Assembly: GCF_014201715.1 (NCBI RefSeq)
Contig: NZ_JACHFD010000001.1
Coordinates: 248,001-312,000 of the forward strand
Source: Haloferula luteola
GTDB lineage: Bacteria; Verrucomicrobiota; Verrucomicrobiia; Verrucomicrobiales; Akkermansiaceae
DNA length: 64,000 nucleotides
Direction of reading: 5' to 3'
Shown here: piece by piece, positions 1 to 64,000 of the stretch
Numbering within the stretch: position 1 is the stretch's first letter
How the letters are laid out: each line of letters opens with the position of its first letter
Made by a program: the position numbers and the translations under genes
The notes under the pieces: model-generated
Seen by the model: only the letters and a program-made list of their open reading frames with translations
Told to the model about the DNA's origin: nothing
The model's database searches: none

Positions 1-159
1 AGCCGCAAAACCCTCCGCTTCGATGCCATCCTGCCGATCGGTATGGCGACGGTCTACCTCTTGCTCCTGCTCTACTTCAAGTCCATCGGCGGCTACAAGG
101 TGCTCACCATCACCCCGGAAGAAGCCTCTGGTGGTTCGCAAGGACCTGCGGGTTACTGA
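1..159 (+). CDS. C-terminal fragment of a multi-pass membrane protein, possibly an MFS-type permease
   Basis: The window opens inside a gene; only the last 52 codons are present, in the frame ending with TGA at 157-159. The fragment has a basic segment (RKTLRFDAILP), then one strongly hydrophobic segment (about residues 12-27), then a short hydrophilic Gly/Ser-rich tail. A last membrane helix followed by a short tail suits the end of a transporter. The MFS assignment is a guess from general appearance, not from a diagnostic motif. A strong terminator begins about 35 bases after the stop, so this is the last gene of its transcript. Confidence 0.55.
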   Translation, partial: SRKTLRFDAILPIGMATVYLLLLLYFKSIGGYKVLTITPEEASGGSQGPAGY

Positions 160-194
160 TCCCGGCCAACCGGCTCAAGCTTTCCCAAAATTCG

Positions 195-225
195 GGCGCG
201 ACCTCTCGCAGGTCGCGCCTTTTTT
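195..225 (+). terminator. Rho-independent terminator
   Basis: A perfect 10-bp stem (GGCGCGACCT at 195-204 with AGGTCGCGCC at 210-219) closes a 5-base loop and is followed at once by six T (220-225). It lies just after the membrane-protein fragment on the plus strand. The minus-strand group that ends at 266 reads into the same stem but without a good T tract, so it may use it only weakly. Confidence 0.93.
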
Positions 226-265
226 CATCGCAGAGGCGGGCTCCACCCATTCCTCTCGAAGGCTC

Positions 266-730
266 TCACCCTTCGCTGGGCGGATAAATCACCGCCACCC
301 GCTCGATGCCGTTCTTGGAAAACTCGTCCCAGTAGCGCTTTTCCAGATCGGCCGTGCGCTCCCGCCGTTGCTCCTCGCTCAACTTCTCCCAGTTTGCCAA
401 CCCGATCTGCCGGGCAAGGTCCCTGTCGGAGAGCCGAAGCACCAGATCCTCCCAGAAGCTTTCATTACGAAACTCCTCGTAGCATTCCCGGAAGAACGAC
501 CGGTCCTGAGCCTCGGGCTTCACTTGAAAACGCTGCTTCTCTTCGTCCCATTCGATGGCATCGCTGAGCCCGGTATTGTGGGCCTTCTCCAGAATCTTGT
601 TTTCAAGACTGTCATAGGCGGAAACGCCGTCGTCCGAACCCGGCTTCCGATTCCACGAAGCGACATCGGCGGCGAGGCTCACCATCTCCACCAATGTCGC
701 TAGTTCCTGTTCCGTGAAACGCAGATGCAC
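266..730 (-). CDS. Hypothetical soluble protein, 154 aa
   Basis: I do not recognise the family. The protein has no signal peptide and no membrane segment, is rich in Glu, Asp and Arg, and looks mostly helical. Aromatic/acidic stretches such as SFFRECYEEFRNESFWEDL and EKRYWDEFSKNG are its distinctive parts. The start is ATG at 728-730 (protein MHLRFTEQ). It lies 72 bases downstream of the methyltransferase gene on the same strand and is probably the last gene of the group that begins with the HDAC-fold gene at 3513. Base composition and codon use match the neighbours. Confidence 0.7.
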   Translation of the reverse strand: MHLRFTEQELATLVEMVSLAADVASWNRKPGSDDGVSAYDSLENKILEKAHNTGLSDAIEWDEEKQRFQVKPEAQDRSFFRECYEEFRNESFWEDLVLRLSDRDLARQIGLANWEKLSEEQRRERTADLEKRYWDEFSKNGIERVAVIYPPSEG

Positions 731-802
731 GGGCGCAAGGAATCACCCCGTGCTGCCATGGGCAAGCCTTGAGGATCACCTGCGAACCCGGCCCCCTCTC
801 CC

Positions 803-1639
803 TCAGTCGCTCGCGCGCACCAGCTTCAAGCCGAGGAACATGGGAAACTCCCGAGCGGCCCGATGCTCGCCTTTGCTTCGGATCCCGCCCGCCTGCGAAC
901 GCCGGTGACTGTAGAGTTCTTCACAACCGAACAAGGCCAAGCCCGCTTGACCGAATGCATTCAGCACCTCCGCCAACGGCCGGTGATAAAACAAAGTTTC
1001 CGAGCTCTCTCCTTTGCCAGGATGGGTCTTGATCGGAATTTCGAGGTCCACTCCATATCGATCGACCCGACGGTATTGAAGCCTCCGCCCCTCATCCCAA
1101 CCCCAGTGTGTCTGGCGCGGAATCCGGAAACAGGGGTGCATGAAAATGACCACCATTTCGCCGCCTGGCTTCAAGGCAGCCGCGGCATTGCGCGCCATCG
1201 CCGGCAGGTCCGGAACGTCGTGGACCGCCATCAGGCAGGCAGCAAAATCAAAGTGCCCATCCGCCCAGGGGCTCGGCTCTGCGCACGCATCGGCGACGAC
1301 GAATCGCACCGCGCGATCTCGCTCAAACCGCCGCTGAGCCGACTCGATCAAACGCGGGCTGGCATCGACACCGAGCACTTCACGCGCCCCCGCTTTCATC
1401 AACTCCGGAACCAAAACGCCTTGCCCGCAGCAAAGATCCAGACCTCGCAAACCGGAAATGTCCCCCAGCATCTCCAAAGTCGCCGGCAACACCACATGCT
1501 GGTGATAATCCGAGCCTCCCTTACCCACCAGCTGGTCATACCAAGCAGCCACCGGGTCCCATCCCTTCGACGGTGCTTTTTTCGCCGCTTTTTTCTTCGG
1601 GCGCCATCCGCCCTCTCCGCTCCGTCGTTGCCGATCCAT
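803..1639 (-). CDS. SAM-dependent class I methyltransferase
   Basis: 278-residue methyltransferase of the UbiE/Methyltransf_11 type. A Lys-rich N-terminal stretch (RPKKKAAKKAPSKGW) precedes a Rossmann-like core. Motif I is GLDLCCGQGVLVPEL, the acidic end of strand 2 is VLGVDAS, motif III-like DFAACLMAVHDVPD follows, and the post-core segment is ALKPGGEMVVIFMHPCF. This shows the enzyme class but not the substrate. The start was set at ATG 1637-1639 (MDRQRR), 31 bases after the PanE stop; a longer reading to 1804 would run through the end of panE in another frame and has no methyltransferase features. Probably co-transcribed with panE and the HDAC-fold gene. Confidence 0.85.
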   Translation of the reverse strand: MDRQRRSGEGGWRPKKKAAKKAPSKGWDPVAAWYDQLVGKGGSDYHQHVVLPATLEMLGDISGLRGLDLCCGQGVLVPELMKAGAREVLGVDASPRLIESAQRRFERDRAVRFVVADACAEPSPWADGHFDFAACLMAVHDVPDLPAMARNAAAALKPGGEMVVIFMHPCFRIPRQTHWGWDEGRRLQYRRVDRYGVDLEIPIKTHPGKGESSETLFYHRPLAEVLNAFGQAGLALFGCEELYSHRRSQAGGIRSKGEHRAAREFPMFLGLKLVRASD

Positions 1640-1670
1640 GGGCCGATTGTCCGGGAGCAAACCGCCCCAC

Positions 1671-2591
1671 TCAAGCCAGCTTCTCGCGAATCCTTGCAGC
1701 CAACTTTTCCATCCTTGGCACCGCCACCCCCAAAGACAAAGCCCGTCGCAGCGGCTCACCCCAAATCGCCTCGAACTCCACCGGACGACCTTCGACGTAG
1801 TCAATCATGCTCGAGGGACGATAAGGACCCATCGGTCGAGTGCGGCCGATTTCAAAGTCCACCAAACTGTCCTCCATCGCATAGCCCTGAGCACGGGCCA
1901 CCGCCATCACCTCCCGCATCAAGCCCGCAATCTCTTCTTCAATTTCCGGCTGCGCCAACAGCACATCCGTGGTCACTCCTCCTTCCGCGATGGCCAAACC
2001 ATTGAACGGAAAATTCCACACCAACTTCCGCCACTGAGCCGCCGGCAAAGTCTCGACCGCTGTCGACACCACGCCCGCCTGCCGGAAAGCTTCCGATAGC
2101 CGTTCTGCCCGCGGCAAACCCGGCTCAGGCACCCATTCCCCCAAAGTGACCTTGCCACCTGCCGTGTGCTTCACGTGCCCCGGCCCCAGACGATTGATGC
2201 AAACAAAGCACAACCCACCGCACACTCTTTCTGCGCCAAACAACTCCGCAAGCCGCTCACAATTGCCGAGACCATTCTGCAAAGTCACCACCTGGGTGTT
2301 GGGACCGACCATCGGTCGCAAGATCTCTTCAAACTGATCGTTCGCCGTCGCTTTCCATGCCACCAAGATCCAGTCCACCTCGCCAATCTCCTCGGGCGAC
2401 CGAAACACCTTGGCTCCTTCAAGCACGGCATCGCCATCGACGCTCTCGATCACGATGCCTCGCTCCTTCACCGCTTCGTAGTCCGAGCGCAGCAAAAAAT
2501 GCACGTCCTCCCCCTGCAACGCCAAACGAGCTCCATAGTAAAGTCCTACGGCCCCAGCGCCGACCAATGCGATTCTTCCTCCCAAATGCAT
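1671..2591 (-). CDS. panE: Putative 2-dehydropantoate 2-reductase (PanE/ApbA family)
   Basis: 306-residue NADPH-dependent ketopantoate reductase family protein. In pantothenate synthesis this enzyme converts 2-dehydropantoate to pantoate in the cytoplasm. The N-terminal nucleotide-binding loop is IALVGAGAVGLYYGARL, and TLQNGLGN is the family's substrate-side motif. The C-terminal helical domain holds QWRKLVWNFPFNGLAI, carrying the likely catalytic Lys, and SSMIDYVEGRPVEFEAIWG, matching the family's S-x-x-x-D...G-R-x-x-E signature. Start taken at ATG 2589-2591 (MHLGGRIALVG); a start nine codons earlier would overlap the HDAC-fold gene by 20 bases. ApbA-family paralogues sometimes act on other 2-keto substrates, so pantothenate synthesis is probable, not proven. 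Confidence 0.85.
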   Translation of the reverse strand: MHLGGRIALVGAGAVGLYYGARLALQGEDVHFLLRSDYEAVKERGIVIESVDGDAVLEGAKVFRSPEEIGEVDWILVAWKATANDQFEEILRPMVGPNTQVVTLQNGLGNCERLAELFGAERVCGGLCFVCINRLGPGHVKHTAGGKVTLGEWVPEPGLPRAERLSEAFRQAGVVSTAVETLPAAQWRKLVWNFPFNGLAIAEGGVTTDVLLAQPEIEEEIAGLMREVMAVARAQGYAMEDSLVDFEIGRTRPMGPYRPSSMIDYVEGRPVEFEAIWGEPLRRALSLGVAVPRMEKLAARIREKLA

Positions 2592-2598
2592 GATGAAA

Positions 2599-3513
2599 TC
2601 AGTGTCCGCGCAAGGCATCCGAAAGGCGTTTTGCCGTCTCCACCGTGTTGCGGTGAAGCTGCGCCGTGAACAGCGACTCCCGGTTGGTGCCTTCTCCGTA
2701 AAGCACAGCCACCGGGATGCGGTTGCGGATCAAAGCGCCCAATAGAACCTCATCGCGCCGCTTCATGTCTTCCAGCGTGAGATACATCTGTCCGAAGCGG
2801 TCGTCGCTGTGATTGTCCGCCCCTGCCACCCAAATCACCAAATCAGGAGCAAAAGTGTCCAAGGCCGCCGCCAGACTGCTGAACAGCTGCCGCAGATACA
2901 TCGTGCCCTCCACGTAGCGCACCGTCTCCACATCCATCGATCCCGCACTCAGGGTTTCCCGGCGACCGGGACCGACGTGAATCGAATACGTGAAGACCCG
3001 CGGGTCATCCCGCAGCAGGGATGCCGTCCCATTCCCGGCTTGGGCGTCGGTATCGACGATCATGATTCGGATCCCAGGACGCTTGGCCTGCAAGTCGGCC
3101 ACCGCAATCGCCACATCATTGAACACACTGAAGCCCTCCCCATGATCCCGAAACGCATGGTGGGATCCACCCGCCAAGGCGACGGCCACCCCTTCCTCCA
3201 GCGCCGCGTGGCACGCCAGACGCGTGGCCTCCACTTCCGTCACGCTGCGTTGATACAGCATCGGAGTCGCCGGCAGTCCGAGGCGGATCTGCTCTTTCAT
3301 GTCGAGCTGCCCGCGATAGATCCGCTCAAGATAGCTCGTGTCGTGAACCCGCATCAGCAGGTGGCTATCGGCCAGCCCCACCTCCACGATCTCCTCGGCA
3401 CGCAAGACCCCCCCCTCCAACAGCATGTCTTTGGATACACGGAACTTCTCGACCTGGAACGGGTGTCCGGCCGGCAAGCCAAGCTCAAGGTTCTGGGAGT
3501 AAAAGCAGCGCAT
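2599..3513 (-). CDS. Histone deacetylase-fold protein lacking two canonical active-site residues
   Basis: 304-residue arginase/deacetylase-fold protein, closest in layout to class IV or bacterial HDAC-like proteins. Present: the His pair in GGSHHAFRDHGEGFSVFNDVA, the first two Asp of the metal motif in IVDTDAQAGNGT, the third metal Asp in VAGADNHSDDRFG, and the C-terminal LHRNTVETA helix. Absent: the zinc-binding His normally in D-x-D-x-H is Gln here (DTDAQ), and the catalytic Tyr of the GGGY loop appears to be Thr (YGEGTNRE). Both were read directly from the codons. The protein may have altered chemistry or be a non-catalytic binder. Start chosen at ATG 3511-3513 (MRCFYSQNLELG), where homology-like sequence begins. 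First gene of the minus-strand group with panE and the methyltransferase. Confidence 0.85.
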   Translation of the reverse strand: MRCFYSQNLELGLPAGHPFQVEKFRVSKDMLLEGGVLRAEEIVEVGLADSHLLMRVHDTSYLERIYRGQLDMKEQIRLGLPATPMLYQRSVTEVEATRLACHAALEEGVAVALAGGSHHAFRDHGEGFSVFNDVAIAVADLQAKRPGIRIMIVDTDAQAGNGTASLLRDDPRVFTYSIHVGPGRRETLSAGSMDVETVRYVEGTMYLRQLFSSLAAALDTFAPDLVIWVAGADNHSDDRFGQMYLTLEDMKRRDEVLLGALIRNRIPVAVLYGEGTNRESLFTAQLHRNTVETAKRLSDALRGH

Positions 3514-3575
3514 TGCGGCAGCCCCAAGCAATCACAGGCCACCGGCCTTGCCCAATGATTTTCCCACGCAGAGCT

Positions 3576-4790
3576 TCAACGGTCCGGAAAGCTCGGCCAC
3601 TCTTCGCTCCGTTCGTTTCTCAACCAGCCGCCAATCGCACCCGCTACCCGCAAGTACCGATCCTTCGGAACACCCCCTTCTTCCAAAAACGGAGCTCCCA
3701 ACGGTGGATCGGGATCGAACTTCATCAGAGCAGTGCCTTCATCCATTTCATCGAACATGGCGAGATAGACGGCATCGCTGCCGGCCTTTTTCGCCGCGAC
3801 TGCCTGCGACCAAAGAAATCGTCCCCCAAGCCGTGGAATCGCATCGAACTCGGCCTTCTGACCGCGAGATCTCATCAAATGATGCCAACTGAAGCCCGGA
3901 AACAACACCGGCAGATACCGCACGCCTTTCTCCCGACACCACGCAACATCCTTCGCCACCACCTCACGCCCTAGCCGCTCTGCGTCGTCGGGAGTCCCCA
4001 AGCGTCCCACCGCCCACGGGCTGATCACATCCGCACGGGCCAGCACCTCATGCAGCCGGGCATCTCCGACCGCATCGCGATCCAAAGTTCGCCAGTAATA
4101 AGGGACTCCCAGCATCACCGCAAAACCCTTATCGTGGAGATGATCCACCCAGTTCTGCCATTCGGCAAAGTCGGTCTGCCGATCGCCAAAGCCGATCCCC
4201 CAGGTCGCCACCACCGGCTTCCCCCCGATCTTGAGGTAGCTCTCCCCGTGAGGATCCCACTTCGAGGTTTCCAGCAACCGGGCCAAGTCCGACTTCAACA
4301 CCTCCATCGGGCCCGATGGCAAACCACTTGTATCATACATCAGAGCCCACTGACGCCCCTCTGCCGTCGCCGCGGAGTCGACCTGGGTCAGCACCTGATC
4401 CAAAGTCCGCCGCATGACCGGGTCCCGCGTTTCGGTCGCGAAGCGCTGCAGAAACGCCGCATCCACCCCATACTCCCGCATCCACCGGAAATGCAGCCGA
4501 GTCACCTCCGGGTCCAACGAACTGAAGACCTCCGCCACCTTTCCGTCCCGATGCCGAAAAGGCGTGGGCCGACGCAAGCTCGCAGGCAACTCATCCACTG
4601 CCGGCCAAATCTCAATGCCCAGCTGCTCGGGAGTCGGTCCATTCGGGCCGCCGTAGTGCCTCCACCCGACCTTTCCTCCATCCCCCTCGCAGCGAAACCA
4701 CCCCTGATACCCACAAAACACCTTGCCCTCCCATTCGTCCGCCCACGCGATGCCGACGAGAAAAACGAGAAACCAGAACGAGCGAGCCAT
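3576..4790 (-). CDS. Secreted glycoside hydrolase, GH71/GH99-like
   Basis: 404-residue protein with a clear signal peptide (MARSFWFLVFLVGIAWADEW). The mature part begins with GKVFCGYQGWFRCEGDG, the usual opening of the GH71/99-like TIM-barrel group in environmental bacteria. Near the C-terminus, AMFDEMDEGTALMKF carries an E-x-x-E-G-T arrangement matching the paired catalytic Glu of GH99 endo-mannosidases. Likely exported to the periplasm or surface to cleave a complex glycan; the substrate cannot be read from sequence. Start set at ATG 4788-4790; a reading open to 5138 has no domain and overlaps cysK in another frame. A terminator at 4852-4879 separates it from the cys operon, so it probably has its own promoter. 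Confidence 0.8.
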   Translation of the reverse strand: MARSFWFLVFLVGIAWADEWEGKVFCGYQGWFRCEGDGGKVGWRHYGGPNGPTPEQLGIEIWPAVDELPASLRRPTPFRHRDGKVAEVFSSLDPEVTRLHFRWMREYGVDAAFLQRFATETRDPVMRRTLDQVLTQVDSAATAEGRQWALMYDTSGLPSGPMEVLKSDLARLLETSKWDPHGESYLKIGGKPVVATWGIGFGDRQTDFAEWQNWVDHLHDKGFAVMLGVPYYWRTLDRDAVGDARLHEVLARADVISPWAVGRLGTPDDAERLGREVVAKDVAWCREKGVRYLPVLFPGFSWHHLMRSRGQKAEFDAIPRLGGRFLWSQAVAAKKAGSDAVYLAMFDEMDEGTALMKFDPDPPLGAPFLEEGGVPKDRYLRVAGAIGGWLRNERSEEWPSFPDR

Positions 4791-4851
4791 CCCCCTTCCT
4801 ACGTCACCTCCCGCTCCCGACTTTCCCTCGCGAAGCGGGGATGAGGAACGC

Positions 4852-4879
4852 AAAAAGCCCGGCCGCGAACGACCGGGCT
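4852..4879 (-). terminator. Rho-independent terminator of the cys operon
   Basis: Read on the minus strand, AGCCCGG and CCGGGCT pair around a 10-base loop and are followed by five T. It lies 30 bases after the cysK stop codon and upstream of the GH99-like gene, so it ends the cysJIHK transcript. Confidence 0.85.
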
Positions 4880-4908
4880 GAAAGCCCCTGGGGACCCGCA
4901 CGGTAGCC

Positions 4909-5868
4909 TCAAGCCTCAGCAACCGGGAGGTTCGTGACCTCTTCACGAACCTTTTCCGCAAGCAAGGTCGACAGGTAACGCTCCGTCGATGAGCAACCCA
5001 CAGTGACGATCCGCTTGCCCGCGAATTCCGGCCGCTTGGCGAGCTGAATGGCGGCCCACACATTGGCACCCGTAGAGATCCCTGCTGGCAATCCTTCTTC
5101 CTGAGCCAGCGCCTGGGCCGTGGCGAGGGCGTCCTCATTGGTCACCTGAATGACTTCGTCGATGATATCCACGTTGAGGTTGCCCGGGATGAATCCCGCG
5201 CCGATGCCCTGAATCATATGAGGCCCCGGAGCGCCTCCCGAAATCACCGGGCTCGCCGTCGGCTCGACCGCAAACACCTTCAGATCCGTGCGCGATTTCA
5301 GCACCTCACCAACACCAGTGATGGTGCCACCGGTACCCACGCCAGAAACGAAGGCATCGATCTTTCCGTCCGTATCCCGCCAGATCTCCTCGGCGGTCGT
5401 TTCACGGTGGACCTGCGGATTGGCCGGGTTGTCAAATTGCCCCGGACCAAATGACCCAGGATTCTGCTCCACCAACTCCTTAGCCTTGGCGATCGCACCG
5501 CCCATTCCTTTGGCGCGAGGAGTGAGCACAATCTCGGCGCCCAAAAGACGCAGGAGAACCCGCCGCTCGATCGACATGCTTTCGGGCATGGTCAGGATGC
5601 AGCGGTAGCCTTTGGCACGGGCGACAAAGGCAAGGGCAATGCCGGTGTTTCCCGAGGTCGGCTCAATGATCAATCCGCCAGGCTGGAGAGTTCCATCCTT
5701 CTCAGCGGCCTCAATCATGGCCTTGCCGATCCGGTCCTTCACGCTGAATAGCGGGTTGAAGAACTCGGCCTTCACGCACACCTCGGCATCAAGGCCCGCG
5801 GTGAGCTTGTTCAATCGGATAAGCGGGGTGTTGCCAACCGTGGCAACCATGTTCTCTGCGATGGGCAT
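4909..5868 (-). CDS. cysK: Cysteine synthase A (O-acetylserine sulfhydrylase)
   Basis: 319-residue PLP enzyme that joins sulfide to O-acetylserine to give cysteine. The PLP Lys lies in [14 protein letters not shown], the substrate loop is [11 protein letters not shown], and the phosphate-binding loop is [14 protein letters not shown] late [10 protein letters not shown] segment matches the family's SSGAAxxAA helix. Length is normal for CysK. Start set at ATG 5866-5868 ([19 protein letters not shown]), 17 bases after the cysH stop. It is the last gene of the cysJ-cysI-cysH-cysK operon and consumes the sulfide made by the three upstream products. Confidence 0.95.
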
Positions 5869-5885
5869 AGTTTTCGAGTGTTGGG

Positions 5886-6605
5886 TTAAATCTGGAAATC
5901 GGTCTGTCCCGAGTCGAGGTGAAGACCGCATTCATACTTCTGACCATTGAAGCGGCTGGCTTCCGCATCGAGGCCATTCACGGCAGGAGCGGTGCTGTGC
6001 CAATCTCCCATCGTCGCGTAACCTTGCGCTGCCAGTGGATGAGGCGGCAAGCCACGGTCATGCATGTAGGCGGACACTCGGGCATCGACCCAATCGAGAA
6101 TCGGATACACTTTCGTCATCCGGTTCTGCTTTTCCGCAAAAGGCCGCTCGGCTCGGGTGCTGGAATGGGAGCGCCGCAGACCACTGATCCATGCATGGGC
6201 ATTCAATTCCTTGAGCGCCCGGTCCATGGGCTCGACCTTCGTCAGAATTCCATAGCGATCCAGACCCTCCTTGCCTTGCTCCCACAGCTGGCCATGCAGC
6301 GCCTCCATACGCGCCGAACTAAGCCGCGGTTGGTACACCCTCAGGTCGGTGCCAAAACGATTCACCAGCTCTTCCGCATACTGATAGGTCTCGGGAAAAA
6401 GATAACCTGTATCGATGAAAATCACCGGCAATTCCGGAGCGTGCTGGGCGATCAGATCCAGCATCACTGCCGACTGAAGCCCAAAGCTGGTGGATGCCAC
6501 GAGGCGATCACCGAACACCTCGGAAAGCAGACGCAGCCGATCTCCCGCAGACAGCGGTTCGAGCTCGGCGCTCAATTCTTCCCCCGTCATCGATCGCGTC
6601 CTCAT
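5886..6605 (-). CDS. cysH: Phosphoadenylylsulfate reductase
   Basis: 239-residue reductase that takes PAPS to sulfite with a thiol donor such as thioredoxin. The PP-loop region is [17 protein letters not shown], followed by [12 protein letters not shown], and the arginine motif [12 protein letters not shown]. The redox Cys is in the C-terminal KYECGLH motif. The paired CC and CxxC cysteines of APS reductases are missing, which favours PAPS over APS as substrate. The ATG overlaps the cysI stop by four bases (ATGA), indicating translational coupling. No ATP sulfurylase or APS kinase gene is in this window. Confidence 0.93.
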
Positions 6606-8323
6606 GCAGTTTCAAGGGCCTCCGGCTTGATATTGGCGTGAAAATCCGCGCCCTGTTCGGTAGCGATGACGTATCCAGCACGAATCACAAAATCCCCAAA
6701 CTTTTCCCCATCTTCGCGCTCCTTGGCATATCGCTCCAGAATCGGAGAAAGCGTTTCGATGATCTTGGCCGCAGGCAGATCCTGACGGTAAAGCTTGTTA
6801 AGACGTTGGCCAGCGTGGCCGCCCCCAAGATACAAGTTGTAGCGATCCGGACCACGCCCCACGAAGCCGATCTCCGAAATGAACGGACGTCCGCAACCAT
6901 TCGGGCATCCGGTCATCCGGATGGTGATGGCATCATGCCGCAAGCCAAACTTCTCCAACTCCTCCTCCAACAAGGTGAGGACATCAGGAAGATAGCGCTC
7001 CGCCTCTGCCAGCGCGAGGCTGCAGGTGGGCAACGCCACACAGGCGATTGAAGCCAGGCGCATGGCGCTGCGCTCGTGGCTACGGCTCATGCCAAACTTC
7101 TCCAACAGCGCCTCAATCTCGGGCCGACGTTCATCCGTCACGCTCGCGATGATCAGGTTCTGGTTTGCGGTCAGGCGAATGTCCCCTTGGTGCACCTTGG
7201 CAATCTCCCGCAGTCCTGTCCGCATCGGATATCCCGGCGTGTCGATGACGCGGCCTCCTTGCACAAACAAGGTGTAGTGGTGGACACCGCGCTCATCAGT
7301 CGTCCAGCCAAAGCGATCGCCGTTGTCCGTGAATTCAAAGGGCTTCACCTCATCAAGGTCGTATCCCAGGTAACGATGGAGTTCGGCCTTAAACCAGTCC
7401 ACGCCACGGTCTTGAATGGTGTATTTCAAGCGCGCATGCTTGCGGTCGGTCCGGTCCCCGAAATCCCGCTGCACCATCACCACTTTCTCGGCGACGTCGA
7501 CGACCTGATCCACCGAGCAATAGCCGATCACATCGGCCAAGCGCGGATAGGTCGCCTCGTTGCCATGGGTCATGCCCAGACCACCGCCAACGGCCACGTT
7601 GTAGCCCACCAGTTTCCCATCTTCGACAATCGCGATGAACGAGAGGTCATTGGCATAGAGATCCACGTCATTGGACGGAGGCACAGCAATGGTGATCTTG
7701 AACTTCCGAGGAAGATAAGTCTTCCCGTAGATCGGCTCGACCTCTTCTTCAGAGCTCTCCACCTTCTCCCCATCGAGCCAAATTTCGTGGTAAGCACCCG
7801 TCTGCGGAGTGAGGTGATCGGAGATCGCCTGCGCATCGCGCTGAACCTCTTCGTGAACCGAACTGAGATGGGGATTCGGATTGCACATCACGTTGCGGTT
7901 CACATCGCCGCAGGCCGCGATCGTATCCATGGCGGCATGATTGATTTCGGCAATCGTGCGCTTCAGATTCGTCTTGATGATGCCGTGCAACTGGAACGCC
8001 TGGCGCGTGGTCAGTTTGATCGTGCCATTGGCATAGTCGTCGGCCAGACGATCCGTTTCCAACCACTGCTGGGTCGAGGCCACACCACCCGCCAAGCGGA
8101 TGCGCAGCATGAACGAATAGGCCTTATCGAGCTTGTGCTTGCGGCGATCTGGACGCAGATCACGATCATCCTGCATGTAGGTTCCGTGGAACTTGAGGAG
8201 CTGATTGCTATCCTCCGTCACGGCACCCGTCGAAAGGTCGGCGAGGTCGTCGACAATTTGGCCGCGCAGATAGTTCGAGCGCGTCTTGATACCCTCGTTG
8301 GCGGAAAGTGGTTTGTCGGACAT
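6602..8323 (-). CDS. cysI: Sulfite reductase (NADPH) hemoprotein, beta subunit
   Basis: 573-residue sirohaem/4Fe-4S protein that reduces sulfite to sulfide with six electrons from CysJ. The cluster and sirohaem cysteines are in CVALPTCSLALAEAE (C-x5-C) and TGCPNGCGRPFISE (C-x3-C). The usual N-terminal half precedes these (LLKFHGTYMQDDRD, FMLRIRLAGG, TTRQAFQLHGI), so both ferredoxin-like repeats are present and length matches E. coli CysI. Start set at ATG 8321-8323 (MSDKPLSANEG), 36 bases after cysJ. Pairing with a full CysJ argues for sulfite rather than nitrite reduction. Confidence 0.95.
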   Translation of the reverse strand: MSDKPLSANEGIKTRSNYLRGQIVDDLADLSTGAVTEDSNQLLKFHGTYMQDDRDLRPDRRKHKLDKAYSFMLRIRLAGGVASTQQWLETDRLADDYANGTIKLTTRQAFQLHGIIKTNLKRTIAEINHAAMDTIAACGDVNRNVMCNPNPHLSSVHEEVQRDAQAISDHLTPQTGAYHEIWLDGEKVESSEEEVEPIYGKTYLPRKFKITIAVPPSNDVDLYANDLSFIAIVEDGKLVGYNVAVGGGLGMTHGNEATYPRLADVIGYCSVDQVVDVAEKVVMVQRDFGDRTDRKHARLKYTIQDRGVDWFKAELHRYLGYDLDEVKPFEFTDNGDRFGWTTDERGVHHYTLFVQGGRVIDTPGYPMRTGLREIAKVHQGDIRLTANQNLIIASVTDERRPEIEALLEKFGMSRSHERSAMRLASIACVALPTCSLALAEAERYLPDVLTLLEEELEKFGLRHDAITIRMTGCPNGCGRPFISEIGFVGRGPDRYNLYLGGGHAGQRLNKLYRQDLPAAKIIETLSPILERYAKEREDGEKFGDFVIRAGYVIATEQGADFHANIKPEALETA

Positions 8324-8359
8324 GGAAATGAACGGTTGGGGATGAAATGGAATCAACAG

Positions 8360-10144
8360 TTAGTAAACGTCGCGCTGATAGCGCTTGGACTTCTTCAGGT
8401 CCTCCAGGTAGGCCTCGGCTTCCTCACGCTTGCGACCGCCTGCCGTGGTCACCACATCGATGAGAGCCTCGTGGACATCATGCGCCATGCGCGAGGCGTC
8501 ACCGCAGACATAGAAATGGGCTCCTTCTTCCAGCCAGGCAAACAACTCGGCGGCCCGTTGACGGATGCGGTCCTGAACATAGACCTTTTCGGGTTGGTCG
8601 CGGGAAAAGGCAACGTCCAGCTTGTGCAAAGAACCATTCTTGAGGTGATCCTGCCATTCCAGCTGATAGAGGAAATCGAATTGATACCGTTGGTCACCAA
8701 AGATGAGCCAGTTTTTGCCGGACGCTCCGCTGGCAGCACGGTGCTCAACGAAGGACCGGAAGGGAGCGATGCCCGTGCCCGGACCCACCATGATGATCGG
8801 GGTGTCACCCTCCGTCGGCAGCCGGAAATTCTTGTTCGGCTGGGTGAACACAGGAACTGAATCGCCATTCTCAACGAGATCGGCAAGATAGGTCGAAGCC
8901 ACACCCTTGCGCGGAGCACCGTGGGCATCGTATCGCACCGAAGCGACCGTCAGATGGACTTCTCCTGGATGCTCCAAGGGGCTGGAAGCAATCGAATAGA
9001 GCCGAGGTGGCAGTTTCCGCATCACCCCAGTCAGCGCTTCAGCCGACAATCCGTCCGGAGCAAATTGACGAATCGCATCGGCGATCCATCGGCCCCATAG
9101 ATACTCCCTCAACTCCTCCTTGCCCTCATCCGCAAGCAACGCGGCGAGCGACTCCGAGGCGGGTGCCACTTCGGCAAGTTTCTTGAGCACGGCTTTGGAT
9201 AGAGTCGTGATCTCAAAGTCTTCACGCAGGGCTTCCGCCAGCGGCTTGGCTTGGCCCCCTTTCGGTGTCACCGATTCTGAGCCACTAAGGCGAGCCGCCC
9301 GCAAAATATCCTCCACGACGTCGGGAGCATTCACCGGCAGCACTGCCAGGGCGTCGCCAGGTTCGTAAGTCAGCCCGGAACCTTCCAGGGAGAGTTCATA
9401 GTGCCAGGTTTCCTTGGCGGACCCCCGGCCATTCAAAAGCACCTTGTCGAGCAACTCGGCAGGGAACGGATTCTTCTTTCCGAATGTCGAACCAACCGGC
9501 GCCACCACCGGCGAAATTTCGCTCACCGCTGCCACCGCCGCCGGTGCCAGAGCCGTGAAAGCGGCCTCGACCCACTCCTGGTAAGAATCTTCGTAATCGA
9601 CATCGCAATCCCGACGCTCCGCGACGCGTTTGCCACCCAACGTGGCCAAACGGGCATCGACATCTTTGCCCGTCTTGCAGAACTGCTCATAGGAAGTATC
9701 CCCTAGCGCGCACACCGAGAAAGATACCTTGGAGAGATCGACATCCTCCGACATCAGCCCCTTATAAAACGACGTTGCGGTTTCCGGTGGCTCCCCGTCA
9801 CCCCAGGTGCTGACAATCACCACCAATCGCTCCGACTTGGCCAAATCGGCCGGCGAAAGATCGGCCATGTTCTTGACCGTGGGTTTGAATCCCCGGCTCT
9901 TCGCCGACTTAGCCGTGCGCGCGGCGAGCTCTTCGGAGTTACCCGACTCCGTTCCATAAAGAATCGTCAAAGGAACCGATACAGCCGCTCCAGCAGTCGC
10001 TGGCGCCGCCAAGGCAGGGCCCCCGCCCGTGCGAGCAGTCAGCCATCCGCCCAGCCACGATTGCTGGTCCGTCGACAGTTCGGCCAATAGCGCATCAAAG
10101 CGACTGCGCTGGTCGGAATTCAAGGGAGCGTGAGCCGGAAGCAT
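8360..10144 (-). CDS. cysJ: Sulfite reductase (NADPH) flavoprotein, alpha subunit
   Basis: 594-residue diflavin reductase that passes electrons from NADPH through FAD and FMN to CysI. An N-terminal helical stretch is followed by a flavodoxin domain (TILYGTESGNSEELA, STWGDGEPPETA, CALGDTSYEQFC), an FAD-binding domain (RLYSIASSP) and an NADPH domain (MVGPGTGIAPFRSFVE, YVCGDASRMAHDVHEAL). It ends in DVY; the usual CysJ ending is RDVY. Length is that of E. coli CysJ. First gene of the cys operon, with about 100 bases of upstream sequence that contains an inverted repeat (10181-10202). Confidence 0.96.
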   Translation of the reverse strand: MLPAHAPLNSDQRSRFDALLAELSTDQQSWLGGWLTARTGGGPALAAPATAGAAVSVPLTILYGTESGNSEELAARTAKSAKSRGFKPTVKNMADLSPADLAKSERLVVIVSTWGDGEPPETATSFYKGLMSEDVDLSKVSFSVCALGDTSYEQFCKTGKDVDARLATLGGKRVAERRDCDVDYEDSYQEWVEAAFTALAPAAVAAVSEISPVVAPVGSTFGKKNPFPAELLDKVLLNGRGSAKETWHYELSLEGSGLTYEPGDALAVLPVNAPDVVEDILRAARLSGSESVTPKGGQAKPLAEALREDFEITTLSKAVLKKLAEVAPASESLAALLADEGKEELREYLWGRWIADAIRQFAPDGLSAEALTGVMRKLPPRLYSIASSPLEHPGEVHLTVASVRYDAHGAPRKGVASTYLADLVENGDSVPVFTQPNKNFRLPTEGDTPIIMVGPGTGIAPFRSFVEHRAASGASGKNWLIFGDQRYQFDFLYQLEWQDHLKNGSLHKLDVAFSRDQPEKVYVQDRIRQRAAELFAWLEEGAHFYVCGDASRMAHDVHEALIDVVTTAGGRKREEAEAYLEDLKKSKRYQRDVY

Positions 10145-10180
10145 ACCTTAGTGTTTTGCTTTGTTTTCTAATGTTTAGGT

Positions 10181-10202
10181 GCAGGGACTGTGCATTCCCT
10201 GC
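10181..10202. promoter_or_regulatory. Inverted repeat upstream of cysJ, candidate operator
   Basis: GCAGGGA (10181-10187) and TCCCTGC (10196-10202) form a perfect 7-bp inverted repeat with 8 bases between, centred about 47 bases upstream of the cysJ ATG. The stretch from there to the ATG is markedly AT-rich. There is no T tract, so it is not a terminator. A repressor or activator site for sulfur control, or a leader hairpin, are both possible. Confidence 0.4.
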
Positions 10203-10248
10203 TTGGTGGCGCAAGTGAAAATGCGAAAAATCAAGAGGTCGGGACGGC

Positions 10249-10659
10249 TTAGCCGACCCAATTCCAATGCATCACGACTTCAATATCGGGGTGGATGCTA
10301 TGAAAAACCGGGCATCCCTTGCCTGCGGCTTCAAGCATCGGGCGCTCCGCGTGATCCGCTGGGAGAGGAATGTCCAAATCGACTTCAAGCTTCACAATTC
10401 GCCGCGGCGTGTCGGCGGACATGAACTTGCGGACGTTCACTTTGGCACCCTCCATCGGCAGTTCCTTTCGCTGAGCCACGATGCCCATGATGGTGAGCAT
10501 GCATGACCCCAGAGCTGTCGCTACGAGATCGGTGGGTGAAAACGACTCGCCACGGCCGTTGTTGTCGACCGGTGCATCGGTGGCGAGAGTGGCTCCAGAA
10601 GGACCGTGGACCGCGGCGCAATGAAGGCCGCCCTGATATTCGAGTTGAATGCTAACCAT
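10249..10659 (-). CDS. OsmC family peroxiredoxin-like protein
   Basis: 136-residue OsmC/Ohr-fold protein. Members reduce organic hydroperoxides using two cysteines. Both are present: Cys in VATALGSCMLTIMGIV and Cys in GKGCPVFHSIHPDIEV. The N-terminal part has the family's GESFSPTDL segment before the first Cys. Start set at ATG 10657-10659 (MVSIQLEYQG), which overlaps the kinase gene by eight bases. Being the last gene of the sigma factor-kinase-OsmC unit, it may be a target or output of that signalling pair, for instance in redox stress; this is inference from position only. Confidence 0.88.
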   Translation of the reverse strand: MVSIQLEYQGGLHCAAVHGPSGATLATDAPVDNNGRGESFSPTDLVATALGSCMLTIMGIVAQRKELPMEGAKVNVRKFMSADTPRRIVKLEVDLDIPLPADHAERPMLEAAGKGCPVFHSIHPDIEVVMHWNWVG

Positions 10660-13261
10660 CTTCGGCCGAAGTCTCCGACCTCTTGACCGATGAAACAACG
10701 CGTTTCGCGAGTACGACGCGGAAACCATAGGTTGAGTCCCTCGCCGTCGGGGGCTGCGGGTTCCGGGCGCCGATGTAGAGATCCTTCTCCAAGTAGCTGC
10801 GCCATCCGCCCCCTCGCAACACACCTGTCTCCATCGCCAAGGCAGTCGTGCTGTAGGAATCGGACACCCATTCCTGAACATTCCCGCAGAGATCGAAGAT
10901 CCCATCATCCGTCGCCGGAAATGCCCCCACCGGAGCCGTATGGACAAATCCATCAGAATATCCGGGAATGATCCGATTGCTGGGCAAACCCGCGCCGATC
11001 CCCGCGAGGTTTCCCACCAATCCCGGCGGCGGCCAATTCGGCCCCCAGAGGAAGACCCGCGACTTCATCTGATCGCGCCTGGCGGGCGAAAAAGCCAACG
11101 GCTCAATCACTCCCGCCAATTCACTCCACTCCGCATCAGTAGGGAGCCGATATTCCAAAGTCGGGCCCAGGCGATCCTCCGCTCGTTCTTTGAGAGTCAA
11201 CCAAGCACAGAAGCTTTCACATTCTTCCCGTGAAACCATGATCACCGGATGCTGATCCAAAGTCTCGCCGTCGGGCAGATCGTCAGCCCACTCAGGCTCG
11301 GGAGGCATGGGCTCGCGAGTCGCCACCGAATAGCTGCGAAAATCCACCCACCGTGTTTCCCACGCCGAAGCCATCCAGTCCTTGGCCATCGGCATCAACT
11401 TCATCCCCAATGAGTTTTCCCACTCCTGATCGAGAACCACACTCAAGTTCCGCTGCAGCGACATCTCCAGATGCGTGGTTTCCTTGGGTCCCAGATGGAT
11501 GGTTCGTGACTCCGTTTTGTATCCCTCCAGTCGAGCTTGGATCTCGACCTCTCCCGGCTTCACGCGATCCACCAGCAAAGACGTCTTCGCGATCCCTTGG
11601 TTGATGCCATTGACGTAAATATCGGCCTCCGCGGGATGCGTTTGCACAATCAAACGCCCGAACGGAATGGTCCGCACCAGCAGCCGGAATGGCCTCCAGC
11701 CTTTTTCCCGGTTTTCCGCTGAAATCAATCCTTCGGAAAAGGAACCCACCGGCCTCGGGACCGCCTCGTGATCGACTTTCAGGAAGCCCGCCTTGATCCC
11801 GGAGCTGACATACCAGTCGCAGAAGGCTTGGGCCGCCTCTTGGGACACTGCCACGGTTTCAGGCAACTCACCCGCACCAGAAATGATCTCGGCATCCTGG
11901 GGGCCCGTTGCCTCCACAAATCGACCCCAGGCAGCTGGGCCCACGGGCAACAAACTCTCATGTCCCTCGCCCAGAGGACGAAACTCCTCATCCAAATGAT
12001 CCATCCAATCCAAGTTCCGGATCGGAGGCGAATAGACGCTCAGCAAAGCCGTGATCGTCAGAGGCTCATTTCGGGCCGAAAATGGCACCACCGCCTCCAG
12101 TTCGTATGGCCGGTATCCATCCTTGACCATCCGCAGCGAGAGCTTTCTTCCCACCCGAGTTTCAATCACGTCCGTCGGAGTACGCCCCAAAAATACCGCC
12201 TCCCCCCCATCGTCCGAAAGTTGGTAAACAGCGGCTTCATCCGGAGTGCTCGTGACCTTAACGAAAGCGACTTTCTCCGCCTCTACCGGAGGAGGAACCG
12301 GAGTCACACCGGCCAACCGGTCCATGATTTCCGATTCATGACTCAGCTCCCACCCAGCCCAGGTCAGACCTGCGCCAAACAACACGGAAGCCGAAAATGC
12401 ACCCAGAGGACGCCGCCGACGCCGACGTTTCCCCGCCCGCAAATCCGATAGGGACGCCGCCAATTCTCCCGCTGAGGAGATCGTCCGTCGAGAAATCTGA
12501 GGGTCGCAGACGCTGCAAATGATTCGATTGAGCTCCAACCATTGCCGACGCTCCGCTCCCGTCGGCAACTCATCCGGCAACTCGGGAAAGTCGAGCCGAT
12601 CTTTCCCAGTGGCCATCTCGTAGAGCACCTTGCCCAGCGAGTAGACGTCCGCCTGCGCAGAACCCGGGCCCTCCGGGGGCACAAATCCTTCCGTGCCCAC
12701 AAAAGTCCGCTGCCCACGTGCCGCCACCAACCCGATGTCCGCCAACTTGGCCCGGTTGTTGACGAAAATCACGTTCGCCGGCTTCACGTCCCGGTGGGCC
12801 AGGCCATTTTCATGAAGATGCTGAAGCGCCTCCGCAAGACGCTGCCCCGCATCAATACAAAATGCCGTGTCGAGGCGCTTCTTTCCCGCCGCCAGCACGT
12901 CTGACCGCAAGGTCCGTGCTTCATACTCGATCGGATTGATGTCCGCGCCGGAGACCACGTCGTCCCCCAGCTCCATCACGTAGTAGTAAAAAGCCGGCTC
13001 TCCGACACTGCGACCCACGTGAAGAATGTTCACTAGGCCCGGATGGTCGCGCGAAACCGGCTCGTATTTCAGAATCCCTTCAAACTCCCTCTCAAATCCT
13101 CGCTCATCCTCAAAGTCCTCACGCCAAAGGACTTTCACCGCCCGCAGAGCCCCCGTCACACCACGCGCCAGCCAGACCTCTCCATAAGCGCCCCCGCCAA
13201 TGCGGCGCAGCACTTCATGGTCAGGAATGACGGGGTCAGGCCGGAGTCTCGTCGTCGGCAT
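10652..13261 (-). CDS. Ser/Thr protein kinase with PEGA and sulfatase-modifying-factor-like domains
   Basis: 869-residue membrane kinase. The cytoplasmic kinase domain (about 10-275) has a Gly loop IGGGAYGEVWLARG, Lys 43 in AVKVLW, the catalytic HRDVKPANVIF (Asp 158) and a DIG in place of DFG in KLADIGLVA. A poly-Arg stretch precedes one transmembrane helix (about 286-304). Outside the membrane are two PEGA-type repeats (about 330-395 and 548-620) and an FGE/SUMF1-like domain (about 625-862; NSLGMKLMPM, YRLPTDAEWSELAG, GNVQEWVSDSY, VLRGGGWRS). This layout suggests that an envelope signal regulates a cytoplasmic kinase. It overlaps the sigma factor gene by 26 bases and OsmC by eight, so the three are one transcript. 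Confidence 0.92.
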   Translation of the reverse strand: MPTTRLRPDPVIPDHEVLRRIGGGAYGEVWLARGVTGALRAVKVLWREDFEDERGFEREFEGILKYEPVSRDHPGLVNILHVGRSVGEPAFYYYVMELGDDVVSGADINPIEYEARTLRSDVLAAGKKRLDTAFCIDAGQRLAEALQHLHENGLAHRDVKPANVIFVNNRAKLADIGLVAARGQRTFVGTEGFVPPEGPGSAQADVYSLGKVLYEMATGKDRLDFPELPDELPTGAERRQWLELNRIICSVCDPQISRRTISSAGELAASLSDLRAGKRRRRRRPLGAFSASVLFGAGLTWAGWELSHESEIMDRLAGVTPVPPPVEAEKVAFVKVTSTPDEAAVYQLSDDGGEAVFLGRTPTDVIETRVGRKLSLRMVKDGYRPYELEAVVPFSARNEPLTITALLSVYSPPIRNLDWMDHLDEEFRPLGEGHESLLPVGPAAWGRFVEATGPQDAEIISGAGELPETVAVSQEAAQAFCDWYVSSGIKAGFLKVDHEAVPRPVGSFSEGLISAENREKGWRPFRLLVRTIPFGRLIVQTHPAEADIYVNGINQGIAKTSLLVDRVKPGEVEIQARLEGYKTESRTIHLGPKETTHLEMSLQRNLSVVLDQEWENSLGMKLMPMAKDWMASAWETRWVDFRSYSVATREPMPPEPEWADDLPDGETLDQHPVIMVSREECESFCAWLTLKERAEDRLGPTLEYRLPTDAEWSELAGVIEPLAFSPARRDQMKSRVFLWGPNWPPPGLVGNLAGIGAGLPSNRIIPGYSDGFVHTAPVGAFPATDDGIFDLCGNVQEWVSDSYSTTALAMETGVLRGGGWRSYLEKDLYIGARNPQPPTARDSTYGFRVVLAKRVVSSVKRSETSAEDG

Positions 13262-13913
13262 TCTCCTCCAAACGGGCTAGCTCCTGCTTCAATACCGCTC
13301 CAACGCGGTGTTTGGCGAGATACACTTGAGCCATGCTGACACCAAGATGGTCTTGAACCTTCTTGGCGTCCCATTGGCGGATCACGTAATAATCAAAAAT
13401 CTGATACTGCTTCGGAGAAACCTTCGCCTTCACCCGGGACAAAGCGGCCTCCGCTACATTTTTTTTCCATTCCACGTCCCAAAGACGCTCAAGAAGATCT
13501 CCCTTGGGGTCCTCAAACCGATCGATCACGGCCGTTTTACGGTCGTCATCCCAGTCGCCCCCGGCCATGGCAGTGTCCTTTTTGCGCTTCCTAAACTGAT
13601 CATTGATGCGCCACCGGGTCATATTCATCAGCCAAGTTTTGAAGGAACCTTGCTCCGGATCGTAGAGCTTCTTCTTACTCTGCTTGGCAATCGACAAAAT
13701 CGTCTCTTGCACACAGTCGTGAGCCTCCTCCGGGCGCAGCCCGGATTTGATCGCCACCGCGTAGATCAAGCGCCAGTAAGTCTGGTAAAATTCATCCCAG
13801 GTCCTCTGGTCTTCCCAGTTGTCGAGCCGGGCGATGAGGCTCTTGCGGGTCCGCTCGTAAGCTTCCTGCAGGGCCTTGTCTCTCTCTTTGTCTTCCGTCT
13901 CCTCGTCCGGCAT
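13236..13913 (-). CDS. ECF-type RNA polymerase sigma factor
   Basis: 225-residue sigma-70 family protein with region 2 (FYQTYWRLIYAVAIKSG, AHDCVQETILSIAKQ, FKTWLMNMTRWRINDQFRK) and region 4 (SPKQYQIFDYYVIRQW, VQDHLGVSMAQVYLAKHR). It has a charged N-terminal extension before region 2 and a spacer with acidic residues between the two regions. Being directly followed, with overlap, by a membrane Ser/Thr kinase fits the known pattern of ECF sigma factors controlled by Ser/Thr kinases, where phosphorylation replaces an anti-sigma factor; no anti-sigma gene is seen here. Start is ATG at 13911-13913; the 184 bases up to the plus-strand gene at 14098 are a divergent promoter region. Confidence 0.9.
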   Translation of the reverse strand: MPDEETEDKERDKALQEAYERTRKSLIARLDNWEDQRTWDEFYQTYWRLIYAVAIKSGLRPEEAHDCVQETILSIAKQSKKKLYDPEQGSFKTWLMNMTRWRINDQFRKRKKDTAMAGGDWDDDRKTAVIDRFEDPKGDLLERLWDVEWKKNVAEAALSRVKAKVSPKQYQIFDYYVIRQWDAKKVQDHLGVSMAQVYLAKHRVGAVLKQELARLEENADDETPA

Positions 13914-14097
13914 GCGGCCGACTCTACCACGAAAGAGGCGGTCTGTCTTTCACCGCTTCAACAATCCGCTGTTTCACAAAAAATTGCTTTGGCATTCCTG
14001 ACCATCGTTCGAAGCGAAGCGCGAATCTTCCTCTTTTCCCGCCCGCTTCTTTGCGCCATGCTTTCCGAGTTCATCCCCCACCCCGTGTGCATCACCC

Positions 14098-14628
14098 ATG
14101 CCACAGTCATCCCCCGAACCCTCATCCACTCGTCAGGTCGAGAGGATCCGAGAGATTCTCGTCGGCCGTCAGCTCAACCAAGTTGAGCACAGACTCGCGC
14201 GCCTAGAGGCCACGCTCCGGCCCATGCCTCTGGAGGCCGAGCCGTCGTCGGCCCTTGCCCAGGAGGTCACAGCCACTCTGGCCCAGCTCAAAGATGAGTT
14301 CGATGCCGAGCGGCTCCGTCAAATGGAGGAAACCCGCCGCCTCGCCCACCAAATCCAAACCGTGGCTCGCCAGCGCCGCGAGATTTCCGACGAGGCCCGT
14401 CAGGCGGTCGTCGACGAGCTCCGGCCCGGTTTTGAGCGCTGGCAGGAGGGTTTCATGCACTACCTTGAAATCCGCGAAAATCGCCTTCGACACGAAGTCG
14501 CGCGGTCTCTGCAATCCCTTCGCGACGAGTCCCCCCAATGGTCCCCGGAAATCCGTGATGCCCTCGGCCGCTTGGCAGGGGCCGCCTGCGATCTTTGCGA
14601 AGCCCTTCAGCCCCCCGATCCGTCATGA
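14098..14628 (+). CDS. Coiled-coil protein of unknown function, 176 aa
   Basis: Hydrophilic protein made almost entirely of predicted long helix. It begins with STRQVERIREILVGRQLNQ and EHRLARLEATL, then heptad-rich Glu/Arg/Leu sequence (VTATLAQLKDEFDAERLRQ, EETRRLAHQIQTVARQRRE). There is no signal peptide. The stop overlaps the start of the next gene by four bases (ATGA), so the two are translationally coupled and probably act together. The N-terminal ILxGxQLxxxExRLxxLE pattern resembles, from memory, helical proteins encoded beside OmpA/roadblock-type genes in other phyla; neither an OmpA domain nor a GTPase gene is nearby here. Confidence 0.75.
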   Translation: MPQSSPEPSSTRQVERIREILVGRQLNQVEHRLARLEATLRPMPLEAEPSSALAQEVTATLAQLKDEFDAERLRQMEETRRLAHQIQTVARQRREISDEARQAVVDELRPGFERWQEGFMHYLEIRENRLRHEVARSLQSLRDESPQWSPEIRDALGRLAGAACDLCEALQPPDPS

Positions 14629-15449
14629 GTGTGGCCGATCTTTCTCCGCTGCCGTTGGGAACCTTTGCTGCCCCTTCCTCTCCCGGCACCCCGCTGCCCC
14701 CCCTCCCATCCGCCGAGGAGCCCCCTCTCACGCCGTCCTCCCATCCCTCCGCCCTGGAGGCACCCTCAGCACCCGGCGCTTCTTCGATGGAGGACCCGGA
14801 AGCCCCCTACACCGATGAGGATCTTCTGGAAGCCCTCTCTCCATTGATGCGCTCCGCCCACCCTCCAACTCCGCTCTCTTGCGAAGAATGGGAACCCGTT
14901 TTGAGGACCGCCTTCCGACGAGCACTTGCCCAGCACACCCAAGGTCCGTTTCAGGAGCCCGACCTGTTCCAAAAATTCCGCTGGAGGCTCCAAGCCCTGT
15001 TCTCGAGTCGCAGCTATGAGGAAGTCGTCGAGACGCGTAGTCATCGCTACCATCTGGAGGAGGTTTTCCTGCTCGACGATCGACACTTCAGTCTCATCTC
15101 CCACGCAAGCGGCAATCTCACCCGCCACCTGCATCCTCGCCGAGTGGCTCCCACCGTGGATCGCCTCGCTCAATACCTTGCGGAATCCCCATCCCCCTCA
15201 CCCCGCGAGTTCCCCTTCGAAAATGGCATGCAGGCGGTGGTCCTCCCCTCCCCCCATGCCTGGCTGATTGCCTGCTTCCGCGGTCGTGCGGACACCGATG
15301 CTCTCCTCGATCTCGAATGCATCCTGCGGCGCATTCAGTTGCGCTTCGGTCCTCGTCTGGCCGCGGGTGATCCGCTCCTCGAGGAAATCCAACCCATGCT
15401 CGAAGAGTGCCTGCTCATTCATTCTCCCTTGGCTCCGATCGCGAGATAA
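14625..15449 (+). CDS. Protein with Pro-rich N-terminus and putative roadblock/longin-like C-terminal domain
   Basis: 274 residues. Residues 1-50 are Pro/Ser-rich and probably disordered; a helical middle region follows (DEDLLEALSPLMRSA, FRRALAQHTQ). The C-terminal part (about 140-270) reads EEVFLLDDRHFSLISHAS, then a helix, then MQAVVLPSPHAWLIACFRG, then a helix and PMLEECL. This beta-helix-beta-helix order with a short hydrophobic strand (VFLLD) matches roadblock-like domains I know from OmpA-associated bacterial proteins, but the match is by pattern only. No signal peptide or membrane segment. Start set at ATG 14625, overlapping the coiled-coil gene stop. Confidence 0.7.
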   Translation: MSVADLSPLPLGTFAAPSSPGTPLPPLPSAEEPPLTPSSHPSALEAPSAPGASSMEDPEAPYTDEDLLEALSPLMRSAHPPTPLSCEEWEPVLRTAFRRALAQHTQGPFQEPDLFQKFRWRLQALFSSRSYEEVVETRSHRYHLEEVFLLDDRHFSLISHASGNLTRHLHPRRVAPTVDRLAQYLAESPSPSPREFPFENGMQAVVLPSPHAWLIACFRGRADTDALLDLECILRRIQLRFGPRLAAGDPLLEEIQPMLEECLLIHSPLAPIAR

Positions 15450-15499
15450 GCGGAGAGTGCCCTTGACCGCTCACCCCGAGCCCAGTACGGCTCCCGCCT

Positions 15500-16696
15500 A
15501 TGGGTTTTGATACTCTCGGTCTTTCCGAAGCCGTTCTCCAAGCCGTCGTCGAGTCCGGCTACGAAAATCCGACGCCCATTCAGGCGAAGGCCATTCCTCT
15601 CATTCTAGAAGGAAAGGATGTGATTGGAGCCTCTCAAACAGGCACCGGCAAGACCGCAGCCTTCGCGCTCCCCGCGCTTTCCAGAATCCAACCCATTGGA
15701 AAACCACAGATTCTGGTCCTCGAGCCCACCCGGGAACTGGCTCACCAAGTCGCCGAGCAGTTCGAAAAATACGGCAAACACACGGGATGCAAAGTGGCCC
15801 TCCTCTACGGAGGCGTGGGCTATGGCACTCAGATGGAGCAGCTCGCTGGCGCCGATGTGGTGGTTGCCACCCCCGGCCGCCTCGTCGATCACTTCTATCG
15901 CGCCACCATGCGCTTCGGGGAACTGAAGATCCTGATTCTCGATGAAGTCGATCGCATGCTCGACATGGGATTCCTTCCCCAAGTGCGGAAAATCGTGAAT
16001 CTTTGCCCATGGGACGGCCGCCAAACCTTGTTTTTCTCGGCCACCATGCCGCCGGCGATCCAAACCTTCGCGCAGTGGTGCCTCCATGACCCGGTCGAAG
16101 TCGAAATCGCCCGCCGCGCCGTGGCATCCACCGTCAACCACGCCTTCTATCCGGTCTCGATGGACCAGCGTGACCAACTGCTCCTTGCCCTCCTCAATCA
16201 AACCGACTTCCACTCGGTGATGATCTTCACCCGCACCCGCAAGGAAGCCGATTCCGTCTGTGCGCTTCTCAAGACCAGCGGTCATCCCAAGGTCACGGCG
16301 ATGCACTCGGACATCAACCAGACCGACCGCATGAAAGCGCTCGCTGGATTCAAATCCGGAGAATACGAGGTGCTCGTCGCCACCGACGTGGCCGCCCGCG
16401 GGATCGACATTTCCGGTGTCTCCCACGTCATCAACTACCGAGTTCCGGAAAACGCCGAAGACTACGTCCACCGTATCGGGCGGACCGGCCGAGCCGAAAC
16501 GGAAGGCGACGCCTTTACCCTTCTCACCGCCGACGAACTCGACTTTGCCAAGTCCGTCGAGGTCTTCATCGACAAGACCATCGAACGCCGCAAGCTCGAG
16601 AACTTCGAATACATCTACACCGCCCTCCTCGACGATGACCGCAAACCTTTGCGGAAAAAGCGTCCTGCCGGAGGCGGCAAAAAACGGCGCCGCTGA
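15500..16696 (+). CDS. DEAD-box RNA helicase with DEVD motif II
   Basis: 398-residue ATP-dependent RNA helicase, RhlE-like in size. Q motif region NPTPIQAKAIPLI, Walker A ASQTGTGKTAAFALP, motif Ia EPTRELAHQ, motif II ILDEVDRMLDMGFLP, motif III FFSATMP, motif V VATDVAARGIDI and motif VI YVHRIGRTGRAE. Motif II reads D-E-V-D instead of D-E-A-D; the two acidic residues that hold Mg-ATP are kept. The C-terminus is a short basic tail (RKKRPAGGGKKRRR) suited to RNA contact. Start is ATG 15500; 60 bases separate its stop from ruvC. Confidence 0.93.
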   Translation: MGFDTLGLSEAVLQAVVESGYENPTPIQAKAIPLILEGKDVIGASQTGTGKTAAFALPALSRIQPIGKPQILVLEPTRELAHQVAEQFEKYGKHTGCKVALLYGGVGYGTQMEQLAGADVVVATPGRLVDHFYRATMRFGELKILILDEVDRMLDMGFLPQVRKIVNLCPWDGRQTLFFSATMPPAIQTFAQWCLHDPVEVEIARRAVASTVNHAFYPVSMDQRDQLLLALLNQTDFHSVMIFTRTRKEADSVCALLKTSGHPKVTAMHSDINQTDRMKALAGFKSGEYEVLVATDVAARGIDISGVSHVINYRVPENAEDYVHRIGRTGRAETEGDAFTLLTADELDFAKSVEVFIDKTIERRKLENFEYIYTALLDDDRKPLRKKRPAGGGKKRRR

Positions 16697-16756
16697 GGCT
16701 CGCCCCTCCGCGTCCACCGGACAGGCCTCAGAATTCACCGCTTCACGCCCCGGATC

Positions 16757-17260
16757 GTGCGCGTTCTCTCCATCGACCCCGCCATCCGAAATACGGGATA
16801 CGCCGTTCTGGAGGGCGATCACCGGAGCGCCCGCGTCATCGTCTACGAGGTCATCTCCATCCCCGCGCGGATTGCCCAATCGGCAGCCTTGGCCGCGGTC
16901 AGGACCCACCTTGCTCATGTCATTCGAACCCACCAGCCCGATGAGGTTGCAGTCGAAGGCATCATTTACGTCCAATCCCACCGCACCGCCATCACCATGG
17001 GAGCTGCCCGCGCAGCTTCTTTGATCGCTGCCGCCGACGCTGGGTTGCCCATCTACGAATACGCTCCCACCAAGGTGAAACAAGCCGTCGTGGGCAATGG
17101 CCGCGCCGACAAAGCCCAGGTGGCCTTCATGATCCGCGCCCTCCTCGGCCTCTCGGAAACCCCCGCTCACGATGCCGCCGACGCCCTGGCGATTGCCCTC
17201 GCTCACCTGCAGGCGAATGATCCCCTCAAAGCCCGCTTGCTCGACCGGAAACCGATTTGA
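16757..17260 (+). CDS. ruvC: Crossover junction endodeoxyribonuclease RuvC
   Basis: 167-residue Holliday junction resolvase. The four acidic catalytic residues are visible: Asp in VLSIDPAIRNTGYAV, Glu in VAVEGIIYVQSHRTA, and two Asp in HDAADALAIALAHL. Length is normal. The start is GTG at 16757, which puts the first catalytic Asp at residue 7 as in other RuvC proteins; no nearer ATG fits. The RuvA and RuvB partners are not in this window. LipB starts 11 bases after its stop. Confidence 0.94.
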   Translation: MRVLSIDPAIRNTGYAVLEGDHRSARVIVYEVISIPARIAQSAALAAVRTHLAHVIRTHQPDEVAVEGIIYVQSHRTAITMGAARAASLIAAADAGLPIYEYAPTKVKQAVVGNGRADKAQVAFMIRALLGLSETPAHDAADALAIALAHLQANDPLKARLLDRKPI

Positions 17261-17270
17261 TCATCCCTCC

Positions 17271-17894
17271 ATGCAAGTCTGCCATCATTCCTCGACTGTC
17301 CCCTACCCTGATGGGCTCACCTTGCAGGAAGCCAGCGCTGCGGCCATCCTCGAAGGGAGCGGTCCGGAAACGCTTCACCTGCTGGAGCACACCCCAGTCT
17401 ACACCATTGGTCGCCGCCGCGATCAATCCTCACTCCAAAACCGACAAGCCCTTCCAGCTCCCGTCTTTGAAATCAATCGCGGTGGCCAAGCCACCTATCA
17501 TGGCCCCGGACAGCTGGTCGGCTACCCCATTTTGGATCTCAGAGAACGAGGCAAGGACCTCCACGAACATCTTCGCAAACTCGAAGAATCGTTGATCCTG
17601 ACCTGTCAGGACTTCGGAATTCCAGCGAGCCGGCGCGATGGCATGACCGGGGTCTGGGTCGAGAATCGCAAACTTGCCTCCATTGGCGTGGGAGTCACCA
17701 AATGGATTTCCATGCACGGCTTCGCCATCAACGTCACCCGTGATTGCCTCCTCCCGTTTTTCGCCATCACACCCTGTGGCATTGACGGCGTCGTCATGAC
17801 CTGCGTCGAAAATGAAGCAGGTCGACCTGTTTCTGTGATCGAGTTTGCCCAAGCCTACACTCCCCGCTTCGAGCAATGCTTCGCCAAGGCGTAA
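17271..17894 (+). CDS. lipB: Lipoyl(octanoyl) transferase
   Basis: 207-residue enzyme that moves octanoate from acyl carrier protein to lipoyl domains such as GcvH, the first step of lipoate assembly. Motifs: NRGGQATYHGPGQLVGYPIL, the Lys-containing LASIGVGVTKWISMHGFAINV, and the catalytic Cys in ITPCGIDGVVMT. Start chosen at ATG 17271 (MQVCHHSS). Upstream in-frame codons overlap ruvC and carry no family sequence. The partner LipA is not in this window. GcvH at 31318-31695 is a likely acceptor. Confidence 0.95.
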   Translation: MQVCHHSSTVPYPDGLTLQEASAAAILEGSGPETLHLLEHTPVYTIGRRRDQSSLQNRQALPAPVFEINRGGQATYHGPGQLVGYPILDLRERGKDLHEHLRKLEESLILTCQDFGIPASRRDGMTGVWVENRKLASIGVGVTKWISMHGFAINVTRDCLLPFFAITPCGIDGVVMTCVENEAGRPVSVIEFAQAYTPRFEQCFAKA

Positions 17895-17922
17895 GGCCTC
17901 GACATGACGACCGGAGAAAAGG

Positions 17923-17945
17923 GGGCTCGGCGCAGCACCGAGCCC
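17923..17945 (-). terminator. Stem-loop, probable terminator for yebC
   Basis: GGGCTCGG (17923-17930) pairs with CCGAGCCC (17938-17945) around a 7-base loop. On the minus strand the stem is followed by two C and then four T, a short T tract, 34 bases after the yebC stop. On the plus strand (after lipB) there is no T tract. It may serve both convergent genes weakly. Confidence 0.6.
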
Positions 17946-17978
17946 AACACAGGCCTCTAACAAAGCTGGAGCTCAGGC

Positions 17979-18686
17979 TCAGCCAATGTTCGTGAACACC
18001 ACCTGCACGTCGTCGTCGTCCTCGATTTTTTCCAACAACGACTCCACTTCCTCCATCTGAGCGTCGGTCAGCTCAACCGGCTGCGTAGGAATTCTCTCCA
18101 AACCCGCCTTCTTCGGCGAAATCCCGAGCTTTTCCACGCCGGCGGTGAGGTTGGCGAACGAGGTGTAATCCCCGATCGCTCGAGCGATGCCGTCCTCCAC
18201 TTCCAGCTCCTCCAACCCGTGATCGATCAACTCCAGCTCGATCTCTTCGAGTTCGACCCCCTCCGCTTCGAATTCCACTACGGCCTTGCGGGTGAACATG
18301 AAATCCAGCTGGCCACTATTCACCATCTGCCCGCCGTTCTTGTTGAAGATCGTCTTCAGATTGGTCACCGAGCGATTCGTGTTGTCCGTTGCGCACTCGA
18401 TGTAAAACAGGGAACCATGAGGGCCTTTGCCCTCGTAACTGATTTCCACAAAACTCGCTGCGTCGTTTCCCGTCGCACGCTTGATCGCCGCATCGATCTT
18501 ATCCTTCGGAAGATTCTCGGACTTGGCGGTATGGATGGCGAGCCGCAAGGCCGGGTTCATATCCGGATCCGGCCCACCGTTTTTGGCGGCGAGCGTGATC
18601 GACTTCGACAATTTCGGAAACACCTTCGACATTTTGTCCCAGCGTGCTTCCTTGGCCCGGCGGCGGCATTCAAATGCTCTTCCCAT
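17979..18686 (-). CDS. YebC/PmpR family protein, YeeN (YebC2) type
   Basis: 235-residue YebC-family protein. Members were described as DNA-binding regulators and more recently as translation factors acting on ribosomes stalled at proline-rich stretches. It starts MGRAFECRRRAKEARWDKMS, the opening of the YeeN/YebC2 branch rather than MAGHSKW of classical YebC. Core motifs are KSITLAAKNGGPDPDMNPAL, NLPKDKIDAAIKRATG and NKNGGQM. The acidic C-terminus is typical. Start ATG at 18684-18686. Convergent with lipB and divergent from the BrnT/BrnA module. Confidence 0.9.
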   Translation of the reverse strand: MGRAFECRRRAKEARWDKMSKVFPKLSKSITLAAKNGGPDPDMNPALRLAIHTAKSENLPKDKIDAAIKRATGNDAASFVEISYEGKGPHGSLFYIECATDNTNRSVTNLKTIFNKNGGQMVNSGQLDFMFTRKAVVEFEAEGVELEEIELELIDHGLEELEVEDGIARAIGDYTSFANLTAGVEKLGISPKKAGLERIPTQPVELTDAQMEEVESLLEKIEDDDDVQVVFTNIG

Positions 18687-18759
18687 GGATTCTGACGTGT
18701 TGGCGGGCAATTCAACCGATCGACCGCGGAAGCGCAACCGTGGAAAAACGACAGAATGC

Positions 18760-19116
18760 ATGAACGAACCGAATCAGGTTCCCGCCCTTTCCGCTTCCCC
18801 CGATCCCCATTCCGCGATTTGCTCTGGCCACACGCTCATGGAACTCGACCTGATCGACGTCAACTTTGACCTCAAACACATCAAACCTCGGGAAATCGAG
18901 GAAGCGCTGGAGGACCCCTTCGCGCTCCGTTTTCTTCCCGAGGACGACCGGGCCGACGGCGAGACCCGCTTCTATGCCATCGGCAAAACGGTCGCCGAGC
19001 GTGGCATTTTCCTTTGCTTTTGGACCAACGGCAAAACGGTTCGGGTCATCTGTGCGCGAGAAATGAGCGAGGGCGAACTTCGCTTCTACGAGCGCAAATA
19101 CGCCGAATTCAAGTGA
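18760..19116 (+). CDS. brnT: BrnT family ribonuclease toxin
   Basis: 118 residues from ATG 18760; the conserved domain begins near the internal ATG at 18838 (MELDLIDVNFDLKHIKPRE), which would give a 92-residue protein, the usual BrnT length, so the true start may be there. The domain pattern is that of BrnT: a first strand, EEALEDPFALRF, then TRFYAIGKTVAERGIFLCF and a C-terminal VRVICAREMSEGELRFYER. BrnT cleaves RNA and is neutralised by BrnA, encoded next, 10 bases downstream. Stress-linked induction by relief of BrnA autorepression is known for the family. Confidence 0.8.
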   Translation: MNEPNQVPALSASPDPHSAICSGHTLMELDLIDVNFDLKHIKPREIEEALEDPFALRFLPEDDRADGETRFYAIGKTVAERGIFLCFWTNGKTVRVICAREMSEGELRFYERKYAEFK

Positions 19117-19126
19117 TCCCATCCCG

Positions 19127-19399
19127 ATGAAGACTCTCACCCACTGGAACCAGATCCCCGAGTTCGAGGACGAAGAGCAAGAAGCAATCTTCTGGCTCGA
19201 AAATGAATTGGATGGCCGCCTCATGGCAGGCTCGATTCACCAGCCCGACTCCCGTGAATCCACCACCATCACTCTGCGTTTCGATCCCCGAATGCTCTCG
19301 CGAATCAAGCGCATCGCCCGCTCACGCTTCCTCAACTACCAGTCGATGATGAAGCAATGGCTGGCGGAGCGGCTTGAAGAAGAGGTCCGCAAACAATGA
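19127..19399 (+). CDS. brnA: BrnA/CopG-like antitoxin
   Basis: 90-residue protein with the BrnA layout: an N-terminal toxin-binding segment (IPEFEDEEQEAIFWLENE) and a C-terminal ribbon-helix-helix-type segment (TITLRFDPRMLSRIKRIA) followed by FLNYQSMMKQWLAERLEEE. It should bind and block the toxin encoded 10 bases upstream and bind its own promoter. Toxin-before-antitoxin order is normal for BrnTA. Its stop overlaps the start of the VanZ gene by four bases (ATGA). Confidence 0.83.
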   Translation: MKTLTHWNQIPEFEDEEQEAIFWLENELDGRLMAGSIHQPDSRESTTITLRFDPRMLSRIKRIARSRFLNYQSMMKQWLAERLEEEVRKQ

Positions 19400-19803
19400 T
19401 CCGCTCGCCTCGGTTCTGGTTCGGAGCATTCGCCATATGGGTCGCAACCCTGTGGTGGCTTTCCTCCGACGTCCGGGAACTGCCCGCACCCCAAGACTGG
19501 GTCAACGTCGACAAATTTTATCACTTCGGATTTTTCCTCGGAGGAGCCGGCATTCTCGCCTCCGCCGTGTACTGGCACCGTGGCGATTGGCCATTTCGTC
19601 GACGGTTCTGGATCGTGGTCGGCATCGTCGCCTTGGTCGGCGGACTGGACGAACTGCATCAAAGCTTCGTCGAAGGACGCAGTGGAAATGACCCCTTCGA
19701 CTTCGCGGCCGACTTCCTCGGCGCCTGCGCCGGCACTTGGCTTTTCGAGGTACTGAGACCCAAGATATTTCGCCGTCGCTCCGTCCCTGCACCGACGACC
19801 TGA
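19396..19803 (+). CDS. VanZ family membrane protein
   Basis: 135 residues with about four membrane segments. The family core is visible: DKFYHFGFFLGGAGILASA after TM1, and GLDELHQSFVEGRSGNDPFD with conserved D-E-x-H-Q and the acidic D-F-A-A-D-F segment before the last helix. The VanZ family is named for a teicoplanin resistance factor, but most members, including small ones like this, have no known role. Translationally coupled to the BrnA antitoxin gene. Convergent with recR, eight bases apart. Confidence 0.85.
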   Translation: MIRSPRFWFGAFAIWVATLWWLSSDVRELPAPQDWVNVDKFYHFGFFLGGAGILASAVYWHRGDWPFRRRFWIVVGIVALVGGLDELHQSFVEGRSGNDPFDFAADFLGACAGTWLFEVLRPKIFRRRSVPAPTT

Positions 19804-19811
19804 TTCGCGGA

Positions 19812-20411
19812 TCAAAGGCCCCGACGGCCCTCCAGGGCCCGCGCCAACGTGAGAGCATCCGCGTGCTCCAGTCCACCCCCTGCGGGAAGACCCTGCGCCA
19901 ATCGGGTCACTTGGCATTTTCCTCTCAACAAATCCGCCAAATAATTGGCCGTCGCCTCCCCCTCCACATCCGCTCCGAGGGCGAGAATCACCTCCTCGAT
20001 CGACTCCTCCTCCAAGCGTTCGAGCAACGAACCGATTCGCAGATTCTCTGGAGTCACGTTGTCCAGCGGAGATAGGCGACCGCCCAAACAGTGGTAGCGA
20101 CCCTGAAACGCTCCGGATCGCTCCATGGAAATGACGTCCGTGGCCTGCTCCACCACACACAGGATCGGCTCGCGGCGCGGATGAGCGCACACCGAGCATC
20201 CTTCCGGCGTCGCAAAAAATCCACACCGGGCGCAGGAACTCACCGTTTCGTGTGCCCCCAACAAGGCCGCCGAAAGGGCCTGTGGGTGCGCCCGAGGGTG
20301 CTGAACGAGCCAAATCGCGATCCTCTCGGCACTTCGGGGACCAACACCTGGCAACTGCTTGAGTTCTTGGATCAGTCCGAGGACCGCTTCCGGGTATTCG
20401 ATACGAGCCAT
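19812..20411 (-). CDS. recR: Recombination protein RecR
   Basis: 199-residue DNA repair protein that with RecO and RecF loads RecA at gaps. N-terminal helix-hairpin-helix LKQLPGVGPRSAERIAIWL, a C4 zinc finger (SSCARCGFFATPEGCSVCAH), then a Toprim domain (ILCVVEQATDVISMERSG, LALGADVEGEATANYLA) and the C-terminal ITRLAQG-like segment VTRLAQGLPAGGGLEHADA. Full normal length. It follows a small membrane-protein gene by seven bases, so the two are probably co-transcribed; DnaX and YbaB, frequent partners elsewhere, are absent here. Confidence 0.95.
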   Translation of the reverse strand: MARIEYPEAVLGLIQELKQLPGVGPRSAERIAIWLVQHPRAHPQALSAALLGAHETVSSCARCGFFATPEGCSVCAHPRREPILCVVEQATDVISMERSGAFQGRYHCLGGRLSPLDNVTPENLRIGSLLERLEEESIEEVILALGADVEGEATANYLADLLRGKCQVTRLAQGLPAGGGLEHADALTLARALEGRRGL

Positions 20412-20418
20412 GTTGATC

Positions 20419-20841
20419 TCACTTCGGTTCGCGGTGGCGAGCCGCGTAAATCATCGCTCCTACCAAAACCCAGAGCAAACCGACCAAGGGCGCGACCAAA
20501 TACGGAACCCGCCCACACAACGCCAAAACCGGAATCCAGCCGAGATGCACCACCAAAGTGGAGATCGCAATCACTCCACGACGCCACGTACCTCGCACAT
20601 GCAGCAATGCCCAGCTGCTCAGGAAATAGACCGCGCAAATCCATGCCCACGCCTGCCAGGCAATCAAAGGCTCCAAGCCACCTTCCAGCCCCAAGCCTCT
20701 CAAGCGCTCCATCAGCGAAGCGTCCCACTGCCCACTCACTCCCATGGCCTGAATCACCAGGGCCACCACCAACGCCATCACCGAGATGGCACTGGCTGCG
20801 ACACCCGGGTGAGGATCCGGTTTGAAGGTGGGTTCTGACAT
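20419..20841 (-). CDS. Hypothetical membrane protein, 140 aa
   Basis: Small integral membrane protein with four likely helices: ASAISVMALVVALVIQAMG, a second around WQAWAWICAVYFLSSWALL, a third around GVIAISTLVVHLGWIPVLAL and a fourth around VAPLVGLLWVLVGAMIY, ending in a short basic tail. I do not recognise the family. Start set at ATG 20839-20841 (MSEPTFKPD), since the upstream in-frame stretch is Gly/Arg-rich with no membrane features. It sits 50 bases downstream of the large PVC haem-protein gene and just upstream of recR. Confidence 0.72.
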   Translation of the reverse strand: MSEPTFKPDPHPGVAASAISVMALVVALVIQAMGVSGQWDASLMERLRGLGLEGGLEPLIAWQAWAWICAVYFLSSWALLHVRGTWRRGVIAISTLVVHLGWIPVLALCGRVPYLVAPLVGLLWVLVGAMIYAARHREPK

Positions 20842-20891
20842 GGCTTCGACGGGACCGTAGTGACTCCCCGACTCGGGCTCAAGCGACACTC

Positions 20892-23800
20892 TCAGTGTCC
20901 CCCCTCCCGCTTTCCGTGCTGGACCGCAAGCCACTCCACCAAATCGCGGATCTCACCCCGATTCAAAATGGCGCCCATCGGCGGCATCGCCGAAATCGGC
21001 TCACTCATGGATTCCAGATCCGCCCGATCCAGAATGCGCCGCTCCCCAGCCATATCGATTTCAACTTGATCATTGTCCTCCTTCATCAGGACTCCTCCGA
21101 GCACCGAGCCGTCCTTCAGCGTCACCGTCACCACGCCAAAACCCGGTGCGACCTTCGCCTGCGGATTCACGATCGATTCCAGCAAATAACGCCGGTCTCC
21201 ACGGTCAGCGACTCCTTCCAGATTGGGACCCGCCTCAGTCACTCCGAAATCCCCACCGATTCGGTGGCATCGGGCACACTGGGCGCGACCATCATTGAAA
21301 AACAACTGCTTCCCGTGCTCCGCATTTCCTCCCTCCAACGCCACCATCCAGGTTCCCAAAGGCTCGCCACCGTCCTCCAACTTTTTGGAGAAGTCCGCCA
21401 GAGCCGCATCAACCTTCGGAGACTTCATTTGATCGGCCGCGTCCAACAACTCCAGTCCCGCAGGATCTTTTCCACCCGCTTCGGCCAATCGATTCAGTCC
21501 TTCGACAATCAACGTCTCCATGGCCTCACCGCCCACATCCGGCACCATTTTCCACGCGGTTTTTTTGCGCCGAGGATTTGGGGAAAGCACCCCTTGAGAA
21601 ACCCCCGCAGCAGCCATTTCCGGTGAGATTTCTGCCAACTCTGCAAGTGCCGAAAGAGCCAATGCATCGTCTTCGCCCGCCGCAATTTCCGCCAACTTCG
21701 CGTCTCGGTCCGAAGGATTTTTCAGAACCCAACGTTTCAAAGCGGCCTCTTGCGCTTCGTCCGGAAGCTCGGAATCCTGAGCGATCTCCAACCATCTTTG
21801 CGCGGAAACATCCGAGTCATCCAATCCCAACTTCCCGATTAAGCGAATCGCGGGCTCCAAAATCTCCGGGGAGATTCGGGTCAATTCATCCACCATGGGA
21901 CCCAGCACACTGGCCACGGCAACTCGACCCTCCGTGCGCGCCGGCACATAGGAACCGTTGGCTCCATCGATAGGAGTCGGAGCATCCCAGATTTCGAGAA
22001 CCCGCAGAGCCTCGCGGCGCACCGATAGAGGCAATCCCCGTTCGGCAGGCAATGCCGCCAACCAACGCAGCTCCTGCTCGGTCCCAAGATGCAGCGCATT
22101 GTGAATCAGTCGCCGCCACGTCATCTCTCCGAGGTTATAGGGAATCCCTTTGCTCGCTCGACTGGCCAGATAGGGCCGCGCCGACTCGATGTTCCGGTCA
22201 TGAATCATTCGAATCACTTCCTTCAGCACCCGCATGTCCGCATCCTGAAGAAAGGCTTCGATCTTCGGAGAACCCTTTCGCCCCAAAGCCACCACCGCCG
22301 CCAACCGCAGCCCCACCTCGTCCCTTCGCGCCAAGGTCACCAACTGCTCATCAGTCGAAATCATCGACAACGCATAGGCTCCCGCATGCCGCAGATAGGC
22401 ATCCTCCTCGCCGTGTTTGGCCAACATTTGCCAAATAAAAGTCATGCTGCCCAGCGCCAACGAGCGACCCGCAGCAATCGTTCCGAAAAACTGTCCACGT
22501 GGATCGTCCCCGAGAATCAACGAACCAAAATTCGCAAGATCGGAGACACCGCCAACCTCTCCGAGAACTTTGACCGCCTGCGCCCGAACTTCAGCGTCCG
22601 GGTCCGCCAAAAGCTTCTGAAAAACGGGCAGGAATTGCTGAACTCCTGACGTCCGGGGCAGATCCTCGAAATCATGATCATCCATCACCGGAGTATCCGC
22701 CACCGCACCCCGACGCATGATCACGCCCAATCCCCAAATCCCATGCAGCCGCTCCAAGCCTTCCCCCTTCATCGCCGCCGTGACCAAAAGGGCTGGACCT
22801 TCCGGCCGACGCGTCAACTCCAGTTGCGCCCGGATTCTGAGACGCATGTCAGGATGGCGCAACCAAGCCGCCAATTGATCCGGTGCCACCGTTTCCAGGC
22901 CCTCCCGCATCGCTCGGGCCACCTCCTCAGCCGCATCCGCCAGATAAGGATCCTGAGCAGAAATTTTCACCAGCCGACCCTCTTCATGGGAGGTCCAGCC
23001 TCCCGCAAAATCGGAAACCATCATGCTGCCGTTCCAAGCATAAGAGACGTCGGTAGCCGTCACCCCCCACACCAGTTTCCGCGGCTCCGCCAAAGACATG
23101 CCGGCACCCTTTTCATCAACGCGGAACGACCACAGTCCCGATCCCGCAGGCGTCGCCGTGTAGTCGCAAACCACGAATCGCCCTTTCTCGGATTCCAGGA
23201 AACCCGTCCCCGGATAGTAGTCGAGGCCCGAAGGCCCGTTCGTCAAATACCCCACGGGAGGAACCAAATAGGCAGGCTGATCGTCATTGGCCGTTTGCCA
23301 GGACTTTTCCGTCATCCAAGCAGAGGCCACATCAGGCCCAACTCCCACCGGACCTCCAAAACTCATCAACACCTGGTGACCCATCCGCCACCCCGAATCC
23401 CCACCATCGACCACATACACCACCCGCGCCCGATCCCCTTGATCTGCGTTGTTGTCGACCGTGATCGGATTCCCATGCACATCAAAAGCAAGTTCCTTGG
23501 GATTCCGCAGGCCCGTATGGACCACTTCAAAATGGGTCCCATCTGGATCGAACCGAAACACCGCCCCCTGATCAGGAAAATCGTATCGCCGCCCTTCGCG
23601 TGTCGTGATCGCAAAGCCACGGTCTCCCACCGTCCCCCAGATCCGACCATCCGGACCCAACACAAATCCATTCAAGTCGTGTCCAGATAGCGACACCTTC
23701 ACCCCAAATCCGTCCTGCAGCACCTTGCGACGGTCAGACTTCAAATCCCCATCGCTATCTTCCAGAACCGTGATCTTCGGAATGCAGGCAAAGTAGACAG

Positions 23801-24275
23801 CCTTGTCATAAGCAAAGATACCCGCCGCCGTTCCATCGAGGGGTTCATCGAAGTCCTCTGCAAAAACCTCCGATCGCGCGAAAACTCCCTGCTCATCGGG
23901 ATCCGCTAAAATCCGGATCCGCTCGGTTTTCGCCGTAAAATACCCCTCAGGAAACTTGTGAAGCCACTTCTCGATCAGCTTCAAGCGATCCGCAGTGGTC
24001 CTGGAGGCAACATCATCCTCCAGCCAGTACTCGTGATTGCGATTGTCCTCCACACCGAATCGGAAGCGATGGGTCTCCGCCACATACCACCGTCCCTGAA
24101 CATCTTGGGAAATTGCCGTCGGCGAGGTAACTCCTTGATTCTCGTGGGTAGCCACCACTTGAGCCGTCGCACCTTCCGGCAGAGAAAGCCCCGGCACTTC
24201 CGCACTCGCCGTTAGGTCCGTCGTCGCTCCACGAGCTACGGCAGCCAGCGTGACCAACATCGCGCATCTCAACAT
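20892..24275 (-). CDS. Secreted PVC-type haem-binding protein with beta-propeller and HEAT-like repeats
   Basis: 1127-residue exported protein (signal peptide MLRCAMLVTLAAVARGA). Residues about 20-440 form a glucose-dehydrogenase-like propeller (WYVAETHRFRFGVEDN, GFVLGPDGRIWGTVGD, HTGLRNPKELAFD). The middle (about 450-960) is made of helical HEAT-like repeats (AQAVKVLGEVGGV, RLAAVVALGRKGSP). The C-terminus has a c-type haem site CARCH in QCARCHRIGGDFGVTEAGPN and the segment NPQAKVAPGFGVVTV of the PVC haem module. Such proteins are abundant in Verrucomicrobia and Planctomycetes and are thought to be periplasmic dehydrogenases of unknown substrate. Start chosen at ATG 24273-24275. It is divergent from ftsY; 112 bases between them hold both promoters. 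Confidence 0.9.
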   Translation of the reverse strand: MLRCAMLVTLAAVARGATTDLTASAEVPGLSLPEGATAQVVATHENQGVTSPTAISQDVQGRWYVAETHRFRFGVEDNRNHEYWLEDDVASRTTADRLKLIEKWLHKFPEGYFTAKTERIRILADPDEQGVFARSEVFAEDFDEPLDGTAAGIFAYDKAVYFACIPKITVLEDSDGDLKSDRRKVLQDGFGVKVSLSGHDLNGFVLGPDGRIWGTVGDRGFAITTREGRRYDFPDQGAVFRFDPDGTHFEVVHTGLRNPKELAFDVHGNPITVDNNADQGDRARVVYVVDGGDSGWRMGHQVLMSFGGPVGVGPDVASAWMTEKSWQTANDDQPAYLVPPVGYLTNGPSGLDYYPGTGFLESEKGRFVVCDYTATPAGSGLWSFRVDEKGAGMSLAEPRKLVWGVTATDVSYAWNGSMMVSDFAGGWTSHEEGRLVKISAQDPYLADAAEEVARAMREGLETVAPDQLAAWLRHPDMRLRIRAQLELTRRPEGPALLVTAAMKGEGLERLHGIWGLGVIMRRGAVADTPVMDDHDFEDLPRTSGVQQFLPVFQKLLADPDAEVRAQAVKVLGEVGGVSDLANFGSLILGDDPRGQFFGTIAAGRSLALGSMTFIWQMLAKHGEEDAYLRHAGAYALSMISTDEQLVTLARRDEVGLRLAAVVALGRKGSPKIEAFLQDADMRVLKEVIRMIHDRNIESARPYLASRASKGIPYNLGEMTWRRLIHNALHLGTEQELRWLAALPAERGLPLSVRREALRVLEIWDAPTPIDGANGSYVPARTEGRVAVASVLGPMVDELTRISPEILEPAIRLIGKLGLDDSDVSAQRWLEIAQDSELPDEAQEAALKRWVLKNPSDRDAKLAEIAAGEDDALALSALAELAEISPEMAAAGVSQGVLSPNPRRKKTAWKMVPDVGGEAMETLIVEGLNRLAEAGGKDPAGLELLDAADQMKSPKVDAALADFSKKLEDGGEPLGTWMVALEGGNAEHGKQLFFNDGRAQCARCHRIGGDFGVTEAGPNLEGVADRGDRRYLLESIVNPQAKVAPGFGVVTVTLKDGSVLGGVLMKEDNDQVEIDMAGERRILDRADLESMSEPISAMPPMGAILNRGEIRDLVEWLAVQHGKREGGH

Positions 24276-24387
24276 CACGTCGGCACCATAAAGATCCGGA
24301 GCCCGCTGGCAACGTCTGTCCTTCGTTTCCGTCAAGTCGTGCGAAACCCTTGCCCCCACTCTCATCCAGCCCTAGAAACCCGCCGCC

Positions 24388-25239
24388 ATGGCTGGATTTC
24401 TCCGCTCTCTTTACAATCGGTTCTCCAACACCGCCGAGATCGACTGGGACGATTTGGAAGCCTCCCTCGTCGCCGCCGACCTCGGACCCCGTTTGGCCAT
24501 GAGCTTGGTCGAGGAACTGCGCGATCTCGGCCGCCAAATCACTGCTGACGACGTGGTCGAAATCACCCGTCAACACCTTGCTCAACGCCTCCCTCCCGAT
24601 CTCCCTCCCCCCCTTCCTCCCAGCTCCGACAAGCCCTTCGTCTTCCTCATCGTCGGCGTCAACGGCGTCGGCAAAACCACCACCTGCGCCAAACTCGCTC
24701 ATTGGCTGCAACGTCGCGGATCTCTCACCTACCTCGCCGCGGCCGATACCTTCCGGGCGGCCGCAACCGAGCAACTCCTCCGCTGGGGGCAACGTCTCGA
24801 CATCCCCGTCATCACGGGGCCCGCGAACGCCGACCCCTCCTCCGTCTGCTTCAATGCCCACCAGCAGGCCATTCGCGACGGCGCACGATACCTCATCTGC
24901 GACACCGCAGGCCGGCTCCACAATCGTCACAACCTGATGGAGGAGCTCTCAAAAATCCGCCGAACTCTTGCCAAACAGGATCCCGCCGCACCGCACCTGA
25001 CCCTGTTGGTATTGGACGCTTCCACCGGTAGCAATGCCCTCCAGCAAGCCAAGGAATTTCACAAAGCCTCGCCCCTCGACGGCTTCATCCTCACCAAAAT
25101 GGATGGCTCTGGCAAAGGCGGCGTCGCGGTGGCCATTCACGAGCAACTCGGGATTCCTCCCCGCTTTCTCGGCACGGGTGAAGAACCAGCGGACTTCGCC
25201 CTTTTCCAACGTGCCCGGTTCCTTGAGGACATGATCTGA
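24388..25239 (+). CDS. ftsY: Signal recognition particle receptor FtsY
   Basis: 283-residue SRP GTPase that docks the signal recognition particle and its ribosome at the membrane. NG core: a helical N domain, then G1 VGVNGVGKTTTCAKLA, DTFRAAATEQL, DTAGRLHNRHNL, TKMDGSGKGGVAVAI. The long acidic A domain of E. coli FtsY is absent; a Pro-rich segment (LPPDLPPPLPP) links the N and G domains. The stop shares one base with the next start (TGATG), so the ketosynthase-like gene is translationally coupled to it. Confidence 0.95.
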   Translation: MAGFLRSLYNRFSNTAEIDWDDLEASLVAADLGPRLAMSLVEELRDLGRQITADDVVEITRQHLAQRLPPDLPPPLPPSSDKPFVFLIVGVNGVGKTTTCAKLAHWLQRRGSLTYLAAADTFRAAATEQLLRWGQRLDIPVITGPANADPSSVCFNAHQQAIRDGARYLICDTAGRLHNRHNLMEELSKIRRTLAKQDPAAPHLTLLVLDASTGSNALQQAKEFHKASPLDGFILTKMDGSGKGGVAVAIHEQLGIPPRFLGTGEEPADFALFQRARFLEDMI

Positions 25240-26270
25240 TGGCCCCTTCTCTGACCATCCGCGGCACCGCTTGCCTCACCTGCCTCGGCGATGACCTCGC
25301 CGTTCAGGCTGCGGCTGTGCAGAAAGGCCAATCCGGATTGCGCCCCCTCGCTGAACTCGACGGATCGCCTGCCGACTTCAGCGATCTCCAAGCGGGCTGG
25401 ATTCAGGACCGCTCGCGTTTGGCCCACCGCATCTGGTCTCCCCTTTCCATGGCCGCCCTGATCGTGGCCCAACAGGCCGTCGCCTCCTCAGGCTGGCGCG
25501 ACCTTCATGACGTGCCCATCTTTTTTGCCACCAGCCGAGGATCCGTAGCTGGCGTCCGGGAACCTTGGCCAGGTCGCCGCCCGACTCCTCTCATGACCGC
25601 CAGCAACTCGTTACCCGCGGAACCTGCGGCGGCAATCAGCTCAGAATGGGGCACTCATGCCCCATGGCAAACGGTCTCCAGCGGCTGTTGCGCCGGCCTG
25701 GATGCGCTTCACCTGGCCTCCGTCTGGCTCCGGTCAGGGGAAGCTCAGCGGGCCCTAGTCGTCGCGGCCGATCTCCCCCTCACCCATTCCATCCTTCAGG
25801 ACTACGACACGGCCGGAATCCTCGCCCACGGAGGCGGACTGGGCATGCACCCATCCGAAGGTGCCGCCGCTCTCTGCCTGGAATCGACCCCCTCGGGAGA
25901 AGGACCCGAACTCGTGGAAATGCTCTCACTTTCTGAGCCCGAAGCGCGTTTTGGAGGCAACCGCCCCCTTCCCCTCCTCGCGGAGGCCCTCGCCGGGCTC
26001 GCCTCACGCCACGGCAAACCCGACCTTCTCGTTCCTCACGCCAGCGGAACGGCGAAACATAAAATCCATGAAACCCAAGCCATTGAAGCCGCATGGTCAC
26101 AAGCTCTTCATCTGGCTACCTTCAAACAGGCGACCGGTCACTGCGTCGGCGCTTCCGCGCTGATCGAAGTCGTGCTCGGACTTGAGCTCCTCCCCGCTGC
26201 CTCTTCTCTCCTTAAAATTGCTTCCGCCTTGGGCGGAAAGCATTCTTGCGCTTGGATTCGGCGCTCATGA
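25239..26270 (+). CDS. Beta-ketoacyl synthase-like protein
   Basis: 343-residue thiolase-fold condensing enzyme related to FabB/FabF but about 70 residues shorter. The nucleophile is in VSSGCCAGLDALHLA, the first His in PHASGTAKHKIHETQAIE and the second in FKQATGHCVGASALIE, giving a complete Cys-His-His set. The ending ALGGKHSCAWI replaces FGFGGxNASL of FabF. It lacks an adjacent acyl carrier protein or other fab genes; the housekeeping FabF is at 32920-34173. Its acyl substrate is unknown. It is coupled by overlaps to ftsY before it and to the YkuD-SerB fusion after it (ATGA). Confidence 0.82.
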   Translation: MAPSLTIRGTACLTCLGDDLAVQAAAVQKGQSGLRPLAELDGSPADFSDLQAGWIQDRSRLAHRIWSPLSMAALIVAQQAVASSGWRDLHDVPIFFATSRGSVAGVREPWPGRRPTPLMTASNSLPAEPAAAISSEWGTHAPWQTVSSGCCAGLDALHLASVWLRSGEAQRALVVAADLPLTHSILQDYDTAGILAHGGGLGMHPSEGAAALCLESTPSGEGPELVEMLSLSEPEARFGGNRPLPLLAEALAGLASRHGKPDLLVPHASGTAKHKIHETQAIEAAWSQALHLATFKQATGHCVGASALIEVVLGLELLPAASSLLKIASALGGKHSCAWIRRS

Positions 26271-27376
26271 CATTTCCAAAGCTCCACCTCGAAGTCTCCA
26301 TCGACCACCAGCGGATGGACCTTTTCGAGGACGATCAACTCCTCCGTTCATGGCCCGTCTCCACAGCGGCCCGAGGACAAGGGTGTCAGACCGGGAGTCT
26401 GAGAACTCCCACCGGTAGATTTGTTATCTCCGAAAAAATCGGCGAGGGCTGTGCCCTCCACACTCGATTCATCAGTCGACTCCCCGTCGGCATTTGGGAC
26501 AACACTGAAGCCGGAGACCCCATCCTCTCCCGTATCCTCTGGCTCGATGGTCTAGATGCCGACAATGCCAATACCCACGGACGCTTCATCTACATCCACG
26601 GCACCCACCAGGAATCCCGACTCGGCCACCCTGCGAGTCATGGATGCATCCGAATGGCGAATGCTGACGTTGTCGAACTGTTCGACCGCGTCCCAGTGAA
26701 CACCCCCGTCATCATCCACCCTCCCTCTCTTATGCAAAGAAAGCTCATCTTCTTCGACTGCGATTCGACCCTGTCTACCATCGAGGGCATCGACGAACTC
26801 GCCCGAGCTCAGGGGCCTGAGACCTTTGCCGAGGTCGAAGCTCTCACCCATGCCGCCATGAATGGTGAAGTTCCTATTCATGAAGTTTTCCCACGCCGGA
26901 TGGAGATCATTCGCCCCAACAAGGCACTTTGTGATCAGATCGCACAAACTTACGTAGAGACCCTTACCGAAGGTGTCACAGAGGTCATTCGTCGTCTTCA
27001 GGCGGATGATTGGACCGTTATCATCCTCTCAGGAGGCTTCAAACCACTCATCGAACCCCTCGCTTCCGCCCTAGGTATCGAACATGTCGAAGCCGTCCCT
27101 TTAGTCTTCGACAATCACGGAGAATACCTCGACTACGGCAGAGATTACCCCACCACCCGCAACGGGGGCAAACCCCAGATAATCAAAGACTGGCGTATCG
27201 CCACTCACGCAGCTCACACCATCATGGTCGGCGATGGAATCTCCGATTTGGAGAGTCGCCAGGAATGCGATTTGTTCATTGGTTTTGGGGGTGTTGTGGT
27301 CCGAAAAGCCGTCCAAGAACAGGCCGACTACTACATATCCAGTATGTCAGATTTCCCATTCGACGCACTTCCCTGA
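26267..27376 (+). CDS. Fusion of L,D-transpeptidase (YkuD) and phosphoserine phosphatase-like HAD domain
   Basis: 369-residue two-domain protein in one uninterrupted frame. Residues 1-155 are a YkuD domain: TPTGRFVI and the active-site FIYIHGT...PASHGCIRMANAD with catalytic His and Cys. Residues 156-369 are a SerB-type HAD phosphatase: LIFFDCDSTLSTIEGIDELA, VIILSGGFKPLIEPLA, a Lys in GGKPQIIKDW and IMVGDGISDLES. There is no signal peptide, so the YkuD part looks cytoplasmic unless exported in an unusual way. The HAD part begins with an in-frame ATG at 26732 that could allow separate synthesis, but no Shine-Dalgarno precedes it. Start ATG 26267 overlaps the ketosynthase stop. Confidence 0.9.
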   Translation: MTFPKLHLEVSIDHQRMDLFEDDQLLRSWPVSTAARGQGCQTGSLRTPTGRFVISEKIGEGCALHTRFISRLPVGIWDNTEAGDPILSRILWLDGLDADNANTHGRFIYIHGTHQESRLGHPASHGCIRMANADVVELFDRVPVNTPVIIHPPSLMQRKLIFFDCDSTLSTIEGIDELARAQGPETFAEVEALTHAAMNGEVPIHEVFPRRMEIIRPNKALCDQIAQTYVETLTEGVTEVIRRLQADDWTVIILSGGFKPLIEPLASALGIEHVEAVPLVFDNHGEYLDYGRDYPTTRNGGKPQIIKDWRIATHAAHTIMVGDGISDLESRQECDLFIGFGGVVVRKAVQEQADYYISSMSDFPFDALP

Positions 27377-27461
27377 TGTGTTATTTGGATGTCCTGACTT
27401 ATCCCACAAGCTAACAAAGACTCTTGCACAGTGCGATATCGCCACTTATCGTTGGCCCGCA

Positions 27462-27794
27462 ATGAGCACCAAAACCGCTAAGAACAACAAAGGAAAACGC
27501 TACACCGATGCTGAAAAGCAAGAGGTGGTCGATTACGTCAACGAGATCAACTCATCGAAGGGACGTGGTGGACAATCGGCTGCTTCCAAAAAATTCAAAA
27601 TCTCACCTTTGACCATCTCCGGATGGCTGAAGAAGTCGGATTCCGTCCCAACCGGTAAGTCGACGGCTTCTGTGGGAGGTTCCATTACCAAGAAGCTCGC
27701 AAAGCTTCAGGACCTCCATGGTGAGATTGCACGGAAAGAGAAGGAACTTGAAAAGCTTCGGGCCCAATTCGAAGCCCTCAAGGGATCACTCTAA
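27462..27794 (+). CDS. Small HTH plus coiled-coil protein, transposase-OrfA-like
   Basis: 110 residues. The first half resembles the helix-turn-helix of IS3-type OrfA proteins (RYTDAEKQEVVDYVNE, SAASKKFKISPLTISGWLKK). A Ser/Thr/Gly linker is followed by a C-terminal coiled coil (KLAKLQDLHGEIARKEKELE, KLRAQFEALKGSL). No OrfB, inverted repeats or target duplication are seen, and the gene has its own spaced upstream region and a good terminator, so it looks like a domesticated DNA-binding protein rather than a live insertion sequence. Start ATG 27462. The upstream 85 bases are relatively AT-rich. Confidence 0.75.
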   Translation: MSTKTAKNNKGKRYTDAEKQEVVDYVNEINSSKGRGGQSAASKKFKISPLTISGWLKKSDSVPTGKSTASVGGSITKKLAKLQDLHGEIARKEKELEKLRAQFEALKGSL

Positions 27795-27835
27795 CCTTCC
27801 CCCGTCTTCACAACTTCCCCCGGGACACCCACACG

Positions 27836-27876
27836 CACCCCGTCGCCGCCCCTCCGCGGTCACGGGGTGTCTTTTT
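27836..27876 (+). terminator. Rho-independent terminator
   Basis: CACCCCGT (27836-27843) pairs with ACGGGGTG (27862-27869) across an 18-base loop that itself contains a short GC hairpin; TCTTTTT follows. It ends the HTH gene transcript 42 bases after the stop and lies tail-to-tail before the minus-strand Nudix gene. Confidence 0.85.
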
Positions 27877-27913
27877 AGATTCATCTCCTTCCCCTTCCGG
27901 GAAATTTAAAAAA

Positions 27914-28417
27914 TCAGTCCGGAATCGTCACCCCTTCGGTCACTTCCCGCCAGACCAGCTCTTCACCTTGGAAGACGAATCGACCCAAAAATGTCTGCTC
28001 CATTAAGAGCAGCGGGAGCCAAAAGCGATCGTCGCTCCACATTCTCTCATAGGGAATCTCCTCGATCGGCACCCATAGCGGTACCGCCTCCTCCGTTTCC
28101 TCAGGGGTGCCCGTGAAGTCCTCGGCGCGGTAAACATGGCACAGGATATCAGGGAAGTCAGACATCGAAAAATGCAGCTCCCCGAGCTTCCGGGGCTCAA
28201 GAACTCGGATTCTCAGCTCTTCTTCCGTTTCCCGGAGAGCGCACTCCAACGGGGACTCTCCGGGATCGATCTTGCCCCCGGGACCATTGATCTTCCCTGC
28301 TCCCAGGCCTCGCTTCTTCTCAATCAATAGGATCTGACCGTCCCGGATCACGAACATCAATGTCGCGTGAACCGGGGCGGACCAAATTGCCCAATCCATC
28401 GGAGCCGCTTCCATCAT
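27914..28417 (-). CDS. Nudix hydrolase, MutT/MTH1-like
   Basis: 167-residue hydrolase of nucleoside diphosphate-linked compounds. The Nudix box is complete: [22 protein letters not shown], that is G-x5-E-x7-R-E-x-x-E-E. Flanking sequence ([30 protein letters not shown]) resembles MTH1-type 8-oxo-dGTP hydrolases, which clean oxidised nucleotides. Its ATG overlaps the end of gcvP by four bases, so it is the last gene of the glycine cleavage transcript; a functional link with glycine metabolism is not obvious. Confidence 0.88.
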
Positions 28418-31248
28418 CCAGCAGAGGCGGCTGCGTAGGCTTCCACACTATCGCAGGTGCATACCAAATTTCGGTCGCCGGCCACGTTGTCGATACGCCC
28501 AATCGAAGGCCAAAACTTGTGTTGGCGTTGTCCAGGCAGCGGATAAGCAGCCTGCTCTCTGCTATAGGAGTGCCCCCAATCGTCCGAACAAACGTCTTCT
28601 GCCGGGTGCGGGGCGTTCTTGAGGACGTTGTCTTGAGCATCCGCCTCACCATTGACCACCGCCATGATCTCACCGTGAATGGAGACCATGGCATCGCAGA
28701 ATCGATCCAATTCCATCTTCGATTCCGATTCGGTCGGCTCAATCATCAGGGTTCCCGCAACAGGCCAGCTCATTGTCGGTGCATGATAGCCATAATCCAT
28801 GAGCCGCTTGGCGACATCTTCCACGGTGATCCCGGATTTCGCCGAAAGCGGGCGGACGTCGATGATGCACTCGTGCGCCACCAAACCGTCCTGACCCGTG
28901 TAAAGAATCGGGAAATGATGCTTCAAGCGGCTTGCCACGTAGTTCGCATTGAGGATCGCCACTTGGGTCGCTTCCGTCAGCCCCTCCGCCCCCATCATGA
29001 TGATGTACATCCACGAAATGGTGTTGATGGATGCGCTACCCCAAGCCGCGGAACACACGGTTCCTGCAGTGTCCGCCAAAGTTTCGTGACCCGGAAGATA
29101 CGGCAGGAGATGCGCGGCCACTCCGATCGGTCCTACCCCCGGCCCTCCACCCCCGTGTGGGATGCAGAAAGTCTTGTGGAGGTTCAAGTGACAGACATCC
29201 GCCCCAATATGCCCAGGGCTCGTCAAACCCACCTGAGCATTCATGTTGGCACCATCCATGTAGACTTGGCCACCAGCCGCATGCACACGCTCGCAAATGT
29301 CGATGATCGTGTCCTCAAACACACCGTGAGTCGAAGGATAGGTCACCATCAGCGCAGAGACCCGATCAGCATGAGCGTCGATCTGCTTCTGCAGATCGGC
29401 CACATCGATATTTCCCTCATCATCGCATTTCACCCCCACCACTTTCATCCCCGCCATCACTGCCGACGCCGGATTGGTACCATGTGCCGAAAGGGGAATC
29501 AGGCAAACGTCTCGCTGATGATCACCGCGATCGAGGTGATAGCGGCGAATCGCCAGCAAACCGGCATACTCTCCTTGAGATCCCGCATTGGGTTGGAGGG
29601 AAACTCCCGCAAACCCGGTGATCTCAGCCAGCCAACCTTCCAATTGATTCAACATCTCGCGATACCCCTCACTTTGTTCCGCAGGAACGAAGGGGTGAAT
29701 CGAGCCCACTTCCGCCCAACTCAGAGGCAGCATCTCGGAAGTCGCATTAAGCTTCATCGTACAAGACCCCAAAGGAATCATCGACTCATTGAGTGCCAGA
29801 TCCTTGGACTCAAGACGCTTGATATAGCGAAGCATCTCCGTCTCCGTGTGATAGCGGTTGAAGACCTGCTGGGTCAGAATCTCGGACTCGCGAGCCAAGG
29901 AGGCTTCCCAACCGCCCGCTGCCGGTTCGAGATCGACGTATTCCACGCCCAGAGCACGACAAATCGGCTTCAAATCCTCAGCCAAGGTCGTCTCGTCCAG
30001 ACTGATCCCCACTCGACCTTCGTCCAACCGACGCAAATTGTATCCTTCGAGCGCCGCCATCCGGACCACCGTGTCGCTTTGGGGCACCTCAACGACCAAA
30101 GTGTCGAAAAACTGCTCGGTCGTGACCTTCAGCCCGCCGTTCACCAAAGCAGCCTTGAGGGCTCCGGTGAGGGAATGCACGCGCTGGGCGATGTTCTTGA
30201 GTCCTTCGGGGCCATGGTAGACCGCATACATCGAGGCCATCACCGCCAGTAGGACCTGTGCAGTACAGATATTGGACGTCGCCTTGTCGCGGCGAATGTG
30301 CTGCTCGCGAGTCTGCAGAGAAAGGCGGAAGCCCGGACGTCCCTTGTCGTCGTGGGAAACCCCGATGATCCGTCCTGGAAGCTTACGTTTCAGGGCATCC
30401 GAGCACGCCATGAAGGCGGCATGAGGACCGCCAAAGCCCATCGGGACACCCAAGCGCTGGCTGCTCCCCAGGCAAATATCTGCGCCGAACTCGCCCGGAG
30501 CCTTGAGTAAGGTGAGGGCCAACAAATCTGCGGCCACCACGGCCAAACCCTGGGCCGCGTGCACTTTCTCAAAGAAGCTCGCGAAATCACACACTTCTCC
30601 GCAAGTATCCGGATATTGGACCAAGGCGGCGAAGAAGCCTTCGACCTGGCTGGGTTCGAAACTCCGCCAATCTCCTGACACAATTTCGATGCCCAGGGGC
30701 TCCGCGCGAGTCCGCACCACATCGACCGTCTGCGGGTGGCAGGCGTCAGAAACAAACATCACCTTTCCCTTGGGCTTTCCGGAGAGGGCCAAGCTCATGG
30801 CTTCCGCGGCTGCAGTGCCCTCATCCAACAAGGAAGCATTGGCAACGGGCAAGCCGGTAAGACTCGTCACCATCGTCTGGAAGTTCAACAGCGCCTCCAA
30901 TCGACCTTGGGCAATCTCAGCCTGATACGGCGTGTAGGCCGTATACCAACCGGGATTCTCCAGAATGTTGCGCTGAATCACGCCAGGTACCCATGTGCCG
31001 TAGTAGCCTTGGCCAATGAAGCTCTTCAGCACCTGGTTGCGGCTCATGATACCGCGGAGTTGATGCAAAGCAGCCGTTTCAGAAAGCGGGCCAGGCAGAT
31101 CAAGCGGCCGTGTCGACCGGATCGAATTCGGCACCGCTCGGTCGATCAGGGCGTCAAGAGTTTCGAATCCAGTGGCTTCCAGAAGGGAAGCGCGATCGGC
31201 TCCGATGGAACCGAGGTGCCGAGTGGCAAATGTGTCGTGCAGGGACAT
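28414..31248 (-). CDS. gcvP: Glycine dehydrogenase (aminomethyl-transferring), P protein
   Basis: 944-residue single-chain P protein that decarboxylates glycine and passes the aminomethyl group to lipoyl-GcvH. N-terminal half: [43 protein letters not shown]-terminal half: [19 protein letters not shown]-like [15 protein letters not shown] and the PLP Lys in [17 protein letters not shown]. Length is typical for the fused type. The ATG at 31246-31248 lies only 15 bases after a terminator-like hairpin at 31264-31298, so gcvP expression may depend on read-through from gcvT-gcvH or on its own start. Confidence 0.97.
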
Positions 31249-31263
31249 GTCGGTGGTGGAAAC

Positions 31264-31298
31264 AAAAAGCCGCCACCCCGGATGGACGGGGTCGCGGC
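31264..31298 (-). terminator. Terminator-like hairpin between gcvH and gcvP
   Basis: On the minus strand a GC-rich stem of about 12 bp with one mismatch (arms 31287-31298 and 31269-31280) closes a 6-base loop and is followed by five T (31264-31268). It starts 20 bases after the gcvH stop and ends 15 bases before the gcvP ATG. It can act as a partial terminator that sets the gcvP:gcvTH ratio. Confidence 0.8.
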
Positions 31299-31317
31299 GA
31301 AATCCAGGTTCAAGCCT

Positions 31318-31695
31318 TCATCCAATCAGGGCGCGGTATCCTTCCGCATCCAAGAGAGCATCCAATTGAGAGGCATCTTTGATCTTCAGTTTGAAGATCC
31401 ATCCCGAACCATAAGGATCGGTATTGACCAGGGAGGGATCGGCCTCAACCGCATCATTGACCTCGATGACTTCTCCGGAGATCGGGGCGTAGATATCACT
31501 TGCAGCTTTCACCGATTCGACCACGGCCGTCGGATCGCCGGCATCCACCGCTCGACCCATTTGCGGCAGCTCGACAAAGACCACGTCCGTCAACTCCTCC
31601 TGCGCGTGGTCGGAGATGCCCACCACGGCTGTATCGCCCTCAAGGCGGACCCATTCGTGGGAGCTTTGGAATCGCAGGTCATCAGGAACATTCAT
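31318..31695 (-). CDS. gcvH: Glycine cleavage system H protein
   Basis: 125-residue lipoyl carrier that shuttles the aminomethyl intermediate between GcvP and GcvT. Lipoyl-Lys segment [19 protein letters not shown], preceded by [20 protein letters not shown] and followed by [13 protein letters not shown]. Full length. The start ATG is at 31693-31695, 14 bases after gcvT. The lipoyl group is probably made through LipB encoded at 17271-17894. Confidence 0.97.
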
Positions 31696-31709
31696 TGGCT
31701 ATATTTGGC

Positions 31710-32798
31710 TTAGGCCGGGATGGTGGTTGGTTTGTAAAAAGGCTTCTTAACAACTTGGGCGGGAAAGCGGCGGCCTCGAACATCAATCCAGACCTCGGTG
31801 CCCGGTTTCGTGAACGCGATGGGCAAGTAGGCCATTCCGATCCCCTTTCCGAGGCTCGGTGAAAGCACCCCGCTGGCCAACTCTCCCAGCACTTCACCAT
31901 CAGCATCCGTCACCGGATAATGAGAGCGTGGCGGAGCACCTTTTTCAAGATATTCAATCCCGACAAGTCGCTGATCCAGACCCTCTTTCTTCTGCGCCAC
32001 CATGGCGTCTCGCCCGACAAAATCGCCCTTGTCCAACGCGACAAAAAATCCAAGTCCGGCCTCAAGGGGCGTCCGCTCCGGAGAGAGATCGCTGCCATTC
32101 AGTGGATATCCCATCTCCAGGCGCAAACTATCGCGGGCACCCAGTCCACAAGGCGTGGCTCCCGCCTCCATGAATCGCTGAAAAATCGCACACGCCGACT
32201 CGCTCGCACAAAACAGCTCGAATCCATCTTCGCCGGTATAACCGGTTCGGCAGACGATCGATCCATCCGCCAACCGTGCCAGTCCGTTGCGCGATGGTAG
32301 CTCTTCCCCAGGAAATGCGCTGGCAAACGCAGCCGAAGCCTCAGGGCCCTGAATGGCCATCCCGGCCCACTGGGAGCTTTCATCCGAAAACTCCACCTCT
32401 CCTTGCAAATGGGAGGTCATCCAGGAGGCGTCTTCCGCCACTTTCGACGCATTCACCACCAGAAAATACCGCTCGGGAGATTCCCGATAGACAATCAAAT
32501 CGTCAATCACCCCACCCTGCTCATTCAGCAAGAAAGTGTACTGCCCGGTGCCGTCGCTCAACTTGCCAAGGTCATTCGCGAGGAGGCCATTCAGCCAACT
32601 TCCCGCATCCGCACCCGTGACAACAAATTGTCCCATGTGGGAAATGTCAAAAACACCGACCGCCGACCTCACCGCTTGGTGTTCGGTTAAGATCGAGGAA
32701 TACATCACAGGCATGTTCCACCCGGCAAAGGGGACCAAACGCCCGCCGAGTTCGAGGTGGAGATCTTCCAGAGGAGAACAGAGCAATTCGTCGGACAC
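31710..32798 (-). CDS. gcvT: Glycine cleavage system T protein (aminomethyltransferase)
   Basis: 362-residue tetrahydrofolate-dependent enzyme that releases ammonia and methylene-THF from aminomethyl-GcvH. Motifs: LGGRLVPFAGWNMPVMYSS, VGVFDISHMGQF, RTGYTGEDGFELFC, DSLRLEMGYPLNGSDLSPE. I chose GTG at 32796-32798 as start because the family sequence begins a few residues later (MSDELLCSPLEDLHLELGG); a TTG at 32834 is possible. First gene of gcvT-gcvH-gcvP-nudix; I see no glycine riboswitch in the short gap before it. Confidence 0.95.
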   Translation of the reverse strand: MSDELLCSPLEDLHLELGGRLVPFAGWNMPVMYSSILTEHQAVRSAVGVFDISHMGQFVVTGADAGSWLNGLLANDLGKLSDGTGQYTFLLNEQGGVIDDLIVYRESPERYFLVVNASKVAEDASWMTSHLQGEVEFSDESSQWAGMAIQGPEASAAFASAFPGEELPSRNGLARLADGSIVCRTGYTGEDGFELFCASESACAIFQRFMEAGATPCGLGARDSLRLEMGYPLNGSDLSPERTPLEAGLGFFVALDKGDFVGRDAMVAQKKEGLDQRLVGIEYLEKGAPPRSHYPVTDADGEVLGELASGVLSPSLGKGIGMAYLPIAFTKPGTEVWIDVRGRRFPAQVVKKPFYKPTTIPA

Positions 32799-32865
32799 GG
32801 CGGCAAAAGTGGTGAGCCGACTTGAAAAAGTCAATGGAACCGGGGCTTTGCGGCCTCCGCATACG

Positions 32866-32891
32866 AAAAAAGCCCGACGTCACCGTCGAGC
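32866..32891 (-). terminator. Rho-independent terminator after fabF
   Basis: On the minus strand GCTCGACG and CGTCGGGC pair (8 bp including one G-U) around a 4-base loop (32880-32883) and six T follow (32866-32871). It starts about 29 bases after the fabF stop and before gcvT, separating the two units. Confidence 0.88.
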
Positions 32892-32919
32892 TTCTCCGCA
32901 TAAGAAACGCTGCGTAGGA

Positions 32920-34173
32920 TCAAACGTATCGCTTCACCAACAAGGATGCATTGTGGCCACCAAAGCCGAAGCTGTTGCTCAAGGCCACCTCCACCTGCTT
33001 TTCGATGGCGACATTCGGAACGCAGTCCAGATCGCATTCTGGGTCTTGGTTCTCGACATTGATCGTCGGAGGAATGACGCCGTCACGAATCGCCATCAGG
33101 CAGGCCAGCAGTTCTGCCCCGCCAGCGGCTCCTAACATGTGGCCCGTCATCGATTTGGTCGAACTGACCTTAAGGCCATTCTGCACCCGATCCCCGAAGG
33201 CCCGTTTGATCGCCTTCACCTCGGCGATATCTCCCAGACCCGTCGAAGTGGCATGGGCATTGAGATAGTCGACATCCTCCGGATTCACTCCCGCGTGGCG
33301 CATTGCCATTTCCATCGCACGAGCAGGACCGGAACCATCCGGTGAGGGTGCGCTGAGGTGATAGGCATCCGCGCTGGCACCATAGCCCGCCAATTCGGCG
33401 ATGATGTTCGCGCCGCGGCGCTTGGCGTATTCGAGTTCTTCGAGAACCACCACCCCGGCACCTTCTCCCATCACAAATCCATCGCGATCTTTGTCAAACG
33501 GGCGCGAAGCCCGCTCAGGATCGTCATTGCGAGTGCTCAGGGCCTTCATGCTGCCAAAGCCTGCGAGGCCGCAAGGAAGAATGCTCGCCTCTGCGCCACC
33601 GGCGACCATCGCATCGGCATCCCCAAACTTGATGATCCGCCAAGCTTCTCCAATCGAGTTGTTGGAGGTCGCACACGCCGTGACGATCGCCATGTTCGGT
33701 CCACCCAAGCCGAATTCCATTGAGAAAACGCCACTCGCAATGTTGGCGATCATCATGGGAATCAGGAAAGGCGAAACCTTGGCGCCTTCTTTGATCACCA
33801 ACTTGGAGTGCTCGTTCTCGAGCGTTCCCAAGCCCCCGATGCCACTGCTCACAATGGCACCAACCCGCGTCCGATCGAGACCTTCTACGGCCTCCAAGCC
33901 CGAGTGATCGAGCGCCATCCGTGCGGCCGCTACGGCCAACTGGACGTAGCGATCTGCGCGACGAGCGTCTTTCGGATTCTTGAAATACTGCTCGGCGTTG
34001 AAATCCTTCACCTCGCCCGCGATGTGGCAGTTGTATGGGGTCGGATCCAGGTGGGTGATGCGGGCAATGCCACTGCGTCCCTCTTTCATCCCTGCCCAGG
34101 TCGATTCCGCATCGTTACCCAGTGGGCTGACGCAGCCCACTCCGGTGATCACAACTCGTCTCTCGCTCATCAT
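32920..34173 (-). CDS. fabF: 3-oxoacyl-[acyl-carrier-protein] synthase II
   Basis: 417-residue condensing enzyme of fatty acid elongation. Opening RRVVITGVGCVSPLG, nucleophile Cys in IVTACATSNNSIGEAW, the two active-site His in YLNAHATSTGLGD and KSMTGHMLGAAGG, and the ending NSFGFGGHNASLL. Full normal length. The start has two adjacent ATG codons (34173 and 34170). It stands alone, without acpP or fabG next to it, and is closed by the terminator at 32866-32891. It is distinct from the shorter ketosynthase-like gene at 25239-26270. Confidence 0.95.
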   Translation of the reverse strand: MMSERRVVITGVGCVSPLGNDAESTWAGMKEGRSGIARITHLDPTPYNCHIAGEVKDFNAEQYFKNPKDARRADRYVQLAVAAARMALDHSGLEAVEGLDRTRVGAIVSSGIGGLGTLENEHSKLVIKEGAKVSPFLIPMMIANIASGVFSMEFGLGGPNMAIVTACATSNNSIGEAWRIIKFGDADAMVAGGAEASILPCGLAGFGSMKALSTRNDDPERASRPFDKDRDGFVMGEGAGVVVLEELEYAKRRGANIIAELAGYGASADAYHLSAPSPDGSGPARAMEMAMRHAGVNPEDVDYLNAHATSTGLGDIAEVKAIKRAFGDRVQNGLKVSSTKSMTGHMLGAAGGAELLACLMAIRDGVIPPTINVENQDPECDLDCVPNVAIEKQVEVALSNSFGFGGHNASLLVKRYV

Positions 34174-34230
34174 GCTCAGTGCCCTCTCGGTTTGCCGTCC
34201 TTAGATCGCCTCAGGAGGATTTGGCAAGTC

Positions 34231-34473
34231 TCATCCCAAAGGTGTCGGTCCCTCCTGTCCAGTCGAGGCGTGACATTGCGGGCAGTGGTGCTCGTCAAAT
34301 CGGCCGTCCACCTCGAAAACTGCGAGACACAGCCGACACACCGCTTTTTTCTCCAAAGCTTTGCGTTCGGTCTTGGCGTGCTTCGATCTCGAAAGGATGG
34401 CGAACAGGATCACAGCGAGAAACGCTCCTCCCACCAACCCCACCACCAGATCGCTAAAATCCATCTCGATCAT
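34231..34473 (-). CDS. Small membrane protein with C-terminal zinc ribbon, 80 aa
   Basis: One N-terminal membrane helix (DLVVGLVGGAFLAVILFAIL), a basic stretch (SRSKHAKTERKALEKK) and a four-cysteine zinc ribbon: AVCRLCLAVFEV and EHHCPQCHAST (CxxC...CxxC). The positive stretch after the helix suggests that the ribbon is cytoplasmic. No known function. Its ATG overlaps the stop of the TonB-like gene by four bases, making it the fourth gene of the exbB-exbD cluster. Confidence 0.75.
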   Translation of the reverse strand: MIEMDFSDLVVGLVGGAFLAVILFAILSRSKHAKTERKALEKKAVCRLCLAVFEVDGRFDEHHCPQCHASTGQEGPTPLG

Positions 34474-35213
34474 CGGTCACCATGCATGCATTCGACCACC
34501 CACCAATGGCGGGTGGCACTTTCGGTTTCCACACGCCCCTTAAGAAGCCAAGCCACCGCACGAGACGCCGTTTCACTCGGATCCAACGCCTGCACCGTCA
34601 GCACCTGCCCCTGCACCCCTGTCTCGATCAAATAACGCTCCCCCAACCAACCTGCAGCCTCTGCAACAGGCACCCTTCGCGATGGCACTTGAATGCTGTC
34701 GGACTCAGATCCACCCATCAGGCGAAAGCTCAGCGCCGTCGTCCGCTCGACGGGAATCTCGGGCAAGGGAAGCGGATCGGGTAAGGGGGGCAACATTTGG
34801 ATGCTGGCGGCCATGAGGTCACGCTCATTCCCTTTGGCGAGGCTCATGGCCGCGAGAGTTGGGACATAGTCCGGATCCGATGGCGCCCAGGTCGATGGGG
34901 ATTCTTGCCTCCATCGGGATTCTCGGCGTTCCCCATCTTCTCGAAATGGATATGGACCCGCATCCTTCGCCATCCGCTCAAGCGCCGCGCCCATGGCGTT
35001 GGTAGGAATCAATGTCATCACTGCCCGACGCTCCCCGCCGGCCCGTGCTTTGCCAATTCGCACCTTCACCCCCACCGCCAAAATGACGGCCGCCGACCCC
35101 ACCAAGAAAAAGGCGACCAGAAACGACATAGTATTCGACACCGGCACTCGCCAGTTGAAGCCCAGCCCCGACTCGCGGTCGCGTTTCTGAAGCGTGATAC
35201 GACGACGAAACAT
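34470..35213 (-). CDS. Single-pass membrane protein with Pro-rich linker, TonB-like in layout
   Basis: 247 residues: a short basic N-terminus, one membrane helix (NTMSFLVAFFLVGSAAVILA), a polar region, a proline-rich linker (LPPLPDPLPLPEIPVE) and a compact C-terminal domain of about 90 residues (ALSFRLMGGSESDSIQVPS, ERYLIETGVQGQVLTVQAL, WWVVECMHGDR). This order, directly after exbB and exbD, is that of TonB, but I do not see a recognisable TonB C-terminal motif such as YP. It could be a divergent TonB or a different periplasmic partner. Start ATG 35211-35213 overlaps the exbD stop (TGATG). Confidence 0.65.
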   Translation of the reverse strand: MFRRRITLQKRDRESGLGFNWRVPVSNTMSFLVAFFLVGSAAVILAVGVKVRIGKARAGGERRAVMTLIPTNAMGAALERMAKDAGPYPFREDGERRESRWRQESPSTWAPSDPDYVPTLAAMSLAKGNERDLMAASIQMLPPLPDPLPLPEIPVERTTALSFRLMGGSESDSIQVPSRRVPVAEAAGWLGERYLIETGVQGQVLTVQALDPSETASRAVAWLLKGRVETESATRHWWVVECMHGDR

Positions 35214-35635
35214 CAAGGAACCTCCGTTGTTTTCGCCCCCCCCAGCAAATACACCCGAAACCCAGCATTCAGAACCTGCTCGGCGATGCGACGCTCCACC
35301 CCCGCAGGAATTCGCTGTTCGGTCTTGATGTAAGCCACAGGAATCGGCCCTCCTTCTCCGGTTTGCTCCTTCAAACGGGCCACCAAATCCTGCTCGCTCA
35401 ATCGCTCCCGCCCCAGCCACAGGACCACCGGGTCCCCTTCCGTGAGCGTGATCACTCGGGCATCGGCATTCCGAGGAATCTGATATTGCGAAGCCGGCAT
35501 CTCCACCTGCACGCCAGATTGATTCAAAAACGTGGGCCCCATCAGCAACGCCAATAGCAGCAACGTGAACAAATCCAGCACCGGGATCGCGTGCAAGAAT
35601 CCGATCCGTTCAGGCAAGGTCGAAACGAGCTTCAT
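35213..35635 (-). CDS. ExbD/TolR family protein
   Basis: 140-residue proton-motive-force transducer with one N-terminal membrane helix (IPVLDLFTLLLLALLMGP), whose Asp near the membrane matches the essential Asp of ExbD/TolR, and a periplasmic domain (VVLWLGRERLSEQDLVARL, IAEQVLNAGFRVYLLGG). It should form a complex with the ExbB/TolQ-like channel encoded upstream and overlapping by four bases, and pass energy to a periplasmic-spanning protein, probably the next gene's product. Confidence 0.85.
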   Translation of the reverse strand: MKLVSTLPERIGFLHAIPVLDLFTLLLLALLMGPTFLNQSGVQVEMPASQYQIPRNADARVITLTEGDPVVLWLGRERLSEQDLVARLKEQTGEGGPIPVAYIKTEQRIPAGVERRIAEQVLNAGFRVYLLGGAKTTEVP

Positions 35636-36327
35636 CGCTGACGATTCAGGCGTTCACGGGACTCGATTTCGTCACGAATCGACACGATCCCCGTCTCTGC
35701 CCGGGCATCGCAGATGATATTCACCATCTCGATCCCCGTGCGCTCGATGCGGTGAAAGAGCCGCTTCGCCCGCCCCACAAAGTAGAGGTAAAATACATAG
35801 GCCGGAATGGCGATGGCCAACCCGAATCCAGTCGTCACAAGTGCCAAAAAAACCCCCTTCGCCAACTCGCTGGCCGGCATGACCTGCTCACCCGCACCGA
35901 GTTCCTGAAACACCTCCAGAATCCCCATCACGGTCCCTAACATCCCCGCCAAGGGCGCAATCAGCGCCACGGCAAGAATCGCTCGCAGGTTCTTCTCGAT
36001 GCGCGGAACCTCCAACTGCCCCGCTTCCTGGGCGACGTCGCGCAAATCCGGCCGCGAAAGATGATGCCGGAGCAACACGGCATGCGCGACTCGCGCCACC
36101 GGCCCAGGGGCTCTCGCAGCCTCATGCAAAGCTTCGGCAAATGCCTTGCGACGGGCATGATTCGACAAACCCACCAAAAGATCCCCGACATTGATCCGGG
36201 CACGGTGAAAGAAAAACATCCGTTCCACCACAAATACGGCCCCGAAAAACGCCAACCCCATCTGGAGGAAGACAATCGGCCCACCGCTCTCGACCAGCGT
36301 GGGGGGATCCAGAAGTTCAGGTGTCAT
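35632..36327 (-). CDS. MotA/TolQ/ExbB proton channel family protein
   Basis: 231-residue channel subunit with three membrane segments: FLQMGLAFFGAVFVVERMFFF, AILAVALIAPLAGMLGTVMG and GVFLALVTTGFGLAIAIPAY. The family signature APLAGMLGTVMGILEVFQ and ALVTTGFGLAIAIPAYVFY is present. With ExbD it makes the inner-membrane motor that powers TonB- or Tol-type systems. Start ATG 36325-36327; the open frame extends two codons further to a TTG. First gene of the four-gene cluster. No Tol-Pal genes are near, so ExbB is somewhat more likely than TolQ. Confidence 0.9.
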   Translation of the reverse strand: MTPELLDPPTLVESGGPIVFLQMGLAFFGAVFVVERMFFFHRARINVGDLLVGLSNHARRKAFAEALHEAARAPGPVARVAHAVLLRHHLSRPDLRDVAQEAGQLEVPRIEKNLRAILAVALIAPLAGMLGTVMGILEVFQELGAGEQVMPASELAKGVFLALVTTGFGLAIAIPAYVFYLYFVGRAKRLFHRIERTGIEMVNIICDARAETGIVSIRDEIESRERLNRQR

Positions 36328-36395
36328 GACCAAAATTTAGGCATTGCGCCCCGACTTGACCAGTCCGGGCTGATACGGAGGAGATTCTCCACGAA

Positions 36396-36860
36396 TCACT
36401 CCCAAAGATACGAACGACGGCGGGCGATTTCCCGGTCCCCACGGAACAGTCGACATTGCCAGGCCAGCACTCGCCCGCCCTTCAAATACGAATCCCCATT
36501 CACCACGAACTCCGCCTTTCCCGACGTCTCGGAGGCATCGAACGAAGCCTCTTGGCGGTGAATTTGACTCCCCGTGCTCCCCTGCTGGAATTCAAAAAGC
36601 ACCTTCACCGGCTCTCCCTGGGAAGCATCATTCCAGCGAACCACGTAGTAATGCCCAAGACGCTGCTCCTGTTCCCGCAATCCAATCGCGCCATGCAGGA
36701 GATTCTCCTGCTCAGCACGGACCATCGGCTCATCCTGCATAGAGGGAGTTTCAAGATTGCGAAGATGGGTCGACCGCACCTCCAGCGCTTGGGGTGCCGC
36801 GCAGGACACCACCATCATCGACATCATTGCCACGAGCCGCCATTGCTTCATGCGGCTCAT
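36396..36860 (-). CDS. Hypothetical lipoprotein, 154 aa
   Basis: Begins MSRMKQWRLVAMMSMMVVSCAAP, a lipoprotein signal with the cleavage Cys at residue 20 (VVSC). The mature part is about 135 residues, with beta-rich segments (HYYVVRWNDASQGEPVKVLF, KAEFVVNGDSYLKGGRVLAW) and ends RRRSYLWE. I do not recognise the family. A start at the second ATG (36851) is equally possible. It lies 68 bases upstream of the exbB-like gene on the same strand and may belong to that cluster, placing a lipoprotein beside an energised envelope complex. Confidence 0.72.
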   Translation of the reverse strand: MSRMKQWRLVAMMSMMVVSCAAPQALEVRSTHLRNLETPSMQDEPMVRAEQENLLHGAIGLREQEQRLGHYYVVRWNDASQGEPVKVLFEFQQGSTGSQIHRQEASFDASETSGKAEFVVNGDSYLKGGRVLAWQCRLFRGDREIARRRSYLWE

Positions 36861-36973
36861 TCAAGCCGTCCGTGGCCGATTGCCAATCCGGAAAGCACGA
36901 AGATCCTCTTCCGCCCGCCAACACACAGGGAAATGCCTTTCCGAGCCGCGCCGTCCCCGCCTAGTGTCGCCCC

Positions 36974-37474
36974 ATGGACGAAGGCGCCGCCGCCAAGCTC
37001 GACAATTTCATTCGCAAAAAAGGCCTGCGGCGCACGCCTCAACGGGATGCCATCGTACGTCTCGCCTTCGCCGAGGACGAACACTTCACATCCGAAGAGC
37101 TCTTCGACCGGGTCCGTCGGCATAACATCAACGCCTCTCGGGCCACCGTCTATCGGACCATCGCCCTTTTGGTCGAAGCCAAGCTCCTGCGAGAAATCGA
37201 CCTCGGCGGGGACACCAAGACCTACGACCCCAATTTCCTCGACAAGCCCAGCCATAACCACCTGGTATGCATCGATTGCGGCAAGGTCCTGGAGTTTGAA
37301 GATTCCCATGTGGATCTCCTCAACGACTGCCTCACCCGTCGCATGGGCTTCCGCCCGGTGTCCCAGACCATCAAGATCGAGGCCTGTTGTGAAAAACTTC
37401 GAACCCAGGGATCCTGTCCCAATCTCATCCAAGCGCGGCTCTCACGCAAACGACTGCCAGCCCGCAAACGATAG
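36974..37474 (+). CDS. Fur family transcriptional regulator
   Basis: 166-residue metal-responsive repressor. Winged-helix DNA-binding part: KKGLRRTPQRDAIVRLAF, SRATVYRTIALLVEAKLL. Dimer and metal part: PSHNHLVCIDCGKVLEF with the His pair and CxxC, and a second Cys-rich stretch EACCEKLRTQGSC. This fits Fur (iron) best, but Zur and PerR share the fold. ATG at 36974. Divergent from the lipoprotein gene; the 113-base gap would hold both promoters and may include its own operator, though I see no clear Fur box. Confidence 0.9.
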   Translation: MDEGAAAKLDNFIRKKGLRRTPQRDAIVRLAFAEDEHFTSEELFDRVRRHNINASRATVYRTIALLVEAKLLREIDLGGDTKTYDPNFLDKPSHNHLVCIDCGKVLEFEDSHVDLLNDCLTRRMGFRPVSQTIKIEACCEKLRTQGSCPNLIQARLSRKRLPARKR

Positions 37475-37581
37475 TCTCCAAGTTTTCTGTTCCAAGCGGC
37501 GGACAAACCACCCATCGTCCGCCCGCGGCGCCGGCTCCTCCGGACGCCCGATCCGAACCTCTTAAATTGCCCGCCAGAGTC

Positions 37582-38943
37582 ATGTGGAAAGGCCGCTTCG
37601 CCAAGGAAACCGCCGAACTCGTCCAGCAAATCGGTGAATCCGTCAGCTACGATTGGCGCCTCTATCAACACGACATCGCTGGCTCCATTGCCCACGCCCG
37701 TGCCCAGTACAAGGCGGGCTTGCTGACCGAGGAGGAGTTTTCTCAGATCGAATCCGGCCTGCGTGAAATCGAAGCCGACATCAATGCCGGCAACTTTGAA
37801 TTCCGCACCTCGTTGGAAGACATTCACATGAACATCGAGGCTGAGCTGACCCGCCGCATCGGCCCTGCTGGAGCCAAGCTGCACACCGCCCGCTCTCGAA
37901 ACGATCAAGTAGCCACCGACACCCGGCTCTACTGCCGGGCAGAGATGGAAGTGCTCGCCGCCGGCATTCGGGATCTCCAACGCGCCTTGCTCGACCGAGC
38001 AGAAAAATATGCGGCCACCGTGGTGCCCGCCTATACCCACTTGCAACGCGGTCAGCCCGTCACCGTGGGCCATCACTTCCTCGCCTACGTCGAGATGCTG
38101 GAACGCGACCTCGGTCGCCTCACCGATGCGCGTACGCGGGTCAACGTTTCACCGCTTGGTTCGGGAGCGTTGGCAGGTTCGACCATCAATCTGGACCGTC
38201 ATGGAATCGCCAAGGAACTCGGCTTCGATCGCGTCTCCACCAACTCGATGGATGCCGTCGCCGATCGCGACTACATCGCCGAGTTGATTTTCGTCATCGG
38301 CCTCTGTGGTGTTCACCTTTCCCGACTTTCTGAAGACCTGATTCTCTGGACTTCTGCCGAGTTCGGCTTTGCCGCGCTTTCCGATGCCCACACCACGGGA
38401 TCGTCGCTGATGCCTCAGAAGAAAAACCCTGACGTCTGCGAACTCACTCGCGGCAAGACCGGACGGCTTCTCGGCAACCTCGTCGCCATTCTCACCGCCA
38501 TCAAAGGACTCCCTTTGACCTACAATCGGGATCTTCAGGAGGACAAAGAGCCCCTCTTTGATTCCATCGACACGCTCAAGCTCACGCTCGCCGTGAATGC
38601 TGAAATGATTGCTGCCATGGAAATCCGCGAGGAACGCTGCCGTGCTGCCGCTTCTGACCCCATGCTGCTTGCCACCGATCTCGCCGATTGGCTGGTGCGC
38701 CAAGGAGTGCCCTTCCGCCACGCCCATGAATTGGTGGGAAAAGCGGTTGCTGCATCTGTGGCAACCGGCACGCCGCTTGATCAACTCGATCTGGCAACCA
38801 TCGACCCCGCCTTCACTTCGGACGCTACCTCGGTGTTTTCGCTCGAAACCGCCCTCGCCGCACGAACCAATCCGGGAGCTCCCTCCATCGAGAACGTTCG
38901 ATCCGAAATCGCCCGCTGGAACACTGGGCTCTCATCGAACTAA
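37582..38943 (+). CDS. argH: Argininosuccinate lyase
   Basis: 453-residue enzyme of the fumarase/aspartase superfamily that splits argininosuccinate into arginine and fumarate, the last step of arginine synthesis. Motifs: LEDIHMNIEAELT, HTARSRNDQVATDTRLY, YTHLQRGQPVTVGHH, and the signature GSSLMPQKKNPDVCEL. I chose ATG 37582 (MWKGRFAKETAELVQQ) over an in-frame TTG at 37567 because MWxGRF is the family's usual start. Other arg genes are not in the window. Its last four bases overlap, tail to tail, with the TpsB-like gene. Confidence 0.96.
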   Translation: MWKGRFAKETAELVQQIGESVSYDWRLYQHDIAGSIAHARAQYKAGLLTEEEFSQIESGLREIEADINAGNFEFRTSLEDIHMNIEAELTRRIGPAGAKLHTARSRNDQVATDTRLYCRAEMEVLAAGIRDLQRALLDRAEKYAATVVPAYTHLQRGQPVTVGHHFLAYVEMLERDLGRLTDARTRVNVSPLGSGALAGSTINLDRHGIAKELGFDRVSTNSMDAVADRDYIAELIFVIGLCGVHLSRLSEDLILWTSAEFGFAALSDAHTTGSSLMPQKKNPDVCELTRGKTGRLLGNLVAILTAIKGLPLTYNRDLQEDKEPLFDSIDTLKLTLAVNAEMIAAMEIREERCRAAASDPMLLATDLADWLVRQGVPFRHAHELVGKAVAASVATGTPLDQLDLATIDPAFTSDATSVFSLETALAARTNPGAPSIENVRSEIARWNTGLSSN

Positions 38944-40616
38944 AAGCTCATCGAGACGCCGAGGTGATTCCGATGTTCGGTATCATCAAGGCGCCATCCA
39001 TGGTCGAAGCGGAGATCCACGTGCCCCCATAGCCGGGCGCGAAGGCCCAGTCCAACGCTACTCAGCGAGACGGAACCCCCATCGTCATCCTGCAACGCAG
39101 CATGGTCGAAGAAGGCCAAAAGCCGAAAATCACAGCGCGGAATCACCGAAATCACCGGGGTCTGCACCTCCAGCCCCCCAACGGCACCGTTGTCCATCGA
39201 ATAGGCTCTTTCATCGACTCCTCGAACCGTCTGGTAACCTCCCGCGCCCAATTGCTCTGCGGGGAGAAGATGAGAATCGGCCGCCTGAAGGGACCATCGC
39301 CCCACCCAGCGCCAATCTTTTTCCGTCCTCCACCACGCATTGGCATCGAAATTGGCAATCAGGTAGGTGGCATCCGCCTGCAGATCATAGGCGCGAAACG
39401 CCGCGTCCCGATTGCGATCCCCCAATCCACCTGGAGAATATCGCAAGTCCGAGGAAAACTTGACGCCAGCCGACTTCCATTCTCGTTCGATTCGATGGGA
39501 AACCTTCCAATCCGCCATCACCACCTCCCCCGGCGTGACGGAGGCACCACCGAAAAGCAAAAACTGGTCGGTTCCCTTGAGTTCAAATCCCGCCCATAGG
39601 CTCTGCTCCCACGCTCCCGCTTTAGGTAAGATCATCCGATCCAACACCGCGAGGGTCCAGGAACTGCCCTCTGTTTCCAACGGAATGCCACGGAACAAAT
39701 AGCGCGACGCGACCTCTGCATAGGCGGCATCCACCTGAATCACCTGGTGACTGCGGTGCAGTGGAATCTCCCACCGGATCGCGTTGGCAGTGAGCGATGA
39801 CGCCGGCATGCCCATCACTCCACGCCAAGCCAGCAAATGCTCATTCGGCAGTAGGCCGCTGACTCCAAAAACCATCCGATCCTGGCCGAGCACATCCGGC
39901 CCACTGTTCTCATAGCCCACACTGACTTGCCACGGACGCCGCTCCTCCAGCGCGATCAATAGATCAGCACTGGCCAGGCCCTCTCCCGGAGACACGAACA
40001 AACGTGGATGGCGAAATCCAGTCCGCCCATACCACGTGAGCTGCTCCTCCAACTTCTTGCGCTGCAGCCATTCCCCGGTCCTCAACCTCAGTCCCTGGCG
40101 AATCAGCTCAGGATTTCCGTGCTTCGGTGGAGTCACCCCCACCTTGCCGACTTTCCCCACTTCCACGTCGATCACCAATCCCCCCTCAGAAAAATCCTGT
40201 TCTGGCGCACTGACCAGCACCACAGGGAAACCCTCCGCATCGTAGTGCAACAAAATCTCATCGGCCATTTGCCCAAGAGAAACATCCGTCACCGGATGCC
40301 CCAAAAAGGGCTTCAACCTCGCCGCGAGAGTCGCAGGCGAAGGAAGCACCAACTCTCCACTGGCTTCGATTCCCTCCGCCAACGCAAACCAGTCGCCACC
40401 TTCGGCCGAACGCAAGCGAATGACCTTCAAAGCATCCGCCCACGTCTGGTTGGGAACCTCATCCTGACCCGTTTGAGCCTCCACGGAAGGCAAGGACTCC
40501 ACTTCCGCCTGATCCGGCAAGTTGGGCTGAATCCCAGGCAGCGATTCGGCCCGGACCACCCCCAGCCCCATCAGCAAAATCCATCCTTTCACCCTCACAG
40601 GCGTCCATCCTCTCAT
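38940..40616 (-). CDS. Two-partner secretion outer-membrane transporter (TpsB/ShlB/FhaC family)
   Basis: 558-residue Omp85-superfamily protein. A signal peptide (MRGWTPVRVKGWILLMGLGVVRA) is followed by an acidic Gln/Pro-rich region, a POTRA-like domain (HPVTDVSLGQMADEILLHYD, GLVIDVEVGKVGKVGV) and a beta-barrel of about 350 residues with the L6 motif QTVRGVDERAYS. The last residue is Phe, as in outer-membrane proteins. It should export the small TpsA encoded just upstream. The start is uncertain: a GTG at 40680-40682 overlaps the tpsA stop (GTGA) and gives a longer N-terminus; I prefer ATG 40614-40616 for the signal peptide. Confidence 0.85.
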   Translation of the reverse strand: MRGWTPVRVKGWILLMGLGVVRAESLPGIQPNLPDQAEVESLPSVEAQTGQDEVPNQTWADALKVIRLRSAEGGDWFALAEGIEASGELVLPSPATLAARLKPFLGHPVTDVSLGQMADEILLHYDAEGFPVVLVSAPEQDFSEGGLVIDVEVGKVGKVGVTPPKHGNPELIRQGLRLRTGEWLQRKKLEEQLTWYGRTGFRHPRLFVSPGEGLASADLLIALEERRPWQVSVGYENSGPDVLGQDRMVFGVSGLLPNEHLLAWRGVMGMPASSLTANAIRWEIPLHRSHQVIQVDAAYAEVASRYLFRGIPLETEGSSWTLAVLDRMILPKAGAWEQSLWAGFELKGTDQFLLFGGASVTPGEVVMADWKVSHRIEREWKSAGVKFSSDLRYSPGGLGDRNRDAAFRAYDLQADATYLIANFDANAWWRTEKDWRWVGRWSLQAADSHLLPAEQLGAGGYQTVRGVDERAYSMDNGAVGGLEVQTPVISVIPRCDFRLLAFFDHAALQDDDGGSVSLSSVGLGLRARLWGHVDLRFDHGWRLDDTEHRNHLGVSMSF

Positions 40617-40678
40617 GAAAAAAGGTCGCCGGACAAGGGACGGCATCAAAGATTTCCAGCCCGAGATCCGGGGAAAGC

Positions 40679-41779
40679 TCACCGGCGGGCGGTTTTCTTT
40701 TGCTCATCAGAACTCGATCCTCCGCGAGTTCCACGCATCCCGAAAAATGAACTCCGCGCCATCAAGGCTTTTTTGACCGGTGCTGCGACGTTGCGTGTTG
40801 GATTCGGTTGAGTGACCGAAGAGCTCGCACTGACGGCATTGCTCGTCCGCACCGCGGAAGCCGTGGTGATCCGTGTTCCATCCGGACGTCTCAGTGTCGG
40901 CACCTTCAAAATGGAGTCACTCACCACCGCAGGGGCATCGGCCTCGTCGAAATTGGCCCGTGGAGCCTGCTCGATCACTCCCTTGAAGGCCATTTCCCCG
41001 ACAATGATCGCGCGATTGTCCGAGAAAACCCGCCCATCGCCGCCCACTTCGATGAAGATCCGACCCGTCTGTGCGTCCAGAGTCCCGACGTTGTGGACCT
41101 CCTTGCCAGCACGAATATCGATCTGTGACGCGTGCGTGGTCCCTTGGTAGAGCACAAACCCTTCTTCTCCAGCATCCTTGAGGCGTTGATTCCCACTCGC
41201 GGAAACCTTGATCCGATCCGTCCCAGCCATCCGCACGGCCCCTGTCGCAGTCAGCTCGCCCCGCCGACCCACGATCAATTGCTGGCCGCCGAGCATGATA
41301 TCGCCATCCGTAGCATTGACGAAACCATCGACCTTCAGAATTCCCGATCCCAGGCTCCCATCAAGGGTGTATCCATTGCCATCAAGAACATCGGCCGGGT
41401 TCGCATTCAGACTGGCCAGAGTCACACTCTTCGCCGTGATCGATCCGCCCACGAAAAGATTTCCTCCGGGTGCAAAAAAGCTCACCGAGCCATTCGACGT
41501 CACCGTTCCGTTCAGGAAGTAGCTACCACCCCCATTCAGGTAGTTGAGCACTTGGTTGCCTCCGATGAAGTCAAAGACCAACTCGCTTCCCTGATCCAAG
41601 TTGAAGTCCCCCCAATCAAAGACCGAATCATCAGAAATCGTAAAAATCGTCTTCGTGCCCGTCTCCGTCTCGATCGTTTCCCACGTCGCGGAGCCTGAGG
41701 ACAGGACGGGGTCAGCCGCCTGAACAACAGGAACACAGGCGGCAATGGCCACCCGGAGGGAGCGGGAGTTGAGGGACAT
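40679..41779 (-). CDS. Small two-partner secretion exoprotein (TpsA-like, filamentous haemagglutinin N-terminal domain)
   Basis: 366 residues: signal peptide (MSLNSRSLRVAIAACVPVVQA), then a TPS domain with right-handed beta-helix character (FDWGDFNLDQGSELVFDF, LNYLNGGGSYFLNGTVTSNG, FFAPGGNLFVGGSITA). The rest is a short region of further strands and a basic Ser-rich tail (KKALMARSSFFGMRGTRGG). Classical TpsA proteins run to thousands of residues, so this is mostly the secretion domain with little cargo. It precedes its transporter gene on the same strand. Start ATG at 41777-41779; the frame extends upstream to 41899 without signal features. Confidence 0.82.
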   Translation of the reverse strand: MSLNSRSLRVAIAACVPVVQAADPVLSSGSATWETIETETGTKTIFTISDDSVFDWGDFNLDQGSELVFDFIGGNQVLNYLNGGGSYFLNGTVTSNGSVSFFAPGGNLFVGGSITAKSVTLASLNANPADVLDGNGYTLDGSLGSGILKVDGFVNATDGDIMLGGQQLIVGRRGELTATGAVRMAGTDRIKVSASGNQRLKDAGEEGFVLYQGTTHASQIDIRAGKEVHNVGTLDAQTGRIFIEVGGDGRVFSDNRAIIVGEMAFKGVIEQAPRANFDEADAPAVVSDSILKVPTLRRPDGTRITTASAVRTSNAVSASSSVTQPNPTRNVAAPVKKALMARSSFFGMRGTRGGSSSDEQKKTARR

Positions 41780-42078
41780 GGGGAGAAACGGAGGAAACAG
41801 GTAACTTCGGGGAGTTCGTTTACCTGCACGGGATATACAACCCTCTCGGTATTTAAGGGAATACAAAAAACGCACGTGATAAAAGACTTGACCCTCCAAA
41901 CCATCAAAATCCCCCGATATCCTGACCCGGACGGCTTCTCATGGTGTCGAGCAATCAGGTTCTGGCGACCGATTTGACCACTCCGGACCGAGCGTCGCGG
42001 CGGCAGTCGACTTCAGGGCATTTTTGCCTCGGCACTTGCGAAAGATCCCTTCCCACGCGCAGTATCCGCCCGCCGCCG
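41780..42078. promoter_or_regulatory. Divergent intergenic region, tpsA / tatC
   Basis: 299 bases without a gene I can support. It is relatively AT-rich on the tpsA side (tracts such as TATTTAAGGGAATACAAAAA near 41851-41870) and GC-rich toward tatC. It must hold the promoters of both divergent units. I do not see a convincing -35/-10 pair, palindrome or riboswitch. The tatC reading frame remains open back to 41941, but that stretch has no TatC-like sequence. Confidence 0.5.
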
Positions 42079-43314
42079 ATGTTTTTGCTCAAGAAGGTCT
42101 TCCAACTCCGGGACAAAACGAACCCAGAAATGGAGAAGCCATTTTTGGATCACCTTGAGGACCTGAGAGTCATGATCATGCAAGTGGTCGTGACCCTGAT
42201 CATCTCCATGATCCTGTGCTTCTCGCTCCAAGGGTATTTGATGGATGTGTTGCGGGCACCCGTGCAGAACGTCTGGCTCGAGCACACCCGGGGATCTCTT
42301 CCCTCCGACATCACTCCCGAGTCTTGGGAGCAGGCTAAAGACCTCCTCAATCGGTCCATCGACCTCTCTCCGGAACAACGCTCCGCATTTTATGAGCACT
42401 TTGATCCTCAGGTCCTCCGATATTTGGACGCCATTCGATTGATGCGCGCCGCAAAGGCTTTGAACGAAACCGATCGCCTGCCATTCCTCGAACAACAGGC
42501 GGCGGACGACGCCGAACTCAAGCGCATCATCGAAGCCGTCTCTGCCACTGGAGCCGATCCCGACAGTCGGGCGGGCTCGGACGTGATGATGATGTCCGCC
42601 CTGAAACCGACCGAGACCTTCATGCTCTCGATGAAACTGGCGTTCTTCGCCGGCGTTGTTCTGGCCTTTCCATTCCTGCTCTACTTCATCCTCCAGTTCA
42701 TTCTCCCGGGCCTCCACCAACACGAACGCAAGATCCTCTGGCCGTCCATGTTCGTCGGCTTTGCGCTCTTCCTCACGGGGGTGTTCTTCGCCTACTTTTT
42801 CGTTCTCCCGAAAACTCTCGTCTTCTTCTTCGAGTGGAGCATCGACATGGGCGTCACCAACGACTGGCGAATCGGTGAATACATCACCTTCGCCACCCAA
42901 TTCACCCTGCTCTTCGGGCTCTCCTTCGAGCTTCCCGTCGTGATCATGGCCCTCGTCAAACTCGGCCTGCTGACCTACGACATGATGCGCCGGACCCGTT
43001 CCTATGCCATCGTGGCCATCGTCGTGGCAGCCGCCATGATCACTCCGACTTCGGACGTGCTCACCCTCTCCCTCATGGCTGTTCCGATGTATGTGCTCTA
43101 CGAAGCCTGCATCCTCCTCGCGTGGCTCGACCAACGCAAGCGGCGCCGCGCGGAAAAGGAAGAAACCCTCCAGCGCTATGGCCTGACGCCTCCATCAACC
43201 GACGACGAAGCCCCCAAAACCATCGATCTTCCAACCGATGAGCCCGAAACCATGGCTTCGGATGACGACGATGACTCCCAGGAAAAACCCTCGGATCCAG
43301 AGGATGCTCGTTGA
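42079..43314 (+). CDS. tatC: Sec-independent protein translocase TatC with enlarged first periplasmic loop
   Basis: 411-residue twin-arginine translocase subunit; usual length is about 250. N-terminal motif EKPFLDHLEDLRVMI precedes TM1 (about 31-48). Then about 90 extra residues (67-158, mainly charged helix: SWEQAKDLLNRSIDLSPEQR and so on) lie before SALKPTETFMLSMK, the conserved segment leading to TM2. The remaining helices follow (VVLAFPFLLYFILQFILPG, FELPVVIMALVKLG, AIVVAAAMITPTSDVLTL). The C-terminal tail is long and very acidic (DDDDDSQEKPSDPEDAR). TatA/B genes are not nearby. Start ATG 42079 (MFLLKKVFQLRDKTNP). Confidence 0.92.
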   Translation: MFLLKKVFQLRDKTNPEMEKPFLDHLEDLRVMIMQVVVTLIISMILCFSLQGYLMDVLRAPVQNVWLEHTRGSLPSDITPESWEQAKDLLNRSIDLSPEQRSAFYEHFDPQVLRYLDAIRLMRAAKALNETDRLPFLEQQAADDAELKRIIEAVSATGADPDSRAGSDVMMMSALKPTETFMLSMKLAFFAGVVLAFPFLLYFILQFILPGLHQHERKILWPSMFVGFALFLTGVFFAYFFVLPKTLVFFFEWSIDMGVTNDWRIGEYITFATQFTLLFGLSFELPVVIMALVKLGLLTYDMMRRTRSYAIVAIVVAAAMITPTSDVLTLSLMAVPMYVLYEACILLAWLDQRKRRRAEKEETLQRYGLTPPSTDDEAPKTIDLPTDEPETMASDDDDDSQEKPSDPEDAR

Positions 43315-43389
43315 GGCCACCTACGACTTCGAGTCATGACGGAGCTTTCCCCTTGGCCCAGGGCAGCCCCTTCCCTCTACTTTCGATCC

Positions 43390-44265
43390 ATGCATTCCAT
43401 GACAGGATTCGGTCGCGGTTCGGCAACCTCCGATGAGGGAACCGCCACCGTGGAAATCGCCGGTGTGAACCGCAAACAAGCGGAAGTCGTCATCGCAGGT
43501 ATCCGCGACCTCCCTGAGCTGGAAAATCAGATTCGCAAGGCGGTTTTGACCCGGATTTCCCGCGGACGCCTTCAGGTCACCCTCGATTTCCAGGCCCGTG
43601 CTGGAGATCGCTCAGCGGTCGCCATCGACCCCAACTCCTCCATGGAGCTCGAGGCCGCCTTTCGTCAGCTTTCCGATCGCCTTGGACGCGAAGTCCTTCC
43701 GCTCGCTGCCGATTTCCTCCGCGCTCCGGGAATCGTCACCTTTGAGGATCGAGTGCTCGACCCCAAGACCGCTTGGAGCGCCATCGAAGCTGCCCTCGAA
43801 ACGGCCTTGGGACAGCTTCTCGAAATGCGCGCCAACGAAGGTCGCGATCTCGCTCAAGACCTCACCCAGCGCCTGAATACCCTCGCGCAACTCCGCACCA
43901 CCATCGGCGAGCTGGCTCCCGCCCGCCCGGAACGCTACCGCGAGGCCCTCGCCAAACGCATGGCAGATGCAGGCTTGGAATTCGATTTGGCCGACGATCG
44001 GGTTCTTCGTGAATTGGTGCTTTTCACCGACCGGATCGATATTACCGAGGAACTCACACGCCTCGATTCTCACTTCCGCAAATTCCGCGAGTACCTCACC
44101 GGCAGCGAACCTGCCGGACGTCACCTCGATTTCCTCTGTCAGGAAATCCATCGCGAATTCAACACCATCGGCTCGAAAGCCAGTGACGCGCAGATCGCCC
44201 AACATGTCGTGACCGCCAAGGCTGAGTTGGAGAAAATCCGCGAGCAGGTCCAAAACGTCGAATAG
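43390..44265 (+). CDS. yicC: YicC family endoribonuclease
   Basis: 291-residue YicC protein. The family opening MHSMTGFGRG fixes the start at ATG 43390; N-terminal YicC domain (VEIAGVNRKQAEVVI, RISRGRLQVTLDFQ) and C-terminal DUF1732 segment (LDFLCQEIHREFNTIGSKAS, AQIAQHVVTAKAELEKIREQ). E. coli YicC is an RNase involved in small-RNA turnover and survival in stationary phase. The gene follows tatC by 75 bases and precedes an ABC-2 permease gene. The frame remains open upstream to 43336, without family sequence. Confidence 0.92.
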   Translation: MHSMTGFGRGSATSDEGTATVEIAGVNRKQAEVVIAGIRDLPELENQIRKAVLTRISRGRLQVTLDFQARAGDRSAVAIDPNSSMELEAAFRQLSDRLGREVLPLAADFLRAPGIVTFEDRVLDPKTAWSAIEAALETALGQLLEMRANEGRDLAQDLTQRLNTLAQLRTTIGELAPARPERYREALAKRMADAGLEFDLADDRVLRELVLFTDRIDITEELTRLDSHFRKFREYLTGSEPAGRHLDFLCQEIHREFNTIGSKASDAQIAQHVVTAKAELEKIREQVQNVE

Positions 44266-44328
44266 GCGTCCTTCGCCCACTCTTTGCGGTCGCCAGACCA
44301 CCCCGGATGCTCCAGCTTCCGGCGCGTC

Positions 44329-45138
44329 ATGTTCCACCCCGCCATTGTCCGTGCGCTGGTGATGCGTCAGGTTCTGCTTTACACTCGGAACCCCGTCCGC
44401 GCCATCGAGCTGTTTTTCTGGCCCATCGTTCAGCTCCTTGTTTGGGGCTTCGTCACAGTCTTCCTCCAACAACAATCCGGCGGCGGCCAGGAAGGATTTG
44501 GCCGCGTGATCACCTTCCTGATCGGGGCCATCATTCTTTGGGACTCCCTTTTTCGTTCCCAACAAGGGGTCGCCATCTCCTTCCTTGAAGACGTTTGGAC
44601 ACGCAATCTGCTCAACGTCTTCGCGGCGCCGATTCGCATGACCGAATACCTGGCGGCCTCCTTCACGGTCGGCCTTTTGCGAGTCATCATCACGGGGATC
44701 GTGCTCTTCGCCATCGCCCTTGCGGCGTACTCCTTCAACCTGTTCCAATTCCAAGGCTATCTTTTCGTCTTCTACGCCAACTTGATGATGTTTGGTTGGA
44801 CCCTCGGTATTCTCTCCACCGCCCTGGTATTGCGCTGGGGACATGGCGTCGAATCGCTTGCTTGGGCGATTCCCTTCATGGTCCAACCCTTTGCCTGTGT
44901 CTTCTACGACATTTCGGTGCTTCCGAGCTGGATGCAGGGAATCGCTCTCGCCATGCCTCCCGCCCACATCTTCGGGGGCATGCGGGAAATGGTCGCCACC
45001 GGCAGCCTGAATCTCTCCGACCTCGCTTGGGCTGTAGGCCTGAATTTCCTCTACCTCGCTTTCGCCAGCGCCCTGTTTTCCCGAACCCTGGGAGTCGCGC
45101 GCGAACGGGGACTCTTGGTCAAAACCGCTTCGAGCTGA
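44329..45138 (+). CDS. ABC-2 type transporter permease
   Basis: 269-residue membrane protein with six likely helices. It opens with VRALVMRQVLLYTRNPVRAIELFFWPIVQLLVWGF-like sequence typical of ABC-2 permeases, has a coupling-helix-like EDVWTRNLLNVFAAPIRMTEY, and a C-terminal SVLPSWMQGIALAMPPAHIFGGMRE segment common to ABC-2 exporters of drugs or glycans. Start ATG 44329. No ATPase gene is adjacent on either side, so its partner must be encoded elsewhere. It sits between yicC and ribH, separated from ribH by about 100 bases. Confidence 0.87.
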   Translation: MFHPAIVRALVMRQVLLYTRNPVRAIELFFWPIVQLLVWGFVTVFLQQQSGGGQEGFGRVITFLIGAIILWDSLFRSQQGVAISFLEDVWTRNLLNVFAAPIRMTEYLAASFTVGLLRVIITGIVLFAIALAAYSFNLFQFQGYLFVFYANLMMFGWTLGILSTALVLRWGHGVESLAWAIPFMVQPFACVFYDISVLPSWMQGIALAMPPAHIFGGMREMVATGSLNLSDLAWAVGLNFLYLAFASALFSRTLGVARERGLLVKTASS

Positions 45139-45206
45139 CGAGGGATCCCTGCGAAAATCCCCTTAGTCCGGTTCCTCGGTTCACCCCTTAAAGTCGCGCC
45201 GCTCCG

Positions 45207-45235
45207 TTGACAATTCGTGCTTCGCCACGCATACG
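45207..45235 (+). promoter_or_regulatory. Candidate promoter for ribH-nusB
   Basis: A perfect -35 hexamer TTGACA (45207-45212) is followed after 17 bases by CATACG (45230-45235), which keeps three of six -10 positions. The ribH ATG is only six bases after it, so if this is the promoter the transcript would be almost leaderless. No FMN riboswitch is visible before ribH. Confidence 0.4.
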
Positions 45236-45241
45236 ACCCCC

Positions 45242-45736
45242 ATGTCCACGGCGCTCCCACCCAAGCCCCGCATCATCGGCCCCCGGATGCGCGTCTGCAT
45301 TGTCGCATCTCGCTACAACGAGCAATTCTCTGACGCCTTGGTGGAAAACACCGTGGCCGAGCTCAGCGAGTTGATGCCGAACACGCGGATTGACGTCATT
45401 CGTGTCCCCGGTGCTTACGAAATCCCCGTGGTCGCGGCCGCCGTTCTCGACCGCCAACTTCCTTCTGCCTTGATCGCCCTCGGCGTCATCATCAAAGGTG
45501 CCACCGCCCATGCCGACCTGATCGCCGGATCGGTGGTCGACAGCCTCCAACAGCTCGCCGTGCAGTATCAGACTCCGGTCATCAATGAAGTCCTCCTCGT
45601 TGAGGATGAGAAGCAGGCATACGCCCGCTGCATCGGTGCCAACCTGAACCGCGGACGGGAAGCCGCTCGGGTCGCCGCTTCCATGGTCGACGTCTTCCAG
45701 GAACTCAACCGCACCCTGCCGCTCGGCACCCGCTGA
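45242..45736 (+). CDS. ribH: 6,7-dimethyl-8-ribityllumazine synthase
   Basis: 164-residue enzyme of riboflavin synthesis that joins the ribityl-aminouracil and a four-carbon phosphate. Motifs: VCIVASRYNEQFSDALVEN, VPGAYEIPVVAAAV, and GVIIKGATAHADLIAG with the catalytic His. The segment after it reads TPVINEVLLVEDEKQAYARC, where many family members have FGVLT; this variation is in the pocket region and worth noting but the fold motifs are intact. Its stop overlaps the nusB start (TGATG). ribH-nusB is a common gene pair. Confidence 0.94.
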   Translation: MSTALPPKPRIIGPRMRVCIVASRYNEQFSDALVENTVAELSELMPNTRIDVIRVPGAYEIPVVAAAVLDRQLPSALIALGVIIKGATAHADLIAGSVVDSLQQLAVQYQTPVINEVLLVEDEKQAYARCIGANLNRGREAARVAASMVDVFQELNRTLPLGTR

Positions 45737-46620
45737 TGCCCAGCCGACGTCAAATCCGCCAAACCGCCATCCAGTTTCTCTACTGCTCGGACGTCGAGGG
45801 TGGAGGGGATCCTGCCGCCTTGCGCGATCCATTCTGGCAATTTGTCACGGAGTCCGATCGCCGGGCGATGATGCTGGCGATTCGCCGTACCATCCAACAC
45901 CTCAACCTGGGTCGCGAACAACGCCGCGCGGAATTCTCCGAACGACTTCCCGCCGCACTCGCCACCCTCAAGGCCAATCCCGAACTCGAAGAACACGCCT
46001 CGCAACTCCGCCGGGTCTCCGAACTCGAGGATGAATGGGACCGCGTCATCGTCGAACTCGCCCGGTCCACCGGTGACGACGAAGGCGACGCTCTCGTCGC
46101 CCGCCTCACTCCGCTCATCGATCGCCTGTTTTTGGTCAACCGAGAACTCATTTACTCCCGCCAACAACTCACGCGCGTCCTTCTCGACTTTCCCAATCTT
46201 CGCTCCCAAATCGAACCGATTCTCGGCTCCATCAAGCGTCTCGACCGAATTTCCGCGCGACTCAAAATGGTCGAAACCCCCGAGGATTTCCCCGAGCACG
46301 CCGAGTTCGCTCGCATCCGCCAATCGCGCGCTGAACTCCGTGAACTCCGCGAACAGGTCGACCGACTCGTGGATCGTGTCCTTGCCAAGAAAGACGCCAT
46401 CGATCGCATGCTGGAAAGCATCATCGACAACTACGCACCCGAACGCGTCGACCCGATCGACCGCGCCATTTTGCGCCTCGGCACCCTCGAAATCCTCTTC
46501 GACGACGACGTTCCGGCAGCTGTTGCCATGAATGAAGCCATCGAACTTGCCCGCCAATTCGGGACCACCGATTCGCCACGTTTCGTCAATGGCATCCTCG
46601 ACCGCATCGCGCGCGGTTGA
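45736..46620 (+). CDS. nusB: Transcription antitermination factor NusB with large internal insertion
   Basis: 294 residues; NusB is normally about 140. The first 17 residues (SRRQIRQTAIQFLYCSD) match NusB helix 1, and the last about 120 match the rest (RVLAKKDAIDRMLESIIDNY, RVDPIDRAILRLGTLEILFD, VPAAVAMNEAIELARQFGT, FVNGILDRIAR). Between them lie roughly 140 charged helical residues (DRRAMMLAIRRTIQHLNL and onward) that look like an added coiled-coil domain. NusB binds BoxA RNA with NusE in rRNA antitermination. Translationally coupled to ribH. Confidence 0.9.
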   Translation: MPSRRQIRQTAIQFLYCSDVEGGGDPAALRDPFWQFVTESDRRAMMLAIRRTIQHLNLGREQRRAEFSERLPAALATLKANPELEEHASQLRRVSELEDEWDRVIVELARSTGDDEGDALVARLTPLIDRLFLVNRELIYSRQQLTRVLLDFPNLRSQIEPILGSIKRLDRISARLKMVETPEDFPEHAEFARIRQSRAELRELREQVDRLVDRVLAKKDAIDRMLESIIDNYAPERVDPIDRAILRLGTLEILFDDDVPAAVAMNEAIELARQFGTTDSPRFVNGILDRIARG

Positions 46621-46746
46621 TCTCCGGGTTTCCCCTAGGCATCCTTGGGTGGGCCCGGCGATTCCAACTGCCAGGCGATTTTCCCATCCCCTCGCCCGGC
46701 AAAAGCTGCTAGTTCACCATCTGTTCGCCGATGGCGATTCTGATCC

Positions 46747-48138
46747 ATGCGCCGCCACCCGACTCCTTTCCAGATCCGCACCCTTTGGAATGCCGCGACA
46801 GGCGTCGCCATCACCATCCTTGGACTGCTCTTGGTGCTGATCATCTGGTTGATGGGAAAAGTGCTCGGGTTCCTCCAACCCGTCATCGTTCCCCTCGCCG
46901 TCGCCGGCATCATCGCTTATCTCCTTGATCCGGTTGTTCGCTGGTTCCAGAAGCGCGGGCTCTCCCGGATTCGCGCCGTCGTCGCCACCTTCGGCTCTTT
47001 CCTTGCAGCGGGGGCGCTCCTTACCGCCATCACCATTCCGATGGTCGGAAACCAAATCAATGCCTTCCGCTCGAATAAGCCCGGAACGCAAGAGGCCTCA
47101 TCGACGCCAGCCCAAGAAAGCTCCGAGGAGAAATCCAACACTCCTTTCGACCAACGCATTGTCGATGCCTTGGTGGACATCCGCACCCGCACCCCGTGGA
47201 CCCGCCCCGTCATCGATTCTGTCCTCGCTCCTCCTACGGACGAACTGCCCGCCCCCGAACGGGCCACCCAAGGCGAAGAGATCTCCGACCGGCTCGACAC
47301 GTATGCCGAGGAACTCGACGATCAACCCGACCAGAAACCCGAACACGGCATCCGCTTCAGGGAGACCAGTCTATGGAGCCAGGTCAAAGCCCTCAATGAC
47401 GACGCCGTCCACTGGATCAAAGGTGGCACCGGGAAAATTCTCAACTTCCTCGGCCTCGTCCTCGGCTTCGTGATGGTGCCGATTTACCTCTACTACTTTC
47501 TCAAGGATAGCTCCGCAATCCGCGAACATTGGCACGAATACGTGCCGCTGAAAGCCTCTCGCTTCAAAACCGAAGTCATCGAAACTCTGACCGAGATCAA
47601 CGGCTACATGATCTCCTTCTTTCGCGGTCAGGTTCTCGTTGCCTTCATTGATGGCCTTCTGATCGGAGTCGCCCTCACCGCCTTCCGCCTTCCACTTGGG
47701 TTGCTGATCGGCATCATGATGGCCATTGTTGGCATCATCCCCTTTGTCGGAAATATCCTTACCCTCATCCCGGCGTGTCTCATCGCCTGGTTCCACTATT
47801 CGGACCCGAATCACGCCTCCATCGTCGGTTCCAACCCCTGGGCCAATGTGGCTGCCGTTTGTGCGATCTTCTTCATCGCCCAACAAATCAACTCGATGGT
47901 CACTGCGCCGAAAATCGTCGGTGACTCCGTGGGCCTTCATCCCATGACCGTCATTTTCTCCATGATCTTCTGGTCCCTCATCCTTGGAGGTTTTGTGGGA
48001 GCCTTGCTCGCAGTCCCCCTCACCGCCTCCATCAAGGTGCTCTTCCGCCGCTACATCTGGGAGCGGAAAATCAAGGAACAATCCGCCGAATCCGAAGTCG
48101 TCGCCCCCGACGAACCGCTCACTGAGCCCGCATCCTAG
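46747..48138 (+). CDS. AI-2E family transporter (PerM-like)
   Basis: 463-residue membrane protein of the AI-2E/PerM family, members of which export autoinducer-2 or act as antiporters. N-terminal helices ITILGLLLVLIIWLMG and VPLAVAGIIAYLLDPVV, then after an insert the conserved GFVMVPIYLYYFLKD, ISFFRGQVLVAFIDGLLIG, LLIGIMMAIVGIIPFVGNI and a final helix pair ending near FVGALLAVPLTASIKV. Between TM3 and the conserved half is an unusually long polar region of about 120 residues (TQEASSTPAQESSEEK, EELDDQPDQKPEHG). The acidic C-terminus is cytoplasmic. It follows nusB by 126 bases; convergent with the FecR/LamG gene. Confidence 0.87.
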   Translation: MRRHPTPFQIRTLWNAATGVAITILGLLLVLIIWLMGKVLGFLQPVIVPLAVAGIIAYLLDPVVRWFQKRGLSRIRAVVATFGSFLAAGALLTAITIPMVGNQINAFRSNKPGTQEASSTPAQESSEEKSNTPFDQRIVDALVDIRTRTPWTRPVIDSVLAPPTDELPAPERATQGEEISDRLDTYAEELDDQPDQKPEHGIRFRETSLWSQVKALNDDAVHWIKGGTGKILNFLGLVLGFVMVPIYLYYFLKDSSAIREHWHEYVPLKASRFKTEVIETLTEINGYMISFFRGQVLVAFIDGLLIGVALTAFRLPLGLLIGIMMAIVGIIPFVGNILTLIPACLIAWFHYSDPNHASIVGSNPWANVAAVCAIFFIAQQINSMVTAPKIVGDSVGLHPMTVIFSMIFWSLILGGFVGALLAVPLTASIKVLFRRYIWERKIKEQSAESEVVAPDEPLTEPAS

Positions 48139-48155
48139 GAGAAGTCCCCATCGAT

Positions 48156-49805
48156 TCAGTCCGCCCGGCCGACTTCATACAACTGGCGTAGTTCACTCCC
48201 ATCGAGCACACGGGAGAACAACATGAACTCGTCAATCAGGCCGGTCCAATTGCGGAAACTCCACTCTTCCCCCAAGTCCGGCCGAGCCACGTGAGCTTCG
48301 GGCTCCGGGTCGAAGAAATTTCCCAGCGTGGCACGCCCAAATCTTAGCGCGACGGTTTCTTCCAGCCGATTTCGGCCCACCTCCACGCCGTCCACATAGT
48401 GGACCACTTCCCCGGCACCGGCATCATAGGTCGTCGCTAACATCCTCCAACTCCCGTAGGTCCACGGCGTCACCACCGGATCACTGAATGCCCGGAGAAA
48501 AGGACTCACCGGCTCCGATCCCGGAGGGCGCACACCAAAAAGGAAACGCCCGTCATCCGATAGCTGCCAATGCACCTCGCCATCGATGCCATATTCACTG
48601 AGAAACAATCCATTGTAACGTCGCGGAAGTCCATCCACCCGTGCCCATGTGACGAACGAAGCCGCCAAGAATCGCCCGGGAATATCCACACGCACACGAT
48701 CCGCCGGACGTCGAAAGGCCAACGCCGGCTTCCCGGGCCAGCGGCCGGTCGCCCACTCCGCAGAAATCACGGTGCCGCTCTCAGGTTCTCGCCCATTACC
48801 CGCGTGATTCCGAATCACACGCGTTCCTCGCTCTTCCGGCGTGAGGCTGAAATGAGTGATCAGTGACGGATCTGCATCGATCCTCACACAAGATTCCCGC
48901 CATCGCTCCAGTCGGCTCAGATCTTTCCGCTGCCGCACGGACTCCAACTCCCCCGCAAGATCCATCGGCAACCACTCCAACGGATTCAGCCCCTGCTTTC
49001 CGGCCAATGAAACCGCCTGGCCTTGCTGCAAGCGCCTGGTCACTCCTGAACCACCTTCCTTGGCGGTCGTCACTTCAATCTCTCCTTCCAGCGCTTGGAC
49101 ACGAGTGGTGGATTGGCCCTCCACCCGCACGCTGAAACGCCTTCCAAAATCGGTCACCATCCCATCCGGCAGCATCATGCGAAATCCCACTGCACTCTCG
49201 GGCACCTCTGCCTGCGCCTGACCATTCAAAACCGTGACCTGAAAATCACTGTCCGGAATAAACGTCGCAGGCCCCTGGAGAGTGATTCTCGCACCACTGA
49301 AGAAATCCAATTCGATCAGGCCTCGACGAATCTCAATGGCCTGGCCGGCCCCGATCGACTGCCCTCGCAGAAATCGAACGTCCGCCTCCACATCCACCGA
49401 ACTTGTGAGTGTCGCCACCGGATTTCCATCCGCAGAATGCAGCACCGGGCGCGGCGCAACGGCGTCGGCCATCTCACGACTCATCCCCTCCTGCCCCCGA
49501 GATTGCCAGCCCCAAGCGATCAGCACTGCCGCGGCCGCCGCCCAACCCGCACCACCGGTAATCCATATCTTCCACCCACCTCTTCGAGCTTCGCGAGCGT
49601 CGGAATGCCCGGGGAACTTCAATTCATCGCCCCGTTGCTCACTCCCCCACGACTCCAAGGCCTGCTCCATGGCAGCCCGTTCCCAGAAAGCTTCCCGTGC
49701 TTCCCCCGAAACCTGCAGCTCCGCCTCAAGAGCCTCCCAATCCTCCTCGGACAGCTCTCCTGAAAAATAGCCATCCAGGCGGCGATCGTGAGAGTCCGAC
49801 TTCAT
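48156..49805 (-). CDS. FecR-domain / LamG-domain membrane protein, putative anti-sigma regulator
   Basis: 549 residues. Cytoplasmic N-terminus of zinc-less anti-sigma type (DRRLDGYFSGELSEEDWEAL), one membrane helix (WITGGAGWAAAAAVLIAWGW), a FecR-like periplasmic domain (FFSGARITLQGPATFIPDSD, LPDGMVTDFGRRFSVRVEGQ, ALEGEIEV) and a C-terminal LamG/concanavalin-like lectin domain (HFSLTPEERGTRVIRNHAG, WRMLATTYDAGAGEVVHYVDG, LIDEFMLFSRVLDGSELRQL). The family is frequent in Planctomycetes and Verrucomicrobia behind sigma factors. It likely senses a glycan or envelope state and controls the sigma factor encoded just upstream, whose stop overlaps its ATG (ATGA). Confidence 0.87.
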   Translation of the reverse strand: MKSDSHDRRLDGYFSGELSEEDWEALEAELQVSGEAREAFWERAAMEQALESWGSEQRGDELKFPGHSDAREARRGGWKIWITGGAGWAAAAAVLIAWGWQSRGQEGMSREMADAVAPRPVLHSADGNPVATLTSSVDVEADVRFLRGQSIGAGQAIEIRRGLIELDFFSGARITLQGPATFIPDSDFQVTVLNGQAQAEVPESAVGFRMMLPDGMVTDFGRRFSVRVEGQSTTRVQALEGEIEVTTAKEGGSGVTRRLQQGQAVSLAGKQGLNPLEWLPMDLAGELESVRQRKDLSRLERWRESCVRIDADPSLITHFSLTPEERGTRVIRNHAGNGREPESGTVISAEWATGRWPGKPALAFRRPADRVRVDIPGRFLAASFVTWARVDGLPRRYNGLFLSEYGIDGEVHWQLSDDGRFLFGVRPPGSEPVSPFLRAFSDPVVTPWTYGSWRMLATTYDAGAGEVVHYVDGVEVGRNRLEETVALRFGRATLGNFFDPEPEAHVARPDLGEEWSFRNWTGLIDEFMLFSRVLDGSELRQLYEVGRAD

Positions 49806-50353
49806 GAGTTTCGAAAGGGGGCCATGCGCGTTTCCAAGCACTCCTTCAAACCACTCCTTGCCCGAGAAAGCGAAACATACACCGCCTCAACGGTCCATCC
49901 GACCCGCTTGGCGATCTCTGCAGGCTTCTGCTCCAGCACATAGCGCAGATGGACCAACTTCCGCATGCTGGCAGGCAACCGGTCGATGCAATGGCGCAAG
50001 TGATCGAGCCGGTAATCCTGCTCCTCCGCTGCCTCGTCGCTCGCCAACCGCTCCAATGTTTCCTCAGCAAAAAACCGATGCCGGCTCGACTCCCGCCTCA
50101 CCATCTCCAGCACCTTCAGGCGAGCCACCGTACACGCCCACTTCGGAAACGAAGTGCCTTCTTCAAATTGCCCCGCCTTGCGCGTGATGGTTAAAAAAGT
50201 TTCCTGCAACACATCATCCGCCAAATGCCGATCCCGCACCAGGCCACGAATGAAGCCACGGATCAAATCGATGTTCGCGAGGAACAACGAATGAACCAAA
50301 CGGACGGCATCCTCAGACGCCTCTGACGAAGGAGAGCTCAACTTCCCCTCCAT
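49802..50353 (-). CDS. ECF-like RNA polymerase sigma factor (Rhodopirellula/Verrucomicrobium type)
   Basis: 183-residue sigma factor. Region 2: SLFLANIDLIRGFIRGLVRD, RHLADDVLQETFLTITRKAG, FPKWACTVARLKVLEMVR. Region 4: DRLPASMRKLVHLRYVLEQK, AEIAKRVGWTVEAVYVSLSR. It precedes the FecR/LamG gene with an ATGA overlap, the usual arrangement for cell-surface signalling sigma factors in this phylum. The start is ATG at 50351-50353; an in-frame TTG at 50380 is possible. A nested inverted repeat lies directly upstream (50367-50423). Targets probably include the nearby PEP-CTERM and hydrolase genes, by position only. Confidence 0.9.
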   Translation of the reverse strand: MEGKLSSPSSEASEDAVRLVHSLFLANIDLIRGFIRGLVRDRHLADDVLQETFLTITRKAGQFEEGTSFPKWACTVARLKVLEMVRRESSRHRFFAEETLERLASDEAAEEQDYRLDHLRHCIDRLPASMRKLVHLRYVLEQKPAEIAKRVGWTVEAVYVSLSRARSGLKECLETRMAPFRNS

Positions 50354-50366
50354 GTCATGAAAGTCC

Positions 50367-50423
50367 GAAACCTTAGCCAAGTCTGCGGAAAAAAGATTTC
50401 GCAGAAAAATCTCACTAAGGTTT
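50367..50423 (-). promoter_or_regulatory. Nested inverted repeat in the leader of the sigma factor gene
   Basis: Outer arms AAACCTTAG (50368-50376) and CTAAGGTTT (50415-50423) are perfect inverted repeats. Inside them, TCTGCG (50382-50387) and CGCAGA (50400-50405) form a second perfect pair. On the minus strand the structure ends about 14 bases before the ATG at 50353, and the outer arm nearest the gene contains the only purine-rich AAGG, which could be hidden in the hairpin. It could be a translational control element, an operator or both. Confidence 0.5.
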
Positions 50424-50520
50424 TCAGCCCTTCAGACATCGGCTCCTGACCTCCGAGCTGCCTCCTCATGATTGGGCGGCATCTCCTCACGGTCTCGATT
50501 GATCACCGACTCCCATTGCC

Positions 50521-51465
50521 ATGAAAAATACCCCTTTTCTCCTTGCTGTCGCCCTGACCGGCTTGTCCGCTCCGGCATCCGCCATCACTGTCACCCTCAC
50601 CTCCGGCAACGCCGCCGGCACCTCCGGCATCAATAGCGCCACGGGCTGGAGCAACGGGGCGGCACCCTCGGCCGGAAACACCTATGAAGCATCCACCACC
50701 TGGTTGCGGACTCCAACCAGCAGCGGCGACTTCGTTTTCGCCGGTGACTCCCTGCAACTGAACACAGGTGGAGCCATTCTCACGAAAAACACCGGTGCCC
50801 AATCGCTGACCGCCAACCTCATTCTCAACGGCGGCTTCGTCCGTTCCGGAGCCGGTTACTCCGACACCTTCACCCTTGCCGGCACGATCCACATCACCAG
50901 CATCGGCGGAGGCATCGTGGCCGACCAAAGCCCCTTCGTCATCAGCGCCGACCTTACCGGAACCTCCGGCACCCTGGTCTTCGCCAACTCGGGTGCCGAT
51001 GTCGGGTCCTCCGCCAGCGGCCCTGGCCGGGTCATGAGCTACACCGGAACCAGCACCTTCACTGGCGACCTCTCCGTCCTCGCCTCTGCAGAAGGTGGAG
51101 TGACCTTCTCCAGCACCAGCAGCTGGACCTTTGGGATCGGAGCCAGCGGCGTGAACAACACCATCACTGGCAGTGGAGCCATCACCTACGCTGGCACCTT
51201 CCTCTTTGACCTCACGGCTGCCAGCAGCGTGGTCGGAGACAGCTGGTTGCTCTCCTCCGTCACCACCCAAACATTCGACAGCTCCTTTGCCGTCGATGGC
51301 TTCGCCAACCAAGGAGATGGCACCTGGACTCAAACGATCGATCCGTCCAAGTCCTACGAATTCGACACCGCCACAGGCACTCTCTCCGTGGTCGCAGTTC
51401 CGGAGCCCTCCGTCGCCCTGCTCGGTCTCCTCGGAGGTCTCGGCCTGATCCGCCGTCGGCGTTAA
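50521..51465 (+). CDS. PEP-CTERM sorting-domain protein, beta-helix type
   Basis: 314 residues. Signal peptide MKNTPFLLAVALTGLSAPASA; the body is Gly/Ser/Thr-rich with repeated strands as in passenger-type beta-helices (GGAILTKNTGAQSLTANLIL, MSYTGTSTFTGDLSVLA). The C-terminus is a classic PEP-CTERM tag: VPEPSVALLGLLGGLGLIRR, that is PEP, a hydrophobic helix and Arg residues, recognised by an exosortase. Expected at the cell surface or in exopolysaccharide matrix. Divergent from the sigma factor gene with 167 bases between; ATG 50521. A strong hairpin follows the gene. Confidence 0.9.
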   Translation: MKNTPFLLAVALTGLSAPASAITVTLTSGNAAGTSGINSATGWSNGAAPSAGNTYEASTTWLRTPTSSGDFVFAGDSLQLNTGGAILTKNTGAQSLTANLILNGGFVRSGAGYSDTFTLAGTIHITSIGGGIVADQSPFVISADLTGTSGTLVFANSGADVGSSASGPGRVMSYTGTSTFTGDLSVLASAEGGVTFSSTSSWTFGIGASGVNNTITGSGAITYAGTFLFDLTAASSVVGDSWLLSSVTTQTFDSSFAVDGFANQGDGTWTQTIDPSKSYEFDTATGTLSVVAVPEPSVALLGLLGGLGLIRRRR

Positions 51466-51485
51466 CCTTTCGGGCACCGCCCATC

Positions 51486-51524
51486 GGGCGTGGAGTATCC
51501 GGACGCCACTCCTGCTCCACGCCC
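51486..51524 (+). other. Long stem-loop between the PEP-CTERM and BNR_4 genes
   Basis: GGGCGTGGAG (51486-51495) and CTCCACGCCC (51515-51524) form a perfect 10-bp stem with a 19-base loop. There is no T tract, so it is not a standard terminator; it could be a weak terminator, an mRNA-stabilising 3' hairpin for the upstream gene, or part of the leader of the next gene, whose ATG is at 51550. Confidence 0.6.
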
Positions 51525-51549
51525 CCCATCTCTCCCATTTCCGATTTTC

Positions 51550-54453
51550 ATGAAGTTTCTCCGCCACGCCACTGCCGCGTTCCTACTTGCTCCCTTCACT
51601 CCCGCTCTTGCTCAGCTGACCTACGTCGATGCCACGGACGGAACCACCGGCAACACCAGCCTCTCCGACGGAGGTGTTCTCGACGCCTCAGACACCACCG
51701 GGGCCACCACCTGGAGACAACGCGACTCCGCCAACTTCGGGGCCTCGGCCACCGTTTTCGAAGGCGTGGAACCTTCACCGGAAATCTGCACCCGGCTCAC
51801 CGGTCTCACCCCAGGTCAAACCTACCAAGTATACGTTCATTTCTGGGACCCTCAATCCACCAATGAAGCCTGGAACATCCGTGCTGGCTTCACATCCGGT
51901 TCATTGACCCTCTTTACCCGTGAAGCCGCCGCCCTGACCGGTTCCACTGCGTCCGTTCTTGCCAGCAGCCTTTCCTTCGATACCGCTCCCGATCTCCTGG
52001 GACCGATCAGCGGCCGAGAAAACCTCGCCGGCCTGCTCGGCACTCGAGTCGCCGACGTCAATGGAGAGATCGCCGTCTACCTCGATGACTACGGCTCTAC
52101 GGACGTCAACTATCGAACCTGGTATGATGGACTCTCTTACGAAGCCGTCCCGGAGACCTACAACATCACCTATGTGGATGCGTCCCTCACTCAAACTGTG
52201 CGCTGGGACGGCTCCACCTTTTCCCCGGCTGCCCAAGGAACCACCGCTCTCGACAACAACTGGGAACTCCGCACGCTTGGCAACTCCGCCACCGTCTTTG
52301 AATCCAATGCCGATGGCGCTGAGGATGCGCCCCTCCTCGTTTCTACCCTTACCGGCCTGAAGCCCGATACCGACTACGTCCTCTACGCCTACTTCTGGAG
52401 CGATGGTCGCAACTGGCGCCTCAAAGCCTCCGCCGATGCCTCGGATATTCAAGACAACGGGACTCCCGCTGATCTCAGTGACGACTTTTTGCCTTCCTCG
52501 CCACTGACCAACTTCGCCGCGATCGATACCGACGGGGGAACCGCAACCATCGCACCCGCTGCCATCGCCTTGGACTTCGAGACCTCCCCGTTGGTCACCG
52601 AAAGCAACCGCACCCTACGCCAAGCATCCTTAGGCCTCGCGACCTCCAATGCCTCAGGTGAAATCTCCATCTTCATCGATGACCTCGCAGCCGTGGGAGA
52701 ACCCGGCCGCACATGGTTCGACGGACTAGGCTACAAACAAGCCACGCCGCTCGATCCTGAAGGCGACGAAGACGGAGACGGTCTCACCAATGCCCAAGAA
52801 GAAACCATCGGCACCGATCCCTATCTCGTCGACACCGATGGCGACACCTACGGCGACCAAACAGAATGGCTCGCCGGTTCGGATCCCTTGGATCCACTCT
52901 CCGTCCCTCCTCTTCCCGGGAATGCTTTGGAAATCTCTCCCGATGGCGCATGGACCTGGTTCAACGACGAACGCGCGATTTTTCACCAAGGCTCGCTTTT
53001 CACCGGATACGTCAAAAGCAACGGCGAGTACGGCGTAACCCGCTATGATCCGGCCACTGACACCAGCTACGTCATGGTCGTCAGCACAGCCAATTCCCAA
53101 CAACAGGACGACCACAACAACCCTTCCATCACCGTGCTGCCCGATGGCAAGCTCATGGTTTTGTATGCCAAGCACCTCGGTGGATCCCAGTTCTACCAAC
53201 GGACATCTCTGGTCGCGCTGCCATCCAGCGAGGCCGATTGGGGACCGGAAATCACCCACGCCGTTCCGGCCAATAATACTTACAACAACACCTACTTGCT
53301 CAGCTCCGAGTCCAACCGGATCTACAACTTCCACCGCTGCATCAATTTCAACCCCACCATCACCATCTCTGATGATCTGGGAGCCACTTGGCAGACCTCT
53401 GTTGCCTTCATCGAAGTCGGGTCGGGAAATGTTCGACCTTACCCACGCTACTGCTCCAATCACACCGACCGCATCGACCTCATTTACACGGATGGTCACC
53501 CGCGCGACGTCGAGAACTCCGTCTATCACATGTACTACCGGGCGGGCGGTTTTTATCGCACCGACGGCACCTTGATCGACTCTTTCGACAACCTTCCCCT
53601 CGACCACGAGGGCGGCCAGCGTGGATCCGTGATCTATCAGTATTCGAACGATAGCTGGGGAGAAAACGACGGACCGAACGATTGGATCCCAACCGGCCGC
53701 GGCTGGACCTGGGATGTCCACTATGGCAAGGACGGCAACCCTGTCTGCGTCTTTCAAGTTCAGGCGGACGATGTCACCGGCACCGGTTGGAACCACGACC
53801 GCATCTACTACTACTACGCCCGCTGGACCGGAACCGAGTGGCAGAAGCGCTTCATTGCCCAAGGCGGTCGTCCAATTTACAGCGACGAAGACGACTACGG
53901 CGGCGGCATGACCCTCGACCCGGAAGACCCCAACATCGTCTACATCTCCTCCAGCGCAGCCGATCCGTTCGCCCTCGATAGCATCTCCGACGTCCCGTTG
54001 AGCGTCAACGAACGCTTTGAAATCTGGCGTGGCGTCACTAGTGACGGCGGTCTCACATTCGAATGGGAAGCCATCACTCAAGGCTCCCCTGCAGACAACC
54101 TGCGGCCCATCGTTCCCGAAAATCACGGCTACGACCGTTCGCTGGTTTGGTTCTACGGCACCTACACGACTTACACCAATTTCAGTGCCAAAGTGCTCGC
54201 CATTCTGAACAACGGTCTGGCCGTTTCCGACTTCAACAAAAGCCCCCTCGCGACGTCCGCAACTTTGAAGTGGGACTCATCGCCTGGGCAGAGCTACCGC
54301 ATTACAGGGTCGGACGACCTCCAAAGCTTCCCTGTTGGAGTGGCGGCAGGCATCCCCTCGCAGGGCCCCTCCACTGAGCACACGTTTACGATTCCTTCCC
54401 CCCTCGACACCTCCACCCGAGCCTTTTTCCGGGTAGAAACCGAGGAACCCTGA
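51550..54453 (+). CDS. Large secreted BNR_4-repeat enzyme with tandem N-terminal domains
   Basis: 967 residues. Signal peptide MKFLRHATAAFLLAPFTPALA. Two tandem domains of about 180-190 residues follow (23-203, opening LTYVDATDGTTGN; 204-400, opening YNITYVDASLTQTVRWDG). A calcium-binding TSP3-like segment (EGDEDGDGLTNAQEETIGTD, VDTDGDTYGDQTEW) leads to a BNR_4 propeller (about 460-885; DGAWTWFNDERAIFHQGSLF, DDHNNPSITVLPDGKLMVLY). BNR_4 proteins include ulvan-type polysaccharide lyases, so lyase or hydrolase activity on a sulfated or uronic polysaccharide is plausible. The last about 70 residues (YRITGSDDLQSF ... RAFFRVETEEP) resemble the C-terminus of the neighbouring 54956-58603 product. 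Confidence 0.82.
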   Translation: MKFLRHATAAFLLAPFTPALAQLTYVDATDGTTGNTSLSDGGVLDASDTTGATTWRQRDSANFGASATVFEGVEPSPEICTRLTGLTPGQTYQVYVHFWDPQSTNEAWNIRAGFTSGSLTLFTREAAALTGSTASVLASSLSFDTAPDLLGPISGRENLAGLLGTRVADVNGEIAVYLDDYGSTDVNYRTWYDGLSYEAVPETYNITYVDASLTQTVRWDGSTFSPAAQGTTALDNNWELRTLGNSATVFESNADGAEDAPLLVSTLTGLKPDTDYVLYAYFWSDGRNWRLKASADASDIQDNGTPADLSDDFLPSSPLTNFAAIDTDGGTATIAPAAIALDFETSPLVTESNRTLRQASLGLATSNASGEISIFIDDLAAVGEPGRTWFDGLGYKQATPLDPEGDEDGDGLTNAQEETIGTDPYLVDTDGDTYGDQTEWLAGSDPLDPLSVPPLPGNALEISPDGAWTWFNDERAIFHQGSLFTGYVKSNGEYGVTRYDPATDTSYVMVVSTANSQQQDDHNNPSITVLPDGKLMVLYAKHLGGSQFYQRTSLVALPSSEADWGPEITHAVPANNTYNNTYLLSSESNRIYNFHRCINFNPTITISDDLGATWQTSVAFIEVGSGNVRPYPRYCSNHTDRIDLIYTDGHPRDVENSVYHMYYRAGGFYRTDGTLIDSFDNLPLDHEGGQRGSVIYQYSNDSWGENDGPNDWIPTGRGWTWDVHYGKDGNPVCVFQVQADDVTGTGWNHDRIYYYYARWTGTEWQKRFIAQGGRPIYSDEDDYGGGMTLDPEDPNIVYISSSAADPFALDSISDVPLSVNERFEIWRGVTSDGGLTFEWEAITQGSPADNLRPIVPENHGYDRSLVWFYGTYTTYTNFSAKVLAILNNGLAVSDFNKSPLATSATLKWDSSPGQSYRITGSDDLQSFPVGVAAGIPSQGPSTEHTFTIPSPLDTSTRAFFRVETEEP

Positions 54454-54955
54454 TTTTTCTCAGGCAAAGTTGGCAAATGGGAACTCCCTTCGCTTCTTCT
54501 TGAGGAGCGTAGGGAGTCACCCCTCGCCGGAGAGATCGAAGATGGCTCCGACGCCACACACAGGCATACCGGTCCTGCATGGGAGTCGCCAGGTGATGCT
54601 GTCTTGAAAAACTCCGCACCCGCTTCTTTCTGGAAGCGTTCGAGGACACCGAGCCTGTTTCAGACCGTGCCCTGACGAGCTTTAACATTCACCAAGTCCG
54701 CCCCGTCACCAGCGGAGAACGATCTCAACACTCGGGGAACTCAGAGTGGAGATCAGCGCAAATGCGCAAGAGGCGCTCTATCGTAAGCTTCGTCGTTGAA
54801 CGACTTTCGCGAAGCACTGAAGAGCTGGCGTGAACCCTGAACATGGAAGCGCCTTCAGCTCAAGGCACTGGAAAGGGCCTTTTCCGTTCAGCCAGGAATG
54901 CGCACGCCCCCCCCGTTGGAGAAGGCGTGCGCGGGAGGCTCCCATTTTGAACTCC
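54454..54955. other. 502-bp convergent intergenic region with two hairpins, no gene seen
   Basis: Lies between the convergent BNR_4 gene and the GH/ricin/LamG gene. I find no open frame with protein-like composition. Two hairpins are visible: arms 54483-54494 and 54506-54517 (12 positions, one mismatch, 11-base loop) soon after the BNR_4 stop, and a perfect 9-bp stem (54900-54908 with 54924-54932) enclosing a run of C about 25 bases after the minus-strand gene's stop. Neither has a T tract, but their placement suits transcript ends. The middle may be decayed sequence of unknown origin. Confidence 0.5.
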
Positions 54956-57900
54956 TCAGGGAGCCGTGACTCTCAAGCGAAGGAACAGCTTACTTGCCGT
55001 GTCTGCCGGGCGTGTGAAGCGAACCAACTCCACACTTCCATCGCTCGACAAGATCTCCTCCGAACCCATGGCCGACACCCAGTCTCCTTCAAGAGTTGCC
55101 GACTCTTCCACCGTCCAGGTCAAATCCGTCGCCGCCAAAGACCGAGGATACTCGAGGCTCAACCGCTCCGCGCCATCGTTGACGACCGGAAGCACCGTCG
55201 GATCCGCCCCATTCGGATCACCGCCGAAGGCACGCTCAAGGAGGTTCACGACACCATCTCCGTCCGGGTCGGCGTCATCAGCCGCATTGCCCAAATTGGC
55301 AGTCGTACCAAAATGCTCGCTGCGCCAAACCTCTGCAGGATCGGTGAGCGGGTTCAAAGGAATCATCTGTTCCACTGTCAGAACTCCCTCGGTGAACCTG
55401 ACATTGTCCATGCGGCCATCGATGCGATTCACTTGGGCTCCATCATACCAACCGCGTCCAAACAACCAGGCCATCGGAGAACCGGGCAGGGCATTTTCAG
55501 CGGGGGATTGCGCGGAGATATCAAGGCTTCCAACTTGCTGGTAACCGGAACCGCTATCGAGCCACATCTTGAGGGTCACGCCATCGCTGGTCACGGCCAG
55601 TGCATACCAAGTGTTCGCCAGGACGCTTGGGGTGCCGTCCAAAGTCCAACGCTGTCCCCCCACGGTATCGAAATTGATGCGGAAGCGGTTGTTGACCCCG
55701 TTTTTCTGGAGATAAAAATCGGCAGAAACATCCTCCTGACTTGAGCCATCAATTCCAATCAAGGTTTTCCAATCGCTGATCTCTTCGAGGAGTACCGTGC
55801 ATTCGATGGTCCATTCGGTCGGTGACCATCCAACCAAGGGGCCATCAATCACATAGCCGTCTTGGGCGTTGTCCGCCGCGCTCATGGCCAACTGATCTCC
55901 GTTGGGTGGGGCGTCAGCACTCCAGCTGGGGCCATAGGTGGCGCTGTAGCCACGCATCAGAATCCCGCTCACCAAATCGTAAGAGCCTCCAGATTGCGCC
56001 ACTGCACCTACTGGAGTGAAGGATTGCCCCGCGACTCCATCTTCAAAGTTCCAGAAAGCCACGGTGCCCGTTGAAGTTGCCGGTGCGGTCACCGACAAGG
56101 CCGCGACTTCGCCGGCACTCAACGTCTGGTTGTAGACACGGAAATCATCGAGCATGCCTTGGAACATCGGGTCGGCGTCATACTGGCTGTCTCCAATCAA
56201 ATTGAGCACCGGATTCACATCCGATGGATGAACGCTCAAGGTTTCCGACTCTGCGGAGAGCTCTCCATCGACATAGATGCAGGCGGTGTCACCGAGAGTC
56301 ACTGCCACGTGTACCCAACGACCACTCGGTAGAACCGTGGTGTTGAGCTGGTGTTGGACGCCACCATGTTGAATTTCAAATCTCAGGTTTCCGTCGCCAG
56401 CCTTCGGACTGAGGAAGAAGTAGGACTCCGTGCCGTTTCCGAAATCGAAGATCCGCTGCCAATCATCCCCTCCACTCCACCAGACCCAGCCGGCAACGGT
56501 CAGTGCGTCGTGGCTGGCAACCGTCGCGGGCAAAGTGACCTGAGTCTCACCATCCATGATCAATGCCCCACTGCCAACGTGACCGCGCCCAAACCGACCC
56601 TGACCTCCGATCAACCCCTCATGTCCGTTACCGGAAGCGTCACTCCCGTCACCATCGAACGGCAGATGGGCGACCAAAGTTTCACCCCCTTGGGGAGAGG
56701 CACTCGATTCTGCCGAAGCCACGGAGCGATTCAGCGAATGATCCGCTGCTTTCACCACATAGTGGTAGGTATGACCCTCCAGCACTTTGCCATCGGTAAA
56801 CGTCGTTCCTGCCACTCCACGGCCAATCATTTCATACGGCCCCCCAAGAGTCTCCGAACGCAGCACTTCATAGCCAGCCAGGTCGGCCACAATCACCGGA
56901 TCCCAACTCAGGTCGATGGCGACTTCACGAGGAGTGGCCACGACTGAAGCAGGTGCAGGAGGGGCCTCGAAATCGTAGGCACCAGCAGAAGCGGGAATCA
57001 GACGCCATTCCTGATTCGCTTCCCCATCCAATACCCCTTGTTGAACATTGGCACCCGCATCCGCAGAGCGATCGGCCACTTCGAGATAGAGTCCGCTCCA
57101 GCGGCTCCTCAGACGAAAATACCCGTCCTCCACGTATTCAGTCACCCACTGCTGGTTCACCCCAGACGCCGCATCCCACAGGCGAACATCGCCGCCATCA
57201 TCCAGCGAGTAGTTGTAAATGTCGGTCGACTTCCCATTGTGAGCCGCCGTCATGGTGAAATAGTTGAAGTCGCCCCCAATACGAGAGTCCACCGGTTGAA
57301 TGTCCCACTGCTGGGCTTCCGTCCCGGTGAAATTCCCTTGCTGGATATTGGTGCCGTTCTCAGTGCCACCACCGGCGACTTCCACGACCTTGCCGCTGCT
57401 CCGAGACACCAGGAAATAGCGCCCCCCCACCACCGGTTCAATATCGTCTCCCCAGGTGATGTTCACCATCTTTTCTGCATTGGGTTGGTCCACCCAGTAG
57501 CCATTGCCACCTGGCACCTGTTGAATATAGGCGCGTTGCGGACCCTGACCATCAAAGAACACATCTCGAGCTGTCGAGACGAATCGGAAGTCTGTGGTCA
57601 CGGCCTGGCGCTCTGATGCGCCCACAAACCCTTTCACGCTGCCGTCCGGAGCCCGGTAAACGGAAGCAGCCGACCAGTTAGGTCGGTGTTCCGCATAGCC
57701 GAGGCGCTCGCCGTCACTAGCCTGGACAAACTGCCCCCGCGTGTACTCGGCAGTTCCCCACCAAATGCCCACGCTGACGCCATATTCGATCCCCACCATG
57801 GCCTCCATCACGTTGTGAAGCTCGTCATTGGTCGCGACATCTCCATTGGCGATGACCGACTGATAGAAAGCGGCATAGCTGTCGAAGGTGCCCGCCAACT

Positions 57901-58603
57901 GGTGAGTGTTCCCTTCGTCCATGAAATCGTAAACATCATACCAATAGTAGGCGTTGTCACAGTTCAGAGCGCTTGAACAAAGCCGGATGTCGCTGAATGC
58001 CGCCGAAAAATCACCAAATCGCAACTGCCAGCAGATGTCCCCCAATCGCGTCACCGTCCCCTGGTTCAGGAAACCGTCGTCAGGTTCATTGAACGGGGCG
58101 ACGGAAAGCACCGTACGTCCCGCGTCTTCGCACTTCTGGCGAGTCACATCGATCAGCTGTGCCCACTTGTAGGCATCCGTGGTGCCATCACCGAGCCGGA
58201 ACCAGCTGGCGATCCCGTTGTCGGCAGCATCGCTGTTGAAATAGAGCTCTGTGTCCTCCTCCGTGTAATTATCGACGATCGCCATGCGCGCGTCGAACTC
58301 GGCTTGTGCCGCGGCGCTCAAATCACCGTCCTCCAATGCCGAATCGGGTGTGAACGAAAACCGGATCAAGTCGACCTGGGGTTTCCCCATAAACTCCACC
58401 CCTCTTCGGACATTGCCCTCACTGAGCCACGCCGTATCCAATCCCCAAAGGTCGATCGCTTTGTCCTCCCCGGGCGCATCGACATCGAAAAACAGGCTTC
58501 GGTCCTGAGCCCGCGCCAGACCTGCCGCCCCCAACAGGGCGGCCGTCGAAAGGATCCAAACTCGGGAGGAAACTCCGCCATCGCGGCGACTCATCTGATT
58601 CAT
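54956..58603 (-). CDS. Secreted multi-domain glycosidase-like protein: clan-A-like catalytic part, ricin-type lectin, Fn3, two LamG domains
   Basis: 1215 residues with a signal peptide (about 13-33). Residues 35-385 look like a glycosidase barrel: SVAPFNEPDDGF carries a likely acid/base Glu 173 and VMEAMVGIEYG holds Glu 267/273 as nucleophile candidates; family uncertain, GH30- or GH5-like in feel. Then a ricin B-type lectin (391-530; GRYFLVSRSSGKVVEVAGG, NIQQG repeats, QQWDI/EWRLI), an Fn3 domain (about 545-640), two LamG domains (about 645-845 and 850-1080; LVAHLPFDGDGSDASGNGHE, MLDDFRVYNQTLSAGEV) and a C-terminal module with a calcium-loop segment (DADPDGDGVVNLLERAFGGD) ending LFLRLRVTAP. 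There is no PEP-CTERM tag. Start ATG 58601-58603. Confidence 0.8.
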   Translation of the reverse strand: MNQMSRRDGGVSSRVWILSTAALLGAAGLARAQDRSLFFDVDAPGEDKAIDLWGLDTAWLSEGNVRRGVEFMGKPQVDLIRFSFTPDSALEDGDLSAAAQAEFDARMAIVDNYTEEDTELYFNSDAADNGIASWFRLGDGTTDAYKWAQLIDVTRQKCEDAGRTVLSVAPFNEPDDGFLNQGTVTRLGDICWQLRFGDFSAAFSDIRLCSSALNCDNAYYWYDVYDFMDEGNTHQLAGTFDSYAAFYQSVIANGDVATNDELHNVMEAMVGIEYGVSVGIWWGTAEYTRGQFVQASDGERLGYAEHRPNWSAASVYRAPDGSVKGFVGASERQAVTTDFRFVSTARDVFFDGQGPQRAYIQQVPGGNGYWVDQPNAEKMVNITWGDDIEPVVGGRYFLVSRSSGKVVEVAGGGTENGTNIQQGNFTGTEAQQWDIQPVDSRIGGDFNYFTMTAAHNGKSTDIYNYSLDDGGDVRLWDAASGVNQQWVTEYVEDGYFRLRSRWSGLYLEVADRSADAGANVQQGVLDGEANQEWRLIPASAGAYDFEAPPAPASVVATPREVAIDLSWDPVIVADLAGYEVLRSETLGGPYEMIGRGVAGTTFTDGKVLEGHTYHYVVKAADHSLNRSVASAESSASPQGGETLVAHLPFDGDGSDASGNGHEGLIGGQGRFGRGHVGSGALIMDGETQVTLPATVASHDALTVAGWVWWSGGDDWQRIFDFGNGTESYFFLSPKAGDGNLRFEIQHGGVQHQLNTTVLPSGRWVHVAVTLGDTACIYVDGELSAESETLSVHPSDVNPVLNLIGDSQYDADPMFQGMLDDFRVYNQTLSAGEVAALSVTAPATSTGTVAFWNFEDGVAGQSFTPVGAVAQSGGSYDLVSGILMRGYSATYGPSWSADAPPNGDQLAMSAADNAQDGYVIDGPLVGWSPTEWTIECTVLLEEISDWKTLIGIDGSSQEDVSADFYLQKNGVNNRFRINFDTVGGQRWTLDGTPSVLANTWYALAVTSDGVTLKMWLDSGSGYQQVGSLDISAQSPAENALPGSPMAWLFGRGWYDGAQVNRIDGRMDNVRFTEGVLTVEQMIPLNPLTDPAEVWRSEHFGTTANLGNAADDADPDGDGVVNLLERAFGGDPNGADPTVLPVVNDGAERLSLEYPRSLAATDLTWTVEESATLEGDWVSAMGSEEILSSDGSVELVRFTRPADTASKLFLRLRVTAP

Positions 58604-58958
58604 CTAAAACGTTGATTTTTGGTGACTCACAAACTACCCCAGAATTCCATCGTCTCAACCAGAAGACCTTTCCAGGGGGAGATCAGGATCCCAAAGCATT
58701 CCTCAAAAGAGGTCGATGACCTCGTCTTCCGTGAACTCTTCAGGATCCCGATGCAGGGGGACCGTGCTTAGCGGTCCGCGTACCAAGAAACGTTTCACTT
58801 AGCAATCCTCTGGTATCCACTTAGAAGACAACCCCGCTCTTTTCGGATTTGTGCGGAATCACAAGAACTGGATCTTTTCTCTGTCGGGTCTCGCCATGAA
58901 AGCGGGTTCGTAAGCGTGAAAGGAACCTCGCTCCCCTTGCTCCCGTAGCTCCCTGACC
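58604..58958. promoter_or_regulatory. 355-bp divergent intergenic region with palindrome and flanking direct repeats
   Basis: Separates the GH/ricin/LamG gene (minus) and the GH2 gene (plus), so it holds both promoters. It contains a perfect palindrome GAGGTCGATGACCTC (58709-58723) and two identical copies of TCAGGATCCC (58683-58692 and 58740-58749) that flank it at similar distances. This symmetrical arrangement suggests binding sites of a regulator shared by the two hydrolase genes. I see no convincing -35/-10 pair and no gene. Confidence 0.5.
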
Positions 58959-61796
58959 ATGTTAAAATCCTTCTTCTCTCTCTGTTACCTCGCGGGCATT
59001 TTGATCGGCTCCGCGGAAACCATCGACTTCAACGCCGATTGGAAATTTCTCCGTGGAGATCGGCCTGGCGCTGAGCAGCTGTCCTTCGATGACTCCGATT
59101 GGAGGACACTCGACCTCCCTCACGACTGGAGCATTGAAGACCTCCCGGCTCAGGATGGGTCGATTCCGGAGCTGGAGGCCGTCGCCGGGGAGTGGCGGTT
59201 CATGCCCGGCGACCAACAAGCATGGAGCCAACGGGATTTCGACGACACCGCTTGGTCCAAAGTCACCCTTCCCGACGCTTGGGAAAACCACGGTCAGTCC
59301 GACCAAGACAACGTCTATGGTTGGTACCGCAGGACTCTTGAGGTACCACAAGCCCTCCGCGGCAAGGATCTGGACCTACTTCTTGGAAAAATCGACGACG
59401 TTGACGAAACGTGGGTCAACGGCACTCGCATCGGTGGCACAGGGTCCTTCCCTCCCCAATATCACTGGGCCGATGAAGTTCCCCGCCGTTATCGGGTGCC
59501 AGCCTCGCTGGTAGGAGCCGATGGTCTCCTGACTCTTGCGGTCCGCGTCTTTGATGGAGCCAATCGAGGTGGGATCCTGGCTGCCGGAACTCCCTCCGAA
59601 AGGGTCGGCCCCTTCGACCCTGTCGCCGCATCCAACCGCCATTTTACGGGATTCACCGTGGGTGGGACCGGCTGGTACCGAAAATCCTTCACGCTCCCAG
59701 AAAAAGGGCAGCGTGTCGCTGTGATCTTCGATGGCATCTACATGAATTCCGAAGTTTGGATCAATGGACACTCTCTAGGGGACCATCCTCACGGCTATAC
59801 GGGCTTCGAGCTCGATCTCAGCCCTTTCCTCAACCCCTCTGGAGAACCCAATGTTCTCGCGGTGAAGGTTCGCAACGAGGGCCAGAATAGCCGCTGGTAT
59901 TCCGGATCCGGAATCTACCGCTCCGTCCAGCTTCGAGTGACCCATCCCGTTCACATTCCAACTTGGGGAACGTTCGTGACGACACCCACCGTCACACCTC
60001 AAAAGGCCGTAGTTCGAGTCTCCGCCGAGATCACCAACGGCGAAGCGTCTCCACGACAATTGCTCGCTCAAGTGCGCATCCTTGATCCTGCAGGAAAATC
60101 CGTCGGCAGCACCCGCACTCCAGTGGAGATCCGTGGTGGAGAAACTCACATTCCCCAACTCGAGATCGCCGTCCCCTCTCCGCTGCTTTGGACGCCTGAC
60201 TCACCCCATCTCTACACAGCAGTGACCGAGATCCTTGACGGGAACCAACTCCTGGATGCGATCACCACCGTCTTCGGCATCCGCTCGATCGAAGTCGATG
60301 CCCGCCGTGGCTTCCTGCTCAATGGCCAACCGCTCCTTCTCCGTGGTGGCTGCATTCACCACGACAATGGTCCGCTTGGAGCGCTGGCCTTGGCTCGAGC
60401 CGAAGAACGAAAAGTCGAATTGTTGAAAGCTCAGGGCTTCAACGCCCTGCGCAGCAGTCACAATCCGCCCTCCACCGCCCTTCTCGATGCATGCGACCGC
60501 TTGGGGTTGCTCGTCATTGATGAAGCCTTCGACCAATGGAACGAACCCAAGGAGAACAACCTGGAAGGACATCAGCGATTCTTTGCGAACTGGCACGCGC
60601 GCGACCTGGCCGCGATGGTTCGGCGTGACCGCAATCATCCTTCCGTGATCATGTGGTCGGTCGGAAACGAAATCCCCGAACAATTCCGGGCTCCGGAAAT
60701 CGGTCCCCTGCTGCGCAAAGAGGTGCTCCAGCATGACACCACCCGCCCACTGACCCAGGCCTTCCATCGCATCGAACCCTGGGACGAGGTTTCCAAAGAG
60801 GGCTTTCACCACCTCGATGTTGTTGGCTACAACTACCTTTCCGACAAATACGAAAGCGATCACCGGCAGGCACCCGACCGAATCATGCTTGGCACCGAGT
60901 CCTACCCCAAGGAGGCCTTCAACGACTGGTCCGCCGTTGAGCAGCACCCCTACGTGATCGGTGACTTTGTTTGGACCGCCTTCGACTACCTCGGAGAGGC
61001 TGGATTGGCCCACAGTGTCCTTAGCAACGAAGCCAATCCCTTCTTCATGGGCTGGCCGTGGACCAACGCCTGGAGTGGAGATCTTGACCTTTGTGGTTTC
61101 AAAAAACCTCAATCATACTATCGCGACGTACTGTGGAATCGCCGAGACATCGCCTTGTTTGTCCACGACCCGATCCCCGCTGGCCTTACTGAAGTCCTCA
61201 GTGGATGGGCCTGGCCCAAGGAGTCGGAAAACTGGAACCCTCGGGAAGAGGACCAAAGAACACGCCAGATCTCCGTCTACTCACGCTGCGAAAAAGTACG
61301 GCTTGAGCTCAATGGCCGCACTGTCGGGGAACAACGAATCACGGGCGAATCCAAACTCACTGCCCACTTCGAAGTGCCTTACGAGCCCGGTGAGCTCAAA
61401 GCCATCGGCCTGCGCAATGGACGGCCAGTCGCGGAAACTCGACTTGTCACCACGGGTAAGCCCGCTGCCATCCGACTCGTAGCCGACCGCTCCACACTTC
61501 ACGCCGATCGGCAGGACCTTTCCTACGTCACGGTTGAAGTGGTCGATGACCACGGCCGGCGAGTGCCGGATGCTCGGATCTCCATTCACTTCTCCGTCAC
61601 CGGTGAAGGGGAGCTGGCTGGGCAGGCCAATGCCCGACCCCATGAACCGGCCAGCTTCCAACAACCCTCATGCATCACCTGGCAAGGACGCTGCCTCGCG
61701 ATCATCCGGCCCCAAGGAAATATGGGCGAAATCCAACTCAGCGCGGAGGCCGATGGACTCAAGAGCGCGACCCTCTCCTTCGAGGTGAAACACTGA
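58959..61796 (+). CDS. Secreted glycoside hydrolase family 2 protein (beta-galactosidase-like) with inserted jelly-roll domain
   Basis: 945 residues with signal peptide (MLKSFFSLCYLAGILIGSA). The GH2 sugar-binding domain starts FNADWKFLRGDRPGAEQLSF, is interrupted by about 140 residues (74-215) that form a second jelly-roll (WSQRDFDDTAWSKVTLPDAW, DDVDETWVNGTRIGGTG), and resumes at GGTGWYRKSFTLPEKGQR. The immunoglobulin-like domain and TIM barrel follow: acid/base Glu 571 in MWSVGNEIPEQ, nucleophile Glu 647 in MLGTESYPKEAF, and RRDRNHPSVIMWS. C-terminal bacterial-Ig-like domains end it. Probably releases beta-linked galactose or related sugars from the polymer attacked by neighbours. ATG 58959. 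Confidence 0.92.
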   Translation: MLKSFFSLCYLAGILIGSAETIDFNADWKFLRGDRPGAEQLSFDDSDWRTLDLPHDWSIEDLPAQDGSIPELEAVAGEWRFMPGDQQAWSQRDFDDTAWSKVTLPDAWENHGQSDQDNVYGWYRRTLEVPQALRGKDLDLLLGKIDDVDETWVNGTRIGGTGSFPPQYHWADEVPRRYRVPASLVGADGLLTLAVRVFDGANRGGILAAGTPSERVGPFDPVAASNRHFTGFTVGGTGWYRKSFTLPEKGQRVAVIFDGIYMNSEVWINGHSLGDHPHGYTGFELDLSPFLNPSGEPNVLAVKVRNEGQNSRWYSGSGIYRSVQLRVTHPVHIPTWGTFVTTPTVTPQKAVVRVSAEITNGEASPRQLLAQVRILDPAGKSVGSTRTPVEIRGGETHIPQLEIAVPSPLLWTPDSPHLYTAVTEILDGNQLLDAITTVFGIRSIEVDARRGFLLNGQPLLLRGGCIHHDNGPLGALALARAEERKVELLKAQGFNALRSSHNPPSTALLDACDRLGLLVIDEAFDQWNEPKENNLEGHQRFFANWHARDLAAMVRRDRNHPSVIMWSVGNEIPEQFRAPEIGPLLRKEVLQHDTTRPLTQAFHRIEPWDEVSKEGFHHLDVVGYNYLSDKYESDHRQAPDRIMLGTESYPKEAFNDWSAVEQHPYVIGDFVWTAFDYLGEAGLAHSVLSNEANPFFMGWPWTNAWSGDLDLCGFKKPQSYYRDVLWNRRDIALFVHDPIPAGLTEVLSGWAWPKESENWNPREEDQRTRQISVYSRCEKVRLELNGRTVGEQRITGESKLTAHFEVPYEPGELKAIGLRNGRPVAETRLVTTGKPAAIRLVADRSTLHADRQDLSYVTVEVVDDHGRRVPDARISIHFSVTGEGELAGQANARPHEPASFQQPSCITWQGRCLAIIRPQGNMGEIQLSAEADGLKSATLSFEVKH

Positions 61797-61834
61797 AGCG
61801 GCAATCCTGCAAAGGTGAATCGACCCTCGCCGAG

Positions 61835-62452
61835 TCAAACCCAGGCCGAACGGCGCTCGATCACCTCTTCCACCAGCAAACGAATCGCATCAACGCACTG
61901 ATCAAACCCCACGGTTGGCTCCTTCACCTCTCCTTCTCTGAGACGCGGAACATGAACAAATCCGGCGGGCACGCTTGGGCCCTGCGTTGCGAGGTAGTGC
62001 ATGACCTGATAGAACAGGTGATTGCAAAGATAGAGCCCCGCCGTATTGGAAATTTCAGCAGGGATCATCGCATCCTTCCACCGCCCAAGGATTGCCCGAA
62101 GGGGGAGAGTGGAAAAATACCCCACGGGGCCGCCGGATACGATCGCTTCATCGCACGGCTGAAAGCCCCCATTGTCGGGAATGGGATAGTCATCGAGATT
62201 GATCGCCACTCGTTCAGGCGAGATCCCTCGCCGACCTCCCGCCTCCCCCAACATCACCACCAAGTCCGGACGTTCCTCCTGGATGACGCGTATCAGCTGC
62301 TTGGGTGCCTCAAATCGCACGACCGGCAACTCAACCATCTGCAGTTGCACCCCCGGAATTTGCTCGTTTCTCAGAGCCTCTGCGACTTGCAGCGAGGTAT
62401 TGGTGGCATCTCCCCCAAACGGCTCAAACGCGGAAAGCAGTACTTTCTTCAT
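61835..62452 (-). CDS. pcp: Pyroglutamyl-peptidase I
   Basis: 205-residue cysteine peptidase of family C15 that removes N-terminal pyroglutamate from peptides. The catalytic triad is visible: Glu in VVMLGEAGGRRGISPE, Cys in SNTAGLYLCNHLFYQVM and His in VPAGFVHVPRL. The opening LLSAFEPFGGDATNTS is the family N-terminus. Length normal. It follows the dehydrogenase gene by 29 bases on the same strand and is convergent with the GH2 gene. Confidence 0.94.
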   Translation of the reverse strand: MKKVLLSAFEPFGGDATNTSLQVAEALRNEQIPGVQLQMVELPVVRFEAPKQLIRVIQEERPDLVVMLGEAGGRRGISPERVAINLDDYPIPDNGGFQPCDEAIVSGGPVGYFSTLPLRAILGRWKDAMIPAEISNTAGLYLCNHLFYQVMHYLATQGPSVPAGFVHVPRLREGEVKEPTVGFDQCVDAIRLLVEEVIERRSAWV

Positions 62453-62481
62453 GCCCTTCCTTTTACTTCATCGACCCGAAT

Positions 62482-63432
62482 CTACCCGAGAGGACATGGC
62501 GAGGGAGCAACTCCCTCAAGACAGGAAGAGCGAATCTCTTGAATGGCACTGTTGACCGCTGCCGCGGCCCGCAGGAACGATTGCCTTTCTTCGTCATTCA
62601 GCTCGGGGTAGAGATACCGCTCAATGCCATTTCTCCCGATCACGACGGGTAGGCTCAAGTAGACTTCATCGACTCCCAGATAGCCCTTCACCTGCACACT
62701 CACCGGCATGGTCCTTCGTTCGTCCATCAGGATCGATTTCACGATATACGCCGCAGCCAATCCCACCGTATAGGAAGTATTTCCCTTCTTCGAAAAGACC
62801 TCAAATCCCCCGAATTTCGCCCTCTCGAACAATCCCCTCCTCTCCACGGTGTCATCGATCCGCTCTCCACCAACACCCGCCACACTGAGAGCCGCGAATT
62901 GATGATCGCCATGCTCACCCAAAATGTAGGTCCTCAAGTCCTGAGGGTGGATGCCGATGGTCTCCGAAAGCAATTCTCTCAACCGCACCGAATCGACCAA
63001 GGTCCCGGTTCCCATGACGCGCTCTGCAGGAAACCCTGTGAGTTCCTTTGCCCACCACGTCAATGCATCCACCGGATTACTGACCATCAATAACTTGGCA
63101 GCAGGTGCAACTCTTCCCAAACGAGGAAGCAACGCCTGCATCAACTCCACATTTCCACGAAGCAGCTCGTTCCGATTTGAAAACTCTTTTCCCATCGGGA
63201 CCGAGGCGCAAACCACGACCACTTCGCTGCCCTCCGCATCTTCGATCTCTCCGGCCCTGACTTTCACAGGCACCTCCAGAAACGTCTGCGCGTGCATCAA
63301 ATCCAGCGCCTCCCCTTCCGCCTTGGCTCGATTTCTCCCCACCAAGACCACTTCTCGCGCGATCGCTCTCAATACCAATGTGTAAGCAAGAACCATCCCC
63401 ACAGCTCCGGGACCGATAATGGTGACTTTCAT
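62482..63432 (-). CDS. Lactate/malate dehydrogenase family protein
   Basis: 316-residue NAD-dependent 2-hydroxyacid dehydrogenase of the LDH/MDH fold. NAD loop ITIIGPGAVGMVLAY-like VTIIGPGAVGMVLAYTL, SNPVDALTWW, GTGTLVDSVRLRELLSE (substrate Arg) and the catalytic His in ILGEHGDHQFAALS. The specificity loop reads ASVPMGKEFSNRNELLRGN; the usual Gln (lactate) or Arg (malate) at the loop position is replaced by Pro/Met, so substrate is open. It has a short Cys-containing C-terminal extension (SSCLEGVAPSPCPLG). Start ATG 63430-63432. Probably co-transcribed with pcp. Confidence 0.88.
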   Translation of the reverse strand: MKVTIIGPGAVGMVLAYTLVLRAIAREVVLVGRNRAKAEGEALDLMHAQTFLEVPVKVRAGEIEDAEGSEVVVVCASVPMGKEFSNRNELLRGNVELMQALLPRLGRVAPAAKLLMVSNPVDALTWWAKELTGFPAERVMGTGTLVDSVRLRELLSETIGIHPQDLRTYILGEHGDHQFAALSVAGVGGERIDDTVERRGLFERAKFGGFEVFSKKGNTSYTVGLAAAYIVKSILMDERRTMPVSVQVKGYLGVDEVYLSLPVVIGRNGIERYLYPELNDEERQSFLRAAAAVNSAIQEIRSSCLEGVAPSPCPLG

Positions 63433-63531
63433 CGAGGATCGAGAGGATTTCGTGGAGGACGTCAGAAGGCACTGCCTGGGAACAATGGAAGCGGCCCGGA
63501 ACCGAAGAATCTAGAAGCTCTCAGGTCCGGA

Positions 63532-63553
63532 CCGCCCCACGGGTGGTTTTTTT
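63532..63553 (+). terminator. Orphan terminator-like hairpin on the plus strand
   Basis: CCGCCC (63532-63537) pairs with GGGTGG (63541-63546), one G-U, across a 3-base loop and is followed by seven T. It points along the plus strand, yet both flanking genes lie on the minus strand and no plus-strand gene precedes it. It could end an antisense or small RNA that starts within the dehydrogenase promoter region, or be fortuitous. Confidence 0.45.
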
Positions 63554-63649
63554 GGACCTCGGCCCTAGCCACAATCGTACCAACCTCGCCCACGGATCTC
63601 CTATTTCTCAAGTATCTCGCATCGAGACAGCACTTCGTTGAAAATGAAG

Positions 63650-63680
63650 CCGCCGCCGAGTCCCCGGAACCCGGCGGCGG
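63650..63680 (-). other. GC-rich stem-loop after the PEP-CTERM gene
   Basis: CCGCCGCCG (63650-63658) and CGGCGGCGG (63672-63680) form a perfect 9-bp stem with a 13-base loop, about 40 bases beyond the stop of the minus-strand PEP-CTERM gene. On that strand it is followed by a broken T tract (CTTCATTTT), so it is probably that gene's terminator, of moderate strength. Confidence 0.55.
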
Positions 63681-63722
63681 AAAAAATGCGCACGAGAGTT
63701 TCAATGCACACTCATCAAGCCA

Positions 63723-64000
63723 TCAAGCCCGGCGACGGCGCAGCCATACCAACAGCCCGCAGCCTCCGAGCAAGGCACTGGATGGTTCGGGAACATTCAT
63801 GAACTCGGACATCGCGAGAGCCGAATCGCTGATCGTTACCTCATCGATCTGGCCGTCCACAAAGTCGCCATTGCCACCGTAGTAGCCGCGGCCGATTGAC
63901 CACGACTGGTCGGCCGTCGAATCATAGAGACCATCGTACCCAGTTGCGCTCCCATCGAGGATGTAGTTCCCGTTTCCGTCGGAAAGATTATCGAGAAAAA
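63723..64000 (-). CDS. C-terminal part of a LamG-type PEP-CTERM protein
   Basis: The gene runs off the right edge; the last 91 complete codons are visible, ending with TGA (63723-63725). The fragment reads SDGNGNYILDGSATGYDG, SWSIGRGYYGGNGDFVDGQ and QIDEVTISDSALAMSEF, the end of a LamG/concanavalin-like lectin domain, followed by the PEP-CTERM tag VPEPSSALLGGCGLLVWLRR and RRA. Expected to be exported and processed by an exosortase, as for the PEP-CTERM protein at 50521-51465. Confidence 0.85.
   Translation of the reverse strand, partial: FLDNLSDGNGNYILDGSATGYDGLYDSTADQSWSIGRGYYGGNGDFVDGQIDEVTISDSALAMSEFMNVPEPSSALLGGCGLLVWLRRRRA

Follow-up and report, generated by a model that had tools for sequence, protein, structure and literature searches.

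A leaderless ElsL-like YkuD domain fused to a SerB-type phosphatase in Haloferula luteola and its relatives

The initial annotation of a 64,000-nucleotide stretch of the Haloferula luteola genome (GCF_014201715.1, contig NZ_JACHFD010000001.1, positions 248,001 to 312,000), hereafter called the window, drew attention to one gene that joins a YkuD domain to a phosphatase of the SerB type. The join was presented as a paradox of compartments, with YkuD enzymes acting on peptidoglycan outside the membrane and SerB acting on phosphoserine in the cytoplasm. The locus raises the question of where such a protein would work, what each half would do and how the two came to be joined.

The fusion gene is a single uninterrupted open frame of 369 aa (26267-27376, + strand). 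The claim that this one frame holds a complete YkuD domain and a complete SerB-type phosphatase was borne out by Pfam and NCBIfam matches. In the window protein, Pfam placed YkuD at residues 7-150 (E 6.8e-24) and HAD at residues 161-329 (E 8.9e-15). The nearest NCBIfam families were ElsL for the first half and SerB for the second. The ElsL model NF040925, which is a model of type 'exception', gave 92.8 bits on the YkuD half, far under its cut-off of 270. On the HAD half, TIGR00338 (serB) gave 118.8 bits over residues 155-357, below its cut-off of 144.15, and TIGR01488 gave 70.3 bits, above its cut-off of 45. An AlphaFold2 model of the fusion protein (pLDDT 96.8, pTM 0.92) suggests two domains in a defined arrangement. 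Both halves are under purifying selection (dN/dS about 0.09-0.31). The features of the locus are given in Table 1.

Table 1. Features of the fusion locus, in window coordinates
Feature	Position (nt)	Strand	Basis or remark
ftsY, first gene of run	24388..25239	+	TIGR00064 284.4 bits, cut-off 260.7
Ketosynthase-like gene	25239..26270	+	Overlaps fusion gene by ATGA
Fusion gene, leaderless ElsL-like YkuD and SerB-type HAD phosphatase, 369 aa	26267..27376	+	Domain matches; fusion conserved in relatives
YkuD domain, residues 7-150	26285..26716	+	Pfam PF03734
Catalytic-type His111	26597-26599	+	
Catalytic-type Cys127, in SHGCIR	26645-26647	+	
Interdomain linker	26717..26740	+	Consensus PPtRkRGKLIFF in relatives; non-conserved ATG 26732 inside
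SerB-type HAD phosphatase, residues about 159-360	26741..27346	+	TIGR00338, human PSP match, residues, fold
HAD key residues D164, D166, E173, R211, S255, K302, D323, D327		+	
Small conserved protein of about 110 aa	27462..27794	+	Downstream of fused and separate elsL-serB pairs
NUDIX gene and glycine cleavage genes gcvP, gcvH, gcvT	27914-32834	-	Convergent to fusion run

A search for the same architecture across Verrucomicrobiota had been proposed, and it was positive within the family. Sixty genomes of the family were scanned, and the state of each was counted by hand from locus coordinates. A fused gene was found in 17/60, namely 7/7 genomes of the window's genus, 6/6 of genus g10 and 4/5 of genus g13. 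The genes are separate and adjacent or overlapping in 17/60, about 1 kb apart in 1 more and non-adjacent in 13/60. The phosphatase is missing from 12/60 (genera g3 and g16, G013 and the incomplete G020). No further fusion was listed among 241 genomes of the phylum outside the family; where both domains were found, they were apart. A scan of named genomes found the fusion in 13 named records and at least 16 loci, a lower bound because exact peptide patterns were used; other phyla may still carry the architecture. Named carriers include Luteolibacter marinus NBU1238 (L050), L. pohnpeiensis (L052), Verrucomicrobiaceae bacterium E54 (L044) and Akkermansiaceae bacterium UBA1315 (L043). An assembly artefact or frameshift, including a YkuD domain peculiar to one genome, was ruled out because the fusion recurs in these family genomes and named records. 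The sequence itself contains no stop or frameshift near 26700-26740, where one would have refuted the initial annotation. We found no YkuD-HAD or YkuD-SerB fusion in the open-access papers searched; the architecture is apparently undescribed, and both of its parts are known families.

The origin of the fusion was approached through the separate genes and through trees. In the sister genus g8 (L019-L021), both genes lie in one frame, and all that stands between them is a stop (TGA or TAA) and two codons ahead of the HAD ATG; loss of the stop in this arrangement would result in a fusion. In a tree made from the concatenated alignment, which leaves out the degenerate L026, the fused sequences form one side of a branch with support of 99/99. 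A tree of the YkuD domain only has four changes of fusion state on weak branches and does not resolve a single origin. The concatenated tree indicates that the fusion arose once, from neighbouring genes. The pairs that are adjacent or overlapping in 17 family genomes, and the g8 arrangement, are taken as the ancestral state. Two housekeeping genes that stood side by side and were probably co-transcribed would have lost the stop between them, and the resulting fusion would then have been retained.

The surroundings of the gene were also compared. Coupling by overlap to a ketosynthase-like gene and ftsY, as first described, was confirmed: the start codon of the fusion shares the ATGA at 26267-26270 with the stop codon of the ketosynthase-like gene, which in turn overlaps ftsY at 25239. 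The position upstream of the fusion is held by a ketosynthase-like gene in g1 and g13 relatives and by a class V aminotransferase in g10 (directly upstream in L004, L012, L014 and others). The best NCBIfam match of the window's ketosynthase-like gene reached 39 bits, far below all cut-offs, and Cys-His-His motifs are present. The small protein downstream of the fusion matched no family in a Pfam search and has a helix-turn-helix-like stretch (AASKKFKISPLTISGWL). The arrangement of NUDIX, gcvP, gcvH and gcvT is common to many fused loci and places serine beside glycine metabolism.

The compartment paradox largely dissolved. By direct reading, the N-terminus of the fusion protein (MTFPKLHLEVSID) has no signal peptide or membrane anchor, as had been stated. 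The premise that YkuD enzymes act only outside the membrane did not hold, since a leaderless cytoplasmic YkuD protein, ElsL of Acinetobacter baumannii, cleaves the disaccharide-tetrapeptide to the tripeptide and acts as an L,D-carboxypeptidase, not a transpeptidase, in cell-wall recycling (PMC8649774). ElsL orthologues were reported in all orders of Verrucomicrobia by a survey that dropped proteins >200 aa (PMC8649774). Like the fusion, ElsL (LdtK; NF040925) has a YkuD domain without a leader, about 150 aa long and with a Cys-His active site, and its genome, like the window genome, has Mpl without LdcA and a second, exported YkuD alongside. The fusion differs from ElsL in its attached phosphatase and in its score under the cut-off of the ElsL model.

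This score required care. The window genome keeps one separate, exported-type lipoprotein YkuD paralogue, L002, which reached 104.9 bits on the ElsL model. Because L002 outscores the fused domain, the model is unable to separate cytoplasmic from exported members, and its score was dropped as proof of cytoplasmic function. The ElsL-like assignment rests instead on the absent leader, the clade and the context. In the tree, the leaderless and fused group was split from lipobox-bearing paralogues at 100/100; two Akkermansia-type sequences of the lipobox clade (L105 and L109) were labelled leaderless by pattern despite an evident lipobox (LVSC). The export signal of a secreted L,D-transpeptidase is absent from the fusion protein, and the exported role falls to paralogues of the L002 type, which could have either transpeptidase or carboxypeptidase activity. 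All relatives compared (54/54) retain the catalytic-type His and Cys. Many fused relatives have Cys, Trp or Glu instead of His as the second residue of SHGC, and SCGC is frequent.

The recycling genes of the family point in the same direction. Mpl was above its cut-off in the window genome and in 55/60 family genomes overall, and a search for LdcA in the same 60 genomes found it absent from 59/60, the window genome included. With Mpl present and LdcA absent, the L,D-carboxypeptidase step needs another enzyme. Judging from these sequence data, the activity of the YkuD half is probably that of an L,D-carboxypeptidase rather than an L,D-transpeptidase, and the latter name, as given to the activity at first, is probably wrong. 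Two ways out of the paradox had been offered. The first, a cytoplasmic role for the YkuD half on precursors, is the best fit, with muropeptide recycling by a leaderless YkuD protein already published (PMC8649774). The second, export of the phosphatase to the wall, found no support, given the absent leader and the leaderless and fused clade that stands apart from the lipoproteins; the phosphoserine phosphatase (PSP) pocket is also intact.

For the HAD half, the motifs DxDxT, S, K and GDxxxD are all intact in the fusion protein. E173 and R211, the equivalents of the substrate-binding E20 and R56 of M. jannaschii PSP, are kept in 70/71 relatives; the positions were registered through the alignment with human PSP. 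Among solved structures, human PSP is the closest both by sequence (127 bits) and by fold (E 4.2e-20). Like SerB and human PSPH (TIGR00338; 1l8l, 6hyy), the HAD half has the full HAD-IB fold, all motifs, and the Glu and Arg. Unlike them, it carries a YkuD domain where longer bacterial SerB proteins have ACT domains, and it falls under the serB cut-off, which was passed in 0/60 family genomes. A check for another serB found no second SerB-like gene in the window genome, leaving the fusion as the only SerB-like place.

The rest of the serine pathway is partly recognizable. SerA is above its cut-off in the window genome, and canonical SerC was not found there. A class V aminotransferase of the window genome is 73% identical to the g10 gene directly upstream of the fusion and may be a SerC substitute, with other class V enzymes as its best family matches. 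Genera g3 and g16 and G013 have no SerB-type HAD. SerA is present without a SerB-type HAD in g16 and G013; thus, SerA and the HAD are not strictly linked, and the serine pathway in those genomes must use something else.

One relative offers a view of what follows when the phosphatase is lost. In G053 (L026:1486-2619), M has taken the place of the nucleophilic D in the fused HAD and almost none of the other key residues remain, with the frame intact. An AlphaFold model of L026 retains the fold (pLDDT 85.5), from an alignment dominated by intact relatives. In the serB search, G053 was the only one of the 60 genomes with a ThrH match (L118; 300.7 bits, cut-off 133). ThrH (TIGR02137) is a phosphoserine phosphatase/homoserine phosphotransferase that is expected to perform the same reaction and is stand-alone and distant in sequence. 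In Pseudomonas aeruginosa, ThrH acts as a phosphoserine phosphatase according to work cited in PMC5764234. The simplest reading of this single case is that ThrH replaced the lost PSP in G053.

Taken together, the fusion protein is likely a bifunctional cytoplasmic enzyme that combines a predicted ElsL-like L,D-carboxypeptidase with a predicted phosphoserine phosphatase. The YkuD half, with its Cys-His active site, would act on murein tetrapeptides, imported or free, and strip their terminal D-alanine, and the resulting tripeptides would be ligated back onto UDP-MurNAc by Mpl. The HAD half would be the organism's phosphoserine phosphatase and would carry out the last step to L-serine after SerA and the class V aminotransferase. 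The two halves most likely work independently.

Other readings of the protein were weighed against this one. A genuine L,D-transpeptidase activity of the YkuD half, or an exchange activity that loads non-canonical D-amino acids onto precursors, is rather unlikely. The active site of this half is intact, and proteins of the YkuD family can perform either reaction, which similarity alone cannot distinguish; however, the protein has no leader, its clade lies apart from the lipoprotein paralogues, and this reading leaves the L,D-carboxypeptidase step unfilled in a genome with Mpl and without LdcA. The leaderless ElsL is, moreover, a carboxypeptidase and not a transpeptidase (PMC8649774). Whether one polypeptide or two are made was also considered, since an internal start at 26732 had been proposed for checking. 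An in-frame ATG does sit there, exactly where a stand-alone phosphatase would begin, but it is not conserved. The join in fused proteins reads PPtRkRGKLIFFDCDSTL, with the ATG present in the window only, and L018, with an ATG four codons upstream, is the only one of 29 other fused loci to have one no more than five codons from the start of the HAD. A Shine-Dalgarno-like stretch is also absent before ATG 26732 (CCTCCCTCTCTTATG). An internal start was ruled out as a general feature on these two grounds, and the production of two polypeptides in practice, with the phosphatase made from this ATG, is highly improbable.

The substrate of the HAD half might be different from phosphoserine. Fitness data have led to the proposal that several bacterial genes with a PSP annotation function in the synthesis of histidine (PMC5764234), and this precedent, together with a score under the serB equivalog cut-off, is compatible with a phosphatase for histidinol phosphate or another amino-alcohol phosphate. 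We consider this quite unlikely, given that the genome has SerA and no SerB-like gene apart from the fusion, that the Arg binding the serine carboxylate is kept whereas histidinol has no carboxylate, and that the dead HAD copy is accompanied by ThrH. The stand-alone relative L019 scored only 23.9 bits, against a cut-off of 400, on the one histidinol-phosphatase model that it meets. A recruitment of the HAD half to wall recycling, for example as a MupP-like MurNAc-6-phosphate phosphatase, would put both halves in one pathway. The fusion and the long-standing proximity to an ElsL-like gene agree with such a role, MupP is a HAD phosphatase already serving wall recycling (PMC5371407), and a PSP-like HAD is joined to an unrelated enzyme elsewhere, in the matched Dunaliella GPDH (6iuy), which differs in partner and pathway. 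Against this, MupP is of the HAD_2/Gph type (PMC5371407), whereas the fused domain is of the HAD-IB type, has PSP as its closest match in both sequence and fold, and retains the Glu and Arg that bind serine. The MupP pathway also needs AnmK, the maker of MurNAc-6P, which is absent from the window genome and from 59/60, and ThrH was gained where the active site was lost. A MurNAc-6P phosphatase was rejected on the absence of AnmK and the HAD type, and recruitment to wall recycling as a whole is very unlikely. It is also unlikely that the fusion is a regulatory link, in which rigidly packed domains affect each other and co-tune wall recycling and serine synthesis, and in which the dead HAD of G053 is now purely regulatory or stabilising for the carboxypeptidase.

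G053, with its dead HAD and ThrH as a replacement, offers a natural experiment on the role of the fused phosphatase. Annotation pipelines can be expected to call the protein either L,D-transpeptidase or SerB and to miss the other half. The leaderless ElsL-like YkuD proteins extend to a fused form in a whole verrucomicrobial clade, which was discarded by the 200-aa limit of the earlier survey. For the family, the fusion probably accounts for the missing L,D-carboxypeptidase as well as for the phosphoserine phosphatase.
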